Source: Halocafeteria seosinensis (lineage: Eukaryota > Sar > Bigyra > Bicosoecida). Taken from it: a stretch of DNA of 64,000 nt. The position numbers and the translations under genes are program-made. The stretch lies in assembly GCA_001687465.1 (NCBI GenBank), contig LVLI01000255.1, forward strand, positions 1 to 64,000, written 5' to 3'. The notes below the pieces were generated by a model, which was not told the origin of the DNA, searched no databases, and saw only the letters and a program-made list of their open reading frames with translations. Each line of letters starts with the position of its first letter. Within the stretch, counting starts at the first letter, position 1. Shown piece after piece: positions 1 to 64,000 of this stretch.

Positions 1-743
1 GTGCTGTGTTCCCCCACGGCGCATGTCAGCAAGGCTGCAGGAACAGCGGGCCCGTCGCTGCTTAACACGGGCGCTTACCGCTCCTCGTTAAGAGGATGTG
101 GTCAACTTCCCGGCCGGTGGGCTATCTGTCACATTTGTGTGTGTGTGTCCAGACACGGTTGAAAGAAAAAAAAATCGTCTTTGTGACATACTTTTCTGAC
201 TAGAGAATCACCACCACCTCATATTGAATTTGCGCTTACAATACTCTTTGTCCACTCTAAAATTTGCTAACACAAGTTCATTCTCAAATGTTCACTAAGA
301 ACTGAGTGGAATCCAATTGCAAGGAGCGACCCTCCTGACTGTGGGAAAGGTGTAACAAAACGAAACACAGTGAGTAATAAACTGAAGAGTAGTCAATCCA
401 TACAGAAGTACATAGAAATCCTGTTCAGCTGTTAGTTCAGTCGGTGGTTGTCAGTGGGCATGGCACCATGACCATGTACCACGTGGCAGAATCTTTTCAA
501 ACTGAATGTGCTTTATAAAACCATGAATCTGAACATTACCTAGACAATTTACCAAGTTGCGGTTGTGTAAAACATAATGCGATCTCGACTTAAACATGCC
601 TGAAGGCTCAAGCTGATTCCACTGCACTTGTGAACTTCATGAAACGAGTAGTATCACTTCAGTAAGTCCTCAACTGGCTGCCTTTCTGATTGATTGTATT
701 CGTTGTTGTCTCCAGTCTTTTCCTAGTTGAACAAGGACGAACA
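1..743. other. Intergenic, left edge of window
   Basis: No convincing coding exon is visible. The stretch holds one copy of a dispersed repeat (76-134), a short GT-rich run just after it, and otherwise unremarkable sequence. The part just before 744 should contain the promoter and 5' leader of the EHD-like GTPase gene, but no clear core element stands out. Confidence 0.5.
76..134 (+). repeat. Dispersed repeat, copy A
   Basis: About 59 bases starting TACCGCTCCTCG and ending GGGCTATCTGTCACAT match 13462-13520 with roughly ten differences. The last 30 bases also match 48043-48072 in reverse orientation. Three copies at unrelated loci point to a small mobile or formerly mobile element. The full element ends are not defined. 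Confidence 0.65.
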
Positions 744-2751
744 ATGATGCTGTGCTCGTCTAGTAGATTAGTTCGAGGCACCAGTTCGTTGGCCTATCGA
801 CAGATCGGTGCCGCTTCTCAAATTGCTGGGATCCAACACCCCAGATTCGCTCCTTCTTCCTATCCAGGGCTTGAAAGAGTAGCTTTCCCATCATCAGGCT
901 CCGTACGGACATTCTTTGGTTTAGGGAAATGGGCGTCACAAGAGGATGAAACGACGACTGATGTCGTGAACGAAGCCAAAGAACTCCATGAGAGTGTCCT
1001 GCGCCCTTTGAATTCCAAGTTCTTGGGGCCTTTAGAAAAGAGGTCAGACCAGATGATGCCGAAGCCCATGGTCTTTGTACTAGGCAATCACAGTAGTGGA
1101 AAGTCCACCTTCATCAATTATGTGGTCGGCAAGGATGTGCAGACAGCTGGAGTTGCCCCGACGGACGATAGCTTCAGCGTCGTTGTGCCGGGTAAAGAGG
1201 ATGTCGATCAAGATGGACCTGCCCTCGTTGGAGATCCAGAGCTAGGATTTGAAGGATTACGATCCTTCGGAGGATCGCTCATCAATCATGTTAATCTCAA
1301 GGTCCGCAAGGGTCTGAAAGTGGATGATATCATGCTGGTGGATAGTCCAGGTACGGCCAGTGCTAGGTTGGCAGACTACTCGATTTTCTTGGAGTGAGGA
1401 GTATCTTGCCTTTTACAGGAATGATTGACAGCCCTGTCTCTACTAGATCGGGAGGAGACTATTATGACAGAATTAGTACAAATGCTAGTCCTCGTGACCG
1501 CGGATACAATTTTCCAGGTGTTATCCGAGTGCGTGCGCTGAGTCGAGATATGATGTAGTGAAACCTTCCGTATGTACGTGCTGGCTTCGATGCAGTGGTT
1601 TGCTGAACGAGCGGATGTTATCTTGCTGTTTTTCGATCCTGACAAACCGGTACGTCAACTTGAGCGAGGGTTGCTTTGCTTTTTAGTCAACTGGTTGTTC
1701 ACGCTGTTATCACAGGGCACTACGGGGGAAACCCTAGCGTGCATGACCAATTCCCTTGTTGGTTTGGACCATAAGTTGCATATAATCATGAACAAAGTAT
1801 GTGACGAGTTTCAAGCTGCTATTAGACAGGAACCATTTTGTCATTTCTACACAGGTCGACCAATTTAGGACTGTTCACGACTTTGCACGGGCGTACGGAT
1901 CATTGTGTTGGAACTTGAGCAAGGTATCTGATACGCTGGAATTGTCGTTTGTGTGCCGTCTCTAATAGCCGCATTTGGGCATACTGCAGGTCATTCCCAG
2001 GAAGGATTTGCCTCGGATATATACAATGTGTCTTCCCTCGGAGCACAATAATTATGATACTGACTCCACTCAGTCTTACTGGAAAGATGGTAACTCCGAT
2101 CTGAAGGCTGCCCGGAAAGAAATAGTGAGAGAGGTATCCCGGGCTCCAATGAGAAGAGCGGATAACGTGATCACTAGGCTATATGACTCGGTCCGTTCTC
2201 TCAAAATGCATGTTGTCATGGTCAATGCCATCAGGCAGGAATACCGATCTACGTTGACATCCTGGGCTTTGTTTGGTGGATTGACTATGACTTCTAGTCT
2301 TTGTGGTAGCGCTCTTCTCTTTAATAGTGATTTGGTGGAAGCAGCTGTGACCGTAGGATCGGTAGGCATCTTGGGAACTGGCTTAGTCGCGTGGAAAGGA
2401 GTTGAGAGACTGCAAGCTATCACGAACAAGTATACTCAAGGAGAATCAGGGCTGGATGAAAAATTCCGTGACGTTCACCATACCTCCTTAGCCGAGCAAG
2501 ATGATTTTGTCATCAGCATTTGGGAGATGGTGAAGCCCCAATTACAACGAACACTGCAACTGTTTTCTTTTAGAAGTCTCCCCCGCCTAAAGTCGTCGGA
2601 ACTACAAGCTTTAGATGACATTCTAGAGACTAGCGTGCCAAGACTCCGAAGACACGCTTCTCGGTCCGCAAGTTTTAACGAAGCCGAGGCAGAAAACAAG
2701 GCGACGCAGATTATCGAAGCGAATGAGCAAGAATCGGAAAAGAAATCGTAG
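744..2751 (+). CDS. EHD/dynamin-superfamily GTPase, organelle-targeted and membrane-anchored
   Basis: Model: join(744..1350,1419..1528,1596..1649,1716..1796,1855..1923,1990..2751), 560 residues; all introns are GT-AG and keep frame. The P-loop GNHSSGKST lies near residue 113. DSPG follows near 200, and then GYNF..VI.WFAERADVILLFFD and NKVDQFRTVHDFARAYGSL, which align with the EHD family G domain (WFAER...LLFD, NKAD). No EH domain follows. Instead there are two hydrophobic segments near residues 399-420 and 425-448, which suggest a membrane hairpin. The first 50 residues are rich in Ser, Arg and Ala and poor in acids, like a mitochondrial or plastid targeting peptide (inference). Family members bind GTP and remodel membranes. 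The start is the ATG-ATG at 744; an upstream in-frame TTG was ignored. Confidence 0.85.
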
Positions 2752-2883
2752 CTAGCATCGGTTTCGACAAGGTCTCAATGGGTCCTTACGCCAGCATAGT
2801 GAATCATGGATGCATGACAAGTCTTCCAGTGTGCAGCGGCATGGGCTGATAGATTAAAAATCGCGCTTTTTTAACGCTGTGTT

Positions 2884-3435
2884 TTATTCTTCTCTCCCAG
2901 CTTTGATGTGATCGTTCTCGCGGAGAAATTTGGGAGAATAAGTAACAGGTTGTCTGTCTAGTTTGGCAGCAACAATGAAGTCATTGTCAGTCAAGCCACC
3001 GAGCGCATGGGTGCTTAACTTGACCGACACATTTCTGTATCCGTAGATCGATAGATCAGGATGATGCTGCGAACATGTAGGATAGAATAGAGTAGAGGAG
3101 GCAAGTGGTGACAAATGTACAACTGCTTCTCTTGTTGACTTACCCCAGCTTCTTCCGCCACTTGGCCGTATTTGTTGACGGCATCCAGGGCGCATTGGAA
3201 ATTTTTCGCCACAAATTTGCGTTCAATGGCCTTCCCATCGTCCATCAACTCCCAGCTGTGAGAAATCATTCGTCCGTACAGTCTCAAGAGCTACAATATC
3301 TCCGTCATGACCGACTTACCTTGGACAGATTTGCTGTTTGCAGTGTTCAATTTGTTCTTGAGGCAGCAATTCCAGCTCACTCCCCTCTTTTCCCACACAA
3401 GGGGAGCATTTCTGGGCATGTAGTGGCTCACTCAT
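2884..3435 (-). CDS. PCD: Pterin-4a-carbinolamine dehydratase
   Basis: Model: complement(join(2884..3066,3144..3255,3320..3435)), 136 residues. The family signature is clear: HHPDLSIYGYRNVSVKLSTH followed by GGLTDNDFIVAAKLD. It contains the catalytic His-His and the later His of the dehydratase, which recycles the 4a-hydroxypterin cofactor. The N-terminal CSPC element and the spacing resemble the plant-type enzyme, which is organellar. The chosen ATG is at 3435. The frame stays open upstream for some 45 codons with an Arg-rich, transit-like sequence but no ATG, so a further 5' exon carrying a targeting peptide is possible. It converges on the EHD gene with 132 bases between the stops. Confidence 0.85.
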
Positions 3436-3691
3436 ATTTCTTTGTGTGCTTGGCCGAATATGCTCACCAACGAACAGACGCGTGCCTGGTAGCGCATGGA
3501 ACAACCCAAATCGACGACGTGCTATCACCTTCACACCCAAGTTCACAGGCTGAATATCTGCGGTGAGAAGCAGTTATACCCTGAGGATACTGTAGCGACC
3601 AGTACAATGCTGGAATGAGAATGATAGGCGTGGCACGACCAAACGTAACACTGTTGTTGGTATTACATTTTGTACATTGATCGTTTAAGAT

Positions 3692-6329
3692 TCATGAAGA
3701 ACCAGCAAGAGCGCAATCGTCCGCAGCTCGGTTTGCAACAGTCTCGATGTCATACATCCAATCAAGCATAGCGCTATTAGACTTGGCCCGCAGTAGGTAC
3801 TTAGATGTGTTCGAGAACACGAACATGCTGGAGAATACGGTTCCTACTTCAAACGCCGCTTTGTCTACATCAGGCCGAAAGTTCAGGATTAACTTCGCTG
3901 AAGAACGGCCCTGCGATTTCAAAGACACTGCTTTAGAAAGGTAAAGAAGTAATGCCGGGGGAGTATGCGCTTTCTTAGCCTGTTCCAGCGCAGGATCATT
4001 TGCAAGCTCTTCGATTCTGTTTGTGCTTTCACCAACGGCGGACCGATCCTGTGGATCCGTAGCATATCCTTCACCACCCTCGGGAAACACTGGAGCCGGC
4101 TGCGGACACGCTTGCGAGGACAATAGGGTCGAGCATGTCGCTAGATCTTCCGTCTCACTAAATAGATACAATACGCCTGTTCGCGCAAGAACAGCGGTCA
4201 CCGGTTCCCACCGTTGCATTACACTACCCGTTCTTCTCTCAAGGCGGCCCCAGCGGTACACCAACGGAACCAGGAGGGGTGATTTGATCGGAGACGGCTC
4301 GGTCTGAAGTATCTCTCCAATATCGGGGTCTGACGAATCACTCACTTCTTGTGGCATGTTGTCCCGTATAAAATTTTGAACGTACCGATGAATATACTCT
4401 TTGAAGTCTTCATGAGTCTTAATCTGCTGTATGGCTTGCTTGGCACCCGCGCAGTTGACACCGAGTACACCATGATGCTGATCCATCCACTTGAGGTACC
4501 GATCGAACGCCTCATGCAATGCAACCGCTCTTTTCTTTTCGGCTTGGCGGAACTCTTCGAACATCGAAGACATTTGGCGCATAAAGCTACGTTTCGTTTG
4601 CAGGAGACATCGTAGACATCTGGAGTATCTCAAAAAAGCGAGGAACACCTCCGTATTGTCATCACCGATGATTGAACCAGCTACTTTTGCTGCCTTTTGA
4701 GCAAACTCTGCGTAGGTGGATTGGGTTGCCTTGGATCTAGAATCAGCTTGCACTCGTCCAAGTTCGGGGTCACTACTTGCTCGGCTACCTTCATTTCCGT
4801 TCGAGACAGCGGATGCTATAGCAACATGGAGGTTGTGTGCCGATGTGCGGAACTGTTGATACGCGTCTGTACATAAACGATTAACTTGGAGTAGCAGGTC
4901 GGAAATTTCATCTCCTTTGTTCATGATGTGGTTCACGTTTTCTCGGTATTCATTGCGCATCGTCAAAAGAAGGCCTTTCTTAGATTCTTTACCTTTTTTT
5001 CTGTCTTTCTTGGGGGCAAATTTCTTTGGTTCTTCCCATGGTCTGCTAGCGAGAAATAAATGTTTTTTCTGTGACTTGCTGGAGCTTGAGCTACCACAGT
5101 TACTTTCAGTACCTTCAACGCCATCAGATATGGAAGCTTCCAGCTCCTCAGGCACACCGAAAAAGTCGTGTCTTAGTTGCTTTGCAATGCGTCGAAGACC
5201 ACGTGAAAGCTGTTTGTGTACATCCGACACCATATGCGTTGCTCGGTATAATGATGAGACTTGATCAGGAGGCGGTTCGAGCTCCACTGGTTTCGCACGA
5301 GCGGAATACGTACTGGAAGTCGCTGAGGATGATGACGCACCATCACGTGTCTCCGAAGACCCGGAAGATTCCTCTTGGATCCAATACTTGTCCCATCTCA
5401 TAGGTTCTCCAGTGGAATCGATGAGGTTAGCTAACTTGTCATCAACAAGAGAACGTTGCCAGAAGAACTCTAGAATGCGATCATTGGTCTCGTAAGCTTC
5501 ATGTATAAAACGTTCCCAACCACGCCAATAGGCCACCAAGATTTGGTCCTGTCTCGCCCCGAACCTCAATCGCTCACTTTCATATTCGTTGACAACATCT
5601 TCGGTCTTCTGAAGAGCAGCTTGGAAAGCGACAGCAAACTCAGTATTTGAGCGATACGCCTTTGCTTGTAAACTTCGGTAGAACTGATCGCGGCTCCCAT
5701 CCGAGGCGTCGTCGGGTAAGACACTCGTCGAGCTAACACTTGGGGGAAGCGCCGATCTATGTTCCACTGCAAAATCATTCAAGCATACCCAGAGTTGCTG
5801 GCTGCATCTCTTGAGAAACCTAACAAACGTAGTGATATAGCGTACCATTGTTATTCGCGGCTGCTTCAGCTTCACCCGTCCCATCAGGCGCTTGGGTGGT
5901 TTCTTGAGCTTCGTCGGTTTGCTGTCCAGTCGAAGTTGCAGCCACTGCGGCACTTGTTCCTTCTAAACCAGTGGGGGACGGGTCCCCGTGTCCGTGTGTG
6001 TGTGTTTCTTCTTCCTCTCGCTCTTCCTCTTCTTTGCCCTGCTGTTCAGTCGATGGAGAAAATTTTGCTGCCCCAACAGGTCCTTGCTGCTGCATCTGCT
6101 GTTGAGAGTTAATCTGTCCGCCTTCTTCCTCCTCTTCTTCCCGCTGTTCCCTTGGTGTTGCTGCCTCCGTATCGGCTGAAGCTCCTGTGGATGCACTCGT
6201 CTTGCCCTGGGTTTGGTCTTCTTTCGAAGCACCTGGGCCTATACCTGTATCAGCAGAGTCATTGCTAACAGATGCAGCGCTAGCACCACCTTTTCCTCTC
6301 TTATTGCGCTTCTTTTTGTTACTGGGCAT
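3692..6329 (-). CDS. BAR-like coiled-coil protein with C-terminal PH domain
   Basis: Model: complement(join(3692..5766,5846..6329)), 852 residues, one 79-base intron. Residues 1-160 are low complexity (Lys-rich start, Ala/Ser/Thr, poly-Glu, Gln-rich) and likely disordered. Residues about 230-590 are long amphipathic helices with conserved-looking Trp/Phe and Arg, compatible with a BAR or F-BAR membrane-curvature module. A PH domain covers about 655-840: a Tyr-Arg-Trp-Gly-x-Leu start, a Glu-Thr-Glu strand region, and a final helix ending LDWMYDIETV. The order helical module then PH resembles the yeast Slm1/Slm2 arrangement, so phosphoinositide binding at membranes is a fair inference. The family name remains uncertain. 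ATG 6329 opens MPSNKKKRNKR. Confidence 0.7.
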
Positions 6330-7912
6330 TGTATCAGTGGTATAGATAGAGGGGAACAATGAATGGAATGGAATCAGCCAATGTTCGATAATACAGGAAG
6401 AAGCAAACAACCAGGTTGACAAGAACAACAATGACAGCTCGAGACGATGGATTATGGGAGACTCTTGTTAATCATCCCTCTGAAACTTCGGTCTATTGAG
6501 TACGTTATTCACACTAAAGAGCACAGTGTACCAGAGAACCTATACTGCAAGTTCAATCGGTCTTTAGTAAAAGTACAACGTGTACTTGTTGTAACATAGT
6601 GTAAACTGTGTATTCAACTCCCTTCAACTACTGTATACTAAATACCCATTACTCGAGTCTACGCCTCTTCTCATATACTGTATAGGGCATCAATAAATGC
6701 AGCCACCTACGTGACATTCCACACTTGTTCCTTGGCGTTACAGCTTGCTTAGATTAGAACGCCTATCATGCAGCTCTTTCAAAAAGGTGAGCGCTTTCGA
6801 GCTCATTCCTCCATATGGTAGGCTTGGTGGATGAAGGGAACAAAGAGTTTTTCTGCATCCGCTACCATACCAGCTTTGCGACATCAAAACTGACAGTGAT
6901 GTCAGGATCGCGTTACAACAGCTTGTATCCTCTGTTGTCTCGCTCCATAGGCGATTTTCCTTGGGCATCCAGTATGAAATTTACCACAAATCGAAGACTA
7001 GCCTCCTTCTAAGCGGCACGTAGTGTGGACACTGTGTGGACCACTTCAGAAGTGACACTTCTGACTTTCTTGTGAATGTGATGTGAATGTCACAGCCATC
7101 TCTTCCGGATGAAACAAGTGAATGCAACGAGCAGAAACATGAAGGTTTCAAACCACCAATGCGTATATATTCCCCAGTGACATACCCAGAGAACGAGAAA
7201 CGATACTATCCATGCGGCATGAAGTCTCTCCCCGGGCTCTGGCCCACTGAGTAGGCTTTGCCGTACGGCGTACACCCATCCGAGTGTATAAATATGTTTA
7301 AGACCATTCTGAGTGGTGTACAATGTTGTATCCCATATAACGCCATTCAGTCATGGTGAACTTTGATTGGGGACCGATATGTACAGAATGGGTCAAATCA
7401 GGATTCCACTTCCAATGGAATTCCTATGTAGGGCCAACTATTTCGAAGTAAGAAGTTGCTTTTCTTAGCCTAGCCATCATTATGAACTTTTCTCTGATAC
7501 TCACTAGTGAGTCTCTACATTTATTGTATGCTCACTTCGGACGAACCGAAGCTGAGAACACAACCTGAGAACACTTGATACAAGCGGCTCATGAAGTTCG
7601 GCGCCCGCCGTCCCCTTTGGGCTGAATCGCCCCGTCAGGTGATAAGTCAAGTATTCGGCGATACCCCTCCGAGCTGAAGCCTACAGCCTGCGGGCCTGAC
7701 CGGAAGTTTCAAAGTCACAAAGTTTCAAGTACGGTACCTAACTAGGTTCAAGACTTGAAGTTCAAGTTTCAGCCGTGACTTCAACTTCAACCGTTAGGCA
7801 GACAGTGTAGTTAGAATAATGCCGTGGGCATTCTGTGGTGTTATTGATTGTTTGTATACGTACACGTATAGCTTGGCCCTGTGGTTGGCAAGGACGAGAA
7901 GAGGAAAGGAAA
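6330..7912. other. Long gap with an unresolved small gene
   Basis: This 1.6 kb gap lies between the divergently transcribed PH-protein and UBX-protein genes. It holds the candidate gene at 6738-7323, listed separately. At 7705-7790 there is a run of short AAGTTTCAAG/TTCAACTTCAA-like repeats in both orientations with no obvious function. The ends should contain both promoters. Confidence 0.4.
6738..7323 (-). CDS. Possible small spliced membrane-protein gene, model unresolved
   Basis: Two to three exon-like pieces lie on the minus strand. At about 7323-7090 an open frame codes for a strongly hydrophobic Trp-rich segment (WIVSFLVLWVCHWGIYTHWW), which would be a transmembrane helix. Further on, a piece begins EASLRFVVNFILDAQGK after a possible TTAG acceptor near 7013. 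A piece ending KELHDRRSNLSKL runs to the stop at 6738, behind a GATGCAG acceptor near 6856. The pieces cannot all be joined in frame with one obvious splice set, and one alternative frame keeps RDPDITVSFDVAKLVW. It may be a real gene with missed exons or a decaying one. I do not recognise the family. Confidence 0.25.
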
Positions 7913-10158
7913 ATGAATAGCTCTGGTGTGGAAGCGAAAAACAGGGCTGCCGTGGCGAAAATCAAGGCGAAATTGCCTCGTTTCGACCCTAAAAAGTAGG
8001 GATTGAGAACCCTTGCGTGGCGTATCTCTTCAATACAATAACATCAAGTCTTGTTATCTGATCACAGGCAACAGCAGCAGCAACTACGGCCTTCATTGGG
8101 TCAAAATCAACCTCACAGCAGCAACCCCCCGGCGGCGAATGGGGACTATGTACGACAGCCTAGAGCTAGCGGTGAGTGATAAATGACTTCCTCCAACGCC
8201 TGGTTCCGTGTGTGACCGGCGATTGATCTGGCTATTGCAGCTGCTGGCATGGACGAGCAACAGCGCAAGGACGTGGAGGATTCCGAGTTTGCGACGGAAC
8301 GTGCGATGTTCCAACAAGTAGGTCGCGGTAAAGTGGAAGAAACTACACTAATTTTTGACGTTCAGTATCCGCTGCAGTTAATGGGAAACGGCGATAGGAG
8401 AAGCGGCAAAGGAGGAGAGACAAAAGATAACCCCCCTACGAGTAATCGAGGATCCGTCAGTGAGTCGAGTCTGATCACACAAATGTCGGCACGGCTGAAA
8501 GTCTTGGAGAAAAGTCAACGAGAGATGAGGTACGCCACGGAGGTAATGGCTTACGTTGCGTGGTGCTTGTATCAGGAAACGGTTTCTACATCCAGAGATG
8601 AGTTGATCAAGAAGGAAAAAAAGCTACTGAACGCTCAAAGGAAACAAGAAGCTGCCGAAGCAGCATTGAAAGATGACGACGAGGTTGTACGTGTGCTCTA
8701 CTAGCGACTTCATTCCTTGTAACGAATACATTATTTGGTTTCTATTTTTTACAGGCATCTGAAATAGCTTCGCTGAGGGCTGAAAACAATCAACTTCGAT
8801 CACAGGTCTACGAGATGGAGACTTTCTTAAATGATTACGGCCTTATATGGGTCGGTAAAGGATCTAATCGTAGGCCCGGAGCTGGAGAAGACTCTGAGGA
8901 CGACGAGGAAGAAGAGGATGAATTCAATTCCAGAATGCCTTACCGGGTAAGTAGCACTCCGAATCCTTGAAAAAGTAAGCTCTGGGTTAGAACCGGGATC
9001 TCAACCCATCTGCAGCTCGAATTTGACGTGATCAAGAAGAGAATAGAAGAACTCAATGCCTTGGCAGGTGAAGGACAGAAAAAAGTGGTACACAATAAAG
9101 CAGGTGTCGGTGCCCAACTCGCGGAGACAGATACACTCCCGTTGACATTATATAAGGATGGGTTCATGTTGCGACGTGGACCGTTCCGACTATACGACAC
9201 CGAGAGTGCTGAAGCATTCTTTACGGTATGGTTAGAAAACAAAAACGTTCGCAATCATGGTGTTTTTCTTGAGGGAAAACTGTGTTTGGTTACAGGATGT
9301 AATGGACGGCTACTTTCCTTACGAATTGAAGGATGAGTTTCCCGAGGGAGTTGTTTTCAAATTGTTCGACAAGAGTGATAAGAAGTTTGAAGAAACGGGG
9401 GACAAGGCAGTGAACAAGTGTCAATTCAGTGCATTCAATGGAGAGGGGCAAAGGCTTGGGGGAGAAAGTGCTCAACGCCCTGCTTCTGGCAACTACCGGG
9501 ATGCTCCTAGCAATGTAAAAAGCCTTGCACAAGTGGGAGATCCATCCATTGCCCTCTCTTCGAGGGATTTCTTGAACAGGCTTCCAACGAATGTCGTCCG
9601 GAATGGAAATGTAGTTGGAATACGATCCGAGGTTTCCAGCTTCATGCACGGTGGCAAAAAAGACTCTGGGGTGATAGTTGTCGAAACTCCAGTTGTGAAG
9701 GGCATGCAAGGTAATGCCCCGGCTGCTCGCGGCTCGGAAACTGATGGAAATTCGGAAGAAGAGAAAGGAGATGGGAACCAGCTCTCACATCATGATACCT
9801 TTAGGGTTCCTGCTTCTGGAGAAGAGCAGCGACCTGTAACCCCGCATGACGTTGCCACGATCCAGGTCCGGTCGGACTCGGGACGGCAGGTACTCGTAAT
9901 CAAGCTCCGTTTTGATGACACGGTAGGAGATCTGAAACGATACATTGATCTCCATCGGTAAGTTGCGTTTCGTATTTCGGGAATCTCTTTCAGTGGTTGC
10001 GACATTCTCCCATATGCAGAAACAAAGAAACCCCTTACGAAATCAGGACGGCATTTCCCGCCAAAGCTTACACAACCCCAGAAAACACTCTGCGTCATGA
10101 AGGTCTCGTGCCCAATGCAACGGTTATGCTTCGTCCGGTAGGGAATGATGATCAATGA
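7913..10158 (+). CDS. UBXN11: UBXN11-like SEP/UBX-domain protein
   Basis: Model: join(7913..7995,8068..8171,8241..8683,8755..8946,9016..9225,9296..9957,10020..10158), 610 residues with seven in-frame exons. A Gln-rich N-terminus is followed by a coiled coil (about 150-240). Next comes the motif FLNDYGLIWVG, typical of UBXN11/socius relatives as far as I recall. A SEP domain spans about 310-375 (LPLTLYKDGFMLRRGPFR..., then GYFPYELKDEFPEGV). An acidic/Ser linker leads to a UBX ubiquitin-like fold at about 530-605. UBX proteins recruit the AAA ATPase p97/CDC48, and SEP domains occur in the p47 group. The UBX fold is completed only by the small last exon. Start chosen at ATG 7913 (MNSSGVEAKNRAAVAKIKAK). 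Confidence 0.85.
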
Positions 10159-10677
10159 AGAGCTGCAAAGCCATGGAACATGTTGCAACGTATCGCAAAA
10201 CTTGAAGAAAGCGACCAGACGAAACGCTGGTAAGGAGGGTTGCCCAACGGAATAAACCTACATAATGTTCGGAATTCCGAGTGCCCCATACGATGAATTA
10301 GTGCTGTATTCTTGTGTGATTTGCGAATGCCAATATTCCTCCAGGTGTTTTATGCACAATAGTGTGGCCCCCGATGGGGCGCCTAAGTAGCTCAACTACT
10401 GCGGGCAACATTTTCCTGAGAGGAGGCCTTTTAGTCTCTCCTCATCGACGTACCCTTGATAGAACGAGAGTTGAGTTGTTGTAGGAAACAATATCGTCAC
10501 ACAAGGGTCTAACGACATTGCGCATGGGTCTGCAGTTTTTGAAATCACCCATCGGTGGACTTAAGACTTCTCAGTTCTCGATTTCCCGAGTTATTCATTG
10601 TCACCACTTGAACGTCGCAGTAGGTTTCCCCCTAAGGACCCCCTTTACCAGGTGTGAAACAATGAATGCAAGGAGGG
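10159..10677. other. Intergenic between convergent genes
   Basis: 520 bases between the stops of the UBX gene and the RAP gene. No ORF with credible coding character, RNA gene or clear repeat is seen. It should contain both 3' UTRs. Confidence 0.5.
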
Positions 10678-12867
10678 TCATCTTTTGTTCGCCTGCTTTA
10701 AAGACTGTGGAAGAAGCATTTGAAGATACTGAGCGCGTCGGCTGGATGAAATGCTTTGCCAGGACTCGAATGGAAGGAGAACAAACGTCCAGCGAGCATT
10801 CTCCAAAATTTTCTGTTTCAATCGTGTTGGAGGCAACGGAACTCCAGTCCTGGCGCGGTAGTACGAAATCTCCGCTGCTTCGATTCCTCGAGTCTCCTGG
10901 GACTTCTTCAAAGTCGGAGGCAGGAGATGTGTTATGAGCTGGTCCTCTTTGCGTCCTCTTATAGAGACAATATCTTGCGACGATTTTACTTCAGGCGCTG
11001 TGTTTGAACGTTGACTCGTTTGTCGCTTCGTCGCTGTTAGTGACAGCTGCGATAAATTGGCTCTTCCTGTTCCTAGCAAAGCTATCGGGTCGAAGCCTTC
11101 CAGACTCCCTCCAGACTGGCGCTGAAGCCAGGCTTGACGTTCCTGTTCTTTCCGAGCATCACTTCGTGATGAAATCCATTCAATGTTTGCGCCAGGTGCA
11201 ATGGGTTTGAAGCACCTATGTGCTGCATCCACATCTACGCCAACCTTATTTAATGGCCAGACCAACGCACACTTGAGACCTGCCACCGTTTCTTGGTCGA
11301 AGTAGACTGGTTTAAAATTCCCCACTTGGAGCATTTTCAGCATGACATTTTTCTGGTAAGTTGTCACTTTGCGTGGGGACATGAGCTTATACAGATGACT
11401 AGATGAATCTCGGAGCCGTTTTTCATCAATTCGTTCCCACGCTTCTGCCGGCAGATGACTTGCATATTTCAAACTTAGGCGAATGATGTGAATCCTTGCT
11501 AGCGCTGCTTTCAGAGATCTCTCTGATACTTCTCCCGAAATAGAAATATCCAATGAATCATCTTGTGCGATGAGACCTAGGTTTGTAATGAAACCATCCT
11601 TTGCAAATTCTCGAATAGCGTTTTGTCGTTCTTCCAGCTCTTCATCAACACTGCTTCTTGCAAGCGTTCGTGCCTCGGCATAGTATTCCTCCCATGTTCC
11701 GTGAACGCGATTCCCATTTCCAGAGGACTCCTCGGTGTCCGTATCCTCGAACATGTCATCGTCACCCCACGGTTCTGTCGCCATTGATTTTGACCAAACC
11801 TTAGTTGCAATAGCATCGTAGGCACTAACCTCATCATCATTAGGATCGCCAGTGTCTTTGCTATCCTCATTGGTGTTTGTACCAGTCTCTTGGTTGCCTT
11901 GGAGTTGCTCTAGCAACACGTGAGTCGCCGAGTTCCAAAACTCGCCGAGGGACTCGTCTTGGAGGAGTCCGGGATGCTGATGTGCCTCGTCTGGTTCTGG
12001 CCAAAAGCGGGCAATACATAGTGAACGACATAATCGAGAGAGATCACTGAGAGTGATTTCTCTGAGACAGTCGTTCGAAAACTTTCCACATGTCCGAAAG
12101 AGGTTTCCGTAAGACAAAAGCAGCTGGTCGCTAAACATCCCTATAGTTACCAGTGTTTCTAGTGTCGGGACCAGAGTTCTGAATACAGTTTCTTTGCGCA
12201 ACATTTGATTCCACTTTTCACGTGCATCTTCGGACTTCGTCTTTGGCTGTAACAGCCTCTGTAACATGGTGTCGATTTTTCGAAACACGGTGGCGTGTAG
12301 CGCAGTAACTTGGTCCAACCTGGACAAGGCTTTTACCAGCAACTGCAAACAGCTTGAAAACCCTTGCACAGCTTCTTGGGTCATGGGTTCCACTGTATCG
12401 TAGTAGTATGCCTTTTCGGCGGGAGTACGGGCCAAAGTGGGCCAATACCGTAGAGGAGCATTTAGAAGCTGAGAGAGCAAAGCATCCAAATGCAGTACCA
12501 ACGCACCAAATCGAGCCATGTGCTTGCTGCTCCTAGTAGCGTGACGGGTGACCAATTCCAGTGTCCATGCTGTCTCCATGAGCCCGAAATAAGGCGGTCC
12601 AGCCATTTGAAATACCTCGAGGGCCATCTTAGCGGGATCATCGCTGCCAGAACGCGCTTTAATGAGCGCTTGACGCACATATTCGGCTCTTTCTTGCACT
12701 CCCTCATGTCCTGTCGAAAACATGCACACTCTTTGCACCGAAGGACGGTCACCACAAGGACAAGTCCACGGCCAGAGCATTGACACGGGCTTCCTCCTCA
12801 CCCGTGGGGATACTCGCCGTCGCCATATCCTACAACCATTACTGCTGCACGAGCACCGTCTCCACAT
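10678..12867 (-). CDS. RAP-domain protein (FASTK/OPR-like), probably organellar RNA factor
   Basis: A single exon codes for 729 residues from ATG 12867. The N-terminus is very rich in Arg, Ser and Trp/Cys without acids for about 45 residues, as in a mitochondrial or plastid presequence. The body is all helical with repeated Leu-rich segments (residues 60-330 and 430-560). An acidic linker (DTDTEESSGNGN and neighbours) lies in between. The last 60 residues fit a RAP domain: a basic helix LKQKILENARW, then FVLLPFESWQSI, then a closing helix RRAQYLQMLL. RAP proteins with helical repeats (FASTK in animals, OPR in algae) bind and process organellar RNA. The role here is inferred from that architecture; no catalytic residue can be assigned. 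Confidence 0.7.
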   Translation of the reverse strand: MWRRCSCSSNGCRIWRRRVSPRVRRKPVSMLWPWTCPCGDRPSVQRVCMFSTGHEGVQERAEYVRQALIKARSGSDDPAKMALEVFQMAGPPYFGLMETAWTLELVTRHATRSSKHMARFGALVLHLDALLSQLLNAPLRYWPTLARTPAEKAYYYDTVEPMTQEAVQGFSSCLQLLVKALSRLDQVTALHATVFRKIDTMLQRLLQPKTKSEDAREKWNQMLRKETVFRTLVPTLETLVTIGMFSDQLLLSYGNLFRTCGKFSNDCLREITLSDLSRLCRSLCIARFWPEPDEAHQHPGLLQDESLGEFWNSATHVLLEQLQGNQETGTNTNEDSKDTGDPNDDEVSAYDAIATKVWSKSMATEPWGDDDMFEDTDTEESSGNGNRVHGTWEEYYAEARTLARSSVDEELEERQNAIREFAKDGFITNLGLIAQDDSLDISISGEVSERSLKAALARIHIIRLSLKYASHLPAEAWERIDEKRLRDSSSHLYKLMSPRKVTTYQKNVMLKMLQVGNFKPVYFDQETVAGLKCALVWPLNKVGVDVDAAHRCFKPIAPGANIEWISSRSDARKEQERQAWLQRQSGGSLEGFDPIALLGTGRANLSQLSLTATKRQTSQRSNTAPEVKSSQDIVSIRGRKEDQLITHLLPPTLKKSQETRGIEAAEISYYRARTGVPLPPTRLKQKILENARWTFVLLPFESWQSISSSRRAQYLQMLLPQSLKQANKR

Positions 12868-12913
12868 TTTGGTTCAGGTTCAGGCGTCGCCAATTGGAAA
12901 TACAACCAAACCT

Positions 12914-12935
12914 GTACAAGTTGTACAACTTGTAC
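12914..12935. promoter_or_regulatory. Perfect 22-bp palindrome upstream of the RAP gene
   Basis: GTACAAGTTGT is followed directly by its exact reverse complement. It lies 47 bases upstream of the RAP-protein ATG, on the side where that gene's promoter must be. The position and symmetry suggest a site for a dimeric DNA-binding protein, or a cruciform. No family is assigned. Confidence 0.4.
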
Positions 12936-13461
12936 TGTACATAACCCTACCTGTCAATGTAGCGCCTTGTGAAGTAGGAAGGGTACTTGTACTACTACTT
13001 GTTCAAGTGGTCTGGAAGCATAGTCTATGGTTGTTAGTAAGTATGGTATGTCGACACTGTGCTAAGTCGAGGGAATAAAAGATAGGCACACCAAATGAAA
13101 ACAACAACTGAACGATGGAAGCAGCCAACAACAACGAGAACGTCAATGCGGAACACAGTGTGGGCGGTGCGCGTGTGTGTTCCGGATGAGTTCGATCGGA
13201 TCCACTGGACGGCACCGGTAGATTCGATTCAGATGAAGACTCATGGAACGGTCCATGAGCGTTTTGTAGGTGTTGTCTAGTATGGGCACCCTAGCTGTTT
13301 GCCGCGCACGAAATTGTACATGTATTGTACCACAACGGAGGACTGATGACTTTGGGTCCATCTGGTCTGAGCAAGGAGATTTAGGGAATCGGTGTCTTCC
13401 AGTCTCCATGACGAAAGCCAAGATTCCCAATCGATGCTAACTGGTACCACTCACCGGCGAA

Positions 13462-13532
13462 TACCGCTCCTCGCTAAGAGATTGCGGCCAATTTCCTGGC
13501 CAGTGGGCTATGTGTCACATAGCCCACCGGCC
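13462..13532 (+). repeat. Dispersed repeat, copy B, with inverted repeat
   Basis: 13462-13520 matches copy A at 76-134. Its right end continues as an inverted repeat (13498-13532): arm GGCCAGTGGGCTATGTG, one T spacer, then the reverse complement with one mismatch. Copy A lacks the second arm. Confidence 0.65.
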
Positions 13533-13792
13533 AAGCTATTTTGATATGATTGGAGGGGGGATGACTGTCATCCGATGACAGCAAGAGTTCTTCGGGGTGT
13601 GTAGGCCGCGCATAGCGACTGTACCACGGAGAATCAGTGTGTGGAGCGGATTTCGGACCGGTAGACCGTGATTCTTCCCAACAACTGTACTAGTTATCTG
13701 TATGTGCGCTTTCTAGTCTTTGCTCGGTGTATTGCTCGTAGGCCCATAGTACACGCTTGCAGCTTACTTTACTATTTGTTTACTAAAGGAAG

Positions 13793-16700
13793 CTATCGCG
13801 ATGTATTTTCTGCTTGAGGACCTTCCCATTTCTTCAGATCGACAAGCTCGAGCCAAGGAATAAATTTGTATCCTTGCGTGTTATACCATTCGACCATCTG
13901 CCCATAGCTCACTCGCACTTCCTTGAGGTTACTCGACGTACACCTACCAATATCCCGGGCAATATTTCGACCCACAGCTAAACTAAGCTCTGCTAGTTTC
14001 TGCGGGAATCCAGCGTTACGATATTCATCACTGAGACTTAAAATTGCAAGCAACAACGAAGCGAAGAACCTCCCCATTTCCGCTTCCGAGAGTCGGTGTG
14101 AGTCTGCAAATGCTTTGCTGTTGGAGAGAATACCGAATTCCGTAAAAGCAGTCATCAGCTTCTGACTCTTTTTGCAATCTGATAGGATTATCAACGCACA
14201 TGCAAGCTCTTCCGCAAGGAGTGATCCTTCCGCCAGATCGGGGCTGTGAACTTGGCACAGCGCAGAACAGTAAGCCACAAGGCTCCCTACAATGTCGCTA
14301 CAAGCGCCCGTGTCCTTTGGGGAGGCTTCTTTGCGAAGAATCCGCTTCGGTAGTGCTTCTTGTACTCGTTGGGAGTCTAAGACATTGTCAGGTACCTCTA
14401 TATCCACGGATTTACTCCTGCTGGATTTGAGGAGTTGTCTTAAGCCATTTGTATCATGAAGGATACCGCTGTCTAAAGCTGCTCGTAAGGCGCGAGCATT
14501 TTCTGAGTCACCGTAAGTGAACTGAATCGTATGTTCTATACCACTCACGTGGACATCAAACACGAACACAGGAACATCCGAATCTAAATACCCACTCAAA
14601 TTGTGCTCACTATCCACATCGTTTGCCTCATGTTCAGAGAAGGTTAAATCACTTGCCTCTCCAGCAGAGCCGTCGCGGGTATTAGTGTCCAAAGCGGAAC
14701 TACTAGGCCATTTCTTCGTATCAATGAATTCAAGCCAAGGTATAAGTTGGTAACCGACATTGTTATACCAGCCGCCAAACTCTTCGAAAGACATTCCTTC
14801 AGAAAACTGGGCGCGTAAGGTTCCGACGACAAAGTCGCAGTGGGCTAACAAAACAGCACAACCGTCAGACCGGCTGAAGAACTCTTCGGAGAAGGATGCT
14901 ACCGCCGCAAGAAATCCGCCTAATATGGAAAGTATGCCGTCCGAGCCTATTCTTCTGGAGTCTCCGCTACAGGCCTCATTCCAGCAGAATAGTAGTTTTT
15001 CGCTCTTCGAGCCGCGGCAGAGTACAGAGAGAGCACACAACACCCGTAGAGATCCGGGTGTCTTAAAAATACCGCACAGCTGTTGATAAATCCGGTTGAA
15101 GTGATAGCTGAGAAATATTTTTTCCTTTTCTCCAATGTCCGTCCCCGGGATAAGAAGCCTCAGTAAAGCATTATACTCCCGTTTCGAAGTGATGTCCCCA
15201 ACTCTCGAGGCTGCGTCACTTAGCGTATTTACACCTATCTTGACCAAGTCAGATACTTTGAGAAATCTGCTGTGAGCAGCACAGTCTTCTGAAGTGAACC
15301 GAACGGCACTTTTTCCCCAGCGCTCAGTGGCCAAGTTGAATTCGAAAATGAATCTGTCGGACTCGTTTTCTACTCGACATTGTTCCCCGCTTTCTTTATT
15401 CCAATAGCTAGGAGACCACTTGCTTACATCCAACAGCTCGAGCCAAGAAGCTTTCTCTCCACCACAGTCGTTATACCACTTCGCAAACTCTTCCCAAGTA
15501 ATATGCTCCCCATTATTATCATTACATTCGCTAACTATGGATATAGCCAGCTCCATCATCGCATCAGAGACATTTCGAGACAGCGCGACCGACCGCTCAT
15601 GTGCAATAATGATCGAGTAATCAGGAATCTCGGACGGTTCTTCATAAACCAATGAAGCCGCCGAGCCAATACCGACAACGGCTGAAACAAGAAGTCTCCA
15701 AAGCTCCGCATCGCTTATTGACTTTTCTTCACCAGTACCAAACACCGCAAAAGCAGACCTCAATTTGTCACTTTTAGATCCCGAGCATAAGAGCGAAACA
15801 GCCACCGAAAACTCCATTGCATCCACTCCACCACTTTCGGACTCATCATCGAGGGCGAAAAACACCCGCGTAACGAATTTCTTCAGTAAATAAGGATCAC
15901 CAAGTTCTGCGTTAACCAAACTCCTTACAGCGTCCGCAGGCAGAGTGCTGTCCTCGGCCTCCATTTCCTGAAGACCACGATGTAGTTCCATGCTCGATCG
16001 ACTATTCAATCTCGTAGAGCCTACTAGGGCATGAACTTTCTTCGTTGTTGCTGAGTCTATTCGGAGGCTTGATTCGTCCCCAAAGTAGATGACGATTTCT
16101 TCGTCATTCTTTGAAATTCCGGGTGATAACTTCGTTAGATCTGAGAATAACCATTTGCCGGGGTCCAAATACTCTAACCAAGGAGCGACGGTAGTGCCTT
16201 GGTTATTGTACCAATTTCCGAAGTCATCGTACGTCAGTGTTGTACTAGATATACTATCTTTAATCGAGCGCATGGCATAGTCTACACCGCGGCGCACCTT
16301 GTTCCAGAGGTCTTGCTTCCTTCGACCATCTGGATGTTGCTGCTCAAGAAAAAGACATAGCCCGCTTACACCGGAGAAACAACTCTGCAAAATACGCCTC
16401 AATTGTTGCCTTGTAACACCCTGTCTCCCTCCGACTTCGGAAAAAATGTACGATAATTTGTCACTCTTGCTACCATGACATATAGGCGTTAACGCGCATA
16501 ACGCTAAGCTACGATTCATTTCCTCAGTGCAAATATTTGTCACAAATTCATGGAGTAATCGGAGCAAGTCTCTCCCGAAGATATCATCCGCTGGGAATTT
16601 AAGTATTGACGCAAAGCGGTCGGCATCGGGCTGGAGTTCACTTAGACTACCCGAAAGAAGCCTGTGCAGCTGGGTAATGTCCATAGAGGCCAAAGGCGAA

Positions 16701-19700
16701 GAAGCCAGGAAAACCGCAACTTGGCGCATTCGTTGCGGATCGATGGTAAATGCCTCTCGTACCTGCTTTCCAGCTAGTGATATGTTCAAGTTTAGATTGA
16801 TAGGAACGTGAACGTCTCCCTCTTCCTCGCTTTGCGGAGCACCATGACTTGCCTCTGGTGTCTGCACGCACTGAGCCCATTTTCTCAGGTCGAGAAGTTC
16901 CAACCAAGCCGCTCGGTGGTAGCCTCCACTATTGTACCATTCACCGAAATCACTGAACGACAGTTCTTCCTTGCCGGTTTCGGACAAAATACTGTCCACA
17001 AAAGTCTCACCTGACTTTTCAAGACTATCTGGGCCGATCCGCAACACTCTCCCAAAATAGTATAAGCTGGCGATGAGTGAAACGAACATTGTTTGCAACT
17101 CGTCCTTTCGCAGACTCTGCTTTTGGAACAAAGACCAGCAACACCTTAACTTTTCGCTTTTGCTTCCCGAGCAAAGCCATACCATTGCCATTTTCAAAGC
17201 AGTATATGACCGGAGACCTAGTCGAAACAGGAAACGCGCCCAGATACTGAAATATTCTAGCGTCACATGGGAGCTAAACGATTCTTCCACTTCGGTAGCA
17301 AAGTGTTGAACGAGCTGTTGGATGCCCTCGATTAGCCCCTCGTCGGACGACACTTGGTTTTCCACTACATTGGCCGAGAGCTCAGAATTCAATTTCTTCC
17401 AAAGCTCGGTAGCAGTGTACTGGCTAAACCCGCTCGCATGGACTGCGGACAAAAACAATTCAGCCGCAGAAACCCTCAGTGGCAGTGAAGGGAGATGAGG
17501 GAAATCAAACGTGCACAATACATCTTCATTCGCTGCCTCGGAAGGATGGCCAGCCCAGCTCTCAGAACTTCCCAAAGCCTCCGAGACAACGTCTCCCCAC
17601 TTTGAAAGATTAAGTAACTCCAGCCACGATACCCTGTCAAAGCCACCGCCGTTATAGTATTCCCCAAAAGCGTCAAAAGACAGACCACGATGCTGAATTC
17701 TCGCTTGGCTAAATACATCCTCAACAACATCCTGACAGGAGTCTTCGATTATTTCTTCTACAGTGTGCGGAGCCGCTCTTTGAGCTTCCCCTTGAAGTGC
17801 CAACACTCCTTTCAAAAGGGCTCGAATCAACGCGAAGAACTCGTGGCGACTTAGAACCCCATCACTATCCGAGTCCATAAGTTCCCATGCGACTGAGAGC
17901 TTCTCAGATTTGGATCCCCCACAAAGCAGTAAGAACCCTGTAATAAATTCATTTGCGTCTACAACTTCTTCGTACGTTTGGTCGAACGCAAAGAAAAAAG
18001 TATTCAGACTCAGTGAGAGGAACTTCTTGTTTTGATCATTCATTCCTCCCACATCAACGAGTTTCCTCATGGCCTTATTGAAGCTTCCTTTATCGAGAGT
18101 TTCTTCGACGCATTCCTCAAGGAGGACTTCCACAGCTTTTTCTGCCTGTATATTCCCAAGTTTGCTCAAATTCAACAATCGAGAAACGTTATTTACATCG
18201 GCATCGCTAAGGCTCAGTACATGCCCTTTAGAAGAAAGGTTGAATACTAGAGTGTCGTCATAGACTTCATCAGCCCCCTGATTTGCACTCTCAGTGATAC
18301 TTCCTTCGTTTTCTGAGACGGAATAACTCGGACTGCCAGTTGAGTTTCCGTGCTTTGGCCATTTTCGGAGGTCAAGCAACTCTAACCAGGGAGCCATTTT
18401 GAAGCCTTCCTCGTTGTACCACGCTCCAAATTGTTCGAAACTAAGCACTTCTCGCGTCACGTTGCCCTTACGATTGTAGTAAACAGCAGCCTCTGTTAAT
18501 TGAACACACGCTATGTCAACATCTTCGCACAAGGAAGCCAGCTCCTCACGGGAGAGCTGTTCTACAGCGAAATACTTCACCATCACAATACCAGTGAGGA
18601 AGCTTCTCAAAAGCCGCCAAATTTGGACTCGCTTCAGCGCATTATCATTATCATCATCTAGAAGTGTCCAGGCTGTACTAAGCTTCTCGGATTTACTACC
18701 GGACGCGAATATGCTCAGGCCAATGGTAAATTCCCAGAAAGACACCGCTTTAGATTTCGACCTATCGAAAGCCATGAATAGCCGGTCTAATGCTCGAGAA
18801 GCAAACACACTCTCTTCTCGTTCTAACTGTTGTGCATCTATGAGTCTTCGCATAACTTTGTGAAAGCTTCGCTGAGATATATGACCGGAGGAGGACCTGT
18901 CCAGCAAAAGCGTAACAATGGTGCCTACGTCATTAGAATCCAACCTTGTTATTCTGATAAACTCCTTTAAAGCCCGACAATTATCAAATGTGATGTACAA
19001 AAACCCGCTCTCGTCAGGATGACGTAGCTGTTGTTCGTCTAATTGTTGAGGGGACGGAGCCTCATGTGGCAGGACGACACGGTCGTCCCCATCCCTCGAT
19101 ACAGCAAGCACGGGGAATGGGAAGGCTATTTGGTTTTGCATTGAGTCAGGCTTGCCTGTTGACGTCATACTGTTCTTCACAAAATCCGTTTCAGCCTCTT
19201 GGCGAGGCCACTTATGGAAGGCCATCAATTCAAGCCAGGGTATCCTTTGATGGCCTAAATTGTTATACCACTGGCGGAAGTCTTCAAAGGAAACGGAACG
19301 CTCGGCGGTTTTGTTCTCTAAAGAGGACAATAGCTCTCGTGTGATTTCGCAGGAGGACTGGACTATTGTTTTAGCCCATGCGTCAACACCTGGTTTATTC
19401 TGAGACACAGTAACTGCAATGATGGGAACTAAGAAAGAACCTATCATTCTCTCCATATCTTTAGACGACACTTCTACCCTTTCTGCTTTATCTGGTTGTC
19501 CTATGGTCTGTAGAATGTTGTCTCCGTTGAAGACTGCAAATGAGAATGTTAGCTTCTCACTTTTGCTTCCAGCTACGAACATGCTCAGCGCAGTAGCAAT
19601 GCCATCTACCGGTGCTTGCTCACGGTTGCCGGTGGCCCATACAGCACGGTGCGACTCCAACCAGAAGATAGTATTAAATAACCCAGAAAGCCAGGCCTTA

Positions 19701-21514
19701 TCTTCTTTTGAGAATCCTGTCCCAGGAATTATTGCACGGATAAAATGATCAAAACTCTGTTTGTCAACCACTAGAAGTTGTGTATTCCTAGTAGCACGAT
19801 CCGCCGCTGGTAGAAGTTGACCGATGTATGTCTGGGCGAAGCTACTCACCGTAATTTTCGAGAGTCCCGTGATCTGGGCTGCTTCACGGACCATATCGGC
19901 ATGACGATCATTCAATTCCAGACTACTTCCGTCGTTCGTCAAAAGGAACGACAACGTGATGCCAGCGGAAGATTCCCCAGTCGCCATGTTCTGTGATGTT
20001 TCCATAAGTTGACTGGGAGCTGTCGACCGCAGAGACCATTTGGTGGGATCCAGAAGTTCTATCCACGAGAACCGGTCACATCCGCCACTATTGTACCACT
20101 GTGCAAAGTTGCCGAAACTTACGGTATCGCTTGTGGACTTGTCTCTATTCGAAAAGCGGAGAGCCGCCCTGGCAACGTTAGCAGCACACGACTCGATCGA
20201 CGCTAAACCTGTGTCACTGTCGAACGAGTCTGAAAAAATCCAAAGCATATTTAAGAACGATCGAATCATCAAAAATAAACTGGATCGACTGACAGTGATA
20301 TTCGCGCTCGACTCGCATTCAGCATCCTCAGCAAAAAGCTTGAAAGCAGCTTCCAATTTTTCACTCTTAGTTCCTTTGGATAGAATGAGAAACCCGCAGG
20401 CCACTTCTTTGGTTTCAACTTGCTCAATATCTAGCAAATCGAACGAGTCAAATACTTGCAAAAGAAACTCCCGCACTCGGTCTCTCTCCGCTCCTGTTAG
20501 TTGTTTGCTACATAGTTGATCGACACATTTCTCAAAGTTGTCCTTGAAAAGGCCCCCTAGTCGTTCGTATTCAGAAAAGCTTCTTATAATATCCTGTGGC
20601 CTCCATTGATTAAAGCCAACCACTGTATGCATGTATTGTAAGACTTGGAGTGTATTCCTAGAGATAACCATGGCATCACCATAATCCCCAATGTCGATTG
20701 AGAGCACTTCATCCGATTCATCATCGTCATTTGGGGGCGGTGCACTGGCTGTAACTTCACTTGCAGGTGGTGCCGGTGGACGTTGAGAAATATGACGATT
20801 ATTTTCCGTTCCAGTTGCAGTCCCAAAGGGCTTTTCTTGTGGCCACTTGTTAGTATCCAAGAGCTCCATCCACTCCACTGTTCCTGCACGCGCAGAATAC
20901 CATTTACCTAAGGCCTCGAAAGTTGCTCCCGCACTCCCGTGAGAGCCGTGCTTCCTCAAATCCTCTACGAGTTCACCAGCGGCATCATCAATGGTACGGA
21001 TAGTGGTAAGCCACGCTGTGCTTCGAGCGTGAGAGCTCAGAGCAAAGATTCCTGAGAGTAGGGATCGAAACAACCGCCAGAGTTCTGCGTCGGATAACAC
21101 TCCTTCTTCGTTGGAGCAAAACAACCCCCACAGGGTCGACAGTTTATCACTCTTGGATCCCGCAACATACACCGATAGAGCCGCGCATAGGTCATCAATT
21201 CGCACCCACCCAGTGGATACTCTGTCAAGCAGTTTGTAAACCGAGTCCAACAGTGGGATCACTGTTACTTCGTCAGAAGACTCAAGTAGATCTGGGAATT
21301 GCTCAAGGAATCTCATTCGATCCACACAGTTACCAGAGCAAATGTATTCCAGAAACTCATACATATCCACCACCTCAACCGCCGCCAAATCAGTCTTGTG
21401 CAAGACTTTGAGTGCTTCAGAGAAGTCATCATTGGCAAACGTTACGTACAGATCCGACTGTAAAGGCGACAGTTGAAAGCGATGATTCATGTCCTGTCTT
21501 GATTGTGCCATCAT
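13793..21514 (-). CDS. Giant protein of ten EF-hand-derived (NCS-like) modules
   Basis: A single uninterrupted exon codes for 2573 residues from ATG 21514. Ten modules of about 235-295 residues follow each other. Each has a variable first half with helix-loop-helix-like segments and then a hallmark GSKSEKLxxAWxLF. An EF-hand-like loop and a LWRLLRSFLxGI-type helix follow. Each module closes with FGxWYNxxGxxxxPWLELLDxxKW. The WYN box lies near residues 205, 475, 750, 1034, 1288, 1528, 1770, 2015, 2251 and 2545. The G-S/T-x-x-E-K-L-x-x-A-F/W step before an EF loop is typical of neuronal-calcium-sensor and calcineurin-B-like proteins. Only module 5 keeps a canonical calcium loop (DSDSDGVLSRHE, near 1217); module 4 has DDDNDNALKRVQ, and the others have lost ligands. 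No signal peptide or membrane segment is seen. A scaffold with one or few calcium switches is my inference; the function is unknown. Confidence 0.85.
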   Translation of the reverse strand: MMAQSRQDMNHRFQLSPLQSDLYVTFANDDFSEALKVLHKTDLAAVEVVDMYEFLEYICSGNCVDRMRFLEQFPDLLESSDEVTVIPLLDSVYKLLDRVSTGWVRIDDLCAALSVYVAGSKSDKLSTLWGLFCSNEEGVLSDAELWRLFRSLLSGIFALSSHARSTAWLTTIRTIDDAAGELVEDLRKHGSHGSAGATFEALGKWYSARAGTVEWMELLDTNKWPQEKPFGTATGTENNRHISQRPPAPPASEVTASAPPPNDDDESDEVLSIDIGDYGDAMVISRNTLQVLQYMHTVVGFNQWRPQDIIRSFSEYERLGGLFKDNFEKCVDQLCSKQLTGAERDRVREFLLQVFDSFDLLDIEQVETKEVACGFLILSKGTKSEKLEAAFKLFAEDAECESSANITVSRSSLFLMIRSFLNMLWIFSDSFDSDTGLASIESCAANVARAALRFSNRDKSTSDTVSFGNFAQWYNSGGCDRFSWIELLDPTKWSLRSTAPSQLMETSQNMATGESSAGITLSFLLTNDGSSLELNDRHADMVREAAQITGLSKITVSSFAQTYIGQLLPAADRATRNTQLLVVDKQSFDHFIRAIIPGTGFSKEDKAWLSGLFNTIFWLESHRAVWATGNREQAPVDGIATALSMFVAGSKSEKLTFSFAVFNGDNILQTIGQPDKAERVEVSSKDMERMIGSFLVPIIAVTVSQNKPGVDAWAKTIVQSSCEITRELLSSLENKTAERSVSFEDFRQWYNNLGHQRIPWLELMAFHKWPRQEAETDFVKNSMTSTGKPDSMQNQIAFPFPVLAVSRDGDDRVVLPHEAPSPQQLDEQQLRHPDESGFLYITFDNCRALKEFIRITRLDSNDVGTIVTLLLDRSSSGHISQRSFHKVMRRLIDAQQLEREESVFASRALDRLFMAFDRSKSKAVSFWEFTIGLSIFASGSKSEKLSTAWTLLDDDNDNALKRVQIWRLLRSFLTGIVMVKYFAVEQLSREELASLCEDVDIACVQLTEAAVYYNRKGNVTREVLSFEQFGAWYNEEGFKMAPWLELLDLRKWPKHGNSTGSPSYSVSENEGSITESANQGADEVYDDTLVFNLSSKGHVLSLSDADVNNVSRLLNLSKLGNIQAEKAVEVLLEECVEETLDKGSFNKAMRKLVDVGGMNDQNKKFLSLSLNTFFFAFDQTYEEVVDANEFITGFLLLCGGSKSEKLSVAWELMDSDSDGVLSRHEFFALIRALLKGVLALQGEAQRAAPHTVEEIIEDSCQDVVEDVFSQARIQHRGLSFDAFGEYYNGGGFDRVSWLELLNLSKWGDVVSEALGSSESWAGHPSEAANEDVLCTFDFPHLPSLPLRVSAAELFLSAVHASGFSQYTATELWKKLNSELSANVVENQVSSDEGLIEGIQQLVQHFATEVEESFSSHVTLEYFSIWARFLFRLGLRSYTALKMAMVWLCSGSKSEKLRCCWSLFQKQSLRKDELQTMFVSLIASLYYFGRVLRIGPDSLEKSGETFVDSILSETGKEELSFSDFGEWYNSGGYHRAAWLELLDLRKWAQCVQTPEASHGAPQSEEEGDVHVPINLNLNISLAGKQVREAFTIDPQRMRQVAVFLASSPLASMDITQLHRLLSGSLSELQPDADRFASILKFPADDIFGRDLLRLLHEFVTNICTEEMNRSLALCALTPICHGSKSDKLSYIFSEVGGRQGVTRQQLRRILQSCFSGVSGLCLFLEQQHPDGRRKQDLWNKVRRGVDYAMRSIKDSISSTTLTYDDFGNWYNNQGTTVAPWLEYLDPGKWLFSDLTKLSPGISKNDEEIVIYFGDESSLRIDSATTKKVHALVGSTRLNSRSSMELHRGLQEMEAEDSTLPADAVRSLVNAELGDPYLLKKFVTRVFFALDDESESGGVDAMEFSVAVSLLCSGSKSDKLRSAFAVFGTGEEKSISDAELWRLLVSAVVGIGSAASLVYEEPSEIPDYSIIIAHERSVALSRNVSDAMMELAISIVSECNDNNGEHITWEEFAKWYNDCGGEKASWLELLDVSKWSPSYWNKESGEQCRVENESDRFIFEFNLATERWGKSAVRFTSEDCAAHSRFLKVSDLVKIGVNTLSDAASRVGDITSKREYNALLRLLIPGTDIGEKEKIFLSYHFNRIYQQLCGIFKTPGSLRVLCALSVLCRGSKSEKLLFCWNEACSGDSRRIGSDGILSILGGFLAAVASFSEEFFSRSDGCAVLLAHCDFVVGTLRAQFSEGMSFEEFGGWYNNVGYQLIPWLEFIDTKKWPSSSALDTNTRDGSAGEASDLTFSEHEANDVDSEHNLSGYLDSDVPVFVFDVHVSGIEHTIQFTYGDSENARALRAALDSGILHDTNGLRQLLKSSRSKSVDIEVPDNVLDSQRVQEALPKRILRKEASPKDTGACSDIVGSLVAYCSALCQVHSPDLAEGSLLAEELACALIILSDCKKSQKLMTAFTEFGILSNSKAFADSHRLSEAEMGRFFASLLLAILSLSDEYRNAGFPQKLAELSLAVGRNIARDIGRCTSSNLKEVRVSYGQMVEWYNTQGYKFIPWLELVDLKKWEGPQAENTSR

Positions 21515-22968
21515 TTTTTTCACGTAAAATGACACAAATCAATAGGATCCACTGCAGAGCCTCGCACCGACATCCAACGGCTGGCAGAGCAGCTGCTGAC
21601 TGCGCTATTCCTTACAGTACTCTGACAAAAGATATTCTGCCCTGCAATATATGTCATACCAACCGTGTTGCGGACAATAGCGACTATATACAATGGTTCT
21701 AGACAAAGATTTTACACAGGACGCAGCACAAAAAGCCACGGGGAGCCCTCAAAGGGAAACTCGTAGGGAGCAAAAAAGGTGGCGGAGGGCCAGTATCTTG
21801 CGTTGTTTTCACATCATCCTTGGCCGTTGTTCCATACCCCTTGCCAGTAAATGCGATTGGCCAGCGGTGGATAACAATAACCATTTAACAAATTACCGAA
21901 AAGTACTTTGCAATGGTGCAAATGAACGACCGAAAATCCACCGCGAAAAGGAATTCAAACAAGGTCGTTAAACTCAAGAGCTTACCTTCTGTGCTAGAAT
22001 AGCAAACCTTTCCCACGGGCTCCGTTTGTGTTCTAAAGTTGCTCTTGAGCATTCTCTTTGAACTCACAACTGGCAAACGCGTGGAGAATAGAGAGAATGA
22101 GCCCATCAAGCCATGAAGCGAAACTACGGAAGGAAACAATCATTTCGCACACTTTTCAATGTAGCGTTCCATTTGGACCATTCCTTCCATCTCGTTTCGC
22201 TTTGCATTGCAATTTGGAATTGAATCAGTTGAATTGAATAAAATCAACGCTATATGCCACTCTTGCTCTTTGCTCCGGTTCTAAGTACTGGGTTAAGTAA
22301 GTAGTGGAGATGATGCAGAGCAGCCAGTACGGCCGGCTTGGGGATCCGCTTTCATACCTTAATGCACTCCAAGGCGGGTCTTTTTATTGTCGTGCGATAG
22401 GAGAGAGAGAGCAGTAAACCACCACGATCAGTTTTCTTCTGAAGAGCCACTGCTTCTATGAAGCTGAGACTGGTTTAGGCGCTCTACATCGCAGCGCAGC
22501 AGACACATGGACGAGCGAAGCCAAGGTAAGTGACTTCCCAACAAGAGTGTAGTGTTTTTCATGGCGTAGCACAAATCGTTAAGATCCTATCAGTAACATA
22601 CCGTATCGTGGGGTCTTTCCATCTTTGTGCAATAGTAATCGAGGTAGCGGTACTCGCGAGTTTTTGCTGTGGTAGCTCTTCCGAGCGATAACACTAGCGA
22701 CAGGTACGAATCCCTACAGTATGTTTACACTATGCTTTGTGTGGCATTACAGCGCGAGGAGAGATGTTGGAGAGGTGAGCCGTGGGCCTTGTGTGCACGG
22801 AGTAAGTTACCTTGCCCGTAGAGAGAACCTTGCAAGAATACCACTTAGACCGCTTATCCTATGTATAGCGATATCATTGCACTTAGCCATTATTCACTGT
22901 AGGCTAGTTGGTAGTCTATAGGTAGTTTAAAAGGAAAATCTCAAAAAGTCAAACAATAAAAAAAAGTA
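21515..22968. other. Intergenic, possible tiny spliced transcript
   Basis: 1.45 kb between the giant gene's start and the tRNA. At 22507 an ATG opens MDERSQ and meets a strong GTAAGT donor at 22526. An acceptor AATAG at 22635 would lead to VIEVAVLASFCCGSSSER and a stop. Further donor/acceptor-like sites lie at 22703 and 22751. This may be the 5' end of a small gene or a non-coding spliced RNA, but no model is convincing. ORFs at 21693-21971 and 22721-22921 lack coding features. Confidence 0.3.
22958..22965 (-). terminator. Pol III T-run terminator of tRNA-Leu
   Basis: Eight A on the plus strand are eight T on the transcribed strand, four bases beyond the 3' end of the tRNA. This is the expected RNA polymerase III stop. 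Confidence 0.85.
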
Positions 22969-23053
22969 TGCAAGGGGTGGGATTCGAACCCACGAGTGCG
23001 AACACATGCGGACCTTAACCGCACTCCTTGGACCTGGCTCGGACACCCTTGCA
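22969..23053 (-). tRNA. trnL-AAG: tRNA-Leu (anticodon AAG)
   Basis: An 85-base type II tRNA on the minus strand. The acceptor stem TGCAAGG pairs fully with CCTTGCA. The anticodon stem TGCGG/CCGCA closes the loop TTAAGGT, giving anticodon AAG (23014-23016) for CUU codons. A long variable arm with a TTCG loop is present, as expected for Leu. The T arm is GTGGG-TTCGAAT-CCCAC and doubles as the B box. There is no intron, and no encoded CCA directly after the acceptor. Confidence 0.95.
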
Positions 23054-23232
23054 TAGTGAGACTCGTAAGTCTACAGAGGAAACTGGAGGCTGTTTTACAC
23101 ATCTATATTGCCCGGACACTGAAGTGACTCAGGAATTTCCTGCGATGGAACAGGCAAAATCCCGAACTGTCCGTGGATTGTGGTATGTAGTGTACGGTTA
23201 GTGTTTATATCACGTATCATCATCAAGGAGAA

Positions 23233-24928
23233 ATGACGGAACAGAACAAAGCTGATGCCGGAGCTGTGCTCCGTGAACAGCAGAAACTCATGGAAGTTCT
23301 AGCCGCTGTGAAAGGTAGGTAGACTCTTTCAGCATTCCATGGTGGTGGAATATTATACAATGCCTTCGCGTTCATCGCAGCGAATAATCCGAAGGATCTG
23401 TTTGATGCTGCATCGCGATTTGCAGCTGAAAAAAATGCGACGGTGGATCACATACTAGCTTGGTTCCGAGACGGCAATGGACGGAATGCTCTTCATTTTG
23501 CGGCTAACTTTGGCTACCCGGAGCTTTGCACACAGATAGTAGAGAAGGCTCCAACCTCACTGGAAATTCAAGACAGAGAAGGTGCGACGCCTTTGTATTT
23601 GGCGGTCCTCGGAGCTAATCCCCAGGTCACTGAGGCACTGCTGGACAAGGGAGCCAACATCGACGCTGCACGGGAGGATGGGGATACGCCTATACATTTG
23701 ACGGCACGGTATAATTATGAAGACATTACTGAAATACTTTGCCGACGAGGAGCCAATCTTTCTGCAAAACGAAAAGGCAACAACAACGTGTTTCACGATG
23801 CGGCTCGGGAGGGTGCCACTGAATCAGTGAAAGTGATACTTCAGCACTTGTCTATGGAACAGGGTCAAAATAAATTGCCAGGGGAACAAAATTCCGATAG
23901 GAAAACACCCCTAATTTTGGCGGCAGAGGCTGGCCATGGAAAGACAGCTTTGGCACTGTTAGAAGCAGCAAAGGCTAGCGAGATATCATTAGATATAGCA
24001 CTTCAGGTGCAGGATACAGGGGGGTACACCGCGCTGCACTACCTAGCCAAAGAAGGCTTCCATACGTGCATTAGTTACGCTTTAGAACTTCCGGGAAGTG
24101 ACGATGTTATTGAGATGCAGACCAAAGAGCACTTGCGGCCCCTAGAGGTAAGGGTTCGACCCAGTACTTTTTCACCCAATTTCACTAGCACATCCTTGAG
24201 GCGCTAATTGCAGATAGCGGCGGGATATGGACATAGAGAGATTGCAGAGCTACTTGCAGCTCGATGTGGAGTGACGAATGAAGACCTTGAACGGATTATA
24301 GATGAACAGCAGAAGCGAGTTGCCTCAGAGGCCTCCAGAAACAGTCACAGTGAGGTGGTAGTGAACCAGGCTGCCAAACAACAGCAGGATCAAGTTAAGG
24401 ATACGGAAATGCTAGAAGAAGTGGATATGAGTATACCTCTCCCTCCAGAGCCAACCGAAGAGGGAAAGGAAAAAGCGGCTGAGGCCAAACAGTAAGTGGC
24501 GACCGCGCCTGGGACAGAAAATAGCATCATATATTTTGTACCCTGTGCGTATTTCCAGAAGAGGCAATAACGCGTTCATTCGCAAGAACTATGAAGAGGC
24601 TATTGACGCATACACAGAGGCTATCGAATTAGATGGTCGAAACGAAGCTTACTATGGCAACCGATGTGCTTGTTACCTGAAGCTTAACCGTTTGGAAGAA
24701 GCACTGGCAGATGCCAAACTATGTCGAAGATGCCAGCCTGAATGGCCGAAGGGCTGCTATCGCCATGGTACTGTATTGATGAAGATGGAAAGATATGAAG
24801 ACGCCGCGAATGTGTTTTATGCTGGATATAAGCTGGACACCAATTCTAAAGAACTGGCGGACGCGTTTCGGGACGCAATACAGAAAGGGAGAGAGCAATA
24901 CAAGCGAAATCAACAGCAAACTCAATGA
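23233..24928 (+). CDS. Ankyrin-repeat protein with C-terminal TPR domain
   Basis: Model: join(23233..23314,23381..24147,24214..24491,24559..24928), 498 residues. Residues about 60-300 form ankyrin repeats, e.g. GRNALHFAANFGYPELC, GATPLYLAVLGANPQ, GDTPIHLTARYNYEDI, GYTALHYLAKEGF. An acidic, Pro/Glu-rich linker follows. The last exons code for a TPR domain (about 375-485) starting RGNNAFIRKNYEEAIDAYTE, in the STI1/CHIP style that often docks Hsp70/Hsp90 tails. A co-chaperone or adaptor role is inferred from the TPR type. The TPR consensus is complete only across the exon 3/4 junction, which supports that splice. It converges on the repeat-protein gene, 116 bases apart. Confidence 0.85.
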
Positions 24929-25044
24929 AATACCCATAGCTAATTTGAATACAAGCAACGGTGGCAAGCTCGTATGGAAATCTTGGAGCAACTTTCTCGA
25001 TCTAAATACTCGCAAAATGGGACTGCAGCATTCATTGGACACAC

Positions 25045-26162
25045 TTAATAAAGTCTCGTCTTTGTCCCCTTCCCTTGCATGACCTTATCGTATACGTGTT
25101 TCGGTACACGCGGAGGTACATCTGGCACTCTCTGAAGTTTCTTGGATTTGATCCCTTCGTCCGCCATTTTCTGCAAGAATGATTGTTCAGTCACCATTGA
25201 CTGTTGACAGCAGCATTCATCTGGGCTTACCTGGGTAACCCATTCCGGGTTGTCGGCTCCAAGGCTGAAATTTGTGCTATGTGTATCCTTCTCTACGCGT
25301 CTGTATGAGAGGGAAGAATGTTACAACCCATAATATGTACCTTCGATGATTGTATTACTATAGCACCATATCTTACTTCGTTCTCTCTGCGTTGGTGGGT
25401 GGAGGCATGAAGTTTGTCGTCGTGTATGTATGTTGGTCGTATCCCAGTTGATAGTGCACTTCTTTGAGTTTTGCGGCTCGAGCAGCAGCTTCTGCAAGGT
25501 TAGATAAGGATTATAGATAGCTGCACATCCGCAAGTGAAAAGAATGTGATTACCCACTTTTACGAGACTCTTCTCGTTCTTGTGCATTCATGGACTTTGC
25601 TGCCTCAAATTGATCTTGCATCGTCGAACTGTAGTCCGGTTTATCATCTCCCAACTTAAAATGAGTCGCTCTTAGTTCATCCATGATATTCTGCTTTCGT
25701 TGCCGCTCTTCTTGGGATTCTGCTTTTGCTTCTTTCCACTGGAAGTGGGTGTGGTAATCTGTTTCGAACTGAGGAGGGTCATGGCCCAGTGAAAAATTGA
25801 CCCTACGAGTGTCCTGCTCGATCGGTGCCGGTTTTCCTCTGGATCCAAAATCTCGGAACGAGTTGTGGTTGATACTCTCGTAGTCTGGCTTATCGTCGCC
25901 GAGAGTTATATGCGAGGCGCGTTGCAATGCCGCCAAATCTGCACATCCAGTTGCATCATTCTCTGACACCAAGCACAGCTCACTGGTAGCACATGGTCAT
26001 GTAAATACCTTCGCCGTATTCATTCTTGCCACCCTGAGGCTGGTTCTCCTGCCGTGGCCACTTGTAATCCTTGTGGTGTGTGCATGTATAGTCTGGGTGA
26101 TCGAATCCCAGCACCATATGCGACTTGCGCAATTCAGCCGCGGGATTAAAGTCGTCCGTCAT
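25045..26162 (-). CDS. Six-repeat 'LGxDxPxY' protein, possibly axonemal
   Basis: Model: complement(join(25045..25170,25231..25300,25377..25491,25558..25938,26009..26162)), 281 residues with five exons in frame. Six copies of a short motif run through it: SHMVLGFDHPDYTCTHHKDY, SHITLGDDKPDYESINHNSF, VNFSLGHDPPQFETDYHTHF, THFKLGDDKPDYSSTMQDQF, VHYQLGYDQHTYTTTNF and TNFSLGADNPEW. The spacers are 20-45 residues, charged, with no membrane segment. The pattern S/T-H-h-x-L-G-x-D-x-x-x-Y-x-S/T is reminiscent, from memory, of repeats in flagellar-associated and microtubule-inner proteins. That link is inference. The tail KMADEGIKSKKLQRVPDVPP is basic. Confidence 0.7.
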
Positions 26163-26541
26163 TCTCCTCTCTGCTTATATTACCATCGATCATACTACCC
26201 ATCTATCTCGAGAAACATAATCATCATCCATACTATAGCCTGTAGGAACGAGCGACTTGCCGTTAACCGTACTTCCTTGAAGTTGAAGCCGCGGCGCGAA
26301 CCTTAAGCTAAGGCTTAACTGGGCCACAATCGGCGTAGCCTCGGCTAACGGGTACTTACTATAGTTGAAGTTGAATACACACGCGTTCCAGGTGTGCCAC
26401 AATCATAATAATGCGTGACAATATGTGTGTCTTCGTAAAGGCTGTAGCAATGGTGTTGATTGCATGTCTATGCACAGGCTTAGCGCATGTGCACACGCAC
26501 GCACGTACGTACGTATGCTGCATAGTGCAGAGGGAAATACC
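26163..26541. other. Shared upstream region of divergent genes
   Basis: About 380 bases separate the starts of the six-repeat protein gene (-) and the four-TM gene (+), so it probably holds both promoters. It contains a G/A-rich GTTGAAGTTGAA stretch near 26365, a related GAAGTTGAAG near 26278, and CGCACGCACGTACGTACGTA near 26492. No gene is seen. Confidence 0.4.
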
Positions 26542-27240
26542 ATGGAGTCGCATAACATCAAGCGCGTTGGTGTAGAGGTGGAGAGGGGAAGTTACGATAA
26601 GCAACACGATAACGCGAACCAGTTCGAACCGAGTTGGATTCAACGATTGCCGAATCCCTTGTACAACTACCTACACCCCTCGAAATGCTGCTGTGGGTGT
26701 TGGAGCCTCCAGACAGCCACGTACATTATACTCATTGGACGCCTTTTACATGCCATTTCAGTGGTAGTGGTGGCATTACTGGGAAAGCAACTCTATGAAG
26801 GGCACGACAAACTTGCATCCGAAGCTATCGAACCCCCGTACTTCACCGGAATGGACGAAGTATATGAGTTTCAGTACCGCCAAACCAAGTATCTTAGGAA
26901 AATAGAAGTAATCAGAGGCTGCATCATCATTGCTTCGATAGTCTATCTTAAACGTGGACTGGGCGCAGTAGGACAGCACACTATTACAGCGGATGCGGCG
27001 AAGAGCTTGAGGCGAGGCGTTTCTATCAGTATTGGGATATCAATAGGCTGGCTCTGTTTCCAATTGCTCAGCTTTTCCACTGGGTATGTTTTGGGATATT
27101 TAAGCATACGGACAGTCCTGGTCTTTGGCCTTAGTTTTGCGCTCTCAGCAGTTGTTACCCTTCACTTTGACGGAGTGGTTCTCTCACGTTGTCTTGCGCT
27201 CTGGAACGCTCGACGAGGACCCGACAAAGACGCGCCCTAA
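26542..27240 (+). CDS. Four-TM protein of the 'LHPSKCCCGC' family, copy 1
   Basis: A single exon codes for 232 residues from ATG 26542 (ATACCATGG context). The frame stays open upstream with further ATGs at 26464 and 26470, so a longer N-terminus is possible. A soluble N-terminus ends in PSWIQRLPNPLYNYLHPSKC then CCGC, directly before a first membrane helix. Three more hydrophobic segments follow (near residues 125-140, 160-185, 190-212). The gene at 39862-40722 has the same W-I-x-x-L-P...YLHPSKCCCGC block and topology, so the two are paralogs. The Cys cluster at the membrane edge recalls LAPTM4-like endomembrane proteins and could be palmitoylated; both points are inference. Confidence 0.75.
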   Translation: MESHNIKRVGVEVERGSYDKQHDNANQFEPSWIQRLPNPLYNYLHPSKCCCGCWSLQTATYIILIGRLLHAISVVVVALLGKQLYEGHDKLASEAIEPPYFTGMDEVYEFQYRQTKYLRKIEVIRGCIIIASIVYLKRGLGAVGQHTITADAAKSLRRGVSISIGISIGWLCFQLLSFSTGYVLGYLSIRTVLVFGLSFALSAVVTLHFDGVVLSRCLALWNARRGPDKDAP

Positions 27241-27286
27241 TATCGGCATCCCTCATCCATAGTCCTTTCAATATCTTGGATTGTAC

Positions 27287-29720
27287 TCAGAATTTATACT
27301 TGCTGGCAAAGTCTCCAGCTGCGGCGCGGAGTATTTCATCGTCATCAATTCGTTCCGTTCCGTTGGCGCCATGCCCACCATTGTCCTCTGGCCTATCCCA
27401 AGTAGTTGTTCCGCTTGGCGGGTGGAAATAGTATACGTCGCCATCATCTGTTGTGTACGCGAACCACCCTTTCGGTAGAGACGGGTCATATATGTGATGG
27501 TTCCCCTTCGACCTCTTTGCGTTTGCTCCTTCTGCCTGGGACTGTAAATTGTCCTCGTTCGACGGCTGTTTTGTCTCGGTCCCCCTGCGGGACGCTATGG
27601 CCTTCGAGCGGGGATTGAGTTTTGGTTTGAACAGTTCTTCCCCTTTCTCATCGTGCTTTTCTAGCCACTGACGCTGTTGCTCTACTCTCGCGTTCTTCTC
27701 GCTTAGAGATTTAACTCCTTGGCGATATAATCGTTCCACGGATTCTTGCGTACCAGGCCTGATTCTGTTTTCCTTTGAGGCGTTAGCATCCTCAGCAGGA
27801 CAAGAAGACCCTGATTTCTGCCCAGTACTTTGGGTATTAGCAGTAGGTTCTGCATTAGAGAGGTTTAAAGAAGCAGCGCGAGCAGGCCTACCAAATAAGT
27901 AAGCCGCTGCGACACTGTCCTCATCATGGGTAGACGACTGGTGAGGAGGCGATGGTGGTTGGGCAGAACACTGTTTGGGGGCATCTGCCTGCTTTGATTT
28001 GGTGTTCGGCTTGAAACTTTCATAATGCTGCTGCCGAATCTTCTGCTGATTTTGGGCCATCGAGTATAATCGTTCACTGGCGTGATTGCCTGCAGACCTA
28101 CGTGGAGTATTTGAAGGGGAGCGAGGTTTCTCGAAACTTGAGGGTTTGCTTTGGGCTTTCTCCAGCCACTTCTTGGATCCCTTCGATACCTCGACGTGAC
28201 GGCGGGAAAGCTCTTTTAACTCTTGTTCCTCTCGCTGTTTTCTAAGTTTTTCCAGTTTCTCTTCCCTTTCAGCAGCCCATGAGTATTGGTCCTTCACAGA
28301 TCGCCGAATGTTCCTCGAACCCTGCAACGACATAATGATGTTAATGGTTTTGACCTCACAATTCCTAATAAGAACCTACTTCGTTGATTGTTGGTGTCGC
28401 CCGTATTTCACCTAATTCCTTTTGCTCTCTTTCCTGCTTAAGTTGCTCCACTTTTGCCTCTTTCTTTGCTTTTGCTTCTCTGTCTCTTTCGGGATCAAGC
28501 AAACTTCGACCATGAGTCCGACGTTCAGCTAGCTGCCTCGACTTTGAGCTTATTTTCGGTTTGCCTTTCACTTCGGCCAGCTCTTTCCTTTCCTGTTCCT
28601 GGCGCATGCGTTCCAGTTTTTCTTGTCGCTCCTGTTGCCGGCGCTGCGAATACGCTGAGAGGTCTTCCCCCGGAAGCCTTTCGCAGCTGTCATGAGAAGA
28701 GCGGCTCATTCCCGATGTCGTCAGATCATCCGCACTTTTCTGTGATACTGACGTCTTGCGGACTAAAGAACCTCTTCGTGCGGAGGCGCTTTGTGACCCT
28801 CCTTCTCTGGAGCTAGTTTCTGTAGTCGTCTCCTGAGCACCTGCGGCTCCAAGTAGTTTCAACATTGCGGTAATATCTTCTCCACGATATTCAGAGTGTC
28901 CGTGTTCTTCAGTTTCTGCACCTTGCCTCGAAGGAGGGGATCTTCTCCCCGAGTGGTTTCCGTCGATTTCGCGCTGCATCTCCCCGGCACCAGTCGGGAG
29001 ATGAGCTGTGGGCGCCCCCGGAGGAGTTGTGGGACGGTGTCCATTCGACGATTTGTTTGGGGTGCTTTGCTGGTCACTCCTTGTGGCTTGGTTATCTTTG
29101 GGAGGTGTTCTTTGAGTGCTCTTCTGCCGAGGAGGAGGAGACGGTTGACGTCGTGGGTGCGCCGGCACATGCTGTTTCGGAAGGGATGTGGGTGCCCGAT
29201 TTCGATCTTTCATTCCATTCGTTGAACTCGATTCTCTTTCATCATCTGCCGGCTTTGTCGTCCGGCGGTCCCTGTGGCTGTTTGCAGGATGGTTCTGTTG
29301 CTGTCCTATGGAAGCCCCATCCACTGTCGTCTTCTGCTGTTCTTCTTGTTTTTGCTGTAAAACTGAAATATACTCCCCGAAAGCCTGGAAACGTTCTTCT
29401 AACTGCTGTATGAGCTCGTCCGCTTTGGCAGCATCCTCAACGTCGTTCCAAGCTGCATGGCGCGTTGATGCCGCATCGTCGCCATCCTCGTCGTGGCTGC
29501 TATAAAAAACTGTCGTTGTTCCATTGGGACTTAGTGTACGTTGAGTCCCCACTGTACCCGCCGCATCATATTCACTATACAGCGTTTGTCCTCTCGTTGT
29601 TGCGGTTGCAGTATCGTGATGGCTTCTTTCCGGAGGAGGCGGCACCGCTTGCTGCTGCTGCTGTAGATGAGGCGTCTTTCGCGCCCCACGCTGAAATGGG
29701 TACTCCCCAACATGAGCCAT
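27287..29720 (-). CDS. Low-complexity charged protein with C-terminal WW domain
   Basis: Model: complement(join(27287..28321,28380..29720)), 791 residues, one 58-base intron. Residues 1-300 are rich in Gln, Pro, Ser and Thr with basic patches and look disordered. About 300-500 holds charged helical segments repeating a theme ERxEKLExMRQEQERKEL...KPKIS / KVEQLKQEREQKELGEIRATP / KLEKLRKQREEQELKEL. A WW domain is near residues 725-757: LPKGWFAYTTDDGDVYYF, then HPPSGTTTWDRP, with both Trp and the closing Pro. It should bind Pro-rich ligands. The repeated 'E(Q/R)KEL' helices suggest a cytoskeletal scaffold (inference). Confidence 0.8.
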
Positions 29721-30072
29721 ATTACTGTGGTTGGTGGTGGCGGCTATCTCTGCCCCACAGTCTGCTGTTCGATAGCGGTGCGCAACAAGCTAGCTACCTA
29801 TTCACAGAGAGATACAGACAGGGTCATTCACTTCCCGCCCACACACACACTAGGGGATCCCATGTATATGGTATATATATATATATATGTACGGTGTATA
29901 GGACAAACAAACACGGAGCAATCTACCAAATTAAACGACAAAACACTTCAAGCGCAAGCGTTAACATGCAGGGCTGACTAATACCGATAGTATACACGTG
30001 TTTGATGGGGTATATCATTTCATACTCTACTATTCCTTGCGTCCTGAGTATTATATTGTGTAGTGGGAGGGC
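29721..30072. promoter_or_regulatory. Bidirectional promoter region with TA microsatellite
   Basis: 352 bases lie between the divergent starts of the WW-protein gene and the APC7-like gene. They hold a (TA)8 run at 29872-29888 and a short (CA)n run near 29841. Any regulation shared by the two genes must act here. No gene is seen. Confidence 0.5.
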
Positions 30073-33051
30073 ATGCAAGAGAACGAAGATAGCACGGCCC
30101 TGCGTGTCTTGCACACCCAGGCTCGGTTGCTATCCAAGCAATTCCTGCATGAAAGCGCTATCACCGTTGCTCTGACGGCGTTGGCAGACACAAAGCAATA
30201 CCGTCATGCGCTCACGAGGCTGGTCACAGCACAGGTACAGGAGCACCAGAGACTCTTGAAACAGTATGCCGTGTATCTGGAAGCACAATTCCTCGTGGGA
30301 AGTGTTTTGGATGAAGCGCAGCAATACAGGCGAGCGCAATCCCATTTGCAAATTGTACGCAAAGGACTGCAGAGTATTCAACAGGTCCTAGAGAATACGA
30401 CGGAGACGGCACAGAACGCGGCGACCGGCAAAGGGAACTCAGCAACAGTAGGGCAAGACTGCTTGAATCGGTGGATGCCACATGGCGTCGTACCCACCAA
30501 AGGGGTTCCCAATTTCTTGAATTACGCCTATGTCACGTACAAAATCGCAAGGTGTCATTTTGCGGTGGGAGAGCTCGAAGAGATGTTTCAAATGGTACGC
30601 GGTGCAGTCAATTTCTCCTTTCCCTTTGTCACTTACTAAAATGATGCCGTCCTTTTAGGCAGCTGGAATGTATCCCCTGGGAGATGAGAACCTTAGCAGT
30701 ACATTATGACCTGGGAAAAGAATACGAACGAAGAGGACACATAGAGTAAGATAACTGGCTCATGGCATGCTGTCGCTCGTAAGATAAACCAGCAATTATG
30801 CCCTGTGCTGGTTTACTGCTGCAGAAATTCATACAATAGTTATCGAGAAGTCCTACGGTAAGATTGTACACAACAATGTGGTTTTTGCTTCTCGCTTGTC
30901 ACCCGTGTTTTTATTGCTTAGTGGTACAGCGCAAATCCTTTCGCCACCGAAGTGATCGAACGCCTTTTGGCATTAGGGGTCGGCATCCACGAAGTTGAAG
31001 GTTTGCTCTCCAAGGAAATGGTCCCAAACCGATACCGACAATTCCTTCAATCTATTGCGCGTGCGATGAATGCGAAACATCAATCCTATCACCCAGCTGC
31101 ATGTAAGCGTTTAGCTCTCATGGTGGCCAATCGTGACGACAGCGCAGAATGTTCGGATACGCAAGGCACGCATCAAGGCTCGTCGTTGTTGTCATCTGAA
31201 GTGTTGGGGAGAACAACGACAGCTGGAATTACAGCCGGACAGTGGAAGGTGTTTGATGTACCGGACTGGTTGTCCAAGGCTAAGAAGCGGGTGTTGGCTC
31301 ATTTCCAGGACGACCAGCTACTCAAAAGTTCTTTCGGAATGTTTCCTGAAGGGCACGAAGCTCTAGAAACAATGGGGGCGACGTGGTTGGCTGATGCTGA
31401 TAGATATGAGGACGCCATCGTGGCTTTCAAAAGACTCCAGAAGGAATATCCTTATACCACCAATGGTAGGGACGCTTATGCTTTGATGCTGTATCGACGA
31501 GCAGTGAGCCTGCAAGAAATGTCGAAGCTGAACACTCCTGAACCGCCTTCTAAGACCCCTCATTTGCTTTCGAAGTATGTAGTGTCCTTGCTTAGTTTGT
31601 TTCAGCAAGTTTGCTCGTAATCTTGTTTTTTGGCGTTGCACAGACTGGCTGAAAATCTGATGGAAATAGATCGACACAAATTGGCCCTATTAAGTGTATA
31701 CGAAACTGAAGGAGTCGCTAACGAAGGGCAACGGCTGCAGATACGTGGATCCGGGGGAGGCACAGTTGCGCGTCCGGAGCCTTGGATCGCTGCTGCGGCT
31801 GCTGCCATTACGCGAAATGAAATTGATTGTGCAAATTCATTGTGCGATATCGCTGCTGCTGTCGATCCTTACCATATACAGACTCTCACCGTGACGGCAC
31901 TTGCTCTAACTGCGGAGAAGTCATACCATGCTGCAGTTGGATACTATTCCACAGTGTTTTCCCGACAACCCAGCGTTTCTTGCCTTTCCCAGATGATACC
32001 TTGCTCTTTCGCTTTGGATGATCCTAAGCAGGCTCAAAAGTTTGCCAGAGCTGGAATGTATAGGTTTCCAATTGATGGACGGATGCACTGCTTATACGCG
32101 GATGCCCTATTGCATGTGATGTCTCTAGAAAAGGTACAACTCTCGCCCAGTGATATCACGCACTATGCGACAATCGCGCACTCGGAATATCAGAAAGGAT
32201 CGACACTCGCTCCCTGGTGGATTAAGTGCTTCATTGGACAGGCACTAGCATTGGTGCAGAGTGGAGCCGATGATGCTATCGAAAAGGCACTCACTTGTCT
32301 TCGCGACTTGAAACAGAGGGGAGATGGTGCTGTTGTTGCGTTTCCACAGAGCTACGAGGAAGTTCAACGTTTGATGAACTCTTCTGAAAATGGCGAAGTA
32401 ATGGAGGGCGAGGCTCGTGCTACAGTACCAGGGAGCGGTATCCTCTCAGGATTTGGTGCAACTTTGGATTCTGAGTTTGCTATCGGGTCAGATCGAAGAA
32501 TAGGAGACAGCTGTCCGGAGCTGGGAATGCAGTACTCAGCTATCGTGAGCATTAAAATCGCCGAAATTCTAGCGCTATCCTCTCGGTGGAGTGAAGCCAC
32601 GGAAGAGATGAACGCTGCGCTATCTCTCTGCCCCTCGCTACCTGGAGGAAAGAAAATGTTGAAGAGTATCCAACAACGCATTGGTGGAAATCAGTCGGAG
32701 GGAGAAGACGAAGAACCAGAGGCATTGGACGCTAGTGACAACCAAGGTGAGATAGAAGGGCAGCTTCAAACCAGTGGTGACGGCGGATCTGGAGCTACTC
32801 CGGACCAGAACATGGACGAAGCGGTAATTTATTCTGGCCATTCTAGTGGGGCTGGTGGTGCCGCTGGCAGACGACTCTTTCACGACGGAATGACTGAACG
32901 TTCCGGGATAATTGATGATACAACAGAGCAGTCATTTCAAGACACTCAAGCGAGTGCTGCCTCCGAGGAACAGTACTCTCCAGGGGATTCTGGGGATACA
33001 CATTTTACTCCGAACACACGAGATGACATGGAAGTTGAATTTGACTCATGA
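30073..33051 (+). CDS. APC7: TPR protein, probable anaphase-promoting complex subunit 7
   Basis: Model: join(30073..30594,30663..30745,30825..30857,30922..31574,31644..33051), about 899 residues. It is mainly TPR helices from residue 15 to about 720. Blocks such as YDLGKEYERRGHIE / NSYNSYREVLRWYSANP, ATEVIERLLALGV and VARPEPWIAAAAAAITRNE correspond in order to APC7 segments (Y-x-x-V-L-R, then ...PEPW-x-A). The last 170 residues are acidic and disordered. APC7 is a TPR scaffold subunit of the cell-cycle ubiquitin ligase APC/C. One oddity: the exon 3/exon 4 junction is one base short with the canonical sites available, although all other joints fit and protein sense continues on both sides. The family call is from pattern and memory. 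Confidence 0.65.
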
Positions 33052-33639
33052 TTAGTTCGCAGAGCGTTCTTGGATAGATCAATGGTTCTGGTACAGTTAA
33101 AAATAGAAGGAAACAATGGAAAAAGTACTATGCGAGAGTTCGTTTAGTGTTTTCCACTTCATAATAACATTGTCACTTAGATCGTCAACTTGACATGAAG
33201 TGTGGTCACTCGGTAAGGTGCCACTACAACCGAGGTTCAGCAAGACTTACCGAATCAAATGTACCTGGGATGGTGGACCCCGCCAGCAAGATAGTTGTAC
33301 CCTGCTCGATCATCATGTCTTCATTCTGGCCACCATCTTCCTCGGTCAGATTCATTTGGGTTGAACTTGTGCTGGTGTACTGCTCTTCCCGAGCAAGGAA
33401 GTCGCACTCCCAAGCCGAGCTAAACTGTGTTGCAATACAGTTGAGTGTATTATTAGAATAGAACGTATTGGGTAGCGTACAACCGTGTTAGTGTATGATT
33501 CCCTATTTTTTTTAATTGAAGTGTTGTTGTGTTGTTGCACTTGGCTCAAGCAAGCGCCCGTTTTCGTTAAAGACGACGGCCGAGGGCTGTATGTATACAG
33601 TAGATAGATAGATAGCACTAGCACTCTCCTGTCGTTATT
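33052..33639. other. Intergenic with TAGA microsatellite
   Basis: 590 bases between the APC7-like and AMMECR1 genes, both on the plus strand. A (TAGA)3-4 run at 33601-33615 lies 25 bases before the AMMECR1 ATG, in the probable 5' leader. No coding exon is evident. Confidence 0.5.
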
Positions 33640-34374
33640 ATGAGTGCTAGAGCAGGAGCAGTGATGGGATTAGATGACGACCCTGTGGCCACCAAGGATC
33701 ACTGTCGGTATGCGTTGGAGACGATTTGGAGCGCACTTAGTCGAGACGAGCGGGGAACTAACGTGGAACCAGGCTTCAACACAGATTTTGAGACCCCTTT
33801 TTTTGTGACCCTTAAGAAGCGTTCCAACAAACGCAAGAAACACAGCCCCCCAGGGAGGTTCAACTTATGTTTTGGAGCGCGCCGTCAAACGGATACGCCG
33901 ACATCGAGTGAGGACAGCGACGAGGAAGATGGGCACTTGTTCCTACGGGGCTGCATTGGAACCACTTCACCAGCACCTCATATCGATATTGGGAAGTACG
34001 CGTTGAAGAGCGCCTTTGATGACAATCGATTCGACGGTCTCAAATTAGAAGAACTCCCAGACATTGTTTGCTCGGTGTCGCTCTTGGTCAAATACGAACA
34101 AGCCCGGAATTGGGAGGACTGGAGTGTCGGACGACACGGAATCATTATCGATTTTGAACGCAACGGAAGATCCTATCACGCTATCTACCTTCCTGAAGTA
34201 GCTTGCGAACAGGGATGGAATCAACGAGAGGCAATCGAGGAACTTGTTCGAAAATCGGGATACCGAGGTCGGATAGATGAGGAGCTCCTACATTCGATAT
34301 CACTTACCCGATTTCAAAGCACGCAAGCGCATTTATCATTCAAAGAGCTGCGCCGCTTGTATCAACTGAATTGA
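33640..34374 (+). CDS. AMMECR1: AMMECR1-domain protein
   Basis: A single exon codes for 244 residues from ATG 33640. The conserved AMMECR1 core is complete: LRGCIGT near residue 107, YALKSAFDDNRFDGL, ELPDIVCSVSLLVKYE, DWSVGRHGIIIDF, then the family-typical YLPEVACEQGWNQREAIEEL and GYRG. The protein ends LTRFQSTQ. As in the animal protein, a short insert (RRQTDTPTSSEDSDEEDG) separates the first strand block from LRGCIG. The family is universal. The RGCIG motif is thought to be an active or binding site, but the biochemical activity is not settled. Confidence 0.93.
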   Translation: MSARAGAVMGLDDDPVATKDHCRYALETIWSALSRDERGTNVEPGFNTDFETPFFVTLKKRSNKRKKHSPPGRFNLCFGARRQTDTPTSSEDSDEEDGHLFLRGCIGTTSPAPHIDIGKYALKSAFDDNRFDGLKLEELPDIVCSVSLLVKYEQARNWEDWSVGRHGIIIDFERNGRSYHAIYLPEVACEQGWNQREAIEELVRKSGYRGRIDEELLHSISLTRFQSTQAHLSFKELRRLYQLN

Positions 34375-34624
34375 GCAGGTGGTACCGCGCCGAAGGTTGC
34401 AAGTGGTAGTAGCCTAGAAACGACAGTTGAGGTACTTGGTCGTGCCTACCATAGTGTAGACACATAAATTACGAACGTTTCCCTGTGTGGTATTATTGTA
34501 CTGTACGGTACATTGTACATGTAACGAGAAGTTGCGAAAACACACTTCACTAGTGTCTCCTACTCTCGCGTTCTACAGCTTGGGTTGAAGAGCTATAGTA
34601 CTCGAGTCATCGCCGGATGGGAAA

Positions 34625-35797
34625 TTACTTGATATCAATTTTCTTGCTTTCCTTCTTTTGGGGTGCAAGTTTGGGAATGTTGACATGAAGTACCCCTTGG
34701 TCACAATTGGCTTGGATCTTCTCTTTATCCGCGTTTTCAGGTAGTTTCATAGATCGCTTCATGGCACCTGATCGGCGTTCCTGAAATTATGTAAAAGTAA
34801 GGTAGATAACGCTACTTAAATGCCTATATGGTGACTTTTCCGAAACTTACGATTCTGTGCCACTTATCGCCCTTGTCTTCTTTTTCTTCTTTGCGATCAG
34901 CGGATATTGTAAGGGTATCACCTTCCACTTCGACATTTACGTTTTCTTTGGGAACGCCTGGGAGGTCGGCTTTCAGATCGTAGCTCTTGTCATTTTCCTT
35001 TACGTCCAAGGCCATGGAGTTGAGGAAGGGAAATTTCCCACCGGGGAATCCAACTTGTTCACCAGTATCTCCTTGGCGAGGCTGCACAGCCTGGGACTGA
35101 CCTCCGGCACCTCGTTGAGGCTGGTCACCGATCAAGTTTCCAGGTTGATCGACATCGGCCATTGTGTTAAATGGATCCCACTGCAGAGATACGATAAACA
35201 ATCGGTTAATACAGTATCTATCGAAGCCGCTCACGTACTACGCAATAACTTACGTATCTTCCACCGAAGAAGTTGTCCATCATGCGATCCATCGACCGTC
35301 TGCATTTCAAGTAAATCAAAACGTCGAGTGAATTCTTAGTCTGTGTGAGAGAATTCGCAAGTCAACAAAGCCAGATAGGGTTCACCACTTTCCACCCATG
35401 CTAGTGGTTTCTTCTTCTTCGAATGTTCTACGGATGAGTCACACCAATGTCAATCCTCTAGTTAGAGAGGAAATTGTATGAGTGCTGGGAGCTACTGCTC
35501 ACATATTGCCTCTACACATAAGCGAAGTTGAAAGGCTTCCTAAAAATCAACATCAAATTGTGGCAAGGAGCCGTAATATCACTCCCACCGGAGTTCTCAC
35601 CTCTTCAATTCCTTCCACTTCTCAGACAACAGCGGTGAATTAGTAATCGTTGATATTACTTAGCACCGTGCGCAGACGCAGTACCAGATTGGATTACTGG
35701 AAAAACAACAGAGAAAATTTGGTCTAAACACGTTTGTATAGACTTACCTCATGCGGTCGAAATCGTCGAAGAACGGATCTCGTCTGAATTCTGCCAT
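34625..35797 (-). CDS. Small heat-shock protein (Hsp20/alpha-crystallin), copy 1
   Basis: Model: complement(join(34625..34780,34851..35180,35254..35299,35748..35797)), 193 residues. The N-terminal arm has FFDDFDRM and NFFGGRYWDPFN. The alpha-crystallin domain (about 87-180) shows [30 protein letters not shown], a basic stretch, and GVLHVNIPK. The I-x-I type tail is KIDIK. It would act as an ATP-independent holdase in the cytosol; no organelle signal is seen. Exons 2, 3 and 4 have exactly the same lengths (46, 330, 156) as copy 2 at 60595-61761. Intron 1 is long (448 bases) compared with introns 2 and 3 (73 and 70). bZIP-like sites lie upstream (35985-36049). Confidence 0.93.
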
Positions 35798-36587
35798 TTT
35801 CGCAAGGTTTCCTACTTCAGAATTAAATAAACAAAGAACTGTTGCTCGCAAAAAATTTTTACGCAATGCGCAACCAGTTTATGAACACTGAAATCTATCG
35901 CTTGTACACAGCTTGTCAGTGGTTTTCCAATCCATTCAACTTTTCCAATTGTATTACGCTGGGAGACCGACCTGTGCTCACACAGTATGAGTCATACTTT
36001 CTGATTCTTCAACTGTGATTAAGTGATGAGTCATCCAGGATGACTCATCCAAAACAAGTTCGTTTACTCGCTTGCCACAGGATAAGAGGACTGTTGTGTA
36101 CGCCAAGAATGACACGGGGAAACCATCGATTGGCGCTACCACATCTGTAGACTGTGTGAGGTATGAAAGAGGGGTATGTATCTTTTCGAGTGGTGTAGAA
36201 TCTTTTGTTCTTCAACTTCAGGTGAACCCACTTCACACACGCAGGCGTAACACACTGTATCATGAGTCATTGGGGGAAACCGCTTCTACATGCAAATACC
36301 ATTGCCTGTGGAAATCCTGGAGCAAGGGTGAACGTAGCAATGGAAACCAAATCCTCAACGGGCAGTTCGGCTGCCAGTCCATCACTGTGCGAGGATGCAT
36401 ATCGTTTGCCGTAAAACGTGAGTGGGGTTCCAAACATCATGCTGAAACATGATACAAGTTGCCATACAATGCATCCCCGCCCTCTGGGAGACTGTCATCA
36501 TGTCAGTGCTTTCCAGTAATCGTGCCACCTTTGGTCTTAAGGGCTACGTATTGCCTCTCCAGGAATCAACAGTGTGCGCCTGAATCC
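35798..36587. other. Intergenic, Hsp20 upstream region
   Basis: 790 bases between the Hsp20 copy 1 start and the carboxypeptidase stop, both genes on the minus strand. Its left half holds the bZIP-type palindromes. A plus-strand ORF at 36072-36452 has no recognisable domain and is considered chance. Confidence 0.5.
35985..36049. promoter_or_regulatory. Cluster of AP-1/Gcn4-type palindromes
   Basis: GTATGAGTCATAC (35985-35997) is a perfect palindrome around TGAGTCA. GATGAGTCATCC and its exact reverse complement GGATGACTCATC, separated by one A, form a 25-bp inverted repeat (36025-36049). This gives three ATGA(G/C)TCAT cores 190-250 bases upstream of the Hsp20 ATG. A fourth lies at 36262-36270, and TGAGTCA also occurs at 35435 inside Hsp20 intron 1. 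Such cores are classic bZIP (Gcn4/AP-1) sites. Stress-linked control of Hsp20 is inferred. Confidence 0.6.
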
Positions 36588-39428
36588 TCATTCGGAATCT
36601 GTTTCAGTTAGAGATGAGTCCCCCGCGGAGATGCCTTCTTCATCTCTTCTCCTTTCATCATTTCCCGCCGCTTGGATGGCTGCAGTAGCCTTCGCCACCT
36701 CATGTACGTGGTCATCCTCACTATCATCCACTTCTCGAAAAGACGGATGTTGGTTCTCTCCGGAATCCATCGTCACTGTGCTCATACGCATATATTGAGT
36801 CCGTTCCCCCCTCCTTTTTCTCCATATCAAAAAAGCAATGAAGACAGTACCAACTATCAAAAGAGTGGCGACTGTCCAGCCTCGCTTTACCCACTTATCT
36901 ACGCTCTTTTCATTTATCCTTGTTTGGGAACCGCCATCAGAGCCAGTTGGAGGCTCTGACTCTTTCACTTTAAATTCACTTGGAACAAGTGAGCTCTCTG
37001 CATCTTACACCACAAATTCAGACAATAAATTAGCCTAGGTTGCACTTCGTACCAGTACTCTTACTTTGAGACGTGGGGTCGATCGATACTGTTCGACAAT
37101 TTGGGGCCTGAAACTCTTCGTCATCAAGTTTGGAACCATCCACGAATGCTGTGTAGTCGTCTATCTTCGTACTTTGAGTACAGAACGCGCTCGCTGAGTG
37201 ATTCGTCGTATTCGCTTTCGCGTTGTTGTATCTGAAGGCAGCACATGGGAGACACTTTGATTCGCCAACTAAGGGATATTCCGCTGAAAACATTGTTACA
37301 GCTTCCCCTATCTTAGCGAACTTAAGTTCTTTCTTTCTAGCCGATAAGCTGATGATTGAGCACTGGAAGGGACTTGAAGAGACAACAAATCCAAGTATGA
37401 TATAGTCATCATCATTTTCAGACAGGGTGTGTTGCGGCGTCGTGAGAAGACCGCGTCGCCTCGAACGGTCGCACGACGAGCAAGCACAGTGCTTCAGCGT
37501 TACGGGTATGGACTCATTGAGTTTCAGGCCTTCGATGCGTTGAACAGACGACGGGGTTGGCTCAAGTTCACGGAAAATGTTCGCGGAAAACTGAGTAGGA
37601 GTATCCGAGTGATGAGGGATAGACAACATTCTTCCAGGCTTGCATTTCTGAGGGGCAAGCTTACACTTCCAATTTCTGTTACGCGATGTAGATAGCCACG
37701 TATTCTTCATCGAAGTATCATACATGTATTGAAGCCACAGGTTTTCTTTGCATTTGGCATTCTGGCAGCCCTCAGAGGTATGCTCATTTAATGCACCGAC
37801 CCTCAACATTGGACAACTGTCCCCTACCTTCGATCGCCACTCTCTTGTGTCAACCAGAGAAGTGAATATTTTCCCATTAATCGGCCGCGTCCCTATATTG
37901 GAGTGCCGCATTACTACATGCGTCTGTACACATGGTAATCCACCATTATTTAGCCCAGGATCTACCACCGTAAACTTGCCTTCCGACACCACAGACTCAA
38001 GTTGCGGTCCTGCCGCCCACAGTGCTTGTGCGGCAATAGGCAGGCTTTCGGTCTCTAGTGAGCGAATCGATTTGGCTGCAGGCCACATGCCAGCGCTGAA
38101 AGGATCCTTATGGAAATAGGGTCCAACTTCAGGCGCAAAAGCAAATATTCCTCGCTTTCCAAACATGTAATCGCCGGCCTCCCCATTCACGGTGTAAAGT
38201 CCATTTTGGGATGCTTGGCCGTACAAGAAACCACTTCCTCTTGTCATCCTTTCAGCGATAGCAAACAATACGTTTCCGTTTTCCCCTTTAGGCTTTCCAG
38301 ATGCCTGCAATAGGAACACAATCCTACAGTTACTTTGAATGATTGGGACTATCGTTGCGACGAAATGGACTTACCGCGTGGGAATAAGGAACATTAATGA
38401 CCTGTCCGAAGGAGTGCCAATTCAAGGCAATATCAAAAACAACGTGATCTAGTAGAAATTTGATTGCTCGAGTTTCTGGCTCCGAAAATGGCCCTGAACC
38501 ACGATAAGCTTCATCACACTGTCCCCTGTCGTGTCTAGTGTCCACGCTCCCTTTGTTATCATAACTGAACTCATAGTCGTAATTCCTGTTCAAGTCGACC
38601 CCAATGTCCTGGGAGCTACACTTTGGTGTTCTTCTCCGATTCTTACGAGCCATGCATACTTTCCCTTTGCACGATTTAGCATTGTCGATGTTCCATTGGT
38701 ATCCATCGGGATTTACGACTGGGACGAACCAAATCTGTTTCTGCCGCAACAGTGTCATAACCGTCGTGTCGCCATTGGCGGCAGCCGTGAGAAGCTCCCG
38801 GATGAATCGAAAGGATACCTGCAGTGGGGGAGTTAAAAACAATACAAAATGTTCCGACGTTATTTTGGAAACAGAGCGACATCATTTTATAAATGTGCAC
38901 ACGTACCATCATCCCCAGGGGTTCTCGAGCATGATGCAACGAGGTCAGCAGCACCGCCGGGGCACTTCTTCGGATATTCCTTCTCCCTTCTGTGGTATTC
39001 CAGGACGCCGCGGCTGAAAGAGCATCACATTGGCCGATACAAATAGCTTCAATAGATCTATTCTCCAGCGATTTTCCCAGAGTATACACGGGAGAGACCC
39101 ACTCTGGAAGCTGCAAATGAAATTCTTCCAGGAGTTGATGTGTCTGCTCCACGGTGTAATATCCACGAAATGCAGGTTTCTTGCCCCCACGTAGATTTAA
39201 TGGATCACGTATGGTCTTTCCCAGCACGAATAAAGACCTATCACGTCTTAACGAGCCGTGGGAATGGAGTGACATGGATGTTGCTGCTTGAAGTCCCATC
39301 AGAGACCAGAGCAACACCACACCGAACACCATTCTTTGGAACGATAACATTGTTTTCCACAAAAGCATACCCATTTTGCCTACAGAATACGCACCCCCAA
39401 GAACGAAACCCAAACAAACAATACTCAT
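36588..39428 (-). CDS. Membrane-anchored M14 metallocarboxypeptidase
   Basis: Model: complement(join(36588..36997,37053..38304,38375..38818,38907..39428)), 875 residues. The hydrophobic N-terminus fits a signal peptide; ATG 39428 is the first, and ATG 39350 (MLSFQRMVFGVVLLWSLMG) is a good alternative. The peptidase signature is complete: zinc ligands in HHAREP (about 166), DLNRNYDYEF (about 248), zinc His in LNWHSFGQVINVPYSHA (about 307), and catalytic Glu in FAFAPEVG (about 381). A long Cys-rich extracellular region follows. A TM helix near 775-795 (VATLLIVGTVFIAFLIW) and a basic, acidic-tailed cytoplasmic end come last. The TM part lies in the last exon, whose phase fits only with the GTACGA donor at 37052. 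The enzyme should trim C-terminal residues outside the cell or in secretory compartments. Confidence 0.88.
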
Positions 39429-39861
39429 ATGCCTCGTGTGGCCCACGGTGTGGGTAGTGCGACGAATGGTGAAGCAATCTTTTCTGCTAGGAATCGATCG
39501 TTCGTACAACGTTCGTACAATTTACCACTGGATGGATTACCAGCTCAACTCTTCAGCAAGTTGGCAATAGCGACACGTTTTTTTATATCTAGAAAATTTA
39601 CTTCGCTTCGCGGTTGCATCAGCGCAACCTCATCAAGTAGGTCGTCGGTTGTTCTGATGGTAACGTCGTACTTGGTCATGGTAAGGTCGACCGGTGAGAG
39701 GTCTTAACTACGATAAAACTCATGTAGTGTCGTGGAAGATGAGCTTGTGACGAACAGCCGGAACTGTCCCAGATAGTATTGTCTTTGGAGCACTTGTTGA
39801 ACATCAAGTGCAGCTATTACCGTTTTTCATCTGTTCCATGTGCTGCCAACCCATTGTCGGC
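39429..39861. other. Intergenic
   Basis: About 430 bases between two minus-strand genes. ORFs in it (e.g. 39429-39707 on the plus strand) show no domain. It should contain the carboxypeptidase promoter. No repeat was noticed. Confidence 0.45.
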
Positions 39862-40722
39862 TCATAAAGAGGCAGCATTGTTCTGGGACTGTGCAGGAGC
39901 CTGGGGAGACATACATGCCATCCAAGTACTCACACAGTACGACAAAATGACTCCATCGAAATGGAGACCTATGAGTACTACTATAGCTGCAGAGATAAGC
40001 GTTGCGAAGACGCCCACAATGGGTAAAATACCGGTAATCAACATAGCCGCTGCAACCAATACTTGAAGGGCGACGCTAAACAAACTGTATCCTATCATTA
40101 TCGACACGCCTCTCCTCATTTTCTCAAAAGCAGAGCCCGTCACATGTCCAGTGGTGGGAGCCACGTTCCTCAGTCCCGCAATGATGTAGATGGCAGCTGC
40201 CAAGACTGCAGCTCCTTTGAGTACCGCAAGGATACTAAAAAATACCTGAACTCCTTGAGAGAAGGGTACTTCCTGTTGTGTACTAGAGCCAGCAGTCCCT
40301 GTTCCATGGCTTGAGGTTGTGTTGAGGGAGATACCAAACCCAACATGGCCTTTGTGGCCACCGCCGAGCCCAGAAAGGATATTCATGAGTCCACTGAGTA
40401 CCCGCAAGATTAACAATATCCAAGCGCTTGCTTTTAATGTAAAGCAGCCGCAACAGCATTTCGAAGGATGCAGATACTCGTACAAGCCAGCGGGAAGCTT
40501 TCGGATCCAAGGAGGCTCGAAGTAGACAGGGGATCCATCCGGATTTAGCTGTTGTTGCTCCTCATCCGGCTCATTTGTGCCTTCAGTGGACGGTGCTTCG
40601 GCACCTCCAGTATCTCGATAGGGTTGGAAACGTTCCGTATTCTGGAAGCCATTCTCGTTGTGATCTTCTGGAGGAGGAGGAGCTGTCGCTCCTGGCTGGG
40701 AAGTAGTAGCGTCGTGAGACAT
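39862..40722 (-). CDS. Four-TM protein of the 'LHPSKCCCGC' family, copy 2
   Basis: A single exon codes for 286 residues from ATG 40722. The N-terminal 85 residues are Pro/Glu/Asn-rich and soluble. Then comes PPWIRKLPAGLYEYLHPSKC + CCGC, which aligns directly with copy 1 at 26542-27240. After the first membrane helix (ILLILRVLSGLMNILSG) there is a Gly/Ser-rich loop. Three more helices follow, ending IVVLIGLHFDGVILSYCVSTW, matching copy 1's LHFDGVVLSRCLALW. Conserved LHFDGV(I/V)LS after the last helix is a second family mark. The function is unknown; a palmitoylated endomembrane protein is a guess. Confidence 0.8.
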   Translation of the reverse strand: MSHDATTSQPGATAPPPPEDHNENGFQNTERFQPYRDTGGAEAPSTEGTNEPDEEQQQLNPDGSPVYFEPPWIRKLPAGLYEYLHPSKCCCGCFTLKASAWILLILRVLSGLMNILSGLGGGHKGHVGFGISLNTTSSHGTGTAGSSTQQEVPFSQGVQVFFSILAVLKGAAVLAAAIYIIAGLRNVAPTTGHVTGSAFEKMRRGVSIMIGYSLFSVALQVLVAAAMLITGILPIVGVFATLISAAIVVLIGLHFDGVILSYCVSTWMACMSPQAPAQSQNNAASL

Positions 40723-40919
40723 GCCTCACTCCCAGTGGAATTATGGTTGTTCAAAACAAAACTATATAGTTAATTTATACACCCTGAATATCACAAGCAC
40801 AAGGGGGACCCCTACCATGTTTATACAAAACAGCTGTCTGCGGGTGAAGTACTAGATGTACACACACATACAGTATGGTAGGCCGCCTACCGTAGGCGGC
40901 TATTGGTAGCCCACCCACC
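40723..40919. other. Upstream region of copy 2 with hairpin
   Basis: Holds the 5' region of the four-TM gene and a GC-rich hairpin at 40879-40902. One arm is TAGGCCGCCTAC; a single C separates it from its near-perfect complement, and the arm contains GTAGGCCGCCTAC, itself a palindrome (40878-40890). It sits 18 bases left of the MITE's target duplication. Confidence 0.5.
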
Positions 40920-40927
40920 GTGGTATG

Positions 40928-41466
40928 NNGGGTTTGAAATTTGCGGGTATCGGTTACCCGCGGGCGGGTACGGGTACCCGCGGCCTGGCACCCTGCGGGT
41001 CGCGGGCGGGTATGCGGGTAAACTCCGATGTTGAAGCTTCCCAATTTTATCCGATTACAGCCATTAGAACTCTATTTTTTAAGCATTTCTGTAATTGTAT
41101 GACAAATACGGTACTATATACGTGATTTTACCGTACAACACGGGTATTTGAGTAGTTTTGCAACTTTGTAGCTTTTTGACTCACTGGCTGAACTCCGCTG
41201 ACTCGTGTGACCCACTTCTACTGCTCCTACCATTTAGCGAGGATGAAGGTATATGATGATCCCAAAACGCTGTATCTAGGGTGTATTTGTGCTGATATGA
41301 ACTTATACATGGTTAGAATCGCGAAAACACCAAAACTTTCTTCAATATTCACTATACCCGCATACCCGCAATACCCGCAAGGTTTGGAGCGCGGGCGGGT
41401 GCGGGTAAGGATACCCGCGAGCTCGTGGCTGCGGGTCGCGGGTATACCCGCGGATTTCAAACCCTG
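40928..41466. mobile_element. hAT-type MITE with 8-bp target-site duplication
   Basis: The element is 539 bases with terminal inverted repeats. The left end reads NNGGGTTTGAAAT and the right end is the complement of CAGGGTTTGAAAT, so the two unread bases 40928-40929 are very probably CA. The inverted match extends to about 23 bases with two differences. Flanks are the exact 8-bp duplication GTGGTATG (40920-40927 and 41467-41474), the hAT length. Both sub-terminal parts carry many GCGGGTA/TACCCGC copies in both directions, like transposase-binding arrays. No transposase ORF fits, so it is non-autonomous. Confidence 0.9.
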
Positions 41467-41474
41467 GTGGTATG

Positions 41475-42511
41475 GCGGGTCTGGGACTCAGTCCTGGTGC
41501 AGAAAAGAACTGACCAAAATTGGACAATCGCTTCCGAGCGTTGTATAATGTCCCGTAATTGTCAGCAGAGGTCAGTAACGTTGGATTGGCCGCGTACTGC
41601 TCCGCCGAAAGCGCTTGTTGTCCTTGGACTCCTTGAAGTCTGCTGGCTCCGTGCGTAGCGGCAGCACACTACCACTGCGTACACACAACGAGCAACGAGG
41701 AAAGATTGCAGTACGATGTTGGGTACCGGTAGTCAAATCAAGTTGTGGTGAAAAATGCGACATTTTCAGGAAGTCATCAAGGGACTTCACCCCATTCATT
41801 CATGGTTGAGCTACATATATGGACCCTTGTTCTGGTTACGAGCCATCCGCGCGACTCAATACGTCGAACCAGTCGCCGGGACTTCCAGTGATGAAGTCCG
41901 CCGGAACCAGTATTCCGAGAGGTATTGTAGAGCTATTTTCTGGAAGCCTTGAAGCACAAACGTTTCGCCCCTTGTTATGTCTGGTATGTGGTGTGCGTTT
42001 GTACCACTTGCAACCAACTGACACCAATCCTTCAAAAAGTTGACAACGTTAAGTTGTAGTTAGTGGCAACCCATAACAACTTCGGTGAAAATAGCATCCA
42101 CGAATCTTAGCACATTGTTTCGATTCTCCCTTTCTTGAGGTTCAACATGGATTCCCAGACCCAACATCATCCTCACGAATGAAGGCAGCGGAAATAGCGC
42201 ACCGTCGGGTCGCAGCTGCGACCAGTGCAGGCGTCGCGGCGGACGGTCACGCTGTCTCTGGGGTTAACGCGCCTTGCCACAGCAGCTTTCGGGGGATAGA
42301 TACAGTAGTTCAACAAATGCCCTACGATGCATAGATTGACTAGTAGACTATATTGCGTAGTGTAGAGTCCGCCCGGGTCGTGTAGCATTGTTATTAGTGA
42401 AGGTGAGGGAATGGGCCGAGCCCGTAGTTCCTGGTTCCTTATCACATCAGCACATTGTAGAGCAAACTGAGCCGTTCTCAGTCCATTAGAGATCGTTGAG
42501 AGATACAGGAG
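41475..42511. other. Intergenic
   Basis: About 1 kb between the MITE and the LRR gene. Several ORFs of 60-90 codons exist, but none shows a domain, repeat or believable splice context. The last few hundred bases should contain the LRR gene's promoter. Confidence 0.45.
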
Positions 42512-45086
42512 ATGAACACGACGACGTTTCCTTCATTTCGGTACGCGCAACGCAATGTCTATAGATGCCGTCCCGCCCAACTAGTTGCCGCGGAGATAAC
42601 TTGGATAGTTTGCCCCATTTTTCCTTAGCATATTGTTTGGTATGCTTTCGTTGCAGGAGCAATTATCCCCCTTGTCTCCAGGATCTGTCTGAATATCTCC
42701 GAGGCAAAAAGTCTTCCGGTACGTATCCGCTGCGCTTGTGCAGCAGGCGCACTTGGTACTTACACCGGTTCGCCGTTAACACCACGGTTCCTTGTTGTCG
42801 GCTCCTAATGCAGAAGAAGAAGCGCGGTCCAAGTTTGGGGATGCGGCCAAGTCTGCAACTGCGCGATGGACACCAGATGGGAGATCCTACATAGGGAGAG
42901 TGGAAGCCCAAACCAGACCACATTCGACGCGGCCTTCAAGCGCGCAACACCGTGAATCTCCTCGCATGCTCGATACTGCTCGCTCAGTTCAGTTTGCTAG
43001 TAGAGGCAGTGACAGGCCAAATAGTGCCGTGTCCTTTCGTTCCGGACGGAACGCGTCAAGGCAGGGGAGTGCTGCTTCTAACCGGAGCAGCCGCGACAGG
43101 ACATACACACCGCGAACAGTTCCACCAATATACAGCTACGATAAGTTCCCTCATCTTGAAGGTGGAGCCCGTAGGCAAAAAGAATTCAGCTCTAGAAGTA
43201 GTTCAGTTCGTGGCCGTGTCAGTGAAGCTGCACTAGACAGCGTAAAGCAGAACGCTTTCTCCGCTGGATTTGATGACATCGCATACACTGCTGACGGAGG
43301 GAGACATAAATACTATGTCAAACCTAGTTTTCCAGTGGGGGCCACGGATCTTTCTGCCGCGGCTGGTCTGAACGAAAGCAAGTCCGACGTAAGACCACTG
43401 ACTTCTCGATGGTGGAATCAGCGGAAGGTGCCCGCAAAGAAACAGCCCAAAGGGCGTGCTGTGAAGCAACAGCATGAGGAGGAGGAGGAGGAGGAAGAGG
43501 AGGGAAAAGTAGGAGAAAAAGAAAAGGAATCGTGGAAATCCAATTCCTGGCGGTTGAGTCAGCTGGCGCTCGAACGGGAACAGAGATCGCATGCAGAACC
43601 TCTGGAGGGAGAGCAGGACTTCGCACTTCTAGAAAATGTGTCCATCCGAACACGAGATGAAATGGCGCAGGTACTCGAAGGTTTCGAAAATGTAAGCAAG
43701 TTGTCGCTTCGTCATAGTTCCCTAACTGATGAGAGCATTGGGTACGTGCCTTGGGCGACACCATTCTTACGGGAGATAGACTTGAGTAGGACCGGAGGCT
43801 ATGGTCCAGAAATGCTGTCCAGGCTACTTACAAGTCTTCCTCGTTTGAAGAATGTACGTTTGGAGCGTTGTGCGTGGCTATTCCGCGAGTCTAAGAGCGG
43901 AAATAAGGACCTAAGCATGGCAGTATTGCCCTCTTTGGTGACTGCTCCGAAAAGGGTTCATTCCCTTTCCTTGGCCCATTGCGACACACTAGAGGATTTT
44001 CACATTCTGGGAATGGCTGGTGTAAAAACTTACAACTCTACGCTGAGCGTAAAAAATGATGCAGATCGAGTGGACATTGAGCAACTTGCCCGAGCGGCAG
44101 CCGGAGCAACGTACCGAGGCTCTGCATTGGATGTAATTGCTACACCAGGTGCCCGCGATGTAGATGAAGATCTCATGTCACGGGAGGAATATAGAGAGAT
44201 GATGGCTAAGAAAGCCGAAGAGAGATCGAAGAAGGAGAAAGAGATGGCGGAAAAGAGTACTTTGGACACTGTTGCGAGGGAATTGGGAATGGAGAGAAAG
44301 CAAGATACGAAAGAGGAGGAAGAAGACGCGTCGGAGGACCAACTCATTGATAGCAGGTTATATGCTCCCTTGGATCCTTCTTCCGGGAAATGGCCGTGTA
44401 TTGAGGAGGAAGGTGTCCCTGATACGGTTGCATTGAGCCTCGAGACCCTGGATCTCACGTCCTGTAAGGGCATTACTGATAGATCGCTATTCTTTCTGGG
44501 CAATACATGTCACGAACTGGCACACATCTCACTGCGATTATGTTCCCAGAAAGGCTTAACAGACCGTGGGTTATGGGGTCTATGTAGAGGAACGCCGCGA
44601 CTGTTGAGTATGGATCTAACTGGATGCTCTCAAATAACTTCTGTTGGGGTACGCGCTATCGTCTACTCATGCCCACTCCTGCAGGAATTGATTCTTTCTG
44701 GATGTCGAAAGATTGATGACTATGGTCCGTACGCCATTACCTGTGCCCCGTGCCGTGTCTCATTGCGGTATGTCGATTTTACAAGGATAGAAACCATCAC
44801 AGCTATAAGCGTGCTACAGATGATACAATCTTGCAAAGCATTGGAGAAAGTGAATATTACCCTGTGTACAACAATCTCTCAAGGCGAAGCGTATTCTCTG
44901 GGCTACGCAGCTCCTTGGGTAAAGATCATCCGCGCTGCGGACGAGTACTATACTCAAGATAAAGCCCCTCGGCTTGTGCCTGGTTTCAAGCCAATTCCAA
45001 AATCTGAGACGTTCGACTACAATGCCAAGGCCTCAATGGCTACAACTGCGAAACCAAAGAAAAAGACTAAGGCGAAGAAAAAGTAG
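42512..45086 (+). CDS. Leucine-rich-repeat protein (AMN1/FBXL-like LRRs)
   Basis: Model: join(42512..42540,42657..42718,42814..45086), 787 residues; two small 5' exons restore frame and give the start MNTTTFPSFR. Residues 1-230 are Ser/Arg-rich and disordered with a poly-Glu tract near 225. Scattered LRRs begin near 290 (VSKLSLRHSSLTDESIG, REIDLSRTGGY, LKNVRLERCAW). After a charged coiled segment (about 455-530), a regular block of cysteine-containing LRRs spans 560-740: LETLDLTSCKGITDRSLFFL, LAHISLRLCSQKGLTDRGLW, LLSMDLTGCSQITSVGVRAI, LQELILSGCRKIDD. The tail is Lys-rich. There is no F-box or kinase. Such proteins usually act as binding scaffolds; the partner is unknown. Confidence 0.85.
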
Positions 45087-45520
45087 CACGACCGTTGGGA
45101 CCCTTCTTTTCCCTGTTTGTAAACGTGCATTAGTGTTTTTTCAGTCCTAGGGGATTCCTACGGCAGCTGTGTTTAGTCGCACCGGTAATTCGTACTGTGT
45201 ATTTGCCAAGAACCGAAGCAAAGCGGACACTTGGTCCTGACGCAATTACCGCATCGACCAATATTACCAACTAACTAACGAACGAAATTACACACTGCAT
45301 TTTCTTTTCTTAGTACATGTCAGCCGCTTTTATGTATACAGGAAAGTACAGGCTGTGCGTACACAATTTCACCAGAAGGCTTCTCTAACATCCGTCTCCA
45401 GTTGGGGGTATGCGCCTGTGAAGGTGAGCGGTTCGTTGTCTGGAATGTTAGTGTAGAGAAGAACTCGTTCCGTAACTAGGAAAACCTTTCATCTATACAT
45501 AGACGCGTCCGACAACGGAG
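45087..45520. other. Intergenic
   Basis: About 430 bases between two plus-strand genes. No ORF, RNA gene or repeat was recognised. It should hold the LRR 3' UTR and the next promoter. Confidence 0.5.
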
Positions 45521-46255
45521 ATGGAAGTGCGCTATACTGTGTCGGCCATCCATCGCCCGTCGGCGTCTTCGAGTTCCCGGGACTCGGCCGACGTGTTCAT
45601 TGATTGGCTTCGGAATGGACATGCGCAGGATGTCATAGCTAGCGGCGCATCCTGGGCAGAAGTAGTCGAACTACAACAGGAGCAAGAGGAGGAGGAGAGT
45701 GTAGTGGTGCAAGCACGGTACGGATTTCCCTCGATGGAGCGCTTTGACGAGTACGTGACGCATTACGCCCCCAAATTGAAAGCTGAAGGACTGGCCAAAT
45801 TCGGACCCGATAGTGGACGGAAGGTGGAGTTCAATCGGTTCTCGGGGCAGTTAATGGACTCCCAGACGGTGGGGGAGAGGTCCTTACTAGTACGCCGCCG
45901 GGAAGGGGACCTTCGATACGGTGTACGCGCATACTGTGCAACGAGGGAGGCACGAGACTATTTTGTACGATGGCTTACAGACGGCCACGCTAGAGCTCTG
46001 ATAGAGAAAGGAGGTGCGCTATGGTACGAGATTGTGGCTGAAAGTCACCCTTCAGGAGAGGCGGAGGAATTTCGAGTGGAGGCGATGTATTCATTCTCGG
46101 GAAGCAGCGACTTTGAGCATTACCTGAATGAAGTTGCACCCCAGTTGCGTGCAGAATCACAAGCTGCGTTTGGTCCAGGTACAACATATCATTCCAGTAT
46201 CCGATTCGAACGCCAACGAATGACAAGGCTCTTTACCCAGACAGGGGATAAATAA
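45521..46255 (+). CDS. Protein of two tandem DUF4286-like domains
   Basis: A single exon codes for 244 residues from ATG 45521. Two halves repeat the same plan. The first is VRYTVSAIHR...FIDWLRNGHAQDVI...ARYGFPSMERFDEYVTHYAP then KLKAEGLAKFGP. The second is YGVRAYCATREARDYFVRWL, TDGHARALI, EAMYSFSGSSDFEHYLNEVA, then PQLRAESQAAFGP. This matches the DUF4286 pattern (ferredoxin-like fold: x-W-L-x-x-H-x-x-x-x-x, Y-L...APxLRxE). The usual DUF4286 protein is a single domain of about 100 residues of unknown function, so the duplication is notable. It converges on the CapA-like gene with 32 bases between the stops. Confidence 0.7.
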   Translation: MEVRYTVSAIHRPSASSSSRDSADVFIDWLRNGHAQDVIASGASWAEVVELQQEQEEEESVVVQARYGFPSMERFDEYVTHYAPKLKAEGLAKFGPDSGRKVEFNRFSGQLMDSQTVGERSLLVRRREGDLRYGVRAYCATREARDYFVRWLTDGHARALIEKGGALWYEIVAESHPSGEAEEFRVEAMYSFSGSSDFEHYLNEVAPQLRAESQAAFGPGTTYHSSIRFERQRMTRLFTQTGDK

Positions 46256-46287
46256 ACAGGATATATCTTCTGATTCCTATCTCCTGC

Positions 46288-47400
46288 TTAGAACTGCAGA
46301 TGTAAGAATTGATCATGTCGTTCAACCGAATGTCCAAATTTTCTCACTTCACGGTTCATTCTGGTATGGATCCAAAGGAACTCTTCTTCATCTACCTCCT
46401 TGACGCACATCTTCTTGATCTGGACAGGCTTCATTCGTAAACGGACCAGGTTCCCAGTACCCTCCTCTAGTTCGGGAAAGTACATCAACGTCAAGTCTCC
46501 GCGATATTGCTCTTCGCCGCCATTTTCTATTCCTTCGTAGTCATTAATAAAGTCCCCAGCTCCATACAAAATAAGCTTGTTGTGGTATACCTCGATTGCT
46601 TTCGGATGATGAGAGGAATGGCCGAACACTAAGTCTACTCCGGCACTATCAATAAGAGAATGAGCAAAGGCACGCTGTTCTTCAGGAATTTCATATCCCC
46701 AATTTCCACCCCAATGCACCGAGTAGACTACGTAGTCTTGTTTCCCCTTGTGATGCCGTACTATGTCGCTAATCTTCTCCACTTCTTGCCGCTGATCCGA
46801 GGTCACAAATGAAATACCAGGAGTAAAATTTGTGGCCTTCCATATATCCGGGATGCCGCTGCTTGCTCTGCCACCGGCTATAACGATGCATCGCGCGTTA
46901 TGGAGCCGAAGCGTGGCTGGCGCTTCAGCTTCTGTTTGGTTACGGCCCGCTCCGACGGTCTGAATGCCTTCATGATTGAGAGTGTCGATAGTGTCATACA
47001 TGCCCTGAGTTTTCCAGTCTAGAACATGGTTATTAGCAAGCACGCAACAGTCTATGCCTGCTTCTTTTAAAACTTCAACATTTCCTGGATGCATCCTGTA
47101 GTGTATTCCCTTCCCCTCCAAGGGCTCTTCATGTTGGGTAACCGCCGTCTCAAGGTTGATTATCTTCGCATGTGGTTTCACTTCTTCCCAGACCTTAAAA
47201 GAATCCCCCCAGACGTAGCTGTAGTCCACGGGTTTAGACGAGATCGTCCCATTCTTTCTTTCCGCCAAGTGGGTGTAAAACGAAGCGTCCTTGACGAAGC
47301 CTTCGTAAATCGTCTTCGGAACGGAGTGTGGTAGAATCTGATCTACCCCTCTTCCAGTCATCACGTCTCCACACAGGAATAGCGTAAATGGACGAGCCAT
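46288..47400 (-). CDS. CapA-family (PGA_cap) putative metallophosphatase
   Basis: A single exon codes for 370 residues from ATG 47400; an upstream in-frame TTG is not a likely start. Family motifs run in order: FLCGDVMTGRGVDQ (about 7-20), INLETAVTQHEEPLEGKGIH, CVLANNHVLDWKTQG, YSVHWGGNWGYEIPEEQRAF, VDLVFGHSSHHPKAIEVY and ILYGAGDFINDYEGI. These give the Asp, Asn-His and His ligands of a calcineurin-like metal site. Bacterial CapA/PgsA takes part in polyglutamate capsule export, but free-standing cytosolic members like this one occur in bacteria and scattered eukaryotes. No signal peptide or TM segment is seen. An intronless bacterial-type gene hints at old lateral transfer (inference). Confidence 0.88.
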   Translation of the reverse strand: MARPFTLFLCGDVMTGRGVDQILPHSVPKTIYEGFVKDASFYTHLAERKNGTISSKPVDYSYVWGDSFKVWEEVKPHAKIINLETAVTQHEEPLEGKGIHYRMHPGNVEVLKEAGIDCCVLANNHVLDWKTQGMYDTIDTLNHEGIQTVGAGRNQTEAEAPATLRLHNARCIVIAGGRASSGIPDIWKATNFTPGISFVTSDQRQEVEKISDIVRHHKGKQDYVVYSVHWGGNWGYEIPEEQRAFAHSLIDSAGVDLVFGHSSHHPKAIEVYHNKLILYGAGDFINDYEGIENGGEEQYRGDLTLMYFPELEEGTGNLVRLRMKPVQIKKMCVKEVDEEEFLWIHTRMNREVRKFGHSVERHDQFLHLQF

Positions 47401-49049
47401 GGCTAGTACATGTGCGTTCCAATCTGTGCCACTAGCTACCGATATGAACAATCAAGCATCCATCCTCAGCGCAACGTGACGCCAGATGACGTGTTAGAGG
47501 TGTGCTGTAAGTGTTCCGAGCGGTTTCTTGCAGAGCGGCACCCATGACGATACAACGCCGAATAACAACAGAATTTTGTCAGGCATATTTCTGTTGTCTA
47601 TCGAATCTCAGTGAAGACAGTGAGATTGTGTTCTACAGCAATTCTCCCTCGACTGTGAAGTGTCTGCAGTCCGCGACGCCCAGCGTTCAGACCGAGCCTT
47701 CTCACCATTGTTTTGTTGCAGCTTTGGGCCGCGAAACACTGCTGTTCCTTCTTGGTGTAAACGTGATGCGAACGAGCAATTTGGTACCCCTCTCCAAGAA
47801 ACTACGGTTACCCACACAACAACCCAAGTGTCCTGGTTGGGGAAGCTACTTACCAAGTATCCACTTTCTACCTAATTTCGAATGAGTCAGATTGAACAGA
47901 AGAACAGTTCTCCGCATGGAAGGAAATTCCTGTTAATTCTTTCTTGCACGTAACAGGTTCTCAAACAATGTTGACCAACTGGCAAAATTGCATAAGTTAT
48001 GTCAGCAAGCTTCGACTCATAAACAGACACACATACGCATACCACATATGTGACAGATAACCCACCGGCCGGACTCACTGCATCTGGAAAGCCCCATTCA
48101 CCCATTGTACCAACAGTGTACAGATAGGCCCACACTGCTGGACGTAGCGGAATTGAACAAAGCTGCTGCTCTGTTATCAGGGAAGGCTGCATAGGAAGCC
48201 AGTAATGATCAATAAAAACTTTGCCGGATGAAGAGCAATCTCGCAAGGCCGTTAAAATTGATATGGGAACTGTTCAACGAACGATATGAAACAACGTCAG
48301 CACTGAAATGGGACTCACTCCACCTAAGAGAGTATCGGAAGAAGCCGCAGCAGGGTAACACCGTATATTTTTCTACTAACAAGACGGAAGAAGCAGACAT
48401 AGCGAGAGATTCTGAAACGTAACAGGTATTCTTTGACAACACTTGGAACGGCCAAGCCGATATCAGTCTCAATTAAATAGCAAAGTTTAGTGTAACTCAG
48501 TAGACCCAACACACTCAGGGGCTAAGTTTTTGGCGGACTCAGTGCCAACGGTTCACATCGTTGGAGTCTAAACACCAAATAGGGTATCACTCTAATCCTG
48601 CAGTATATGAAGCCCTCAATCCGCTACTAAGAACCACCCTCAGCTGTAAGCTCTGGAGCACTTCCTAGAACCTAGTCTGTACTGTCCCGTCATAACTATG
48701 AACCTTGCCAGGTGCTCATTGGATCCGCCATTTTTCGTCCTCTCTTACACCCGAAACAATAACTCGAAACCCTAACCGGAGCACCACTCTCCTCTTAAAG
48801 TCCTTCCACCAGGCCACATCTTAGGACAGGCAAAACAGTATTAAAGAAATCATAAACGCCGTTATCTTTCCGCTTTCTATAGGCGCAGCCGATAAAGCCT
48901 TGGAATATCTGGCAGCCTCCAGTGCAATGGAACGGGGTATGGTACTGCCGAAGGCAGGGAGGGACCAACACTTAGGTAGCTCCATACGAGAGAGGTTCTC
49001 GTACACTATATCAAGGCTTTGACAAAAGTACCTCAGCCTACTCCCTGCA
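47401..49049. other. Gene-poor region with a short ORF
   Basis: 1.65 kb with one plausible small ORF on the plus strand (ATG 47544, stop 47885, 113 residues, no domain). It also holds dispersed repeat copy C (48043-48072) and a hairpin near 48540-48580 with arms CCAACG/CGTTGG inside GACTC...GAGTC. A Pyr-rich acceptor-like site at 48892 precedes a 47-codon open stretch. None of this adds up to a supported gene. It may be old mobile-element debris. Confidence 0.35.
48043..48072 (-). repeat. Dispersed repeat, copy C (partial)
   Basis: Thirty bases reading CACATATGTGACAGATAACC then CACCGGCCGG are the reverse complement of the right part of copy A (105-134), with only two or three differences. 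The left half of the repeat is absent here. Confidence 0.6.
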
Positions 49050-50000
49050 CTATGATTTCGTTTTTAACTTGTCCAGGTCATTTTTCATTGTCTTCATAGC
49101 CTTTGGCCTTCCATCCAGCTTAGTATAAATTGAAATTCCCTTCTCCTCTAGTCTTCTTTGGAGCTCTTTACGAGCTTCGTCTTCTCTCGGTGTATTTTCC
49201 ATTTTCCACAGCTTGTAGTCGGAATAATCACTGATCGTTTTCGGATTGCGCCGTTTCTTTATCTTCTTTTGCTGAGGAGAGCTCGGACCCTCATCCGCTA
49301 CCGTGATTTGACGCAGGGCATCAATATACTGAGTCGTCGCTTGGAGTTCATCGCCCGGCGCCGCTATATTGGCGGCGTGTAGAGCAACGGCGGAATTATA
49401 GTACCTTTCGAGTTGATGAGCAACCTGTTCGTCATCCATAGCGTTGAAAGCGAGACCCATTTCTTCCTGGTCTAGCAGCACCACACCACAATCTTCCCCT
49501 AGAGAGGAACTCCGCAGATACCAACCAGTAGACATCCGTTGTATGCGGTAGTCACTGGGAACAGAATCCACATCCCCTACTCTGTGACATAAGCATATCA
49601 ACACCTTCTTTACCCCTTGGGTAACGTCTTGGAGGTGGGACGGAAAGACTCTCTCAAACTCTCGCTCTATTGCCCCTATGTCAAGCGGGGCGACCTTACG
49701 TTTTATCTGAAAACTGCTAAGTAGTGGGTGCAAATAGTAATAAGCAACTGAAGAGTTGTCAAAAGAATAATATAAAACGTTGTTGCGAAAATGTTTCCAC
49801 ACAAACACCCAATCGCTGGGCAACACTTTCCGCATCGGCTGATTCCGCTTAAGGAACGCAGATGGCTCCAAGCGTTTTACAACGTCTTCCTTCTCCTTCG
49901 ACCGGTTTTCAATCGAAGTGATTATCGGTTCCTCTCCAGTCCTCTCCTTCTGAAAAACCGGCAGTCTGGCAACACGTAAGTCGTACGGACAGTACATCAT
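49050..50000 (-). CDS. Unknown protein, basic C-terminus
   Basis: 316 residues from the double ATG at 50000. The frame remains open a little further upstream without another ATG. The first two thirds are mixed alpha/beta with many aromatic residues (VFVWKHFRNNVLYYSFDNSS, YYYLHPLLSSF, ICLCHRVGDVD). The last 80 residues are basic, with KKIKKRRNPK and a helical stretch EARKELQRRLEEKGI that loosely recalls a SAP-type DNA-binding helix. A piece with integrase character lies directly upstream on the same strand (50199-50333), so this may be part of a mobile element. I do not recognise the family. Confidence 0.45.
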   Translation of the reverse strand: MMYCPYDLRVARLPVFQKERTGEEPIITSIENRSKEKEDVVKRLEPSAFLKRNQPMRKVLPSDWVFVWKHFRNNVLYYSFDNSSVAYYYLHPLLSSFQIKRKVAPLDIGAIEREFERVFPSHLQDVTQGVKKVLICLCHRVGDVDSVPSDYRIQRMSTGWYLRSSSLGEDCGVVLLDQEEMGLAFNAMDDEQVAHQLERYYNSAVALHAANIAAPGDELQATTQYIDALRQITVADEGPSSPQQKKIKKRRNPKTISDYSDYKLWKMENTPREDEARKELQRRLEEKGISIYTKLDGRPKAMKTMKNDLDKLKTKS

Positions 50001-50198
50001 TTCTCCAACATCAGGGAACCAAGGCAAGGGGAGAACCGACCGTATCTATCACCTGATCCTCCAACCGGAGTTGTACTGGTCTATCCAGTAACCGGGGACT
50101 CTTTTACGCGTTGGTTATGCTCCTCAAGGGTCGGTCTTCTATGGGAGGTAATCGCCCTCGCCGTCATCTTCGTCGTGAATCCGATAAATCTCAATTCC

Positions 50199-50333
50199 TT
50201 AACCAATCTGGACGAATGCCATTCGTGTGAAGACGTCAATCATCACCAGAAAAATAAAGTCCCCAGAGCTCGACAAATCCATCGCCACCACATTAAAAGG
50301 TTTCTCCGCGTTTATTTCTTTTAATGTTTTCAC
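50199..50333 (-). pseudogene. Retroelement-type integrase core fragment
   Basis: About 45 open codons end at a TAA. The translated part reads ...EKPFNVVAMDL..., then GDFIFLVMIDVFTRMAFVQ. This is the pattern of the integrase catalytic core start (P-F-x-x-V-x-x-D-L ... F-L-V-x-I-D-x-F-T/S-R), with the first catalytic Asp in MDL. The second Asp and the Glu were not found in any frame downstream, where stops follow quickly. So it is a remnant, or one exon of a spliced gene. An acceptor-like TTCTAAACAG precedes it. Confidence 0.5.
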
Positions 50334-51188
50334 TGTTTAGAAAACACACACATATAAACTTATACAATACTGCTTTAGGATCCATCTTTTATAGTGTGTG
50401 TTTTCTAAAAAGTGAAAACACACTATAGAAATGTCTTGTTCATTAGGGTGTATCTATCAGGCTTTAAGTCGCTTAAATTAAGCTCTTTTGCCCAACGCTT
50501 ATATTAAGCTGTTTAAATGGTGATACGTATCACGCTGGCGATCCACAATGTACAGATTTCCATCGATTCTGGGTTTGTTATAAGATCGTTGAAACAAAGT
50601 TTGTTGCGTTATAACGTACCCGAAATTTTACAAATGTGTTATAAGAAAGTTGAAATTTACGGATTCCCCATTGATACTGTCCACAACCTGCGTATTGTGT
50701 GCACAGGTACGCTTCTGATGTTACCCACCAAAATAACACGACATAGCTTGAGATGTGCATAACAGTAAACAACTGTTACTACAAGTAGACGGAAGATCCC
50801 AGCTTGGATTCCCAAGTAAGAAGCAAAACTAGCCTTTCATCCCACCCAATCAGTACTCGAATCCGGTGCGTTGAATCGTCAATCTTGCTTGAGGTCTACA
50901 ACCTGGAAAATCGACCGGTTTGACAGGATGGAAATTCATTCTGAATTCGAGGGTTGACACCATTGCAGTACGGTAGATTGCTATTGGCAACTTGCAAGTG
51001 CTATCATTGCTTAGCAACTTGGACGTTTCGTCCTTCACAAGTTGCGACAGCGACGGTCACTGCGACCCCCTGGATCATCAGAACGCCATGAACTATTCAT
51101 AGATCAGAATTTGATTGACTTGTACTTTAATTTCTGTTTCGTACCCGACAATCACTCGTCAGCGGCTTTCTGCAATGCAGGAGACTTA
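50334..51188. other. Intergenic before the giant unknown gene
   Basis: About 850 bases. Its left end is the nested inverted-repeat block (50336-50427). Beyond that the DNA is AT-rich with short ORFs (50517-50762 plus, 50850-51038 minus) lacking any domain. The right end should contain the promoter of the gene starting at 51189. Confidence 0.4.
50336..50427. repeat. Nested inverted repeats (GTGTGTTTTC/GAAAACACAC)
   Basis: Three related arms alternate in orientation. TTTAGAAAACACACAC.. (50336-50358) pairs with 50388-50411 with a one-base offset. TATAGTGTGTGTTTTC (50390-50405) pairs with GAAAACACACTATA (50414-50427) except for a 2-base bulge. The middle arm can therefore fold with either neighbour. 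This could be a switchable hairpin or the end of a mobile element. Confidence 0.6.
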
Positions 51189-54100
51189 ATGGCGGCGTGC
51201 ATGCTACAACTGTATGTTTGCGGGTGCCACCGTTAAGCCATTTCAATTGAGTTGTACTTGTACAATACACGCACATACCTAGGACGAATCGGACTACGAG
51301 CAGCACTAAATAAATATGCAGTTTGTACACGGGAATCCCCAGCGCTCTCGAAAGCAGAGAGCACCCCAGAGACTCCCGTCCTCTTCGACTGAATTCCCTG
51401 CTTCACCGATCTCTACCGGAGGAGGAGAAGGAGATACCCGACGGCAAAGCGCACAATCTCTTCAGCGCGATTCGGTCAAGGGAATTAGTATCCAGCCAAG
51501 TAAGTACCCATACAGAAGAGTTGGATGAGCTCAAAAGGGAAAGTATCTCTTGTTTCGGACCCACAGCCGCAGCGAGACATGAACCCAGTCATGAGAAGCT
51601 GCCAGCTTCGATCCGAGACACAAGTTTATGGTCGTTGGAGGAGCAAGTGTCCGGTGTTTCGCTCAAGTCGTCGATACAGGGTGTGTCTTTACAAAGCCTG
51701 CAACAAGAGTCGATGGGTGTGGAAGAGAATCCAGAAACTAACGCATCCCCGTCCCCTCGTCCTGCAAACAGTACCGATAAACAACCCACCGCATTCCGAG
51801 CGGCTTTTCATAGCATGTCCGGAAGTTCGATTCCGAGAGACCAACACTGCCTATCCGTCCCCACAATCTACGTAAGTTGTTCGTCTAAGAAGGCAAGCTG
51901 TAGCCTTCATCGTGATCGACATTCGTACTGCACACAGGGTTCGTCTATCCTGCAAGACGATAATTACGGAAGAGGGACAAATCTTAAGACAGTCACCGAG
52001 GACTCAGTTCCGTCCAAGGTACCATCAGGCAAAGAAGATAATGCATCAGACCGACAGTCAATTAAAGCAAGAAAGCCACAAATTACGAAAAGTTACCAAG
52101 CAGGAGTTCAGAGAGCGAAACATCGGCGTATCAAATTCGATAAAGTTTCACAGGTGGATACATTTGATACTACACGCAGAAGTGTGGAGGACATGCTGGA
52201 AGCCTACATCAGTTCTCAATTTACCTTTTTGGAACGGGTTGCTAACCTAGATTTTTCATCAGTGTCATTCTGGCTTTCTCACGCGGCAAGAGGGGAAATG
52301 AAGAAGTGGTTAAACGATTTGTCGTCCCTTGTAGTCTTACATAAGTTTCAATCCCCGGTCCTCTACGCCGAATACGTACTTGAGCATACGCTGCATTTGC
52401 TCAATTTTTCTGTCGATAACGATGGTACGTTCAGCGAAGGCGTTTTAGATGCAAATTCGCGAGGTACGCCCTCTGAAGATGACGTAACCGCTGATTCAAT
52501 TTTTTGCCAAATATGTTTTGAGTTGCTGAGACATCTTATTCTCTCTCTAACGAATACGGAGCTAATTGTAGCAAATACGTCTACCTCTCAGGGTGCGGCA
52601 AGCTATACGCAGACAACGATGATAGCAACACTCTCAGTCTTAAACATTGTGAGGAGCCTAACATTCCAAGGCAAGGAAGCGTGCACGCCGTACCATAGAA
52701 GTACAACGCCGCATTCAGTGTTGCATCGAGGGGAAAATGGCTTCAGATTGAATGCTTGGAATACTTACTCCTATCTTGCGCTATGGAAGAAAACTCAACA
52801 TGACAATGAATGCTTGAGAAAGAGACTGAAGCAGAAGGAATCGCGTCTTGAAACGCTTCAGGAAGCGTACAAAGAAAAAATTCGAAGATATCACCAGCTT
52901 GTCTGGAGGTTTGCATCTAGAACTGCTCTCCTCGCTAAACAGAAGCGCGACCTATATTTTGCATATGTGATATCACCTGTATAGTATGTGTCCCTATCGT
53001 CACCCGTTATTAAGTGGTCAAATTGAACGAGTTGCGTTTCGGTTTTCCGCAGTGGGGTCTTAAAGATTTTACAAAATATTCCAGAACAACGCGCTCAGTG
53101 TGTTATCCTCAAGGCAGCTGCCAGTCTTAAGGGGGGAGTAAACAGTGTGTGCGTGATGAAACAGATGCTGCTACTCTCTCCTGAAAGACGAAAGCTGCTC
53201 TTTACCGGAATCAGTGCCTGGTGAGTGTTCGCTAGTTGGTCAATATTTGCATGCTCCATGTTCATTTCAATGGAATTGAGCTTGTTTTCAGGCTTCGAGT
53301 TGGCGATGCCGCTCTACGGCAAGTTCTGTTTCATTCACGAGATAGCAACATGAATTTTGACTTGAAGAGGACCGACCCTTCAGAGGAAAAGTCCCTTACC
53401 AATAGCTTTAACGAGTTCTATTCCGGAGTGTCGTTTTCAGAGCAACCGCTGCTACTGCAGCAGTTCTTGGGACAATTTATCGAGGAGCACACAGTAGCTA
53501 CGAATTTGAGGGTTTTGCTTGAGGCATCAGAAGGGGTCGTGGAAGAAATATCCTCTACATACGAAAGCGGGGTTTCACAAGATATTGTGTCATCCTTGAA
53601 AACTGCACTCGCATCTCAGTTCGGTTACATGATTGAGGCACAGTATTACGAAGACAAGAAAGAGAAGCAACAAGAGCAAGAGGATCAACGTTCTTGGGCA
53701 TACCTTCGCGAGTCGTTGGATAGAAGCCGCCGACGACTGTTGGATGAAATGAGCGGAAAGGAAACAATAGAGGACACACACCAAGAAGAAATAGAGGCAT
53801 CGACGAGAGAAAATGCAGCTGCACCTGACGAGCCCCTTCAAGATGGATCAGAGCATGGGGTTGTGACGATGGATCAGGAGGAAACTCGACAGGCACTACT
53901 AGGAGAAACAGAAGTCACATCCGCGGCTGCGGTTCTTGAGCATAGAATCTTCGTGGAAGAGGCGAGGCCTCTGATCGAGGATGCTCGTCTGCTCAGTGGG
54001 TTTGCAGCCCTCGTCTACAATGTAGGGAAGGCTATCCAGGGATATAATGGTGAAACGTGGACAGGTATATCCGCCAGTGAGCTCTCGGACTGTGTCGAAG

Positions 54101-57100
54101 AGCCGGCCCTGACTACCGCTAAAATGGTTCGAGAAATTGAGTCTCTCAAAAATTACTACTACGATACAGCAAGCAAGCTTGCAGAAGAAACGGAGAAGCG
54201 TGAAGGCTTAGAGCGCGAGGTGAACGTGCTTCGTTGGAGGCTTGGTCTTAACAAGAATATGGTAAAACAGTTCAAGGAGTCATTCTTGTCTGAATTTAGC
54301 CGACGGAGACAATTATTGTCATCGATCCCGTCAGAAAAAGCTAGCTCTCCTCATGGTTGGAGTTGGAAACTCTCGTATGCTCAGATAAGTAATATCCAGG
54401 AGCGGTGTGGGAGGAACCAAGCAAAGGTAGAGTCCTATCATATTCAGGAACCATTTCGTTCGCTATTGCGTTACAACTATGGTTTAGGAGCATTCGAACA
54501 ATACCGGGCTCGCGAGACGAGCATTCCTTCTGTTACGATTTCGTGGAATCCATTGGTGCTGGCTGAATTGGGTCTCACACACGCGGATGCCTACATGCTG
54601 GGATCAGATTTTGTCCAATCACTGATTTTCGCTCGTCTGGAAGATCTTAACCACCAGAACGCCTTTATCTCACGAATTGCGGAAGCCACCAAAGAGCGAC
54701 CGAATATACCGACCGACGTAATCGAGCCGATACGCTCTTACACCGAGCTGAAGCTACCACTATCGAGAGATCAACAAATTACGCTTCAAGAGAGTTGCTT
54801 TTTGTATTTCAAACATTGGGCTGTGTTCCTCCAGCGGCAACTACACAAGGGGTCCCCGAACTCTCTTAGCCCTCTGGATCCGTCGCTGCGATTCGTTGGC
54901 GGGCATGTGCTCAAGTCCTTATTTCAAGCCCTGGGCCTTGAAATGCCAAGAAGCTGTTTTACCGGTGATGATCCAGAAATTCTTTCTATCTTTGAAAACT
55001 GCTGGCGCTATGTCTTGTTTCCGCCCGAGGCATCTGCCGTGACGGATAAAGGAACCCAAACTGTAGCAGAGACTGATAGTGAGGCAGTGGGTGCATTTAC
55101 GTTTAGTACGTATGATGAAGACGAAGACACAAGTGATGTTGTTGTCGTAGAAGAACAAACGGAATATCAAGAGTATGAGGAGTTCCCTAAAGTAGATTTC
55201 TTTCCTGCAAGGCAGCCCCACCACAAGAACGAAGAAGCAACGACAGAGCATGGGAGTGTGCCCTTCAGTCTCCCCTTATACTTGCCGAATATCGGGGTAC
55301 GGGTTACGTACAACATTGATGACATACAGCTCAAACGTTTCAATGCAGTCTCATCAGGTCATTTTCCCTTGCTGACTGCTGTCGGTCTAGGATCGCCTTT
55401 TGAAGCCGCCGATTCAACAGAACCCGCAGGAGCGGGTCAAAATGACAACGAGCCCGACCATGAGAAAGCAGGTCAACACCGTAGGCAATCCACTTCTACG
55501 CTTTCTGAAGACTCCATTTCACTAGAATCCAATATGCGGTATATTCTTGACGAATCGACTGCGTATAAGCACTGCTTCCGAGGGTACACCGAATCTTTGT
55601 TTTGCTCTCGAGCATCATTGCTACGTGATATAGTGACTACCTCGGTGGACAGCAGCTCGACCGATGACTCTGAAAAGGCACCAGAGAAGGAAAACTCTTT
55701 ATTCTTCGCATTGAAGAGCAATAGAAGTACAGCGTTCTTTCGTATTCAGCGGTGCCATCTTCTACAGGGATTTGCAAACCGAAATTTTGCAATGACAGTG
55801 TCGTCTCATAGCCCACTCTGTAACCCGAGTACAGTCCTTCAACAGCGGTCAATGTCGGATCTTGTCGCTGGTGCAGCTGTTTGGAACGTTGCTACAGGAG
55901 AAACTTTATATAATGTAACGACAGGCGGTAAACCTATATCGAGCACATTGGACAGGATAGTTGAACTGTTTGGAGACTTTCCGTGTGAGACAATTCTGGA
56001 ATCGTTGCTTTGGGGTAAACGCTATGTAGCGTTTGAACGTAAGGAGTGGGAGTCTGAAAATCGCATAAGCGACTACATGGCTAATTGCCTCGAAGGGCCA
56101 TGTTTTGTAGACTATCCCTACATGGTTTTACACGAGCGCTCTCTGGCTGTTCAACGATGTGACCTGGCTTTGTACAAGAAGGAAGATGACGCAACTGAGA
56201 GAGTAGAAGATCGCCAGCTTGCTGTGGACTTGCAGAAGCTACTAATGCGAACAAAGAGTACGACAAAAACTCTCTTTCCTCACCTGAAAAATGCAATTGC
56301 TAGTGAAATACCGAATCAAATAAATTATACCGCACCCGATATTGAGAAGGCACCATGGAGTATTGAACACACTCACAGGATGATAAAACTTATTTTCGAG
56401 TGGGTCTATGCGAGTGACCTACTTCAGGATAGTATTGCACCGGAGAGCCTGTATATGCAGAGGGATACCGGAGAAAACAGCGGCTTTATTAGTGTATTAC
56501 ACTCTTTCTCCCTCAAGTTCTTTAGAGAACCTGCAAATTCTGGGTCTATACTAAATAATAATGGGGAAGAGCAATGGATAACTTCGTTCAAGCGCAGTGT
56601 AGAAGCCTATTCACTTCTCTCTCCCCGCTGTCGGATATTCGGTCTACTGACTGGATGGACTGACAGTTTAGACAGCACGAACATTTCGCAGAGTATACAT
56701 AATGTAGGCGCCGAGGATCACACAGCATCGGCGGAATCTCTGACGCAGGATTCTCAATCTTCCCTACAGAGATCTTCAGTTGTATCAACATCATCCCCGT
56801 CAGCTAAAGGAGCGGGCACGACATTCCGCGAGATGAAGCAGTACCCAAGTGTAAACACTATTAGGCATCAGATGGACGCGCTTGAGCTTGTGCTGGCTAT
56901 GTACACCCACTTACTCCCCGAAGACATAAAGAGAGAGGACGGGAAACTCCCCGTGGGATCTGGTGGCCATGTGTTGCAACCAAGATGGTCCGATATACAT
57001 GGAAAGGAGCCTTCTACTTTCCCCAACTTCGTATCTATCCCCTTGGAAATGGATTTTGATCGCAACTTGCACCCGGATAAAGGGTGTTACGACGAAGAGC

Positions 57101-57885
57101 GTACCATTGTACTGACCGGGGAGCAACACGCTACCGAAACGCTTCGGTCTCTATTGATCAACGCGGCTCCGATTTCGCGTACACATATGAAGTTGCATTG
57201 TGATATGTATCAAACGATGGATATGCTGCGGTACTGTAGCCAAAAGAAGCAGATTAAAATACCCAAAGTGTTGGATAAGCCTTCAAAAGGTAGTCGCCTG
57301 TATCACCAATATGCGATACAGAATCCTCTAGCCTCGAAGACAGCCACTTCTGGAACCGGCACTGAAAGATCACGTAGACGAAAATCATTGACTCGAGCGA
57401 CGCGAGAACAGTATGGGTATTCTAAACTGGGAAGTACGACGATAAAGGTCCCCAAAAGTGTATCAAACGCTAGAGAAGGTAGTTCTTCATCGCGCATCAT
57501 TCAACACTTGGCTTCGGCGGACGTAGTCGTTGGCCTGGCAATGAATCACTGCTTTTTCAACTGGGAGGAGGCTGAAGGAAGCATGTATCCTTCACCCGCC
57601 CTTGCACTTCCCTACTCTCCTTCGACAAGTATTTACGACTTGAATCTCAATTTGCTGCACCAACGTTGCCAGAGAGTAATTGAGGAGAACGTTCTTCCGC
57701 GTATAAGAGCGGTCGCGTCGGCACAGTCATCTGACAGAAGCACTGATGCAGTAAAAGCTGTCGATCAGAGGAGCAGGCACTTTAAACTTGACATAGATTC
57801 AGCTGTTGAGTTGGGGCTCCTGGGGTGGCACTTTGCACGGCTGGCTATTTATGACCAATCATTGGTGTTATCTGACGGACTCTAG
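51189..57885 (+). CDS. Giant unknown protein (2148 residues)
   Basis: Model: join(51189..51211,51322..52983,53053..53220,53292..57885). All joints fit, and the first exon (MAACMLQL) supplies the only ATG in frame before the long open stretch. Residues 1-290 are Ser/Pro-rich and disordered. 290-610 is helical with Leu- and aromatic-rich segments and a charged helix ending at the exon 2/3 junction. Acidic coiled-coil stretches lie near 720-800 and 900-945. A long, apparently folded, mixed region runs to 1520, with acidic and Ser-rich inserts at about 1210-1260 and 1350-1380. The rest alternates folded and disordered parts. No TM helix, kinase, motor or protease motif was found. A cytoskeletal or scaffold role is only a guess. 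I do not recognise the family. Confidence 0.8.
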
Positions 57886-57924
57886 AGCTCCCGAATATTC
57901 CCACGGAATGCTGATGCGTGCTTT

Positions 57925-59802
57925 TCAGCGTCCTGATAATCCTACAGCGAGGAATCCTCTTTCGATACGGGTATGTTGTAATCCCAGTTTACTTTTTACG
58001 CCGGATGAAAGTGTCATTGTGGTCCTTCTACCCTTATTTGATCTGGTCAAAACGCGTGACGCAGGAGTCCAAGCATGTGGATCTTCGGTGTATCGTTCGG
58101 GGAGACGCTGGATAATGGTATCAACCGGTTCCGGGTATGCTTCTGTGGATAGTTCTCGGTTGTGTACACAGAGTAGATCAAACTTTGCTGGTGGATAGAA
58201 TGACTGCTGAGACCGCAAAAATAGTTGCGAGATGTCTCCACTATTTGGTTGGCTTTCCTGTGGCTTGATATTCAAGTTCCATAGGCGTTTTTTGTTCTCT
58301 CTTTTGTCCTCGCCCCAATTATTTGAAAATGAGAATTTCTTTGCTGCACATAGCTCGGTGGTGTGGTCATGAAGGTTAATTCTAATTGAAGACCACATTG
58401 CTTGCGACACCTTATATCTCATTGCGACAGATGTTTGCATCAATTCTGACAACTGTCCAAACGTGATACTCTTCGGATCATTGAAAGGAATTTTCAGACT
58501 ATTGCTAATTGCGAGCGTGTAGCGGGAAAGGATGCTGGAATACAAGGCTGAATTAACTGAGACCGGTTTGGTTCTGGGATCCGATCCTTGGATTCGTACC
58601 GAGGCTTCAAACTGGTGCGGTGGATGCTTCTCTTGAGTTTTTTCACCTCTTGCCGCTTGGGATGAAATTTTGTCTCGCCGAGTGCGTCGCTCCCTCGCTA
58701 TGGCACCAACACTGAGTTGCCAGGAACCTGAACTCTGCTCTAGAGGAAAAATGCTTGCTAGTGAAGCAACTTCCCCAGAGTTGACGCCTTCGTGGTTCGC
58801 AATATACACATGCTTCACCCACTGGTAGACTTGAAAAATACCACCTGTTGGTTGTAAGGCGTTTTTGTCGACAGCTACTCCTCCTTCGGAGATTCTGCAG
58901 TTGCTCACGGGTTGCTGTACGGTGCCGTTTAAACCGTAAAGACATTGAATCTTAAAGCGGTCCGTGGTGATGGGTGCAAGTGCAGTAGGGTATCCAGCAC
59001 AGTGATGGTTAAATTTGAATGTAAGTCGTTGGGCATGTAGACCAGCAGAAAAGTTCCAAACTGCAGATTTTTGCCAGGATCCAAGTTTCATGGGCAACTT
59101 TCGCGGATGCACTTTAAGTGTCCAATCAACACTTGCACTGTTCAACATAGATTCTAGTCCATTTCCCGTTCCCATGGGAAACGCTACATGCCCCACTCGG
59201 AGATGCCCTCCGTAGAGGCTATTCGGACTTCCAAATTGATGGTTGAAAGTGATCATTGGCTTGAGAGGTCTCCCCTGTTGTTGTTGCATTTGCGCCGTGC
59301 AAGCAATACTCGGCCAGGGCGACGTACCTTCCTTCTCATCGTACGTGTGTTTTTCTCTTCCTGCATCGTCCAATGCCTCTACAGAAACAGAGCTGGAGTA
59401 GGATCCCTCCTCAGTATCTCCGCCTTCGGTATCAACAGGTCGTTCGCTTGTGAATTGTTGTGCTCGTCGTCGTCCGAATGCCTTGGCATGTTTCCTACCA
59501 CGAGTCGTTGGAGTGGACTTCTTCCATGTGTGTGAATGCGACACGGAGCTCGCTCTACTCCATTCCCCGTAGTTGCATAAAGCGCCGATGTCAGCATTGA
59601 CCATGGCTCTCGAGTGCGCATTCCATTGCCCGCGACGACTGGGCTCGTATGCTTGCTGTTGCTGCTGCAGCACACCGCAGAAGGTCACCGAGACTCTGGA
59701 TTCCTTGTCCTGTTGCCGAGACGCAGGGATTTGCGCGCTCGCGAGCAGCTGGGAAGCATTGGATCCAATGGGAGCATTAGAGAGCATACGGGCCGCCCCC
59801 AT
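57925..59802 (-). CDS. Unknown protein, 625 residues, beta-rich middle
   Basis: A single exon runs from ATG 59802, convergent with the giant gene and only 39 bases away. Residues 1-60 are Ser/Ala/Gln-rich with few acids and might be a targeting sequence. Residues 60-165 are disordered and charged. From about 180 the sequence is full of alternating polar/hydrophobic stretches (PMITFNHQFGSPNSLYGGHL, VDWTLKVHPRKLPMKLGSW, AVWNFSAGLHAQRLTFKFNH, FEASVRIQG), as in beta-barrel or beta-sandwich proteins. An organelle outer-membrane barrel is one possibility, but this is inference without family support. Confidence 0.7.
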   Translation of the reverse strand: MGAARMLSNAPIGSNASQLLASAQIPASRQQDKESRVSVTFCGVLQQQQQAYEPSRRGQWNAHSRAMVNADIGALCNYGEWSRASSVSHSHTWKKSTPTTRGRKHAKAFGRRRAQQFTSERPVDTEGGDTEEGSYSSSVSVEALDDAGREKHTYDEKEGTSPWPSIACTAQMQQQQGRPLKPMITFNHQFGSPNSLYGGHLRVGHVAFPMGTGNGLESMLNSASVDWTLKVHPRKLPMKLGSWQKSAVWNFSAGLHAQRLTFKFNHHCAGYPTALAPITTDRFKIQCLYGLNGTVQQPVSNCRISEGGVAVDKNALQPTGGIFQVYQWVKHVYIANHEGVNSGEVASLASIFPLEQSSGSWQLSVGAIARERRTRRDKISSQAARGEKTQEKHPPHQFEASVRIQGSDPRTKPVSVNSALYSSILSRYTLAISNSLKIPFNDPKSITFGQLSELMQTSVAMRYKVSQAMWSSIRINLHDHTTELCAAKKFSFSNNWGEDKRENKKRLWNLNIKPQESQPNSGDISQLFLRSQQSFYPPAKFDLLCVHNRELSTEAYPEPVDTIIQRLPERYTEDPHAWTPASRVLTRSNKGRRTTMTLSSGVKSKLGLQHTRIERGFLAVGLSGR

Positions 59803-60594
59803 TTTGTATGTTGCTTTGCAAGCCGATGAATTCCTCGTGCTTGTGCTTGTGGCAGCAGGTAGGTATTACGTGGTACGTGCGAATGACAGGAATTCACACC
59901 GTCAAATACACAATGATTGTATCATTCTATTCAACCCTCCATGGACTTGGGCTGGAACCACATGCGTGCTAGGGTAGACCAATCCGAAGGTATCTGCTGT
60001 ATCTTATCAGGATGAAGTTCACAGCATTCACACTCTCGCTTGCGCCATGGCCCATCGGGGATGGATACTGCACTTCATCGTCGTAGTCCCTAGGAGAGCA
60101 TGCTCTCCTCGATACCTCAGCACTCATTTCATTGAAATATGCTGTACACAGCACACACAGAAATTCGACCACAGTACAAGCTGCAGAGGCAAGTACCGCT
60201 AGTGGAGCGGAGACTCGTGGTTGTATCCATGGCGGCAAAGTTTCCGAGGACAACCATTAAACAGGAATGATTGCTACAGGTCCGATGGTCGGATGGTGCT
60301 GGTTGTCCTGTCCTTCTTCTTGTTTCTTCACCGCTTCAACTTCCGTGGTCATCGTCATGACGACGTCATCGTGCTCGTGAAGTTCAGTTGTTGCTTGTCG
60401 AGTTTACCAGATTGTAAATCATTTGGATTGTTGCTTAAACTTGCCACCAAGTACTTGCGTGTTTTGCGCTGAAAACAAACGTAAATTAAATTCCGTATCC
60501 TAAGGAGTAAAGAAAGAAGGGATACAGCACCACATATCTGTGTAACCTGCTTCGTGTTTTATTGTCGCGTCTGTCTGTGAAACCAAACGCTAAT
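59803..60594. other. Intergenic between divergent genes
   Basis: About 790 bases between the starts of the 625-residue protein (-) and Hsp20 copy 2 (+), so both promoters are here. No ATGA(G/C)TCAT site like those before Hsp20 copy 1 was seen. Short ORFs on both strands (59969-60253 minus with a TTG start, 60221-60472 plus) lack support. Confidence 0.45.
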
Positions 60595-61761
60595 ATGTCT
60601 CACTTCGGAACAAGACATCCAATGATGGATGATTTCGAGCACATGAGGTACGTTTCGATGCTCTCTAAGAGCAAGTGCCAATGCATACCGTGTCTATTGA
60701 TCAACGCGGATGAAATACGGTGCCGCATATGGTAGCGGAGGTGGATACGAAACCGTATTACGGAAGTTGAAGGAAGAGAACAATAGCAAAGAAGGATGGA
60801 AGTTTCGAACCGAACGTGGTATTCACGGTATTTCAATGGTATGACATCATTTGGTCTTTGGCAAGGGATATGAACAGAATTTGGTGTAGGACAGAGTCAT
60901 TCACTACTGTATAAAAGATATGCTTGCGGCGCCTCGTGGAGAGTTGTGTGACGTCACTCTAGGCTTTTATTGGAACATTCGAGAAAGATTGAATGACTTC
61001 TAGTATTTTACATGAGAGAACCGATTTATGCTTCTAGAGAAAGAAATGCAAAGTTTAACTTGAGAATGTCATCGACGTGCAGACGATCTATGGATCGGAT
61101 GATGGATAGCTTCTTCGGTGGAAGATTCGTAAGTGCAACAAGACCGTTGCCATCGACAGTATGTGCGGAAAACTGGGAAATATACTGTGCCGTTACAGTG
61201 GGATCCATTCAATACAATGGCTGACATCGACCAACCTGGGAATCTCCTCGGAGACCAGGCTCAGGCTCCGTCTGGCGCTGGAGAGTCTCAAGCCGTCCAA
61301 CGACGCGAAGGGGGAAGTGAACAACTCGGTTTCCCCAACTCCCGATTCCCTTTCCTTAATTCTATGGCTCTTGACGTCAGAGAAAAGGACAAAAGCTATG
61401 TTTTGACAGCAGATGTTCCTGGTGTTCCGAAGGAGAATGTCAAAGTGGAAGTGGAGGGAGATACATTGACCATTTCTGCCGACCGGAAGGAGGAAAAGGA
61501 AGACAAGGGCGAAAAGTACCGCCGCATCGTACGTATGAGTCTCCGGATGCAATTACTCAATGTGATTATTTAACCTGCATATGCTGCTTTGCGAGGAAAC
61601 TGCAGGAACGGCGATCTGGATCCATGAAGCGGTCAATGAAGCTTCCACAAAACGCCGACAAAGAGAAGATCAAGGCGAGCTGCGACAATGGTGTTCTTAC
61701 CGTTGATATTGCCAAGCTTCCTGAGGCCAAATCTGAGAGCAAGAAGATTGATGTCAAGTAA
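60595..61761 (+). CDS. Small heat-shock protein (Hsp20/alpha-crystallin), copy 2
   Basis: Model: join(60595..60647,61083..61128,61199..61528,61606..61761), 194 residues. It starts MSHFGTRHPMMDDFEHM; exon 2 codes for [16 protein letters not shown] and exon 3 begins [15 protein letters not shown]. The alpha-crystallin domain has [30 protein letters not shown] and GVLTVDIAKLPE, with the tail KKIDVK in place of copy 1's KKIDIK. It is about 75-80 percent identical to copy 1 by eye. Exons 2-4 have identical lengths, and intron 1 is again long (435 bases). It is an ATP-independent chaperone. A frame-1 reading of the long intron is not coding. Confidence 0.93.
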
Positions 61762-61882
61762 TCCTCTCAAGTCCCGAGGATGTTCGTGCAGTGCTATGAG
61801 AACTTTAGCCATTCTTCGATTCTTCTTCTTGAATTGACATAACTTACGATAATATGACCTGTATTTGCTTCCGCGTGTTCGT

Positions 61883-62482
61883 CTACTGTGGCGGGTTTCC
61901 ATAGCCTACAACCAGCAGCAGTGGGTAACTAGTAGGGGAGAGATGAATCCTGTATCTGTGTTTCTTTCTTTGTGATACGTATATATATTGTACACGACTG
62001 TGCTTCACCGCCTGTGTCCCGGTTGGTTGGTTCTTTGATGGGACCAACAGCCTTACGAACGATTGCTTACCCTCTGTTCCTCCTTTACCCTTTTTCCGAA
62101 TGGGTTGAGTTGGTCTAAACATCATCTTGTTACTTGTGAGCTCCTCCGAACTAAGCGGCGAGGGCGTAGATGTTACAGTCGCCGTCGGACGATTTTTTTG
62201 AGGCAGTGCGGGAAGAGAATAGCTCCTATCCTCTTTAGGATGCGAAAGTAAATCTAAACTCTTGTCACTCCTCATGTCTCTCAGCTCTGCAGACTGCAGA
62301 GGGTTGACTCCACCAGCAACGCTTTCTTCGATGCTTGGTCTATTCTCTCTCTGAGAGACACGCTTCTTCCGGTTGAAGCAGTTTGTACAACCGTCTACAC
62401 TGGTGCCTAAAGCAAATCGTTGGAATTCCTTGTCTTGCTGTATTTGTGTTTCAGGTTTCGTTCTTTCCTTTTCGACACGCAA
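61883..62482 (-). CDS. Hypothetical basic protein, 5' end unknown
   Basis: About 199 codons are open from 62482 to the stop at 61883, rich in Ser, Pro, Lys and Arg. There is no ATG at the left end of the reading (first codon TTG), so an upstream exon is likely missing. A good donor GTAAGC at 62073 and a TGTAG acceptor near 61903 would remove most of the 3' half in frame, giving the end KKGKGGTEGYGNPPQ. The excised part contains dispersed repeat 61980-62045. A Cys pair (GCTNCFNRKK) is the only distinctive feature. It converges on Hsp20 copy 2, 121 bases away. Confidence 0.35.
   Translation of the reverse strand: MRVEKERTKPETQIQQDKEFQRFALGTSVDGCTNCFNRKKRVSQRENRPSIEESVAGGVNPLQSAELRDMRSDKSLDLLSHPKEDRSYSLPALPQKNRPTATVTSTPSPLSSEELTSNKMMFRPTQPIRKKGKGGTEGKQSFVRLLVPSKNQPTGTQAVKHSRVQYIYVSQRKKHRYRIHLSPTSYPLLLVVGYGNPPQ
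61980..62045 (+). repeat. Dispersed repeat D, copy 1
   Basis: Begins ATATATATTGTACAC and ends GGTTGGTTGGTTCTTTGATG then GGACC. The same two end blocks occur in the same order at 63886-63978, with a longer middle there. It falls inside the probable intron of the 61883-62482 gene. Confidence 0.5.
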
Positions 62483-62611
62483 ATTCCATGAACCAGTTCT
62501 TTACGCGGTGGCTCCAATATCCAAGTCAATTTAGAACATTGTCGCTTAGAGCTCGTATCGCTCTCTTAGACAAACTATCAATACGACCATAATTCAAACA
62601 CTGCATTATCA

Positions 62612-62758
62612 ATGGTCAATACGAACAGCGATGTGATCCCGACAGCTTCGGGGAAGACGCGATCAAGTTCCTCAAGAGAATTGTCAGAAAAACACGGGGC
62701 TCCCGCTGGGAACAAGGGAGATGCGGAACTTTTGATGCGCCACAACGTAAAGCTGTAG
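62612..62758 (+). CDS. Possible small protein, 48 residues
   Basis: An ATG in a reasonable context (ATCAATGG) opens MVNTNSDVIPTASGKTRSSS and continues RELSEKHGAPAGNKG to a TAG. A hydrophilic, Ser/Lys-rich composition fits either a small disordered protein or a first exon; a GTAAAG donor candidate lies at 62746. No similar gene is known to me. Confidence 0.2.
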   Translation: MVNTNSDVIPTASGKTRSSSSRELSEKHGAPAGNKGDAELLMRHNVKL

Positions 62759-62995
62759 GAGCGGATCCCGGTAGGGTTTACCCCTTACACAGGGAAAACC
62801 GAAATCTAATGAACATATGTGATCCCCGTTTCTTCGTTGATTGCGTTGGGTTTGTTTAAACAAGCTCTTGTAGTTGCTATGACGCTTGGACCTGTGGAAC
62901 GACATTCTTGGAGATACACTCGACAGCCACAGCGGAGCAGATATATGTTCCTACATTCTGTCGGAGAAATACTTCGTCTACTGAACATTTAAAAA

Positions 62996-63342
62996 CTACG
63001 TATAATAGACGATTGGGGCATGCCTTATACAACTCCTACTCCGTTTCCAGGACGCTTTTGTCGCTGAAGCGGACTGTAGCGACACTACTTGTATTGGAAA
63101 TTCTCTAAGCTCAAGGAAATATTTTCATACTTGCTTACATCTATCGTCGACGTCATACATGATCCACCAATCATCACTGAACTACATATATTGATTGATT
63201 GGGCATGTCTCATGCAACTCTTGCGCGATCTCTAGGACTGAAGCGGACTGGATTGTACTGGAGATTCCCTAAGGTCAAGGAAGCATTTCATGCATGTATA
63301 TCCATTGTCGGCATGACATATCGTCTGCTAATCCTCACTACT
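62996..63342. repeat. Diverged tandem duplication (two units)
   Basis: Unit 1 (62996-63181, 186 bases) and unit 2 (63182-63342, 161 bases) both start CTACRTAT and share in order GATTGGGGCATG/GATTGGGCATG, CTGAAGCGGACTG, TTGGAAATTCTCTAAGCTCA / CTGGAGATTCCCTAAGGTCA, AAGGAA, TTTCAT and CATACATGATC/CATATCGTC. A further CTACATAC at 63343 marks the start of a lost third unit. Confidence 0.7.
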
Positions 63343-63885
63343 CTACATACAAATCATACACGGGGGCACTACAAATAGGTATTCAGCCCTCTCCTTCCCT
63401 CCCCGACTCGCGTGGCATAAAACACAAAATGAGACCCCGGTTTACCTCTTTCGCTGACTTTCCTTTTCTGTAGTTTTCTTCTGACTGCAATGACTTCCAC
63501 TCCATTTGTCTGAATTTGAATCTCAGATGCATTGAAATCAAGAGAAAAAACAAAGAGTCTCGTTGTAGTAGACATACAACGTAGTGTGTCTGCAAATAAA
63601 AACATTAACTATGATACTTTGTACTGAGGTATATGCTAATTGAGATTTAAAGTTAGTGTGGCTTTGTATCTATTCGTGCTGTATTGGAATACAGTTAGAA
63701 TTGATTTCATCACGGGCATATTTGTGAAGCAGCCTGTTCAAGCAGGGTTCCATGGACCACGGTCCTCGGTCCACGGCGGATGCATGGGATGATCCACGAT
63801 GTACGGAGGCAGCTAGTCAAGCAGTGGGAACGGTGTCGCATACCCTGTACCGGTAGTTGTGTTTCCGTTTTTGTTCTTCATACTC

Positions 63886-63978
63886 ATATATATTGTACAC
63901 CAACATGTCCCGTTGCATATGTCCCAGACTGACTCACAGTGGTAGGTACACTTGGTTGGTTGGCTCCTTGATGCGACC
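63886..63978 (+). repeat. Dispersed repeat D, copy 2
   Basis: Begins ATATATATTGTACACC-like and ends CTTGGTTGGTTGGCTCCTTG then ATGCGACC, mirroring the copy at 61980-62045 with about 27 extra bases in the middle. Same orientation, 1.9 kb apart. Confidence 0.45.
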
Positions 63979-64000
63979 TGCAGCACAGCACGTGCTTGCG

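What the first reader, a model, noticed from the sequence alone, without database searches (positions are those of the whole stretch)
13793..21514. A 2573-residue single-exon protein made of ten EF-hand-derived modules with a private closing motif
Ten modules each combine a neuronal-calcium-sensor-like GSKSEKLxxAWxLF step with a closing WYNxxGxxxxPWLELLDxxKW box. I know of no described protein with this decameric layout. Nearly all calcium loops are degenerate except in module 5 (DSDSDGVLSRHE), so it looks like a sensor fold turned into a long scaffold that kept one switch. It is also a 7.7 kb intron-free exon in an intron-rich neighbourhood. The regular spacing of WYN boxes (236-293 residues) was read directly from the sequence.
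Basis: partly seen in the sequence, partly recalled or inferred. Interest (0 to 1): 0.8.

Follow-up and report, generated by a model that had tools for sequence, protein, structure and literature searches.

The report
Ten-module EF-hand protein, one conserved switch
A large protist protein is built from ten copies of a calcium-sensor-like domain, most of which seem to have lost calcium binding; it belongs to an undescribed family shared with water moulds and their kin, many of which keep just one clear calcium site.

Summary
One intact 2573-aa frame (13793-21514, minus) carries ten homologous modules (45 of 45 pairs match; none after shuffling), and a near-identical transcript-derived protein (10 substitutions) shows one expressed gene. 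AlphaFold2 folds module 5 as four EF-hands with a beta-hairpin and a closing helix (pLDDT 91). By sequence it is nearest to neuronal calcium sensors and calcineurin B; by fold it ranks with the dystrophin EF-hand region and apo NCS-1.

Two claims fail. The WYN...PWLELLD box is not private: it closes modules in oomycetes (six modules in 40 of 43 proteins), a thraustochytrid and one-module proteins, and a profile alignment pairs it with dystrophin's W...VWLP. Nor is the layout unique: another protein has ten modules, and a 49%-identical truncated ortholog keeps nine.

'One live switch' survives with a caveat. Only module 5 EF3 passes both calcium-loop patterns and is kept in the ortholog; modules 4 and 8 each have an EF2 loop passing one. 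Exactly one strict loop, always in EF3, occurs in 40 of 43 oomycete-type proteins; none in 13 one-module proteins. Box and GSKSEKL are better conserved than loops. Best reading: an acidic soluble scaffold gated mainly by one calcium module. The mechanism is inferred.

The parts
13793..21514 (-). whole coding sequence, ATG to stop, 2573 aa, 287 kDa, pI 4.9, no transmembrane-like stretch
   Evidence: near-identical transcript-derived protein P0002
20843..21469 (-). module 1 core; closing box 20843-20902
20036..20716 (-). module 2 core; closing box 20036-20098
19208..19963 (-). module 3 core; closing box 19208-19270
18359..19129 (-). module 4 core; closing box 18359-18421; 65.8% identical to its ortholog in P0003
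18731..18766 (-). module 4 EF2 loop DRSKSKAVSFWE: passes a PROSITE-type pattern only; doubtful calcium site
17597..18280 (-). module 5 core (folded here); closing box 17597-17659; 65.8% identical to its ortholog in P0003
17897..17917 (-). module 5 GSKSEKL step between EF2 and EF3
17840..17875 (-). module 5 EF3 calcium loop DSDSDGVLSRHE, the only loop passing both patterns and kept in the ortholog
16877..17527 (-). module 6 core; closing box 16877-16939
16151..16819 (-). module 7 core; closing box 16151-16213
15416..16102 (-). module 8 core; closing box 15416-15478; its EF2 loop DESESGGVDAME passes the strict pattern only and is not kept in P0003
14708..15364 (-). module 9 core; closing box 14708-14770
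13826..14614 (-). module 10 core; closing box 13826-13888; CKKSQKL in place of GSKSEKL

Best explanation
The gene encodes one 287-kDa acidic, soluble protein of ten tandem globular modules joined by short variable linkers (16-42 residues). Each module is a four-EF-hand domain of the NCS/calcineurin-B/dystrophin type with an N-terminal beta-hairpin and a closing WYNxxGxxxxPWLELLDxxKW helix (shown by sequence profile and, for module 5 and one relative, by AlphaFold2). Most modules have no canonical calcium loop and probably act as calcium-independent peptide- or helix-binding or packing units, as the dystrophin EF-hands do. Module 5 keeps a canonical loop in EF3 and probably changes shape on calcium binding, so the protein works as a multi-site scaffold whose assembly is tuned by calcium mainly through one internal gate. 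The closing box probably packs as a built-in C-terminal plug on the EF-hand core. Shown: anatomy, transcription, conservation of the single loop in relatives. Inferred: ligand binding, gating, role of the box.
Against: No calcium binding, partner, location or phenotype is known. In the window protein itself module 8 EF2 passes the strict pattern and module 4 EF2 the PROSITE-type one. P0004 (ten modules) has six canonical loops in two modules and P0075 has two; P0009 and P0077 have none. None of 13 one-module relatives has a loop by either pattern, so calcium may not be the core function. Orthology of module 5 with oomycete module 3 is not resolved, so single loops may have been kept in different modules independently.
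Confidence: 0.45

Rival explanations
1. It is a pure spacer or structural rod: EF-hand folds kept only for shape, and the surviving loop is a relic without function.
For: Most loops are degenerate; in the 93-module set the box and the GSKSEKL step vary less than the EF-hands; 0 of 13 one-module relatives have a canonical loop.
Against: One strict EF3 loop in 40 of 43 oomycete-type proteins, one in the ortholog and in Hondaea; a relic would be expected to decay like the others.
Confidence: 0.22
2. It is a flagellar or basal-body component that binds a periodic partner, a covalent counterpart of centrins on Sfi1.
For: Repeated EF-hand units; calaxin, an axonemal NCS-like sensor, is among the profile hits. 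A P. infestans study reports that more than half of its calcium-binding protein genes are induced in spores (PMC5322657, passages read).
Against: Six-module homologues are in downy mildews such as Bremia lactucae, Peronospora effusa, P. belbahrii, P. destructor and Peronosclerospora sorghi, several of which lack flagellate zoospores (recalled). The same paper says that orthologs of two many-EF-hand proteins occur in zoosporic and azoosporic oomycetes, though I could not tie those to this family.
Confidence: 0.12
3. Each module is a true NCS-type regulator (guanylyl cyclase, Kv channel), as database names of relatives say.
For: Names such as 'Guanylyl cyclase inhibitory protein' and 'Kv channel-interacting protein 4'; profile similarity.
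Against: Similarity is to many NCS groups and calcineurin B, not one subfamily; the N-terminus is MMAQ, not the MG of myristoylated NCS proteins; modules are concatenated and mostly lack canonical loops. The names look like best-hit transfers.
Confidence: 0.08
4. The long frame is an artefact: fused genes or a misassembly.
For: Unusual length.
Against: A transcript-derived protein of identical length, an ortholog with the same module order, and a second ten-module protein.
Confidence: 0.01

Closest known systems
Six-module EF-hand proteins of oomycetes (e.g. P0007 P. infestans GN958_ATG18437; others named 'Guanylyl cyclase inhibitory protein' or 'EF-hand domain-containing protein')
   Same: Same module, same closing box, one canonical EF3 loop in an internal module.
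   Different: Six modules, long inserts; 22-23% identity over the 14-18% of the window protein that BLASTP aligned. Function unknown.
P0003 (ENA, 2242 aa) and P0004 (JGI, 2945 aa)
   Same: P0003 is an ortholog, 49% identity: its modules 2-9 are sisters of window modules 3-10 in order and its first, incomplete one aligns with window module 2. P0004 also has ten modules.
   Different: P0003 starts within its counterpart of module 2; P0004 modules do not pair one to one and two of them have three canonical loops each. Neither carries an organism name.
One-module proteins (13: P0015, P0016, P0018-P0021, P0024-P0030; 229-322 aa)
   Same: One module each with closing box, typically WYTxxGYSSIPWLELLDLQKW; 11 of 13 also cover the hairpin part of the profile.
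   Different: One module, own N-terminal tail in most; no canonical loop in any of the 13; source organisms not named.
Neuronal calcium sensors (NCS-1, recoverin, KChIP, GCAP) and calcineurin B
   Different: One domain per protein, mostly working loops, myristoylated N-terminus in NCS (recalled); the NCS profile alignment reaches the box columns but without its tryptophans.
Dystrophin/dystrobrevin EF-hand region
   Same: Top structural match to both models over nearly the whole module; profile alignment over 195 columns pairs both box tryptophans with DWMRLEPQSMVWLP of dystrophin; calcium-independent EF-hand scaffold (recalled).
   Different: Lower profile score than NCS (65.6 versus 79.3); dystrobrevin lacks the first W; Pfam EF-hand_2/3 match none of the ten modules; no WW or ZZ match.
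Durusdinium trenchii 'Recoverin family protein' (P0074, 2759 aa; dinoflagellate)
   Same: Concatenated NCS-like EF-hand units, about 13.
   Different: 31 PROSITE-type loops and no closing box: a separate concatenation of live sensors.

Membership tests
EF-hand superfamily | helix-loop-helix pairs recognised by Pfam EF-hand models and by fold | tested here: met
   EF-hand_7 3.2e-10, EF-hand_6 8.7e-8 for the protein; per module, EF-hand_7 in 3 of 10; four EF-hands in the model of module 5
Neuronal calcium sensor family | sequence similarity over the four-EF-hand core | tested here: met
   NCS-1 2.4e-19; hhalign probability 97.8 (recalled target sequences)
Neuronal calcium sensor family | N-terminal myristoylation signal (MG...) | tested here: not met
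   protein starts MMAQSRQ
Neuronal calcium sensor family | single ~190-aa domain with at least two working calcium loops | tested here: not met
   ten modules; no module has two loops passing a pattern; one loop in all passes both. Patterns, not binding, were tested.
Dystrophin/dystrobrevin family | EF-hand region fold ending in a W-L helix | tested here: inconclusive
   best Z in two models and box aligned W to W, but NCS-1 is within 1-1.5 Z and scores higher by profile; residue-level superposition not available
Dystrophin/dystrobrevin family | Pfam EF-hand_2 / EF-hand_3, WW and ZZ domains | tested here: not met
   not among Pfam matches of the protein (E<=1) or of the ten modules (E<=10)
Box-closed EF-hand module family (defined here) | module plus WYN..G....PWLELLDxxKW box | tested here: met
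   10 of 10 modules
Box-closed EF-hand module family (defined here) | exactly one canonical EF3 loop, in an internal module of multi-module members | tested here: inconclusive
   module 5 EF3 passes both patterns, but one EF2 loop each in modules 4 and 8 passes one; 40 of 43 oomycete-type relatives have exactly one strict loop; P0004 and P0075 have more, P0009 and P0077 none
Calcium-regulated scaffold | measured calcium-dependent partner binding | not testable with these tools
   needs bench work

The most novel reading that the evidence does not exclude
The closing-box module is an ancient dystrophin-type EF-hand/W-helix domain that stramenopiles multiplied into giant single-gene scaffolds (up to 10 copies), discarding calcium binding in nearly every copy while selection holds a single live loop as the main calcium gate of the array.
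Probability: 0.18. Interest if true: 0.8.

Novelty: new variant of a known kind. Interest (0 to 1): 0.55.

Why it matters
EF-hand sensors are normally one small domain per protein. Here a protist family, undescribed as far as my searches go, strings six to ten of them in one chain, lets most calcium sites decay and, in oomycetes, keeps one. That gives a natural test of how a sensor becomes a scaffold and of whether one live site can gate an array. Some oomycete members are annotated as guanylyl cyclase regulators and the Hondaea one as a potassium channel regulator, which the anatomy does not support. The parallel with the dystrophin EF-hand region suggests that calcium-independent EF-hand scaffolding may be older or more common than thought.

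Tried and rejected
Gene fusion or assembly artefact: rejected by the transcript-derived protein, the ortholog and the second ten-module protein. Private motif: rejected. Viral origin of the module: Foldseek against predicted viral structures gave nothing at E<=0.001, which does not prove absence. Paralogs in the own genome: outside this gene only weak, generic EF-hand matches (C471, C72, C163); the search is six-frame and scores only the best candidates. One-to-one orthology between window modules and oomycete modules: not resolved; deep forks are weak. Naming the organism: paper searches for the transcript prefix gave 0, 0 and 22 papers, of which the 20 listed are unrelated; Halocafeteria seosinensis was a guess from memory that searches did not confirm. 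Literature: searches for 'guanylyl cyclase inhibitory protein' with Phytophthora (0 papers), EF-hand/stramenopile/tandem terms (15 of 39 listed, 12 of 601 listed), dystrophin/EF-hand/protist terms (10 of 21 listed) and two PITG locus names (1 paper) showed no description of this family in titles or abstract starts; the full texts were not read except passages of PMC5322657, PMC6972860 and a term search of PMC12221091 that found no EF-hand or calcium mention. PMC5322657 mentions two P. infestans proteins with 8 and 10 EF-hands (PITG_10150, PITG_04603) that may or may not include P0007. Loop scoring by alignment could not read the many loops of other than 12 residues; pattern counts are used instead.

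Full report
What is there. The minus-strand frame 13793-21514 is open from ATG to stop and encodes 2573 residues. A EukProt protein predicted from transcript GECG01005140.1 has the same start and length and differs at 10 positions, so the long frame is one transcribed, unspliced coding sequence. The protein is acidic (pI 4.9), 287 kDa, without a transmembrane-like stretch. One neighbour, an Hsp20-like gene (name from recall) at about 61.1-61.8 kb, appears to have an intron: its two parts lie in different frames. I did not test the intron content of the other neighbours.

Modules. Ten closing boxes lie 236-294 residues apart. All 45 module pairs match by BLASTP at E<=1e-3, against none in 20 shuffled sets. 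A profile from the ten modules covers each module over almost its whole length. With the module starts chosen here, linkers are 16-42 residues, rich in P/S/T/G/N, and 15-36% identical to the ortholog over the aligned positions of eight linkers.

The closing box and dystrophin. In an hhalign comparison of 93 modules (60% filter of 243) with small target sets, NCS-1/recoverin scored 79.3, calcineurin B 68.8, dystrophin/dystrobrevin 65.6, calmodulin 33.3, and two shuffled controls 16.5 and 10.5. The dystrophin alignment runs through the box and pairs both tryptophans with those of DWMRLEPQSMVWLP; the NCS alignment also reaches the box columns but meets no tryptophan there. Dystrobrevin has only the second W. 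The dystrophin letters were recalled and then matched 1eg3 without a difference; the NCS-1, recoverin, calcineurin B and calmodulin letters are recalled and unchecked. Pfam EF-hand_2/3 do not match the ten modules. So the module works like, and may be kin to, both groups; it is filed in neither.

Distribution. One search gave 8 proteins (one of them the near-identical transcript product), (single-module profile) 25, (P. infestans query) 48. Searches scored only the 7983 candidates sharing most words. Of the 48, 43 are oomycete-type (30 with an oomycete species name, 13 unnamed at 64-89% identity to the query). Module counts by profile: window 10, P0003 9 (cut at its start), P0004 10, oomycete-type 6 in 40 of 43 (P0056 4, P0065 and P0067 5), Hondaea fermentalgiana (thraustochytrid) 5, P0075 6. 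Thirteen of the 25 proteins are one-module proteins of 229-322 aa; the others are shorter one-module pieces, pieces of two modules, or one (P0033) without a box by my pattern. The Durusdinium protein (dinoflagellate) has about 13 units, lacks the box and has 31 PROSITE-type loops. The box-bearing relatives with an organism name are all stramenopiles, but the search was word-limited and most other sources carry no name, so 'stramenopile-specific' is not shown.

Evolution. In a 76-module tree the eight P0003 modules included (2-9) are each sister to the window module of the same order shifted by one; window modules 1 and 2 have no P0003 partner there, since P0003 starts inside its counterpart of module 2. 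Modules of the five oomycetes included group by position; deeper relations, including those of the ten P0004 modules, are unresolved.

Calcium sites. Two patterns were used. PROSITE-type: the window protein has DSDSDGVLSRHEF in module 5 EF3 and DRSKSKAVSFWEF in module 4 EF2. Strict (D.[DNS].[DNSG]G.[ILVM]...E): again module 5 EF3, and DESESGGVDAME in module 8 EF2. Only module 5 EF3 passes both, and it is the only loop in the ortholog P0003 that passes either. Of 43 oomycete-type proteins 40 have a PROSITE-type hit in a module, 39 in module 3 and one (P0065, five modules) in module 2; P0056, P0066 and P0067 have none and P0049 has a second hit outside a module. By the strict pattern 40 of 43 have exactly one; P0056, P0067 and P0069 have none; all 40 lie directly after a K-S-x-K-L-type step, so in EF3. 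Hondaea has one, P0075 two, P0004 six in two modules, P0009 and P0077 none, and 0 of 13 one-module proteins has any. Modules 4 and 5 are the most conserved against P0003, 65.8% each; the seven others measured are at 38.7-54.7% (module 1 has no counterpart, module 2 was measured over 150 of 227 residues).

What selection keeps. Across 93 modules the least variable stretches are the GSKSEKL step and the box (mean entropy 1.83 bits each; EF-hands 2.55-3.06); box positions are W in 83 of 88, 86 of 88 and 80 of 82 rows with a letter there. Two cautions: the rows were found with a profile that includes the box, which favours box-bearing modules, and the box-less Durusdinium units were left out. Free of that bias, the ten window boxes keep the last two W in 10 of 10 and the first in 9 of 10 (Y in module 5). 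The modules seem to be held for their core and closing helix more than for calcium.

Mechanism. The economical reading is a soluble multi-site scaffold: modules that bind or pack against peptides without calcium, and one internal module, perhaps with a second weaker one, that responds to it. The box helix may act as a built-in plug of the groove, as C-terminal helices do in NCS proteins (recalled). A flagellum-only role is made unlikely by homologues in several downy mildews, some of them without zoospores (recalled). Names such as guanylyl cyclase inhibitor or Kv channel-interacting protein look like best-hit transfers.

In print. The listings I saw show no description of the family; most listed papers were not opened. 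One P. infestans RNA-seq paper (PMC5322657, passages read) notes two novel proteins with 8 and 10 EF-hands, one fairly constitutive and one induced more than 100-fold in sporangia; either could be the family member, which I could not check.

Noticed in passing
window 46288-47451 (-): Full-length PGA_cap (bacterial capsule synthesis protein, Pfam PF09587, 2.1e-76) in a eukaryotic contig; possibly a gene of bacterial origin, though PGA_cap-type proteins may also occur in eukaryotes (recalled).
   Followed up: no
window 34824-35237 (-) and 61133-61761 (+): Two similar Hsp20-like genes (name from recall, no family search) about 26 kb apart on opposite strands; the second appears to have an intron between different frames.
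   Followed up: partly
window 26419-27240 (+) and 39862-40725 (-): Two similar proteins sharing a YNYLHPSKCCCGC / YEYLHPSKCCCGC segment and hydrophobic stretches; no Pfam match for the second, the first not searched. A paralogous pair of unknown function.
   Followed up: no
P0074, Durusdinium trenchii, 2759 aa: About thirteen concatenated recoverin-like units with 31 PROSITE-type calcium loops and no closing box: a separate case of sensor concatenation that kept its loops.
   Followed up: partly
P0004, 2945 aa, residues about 1504-2023: In this ten-module protein two adjacent modules have three canonical loops each while the other eight have none by either pattern.
   Followed up: partly
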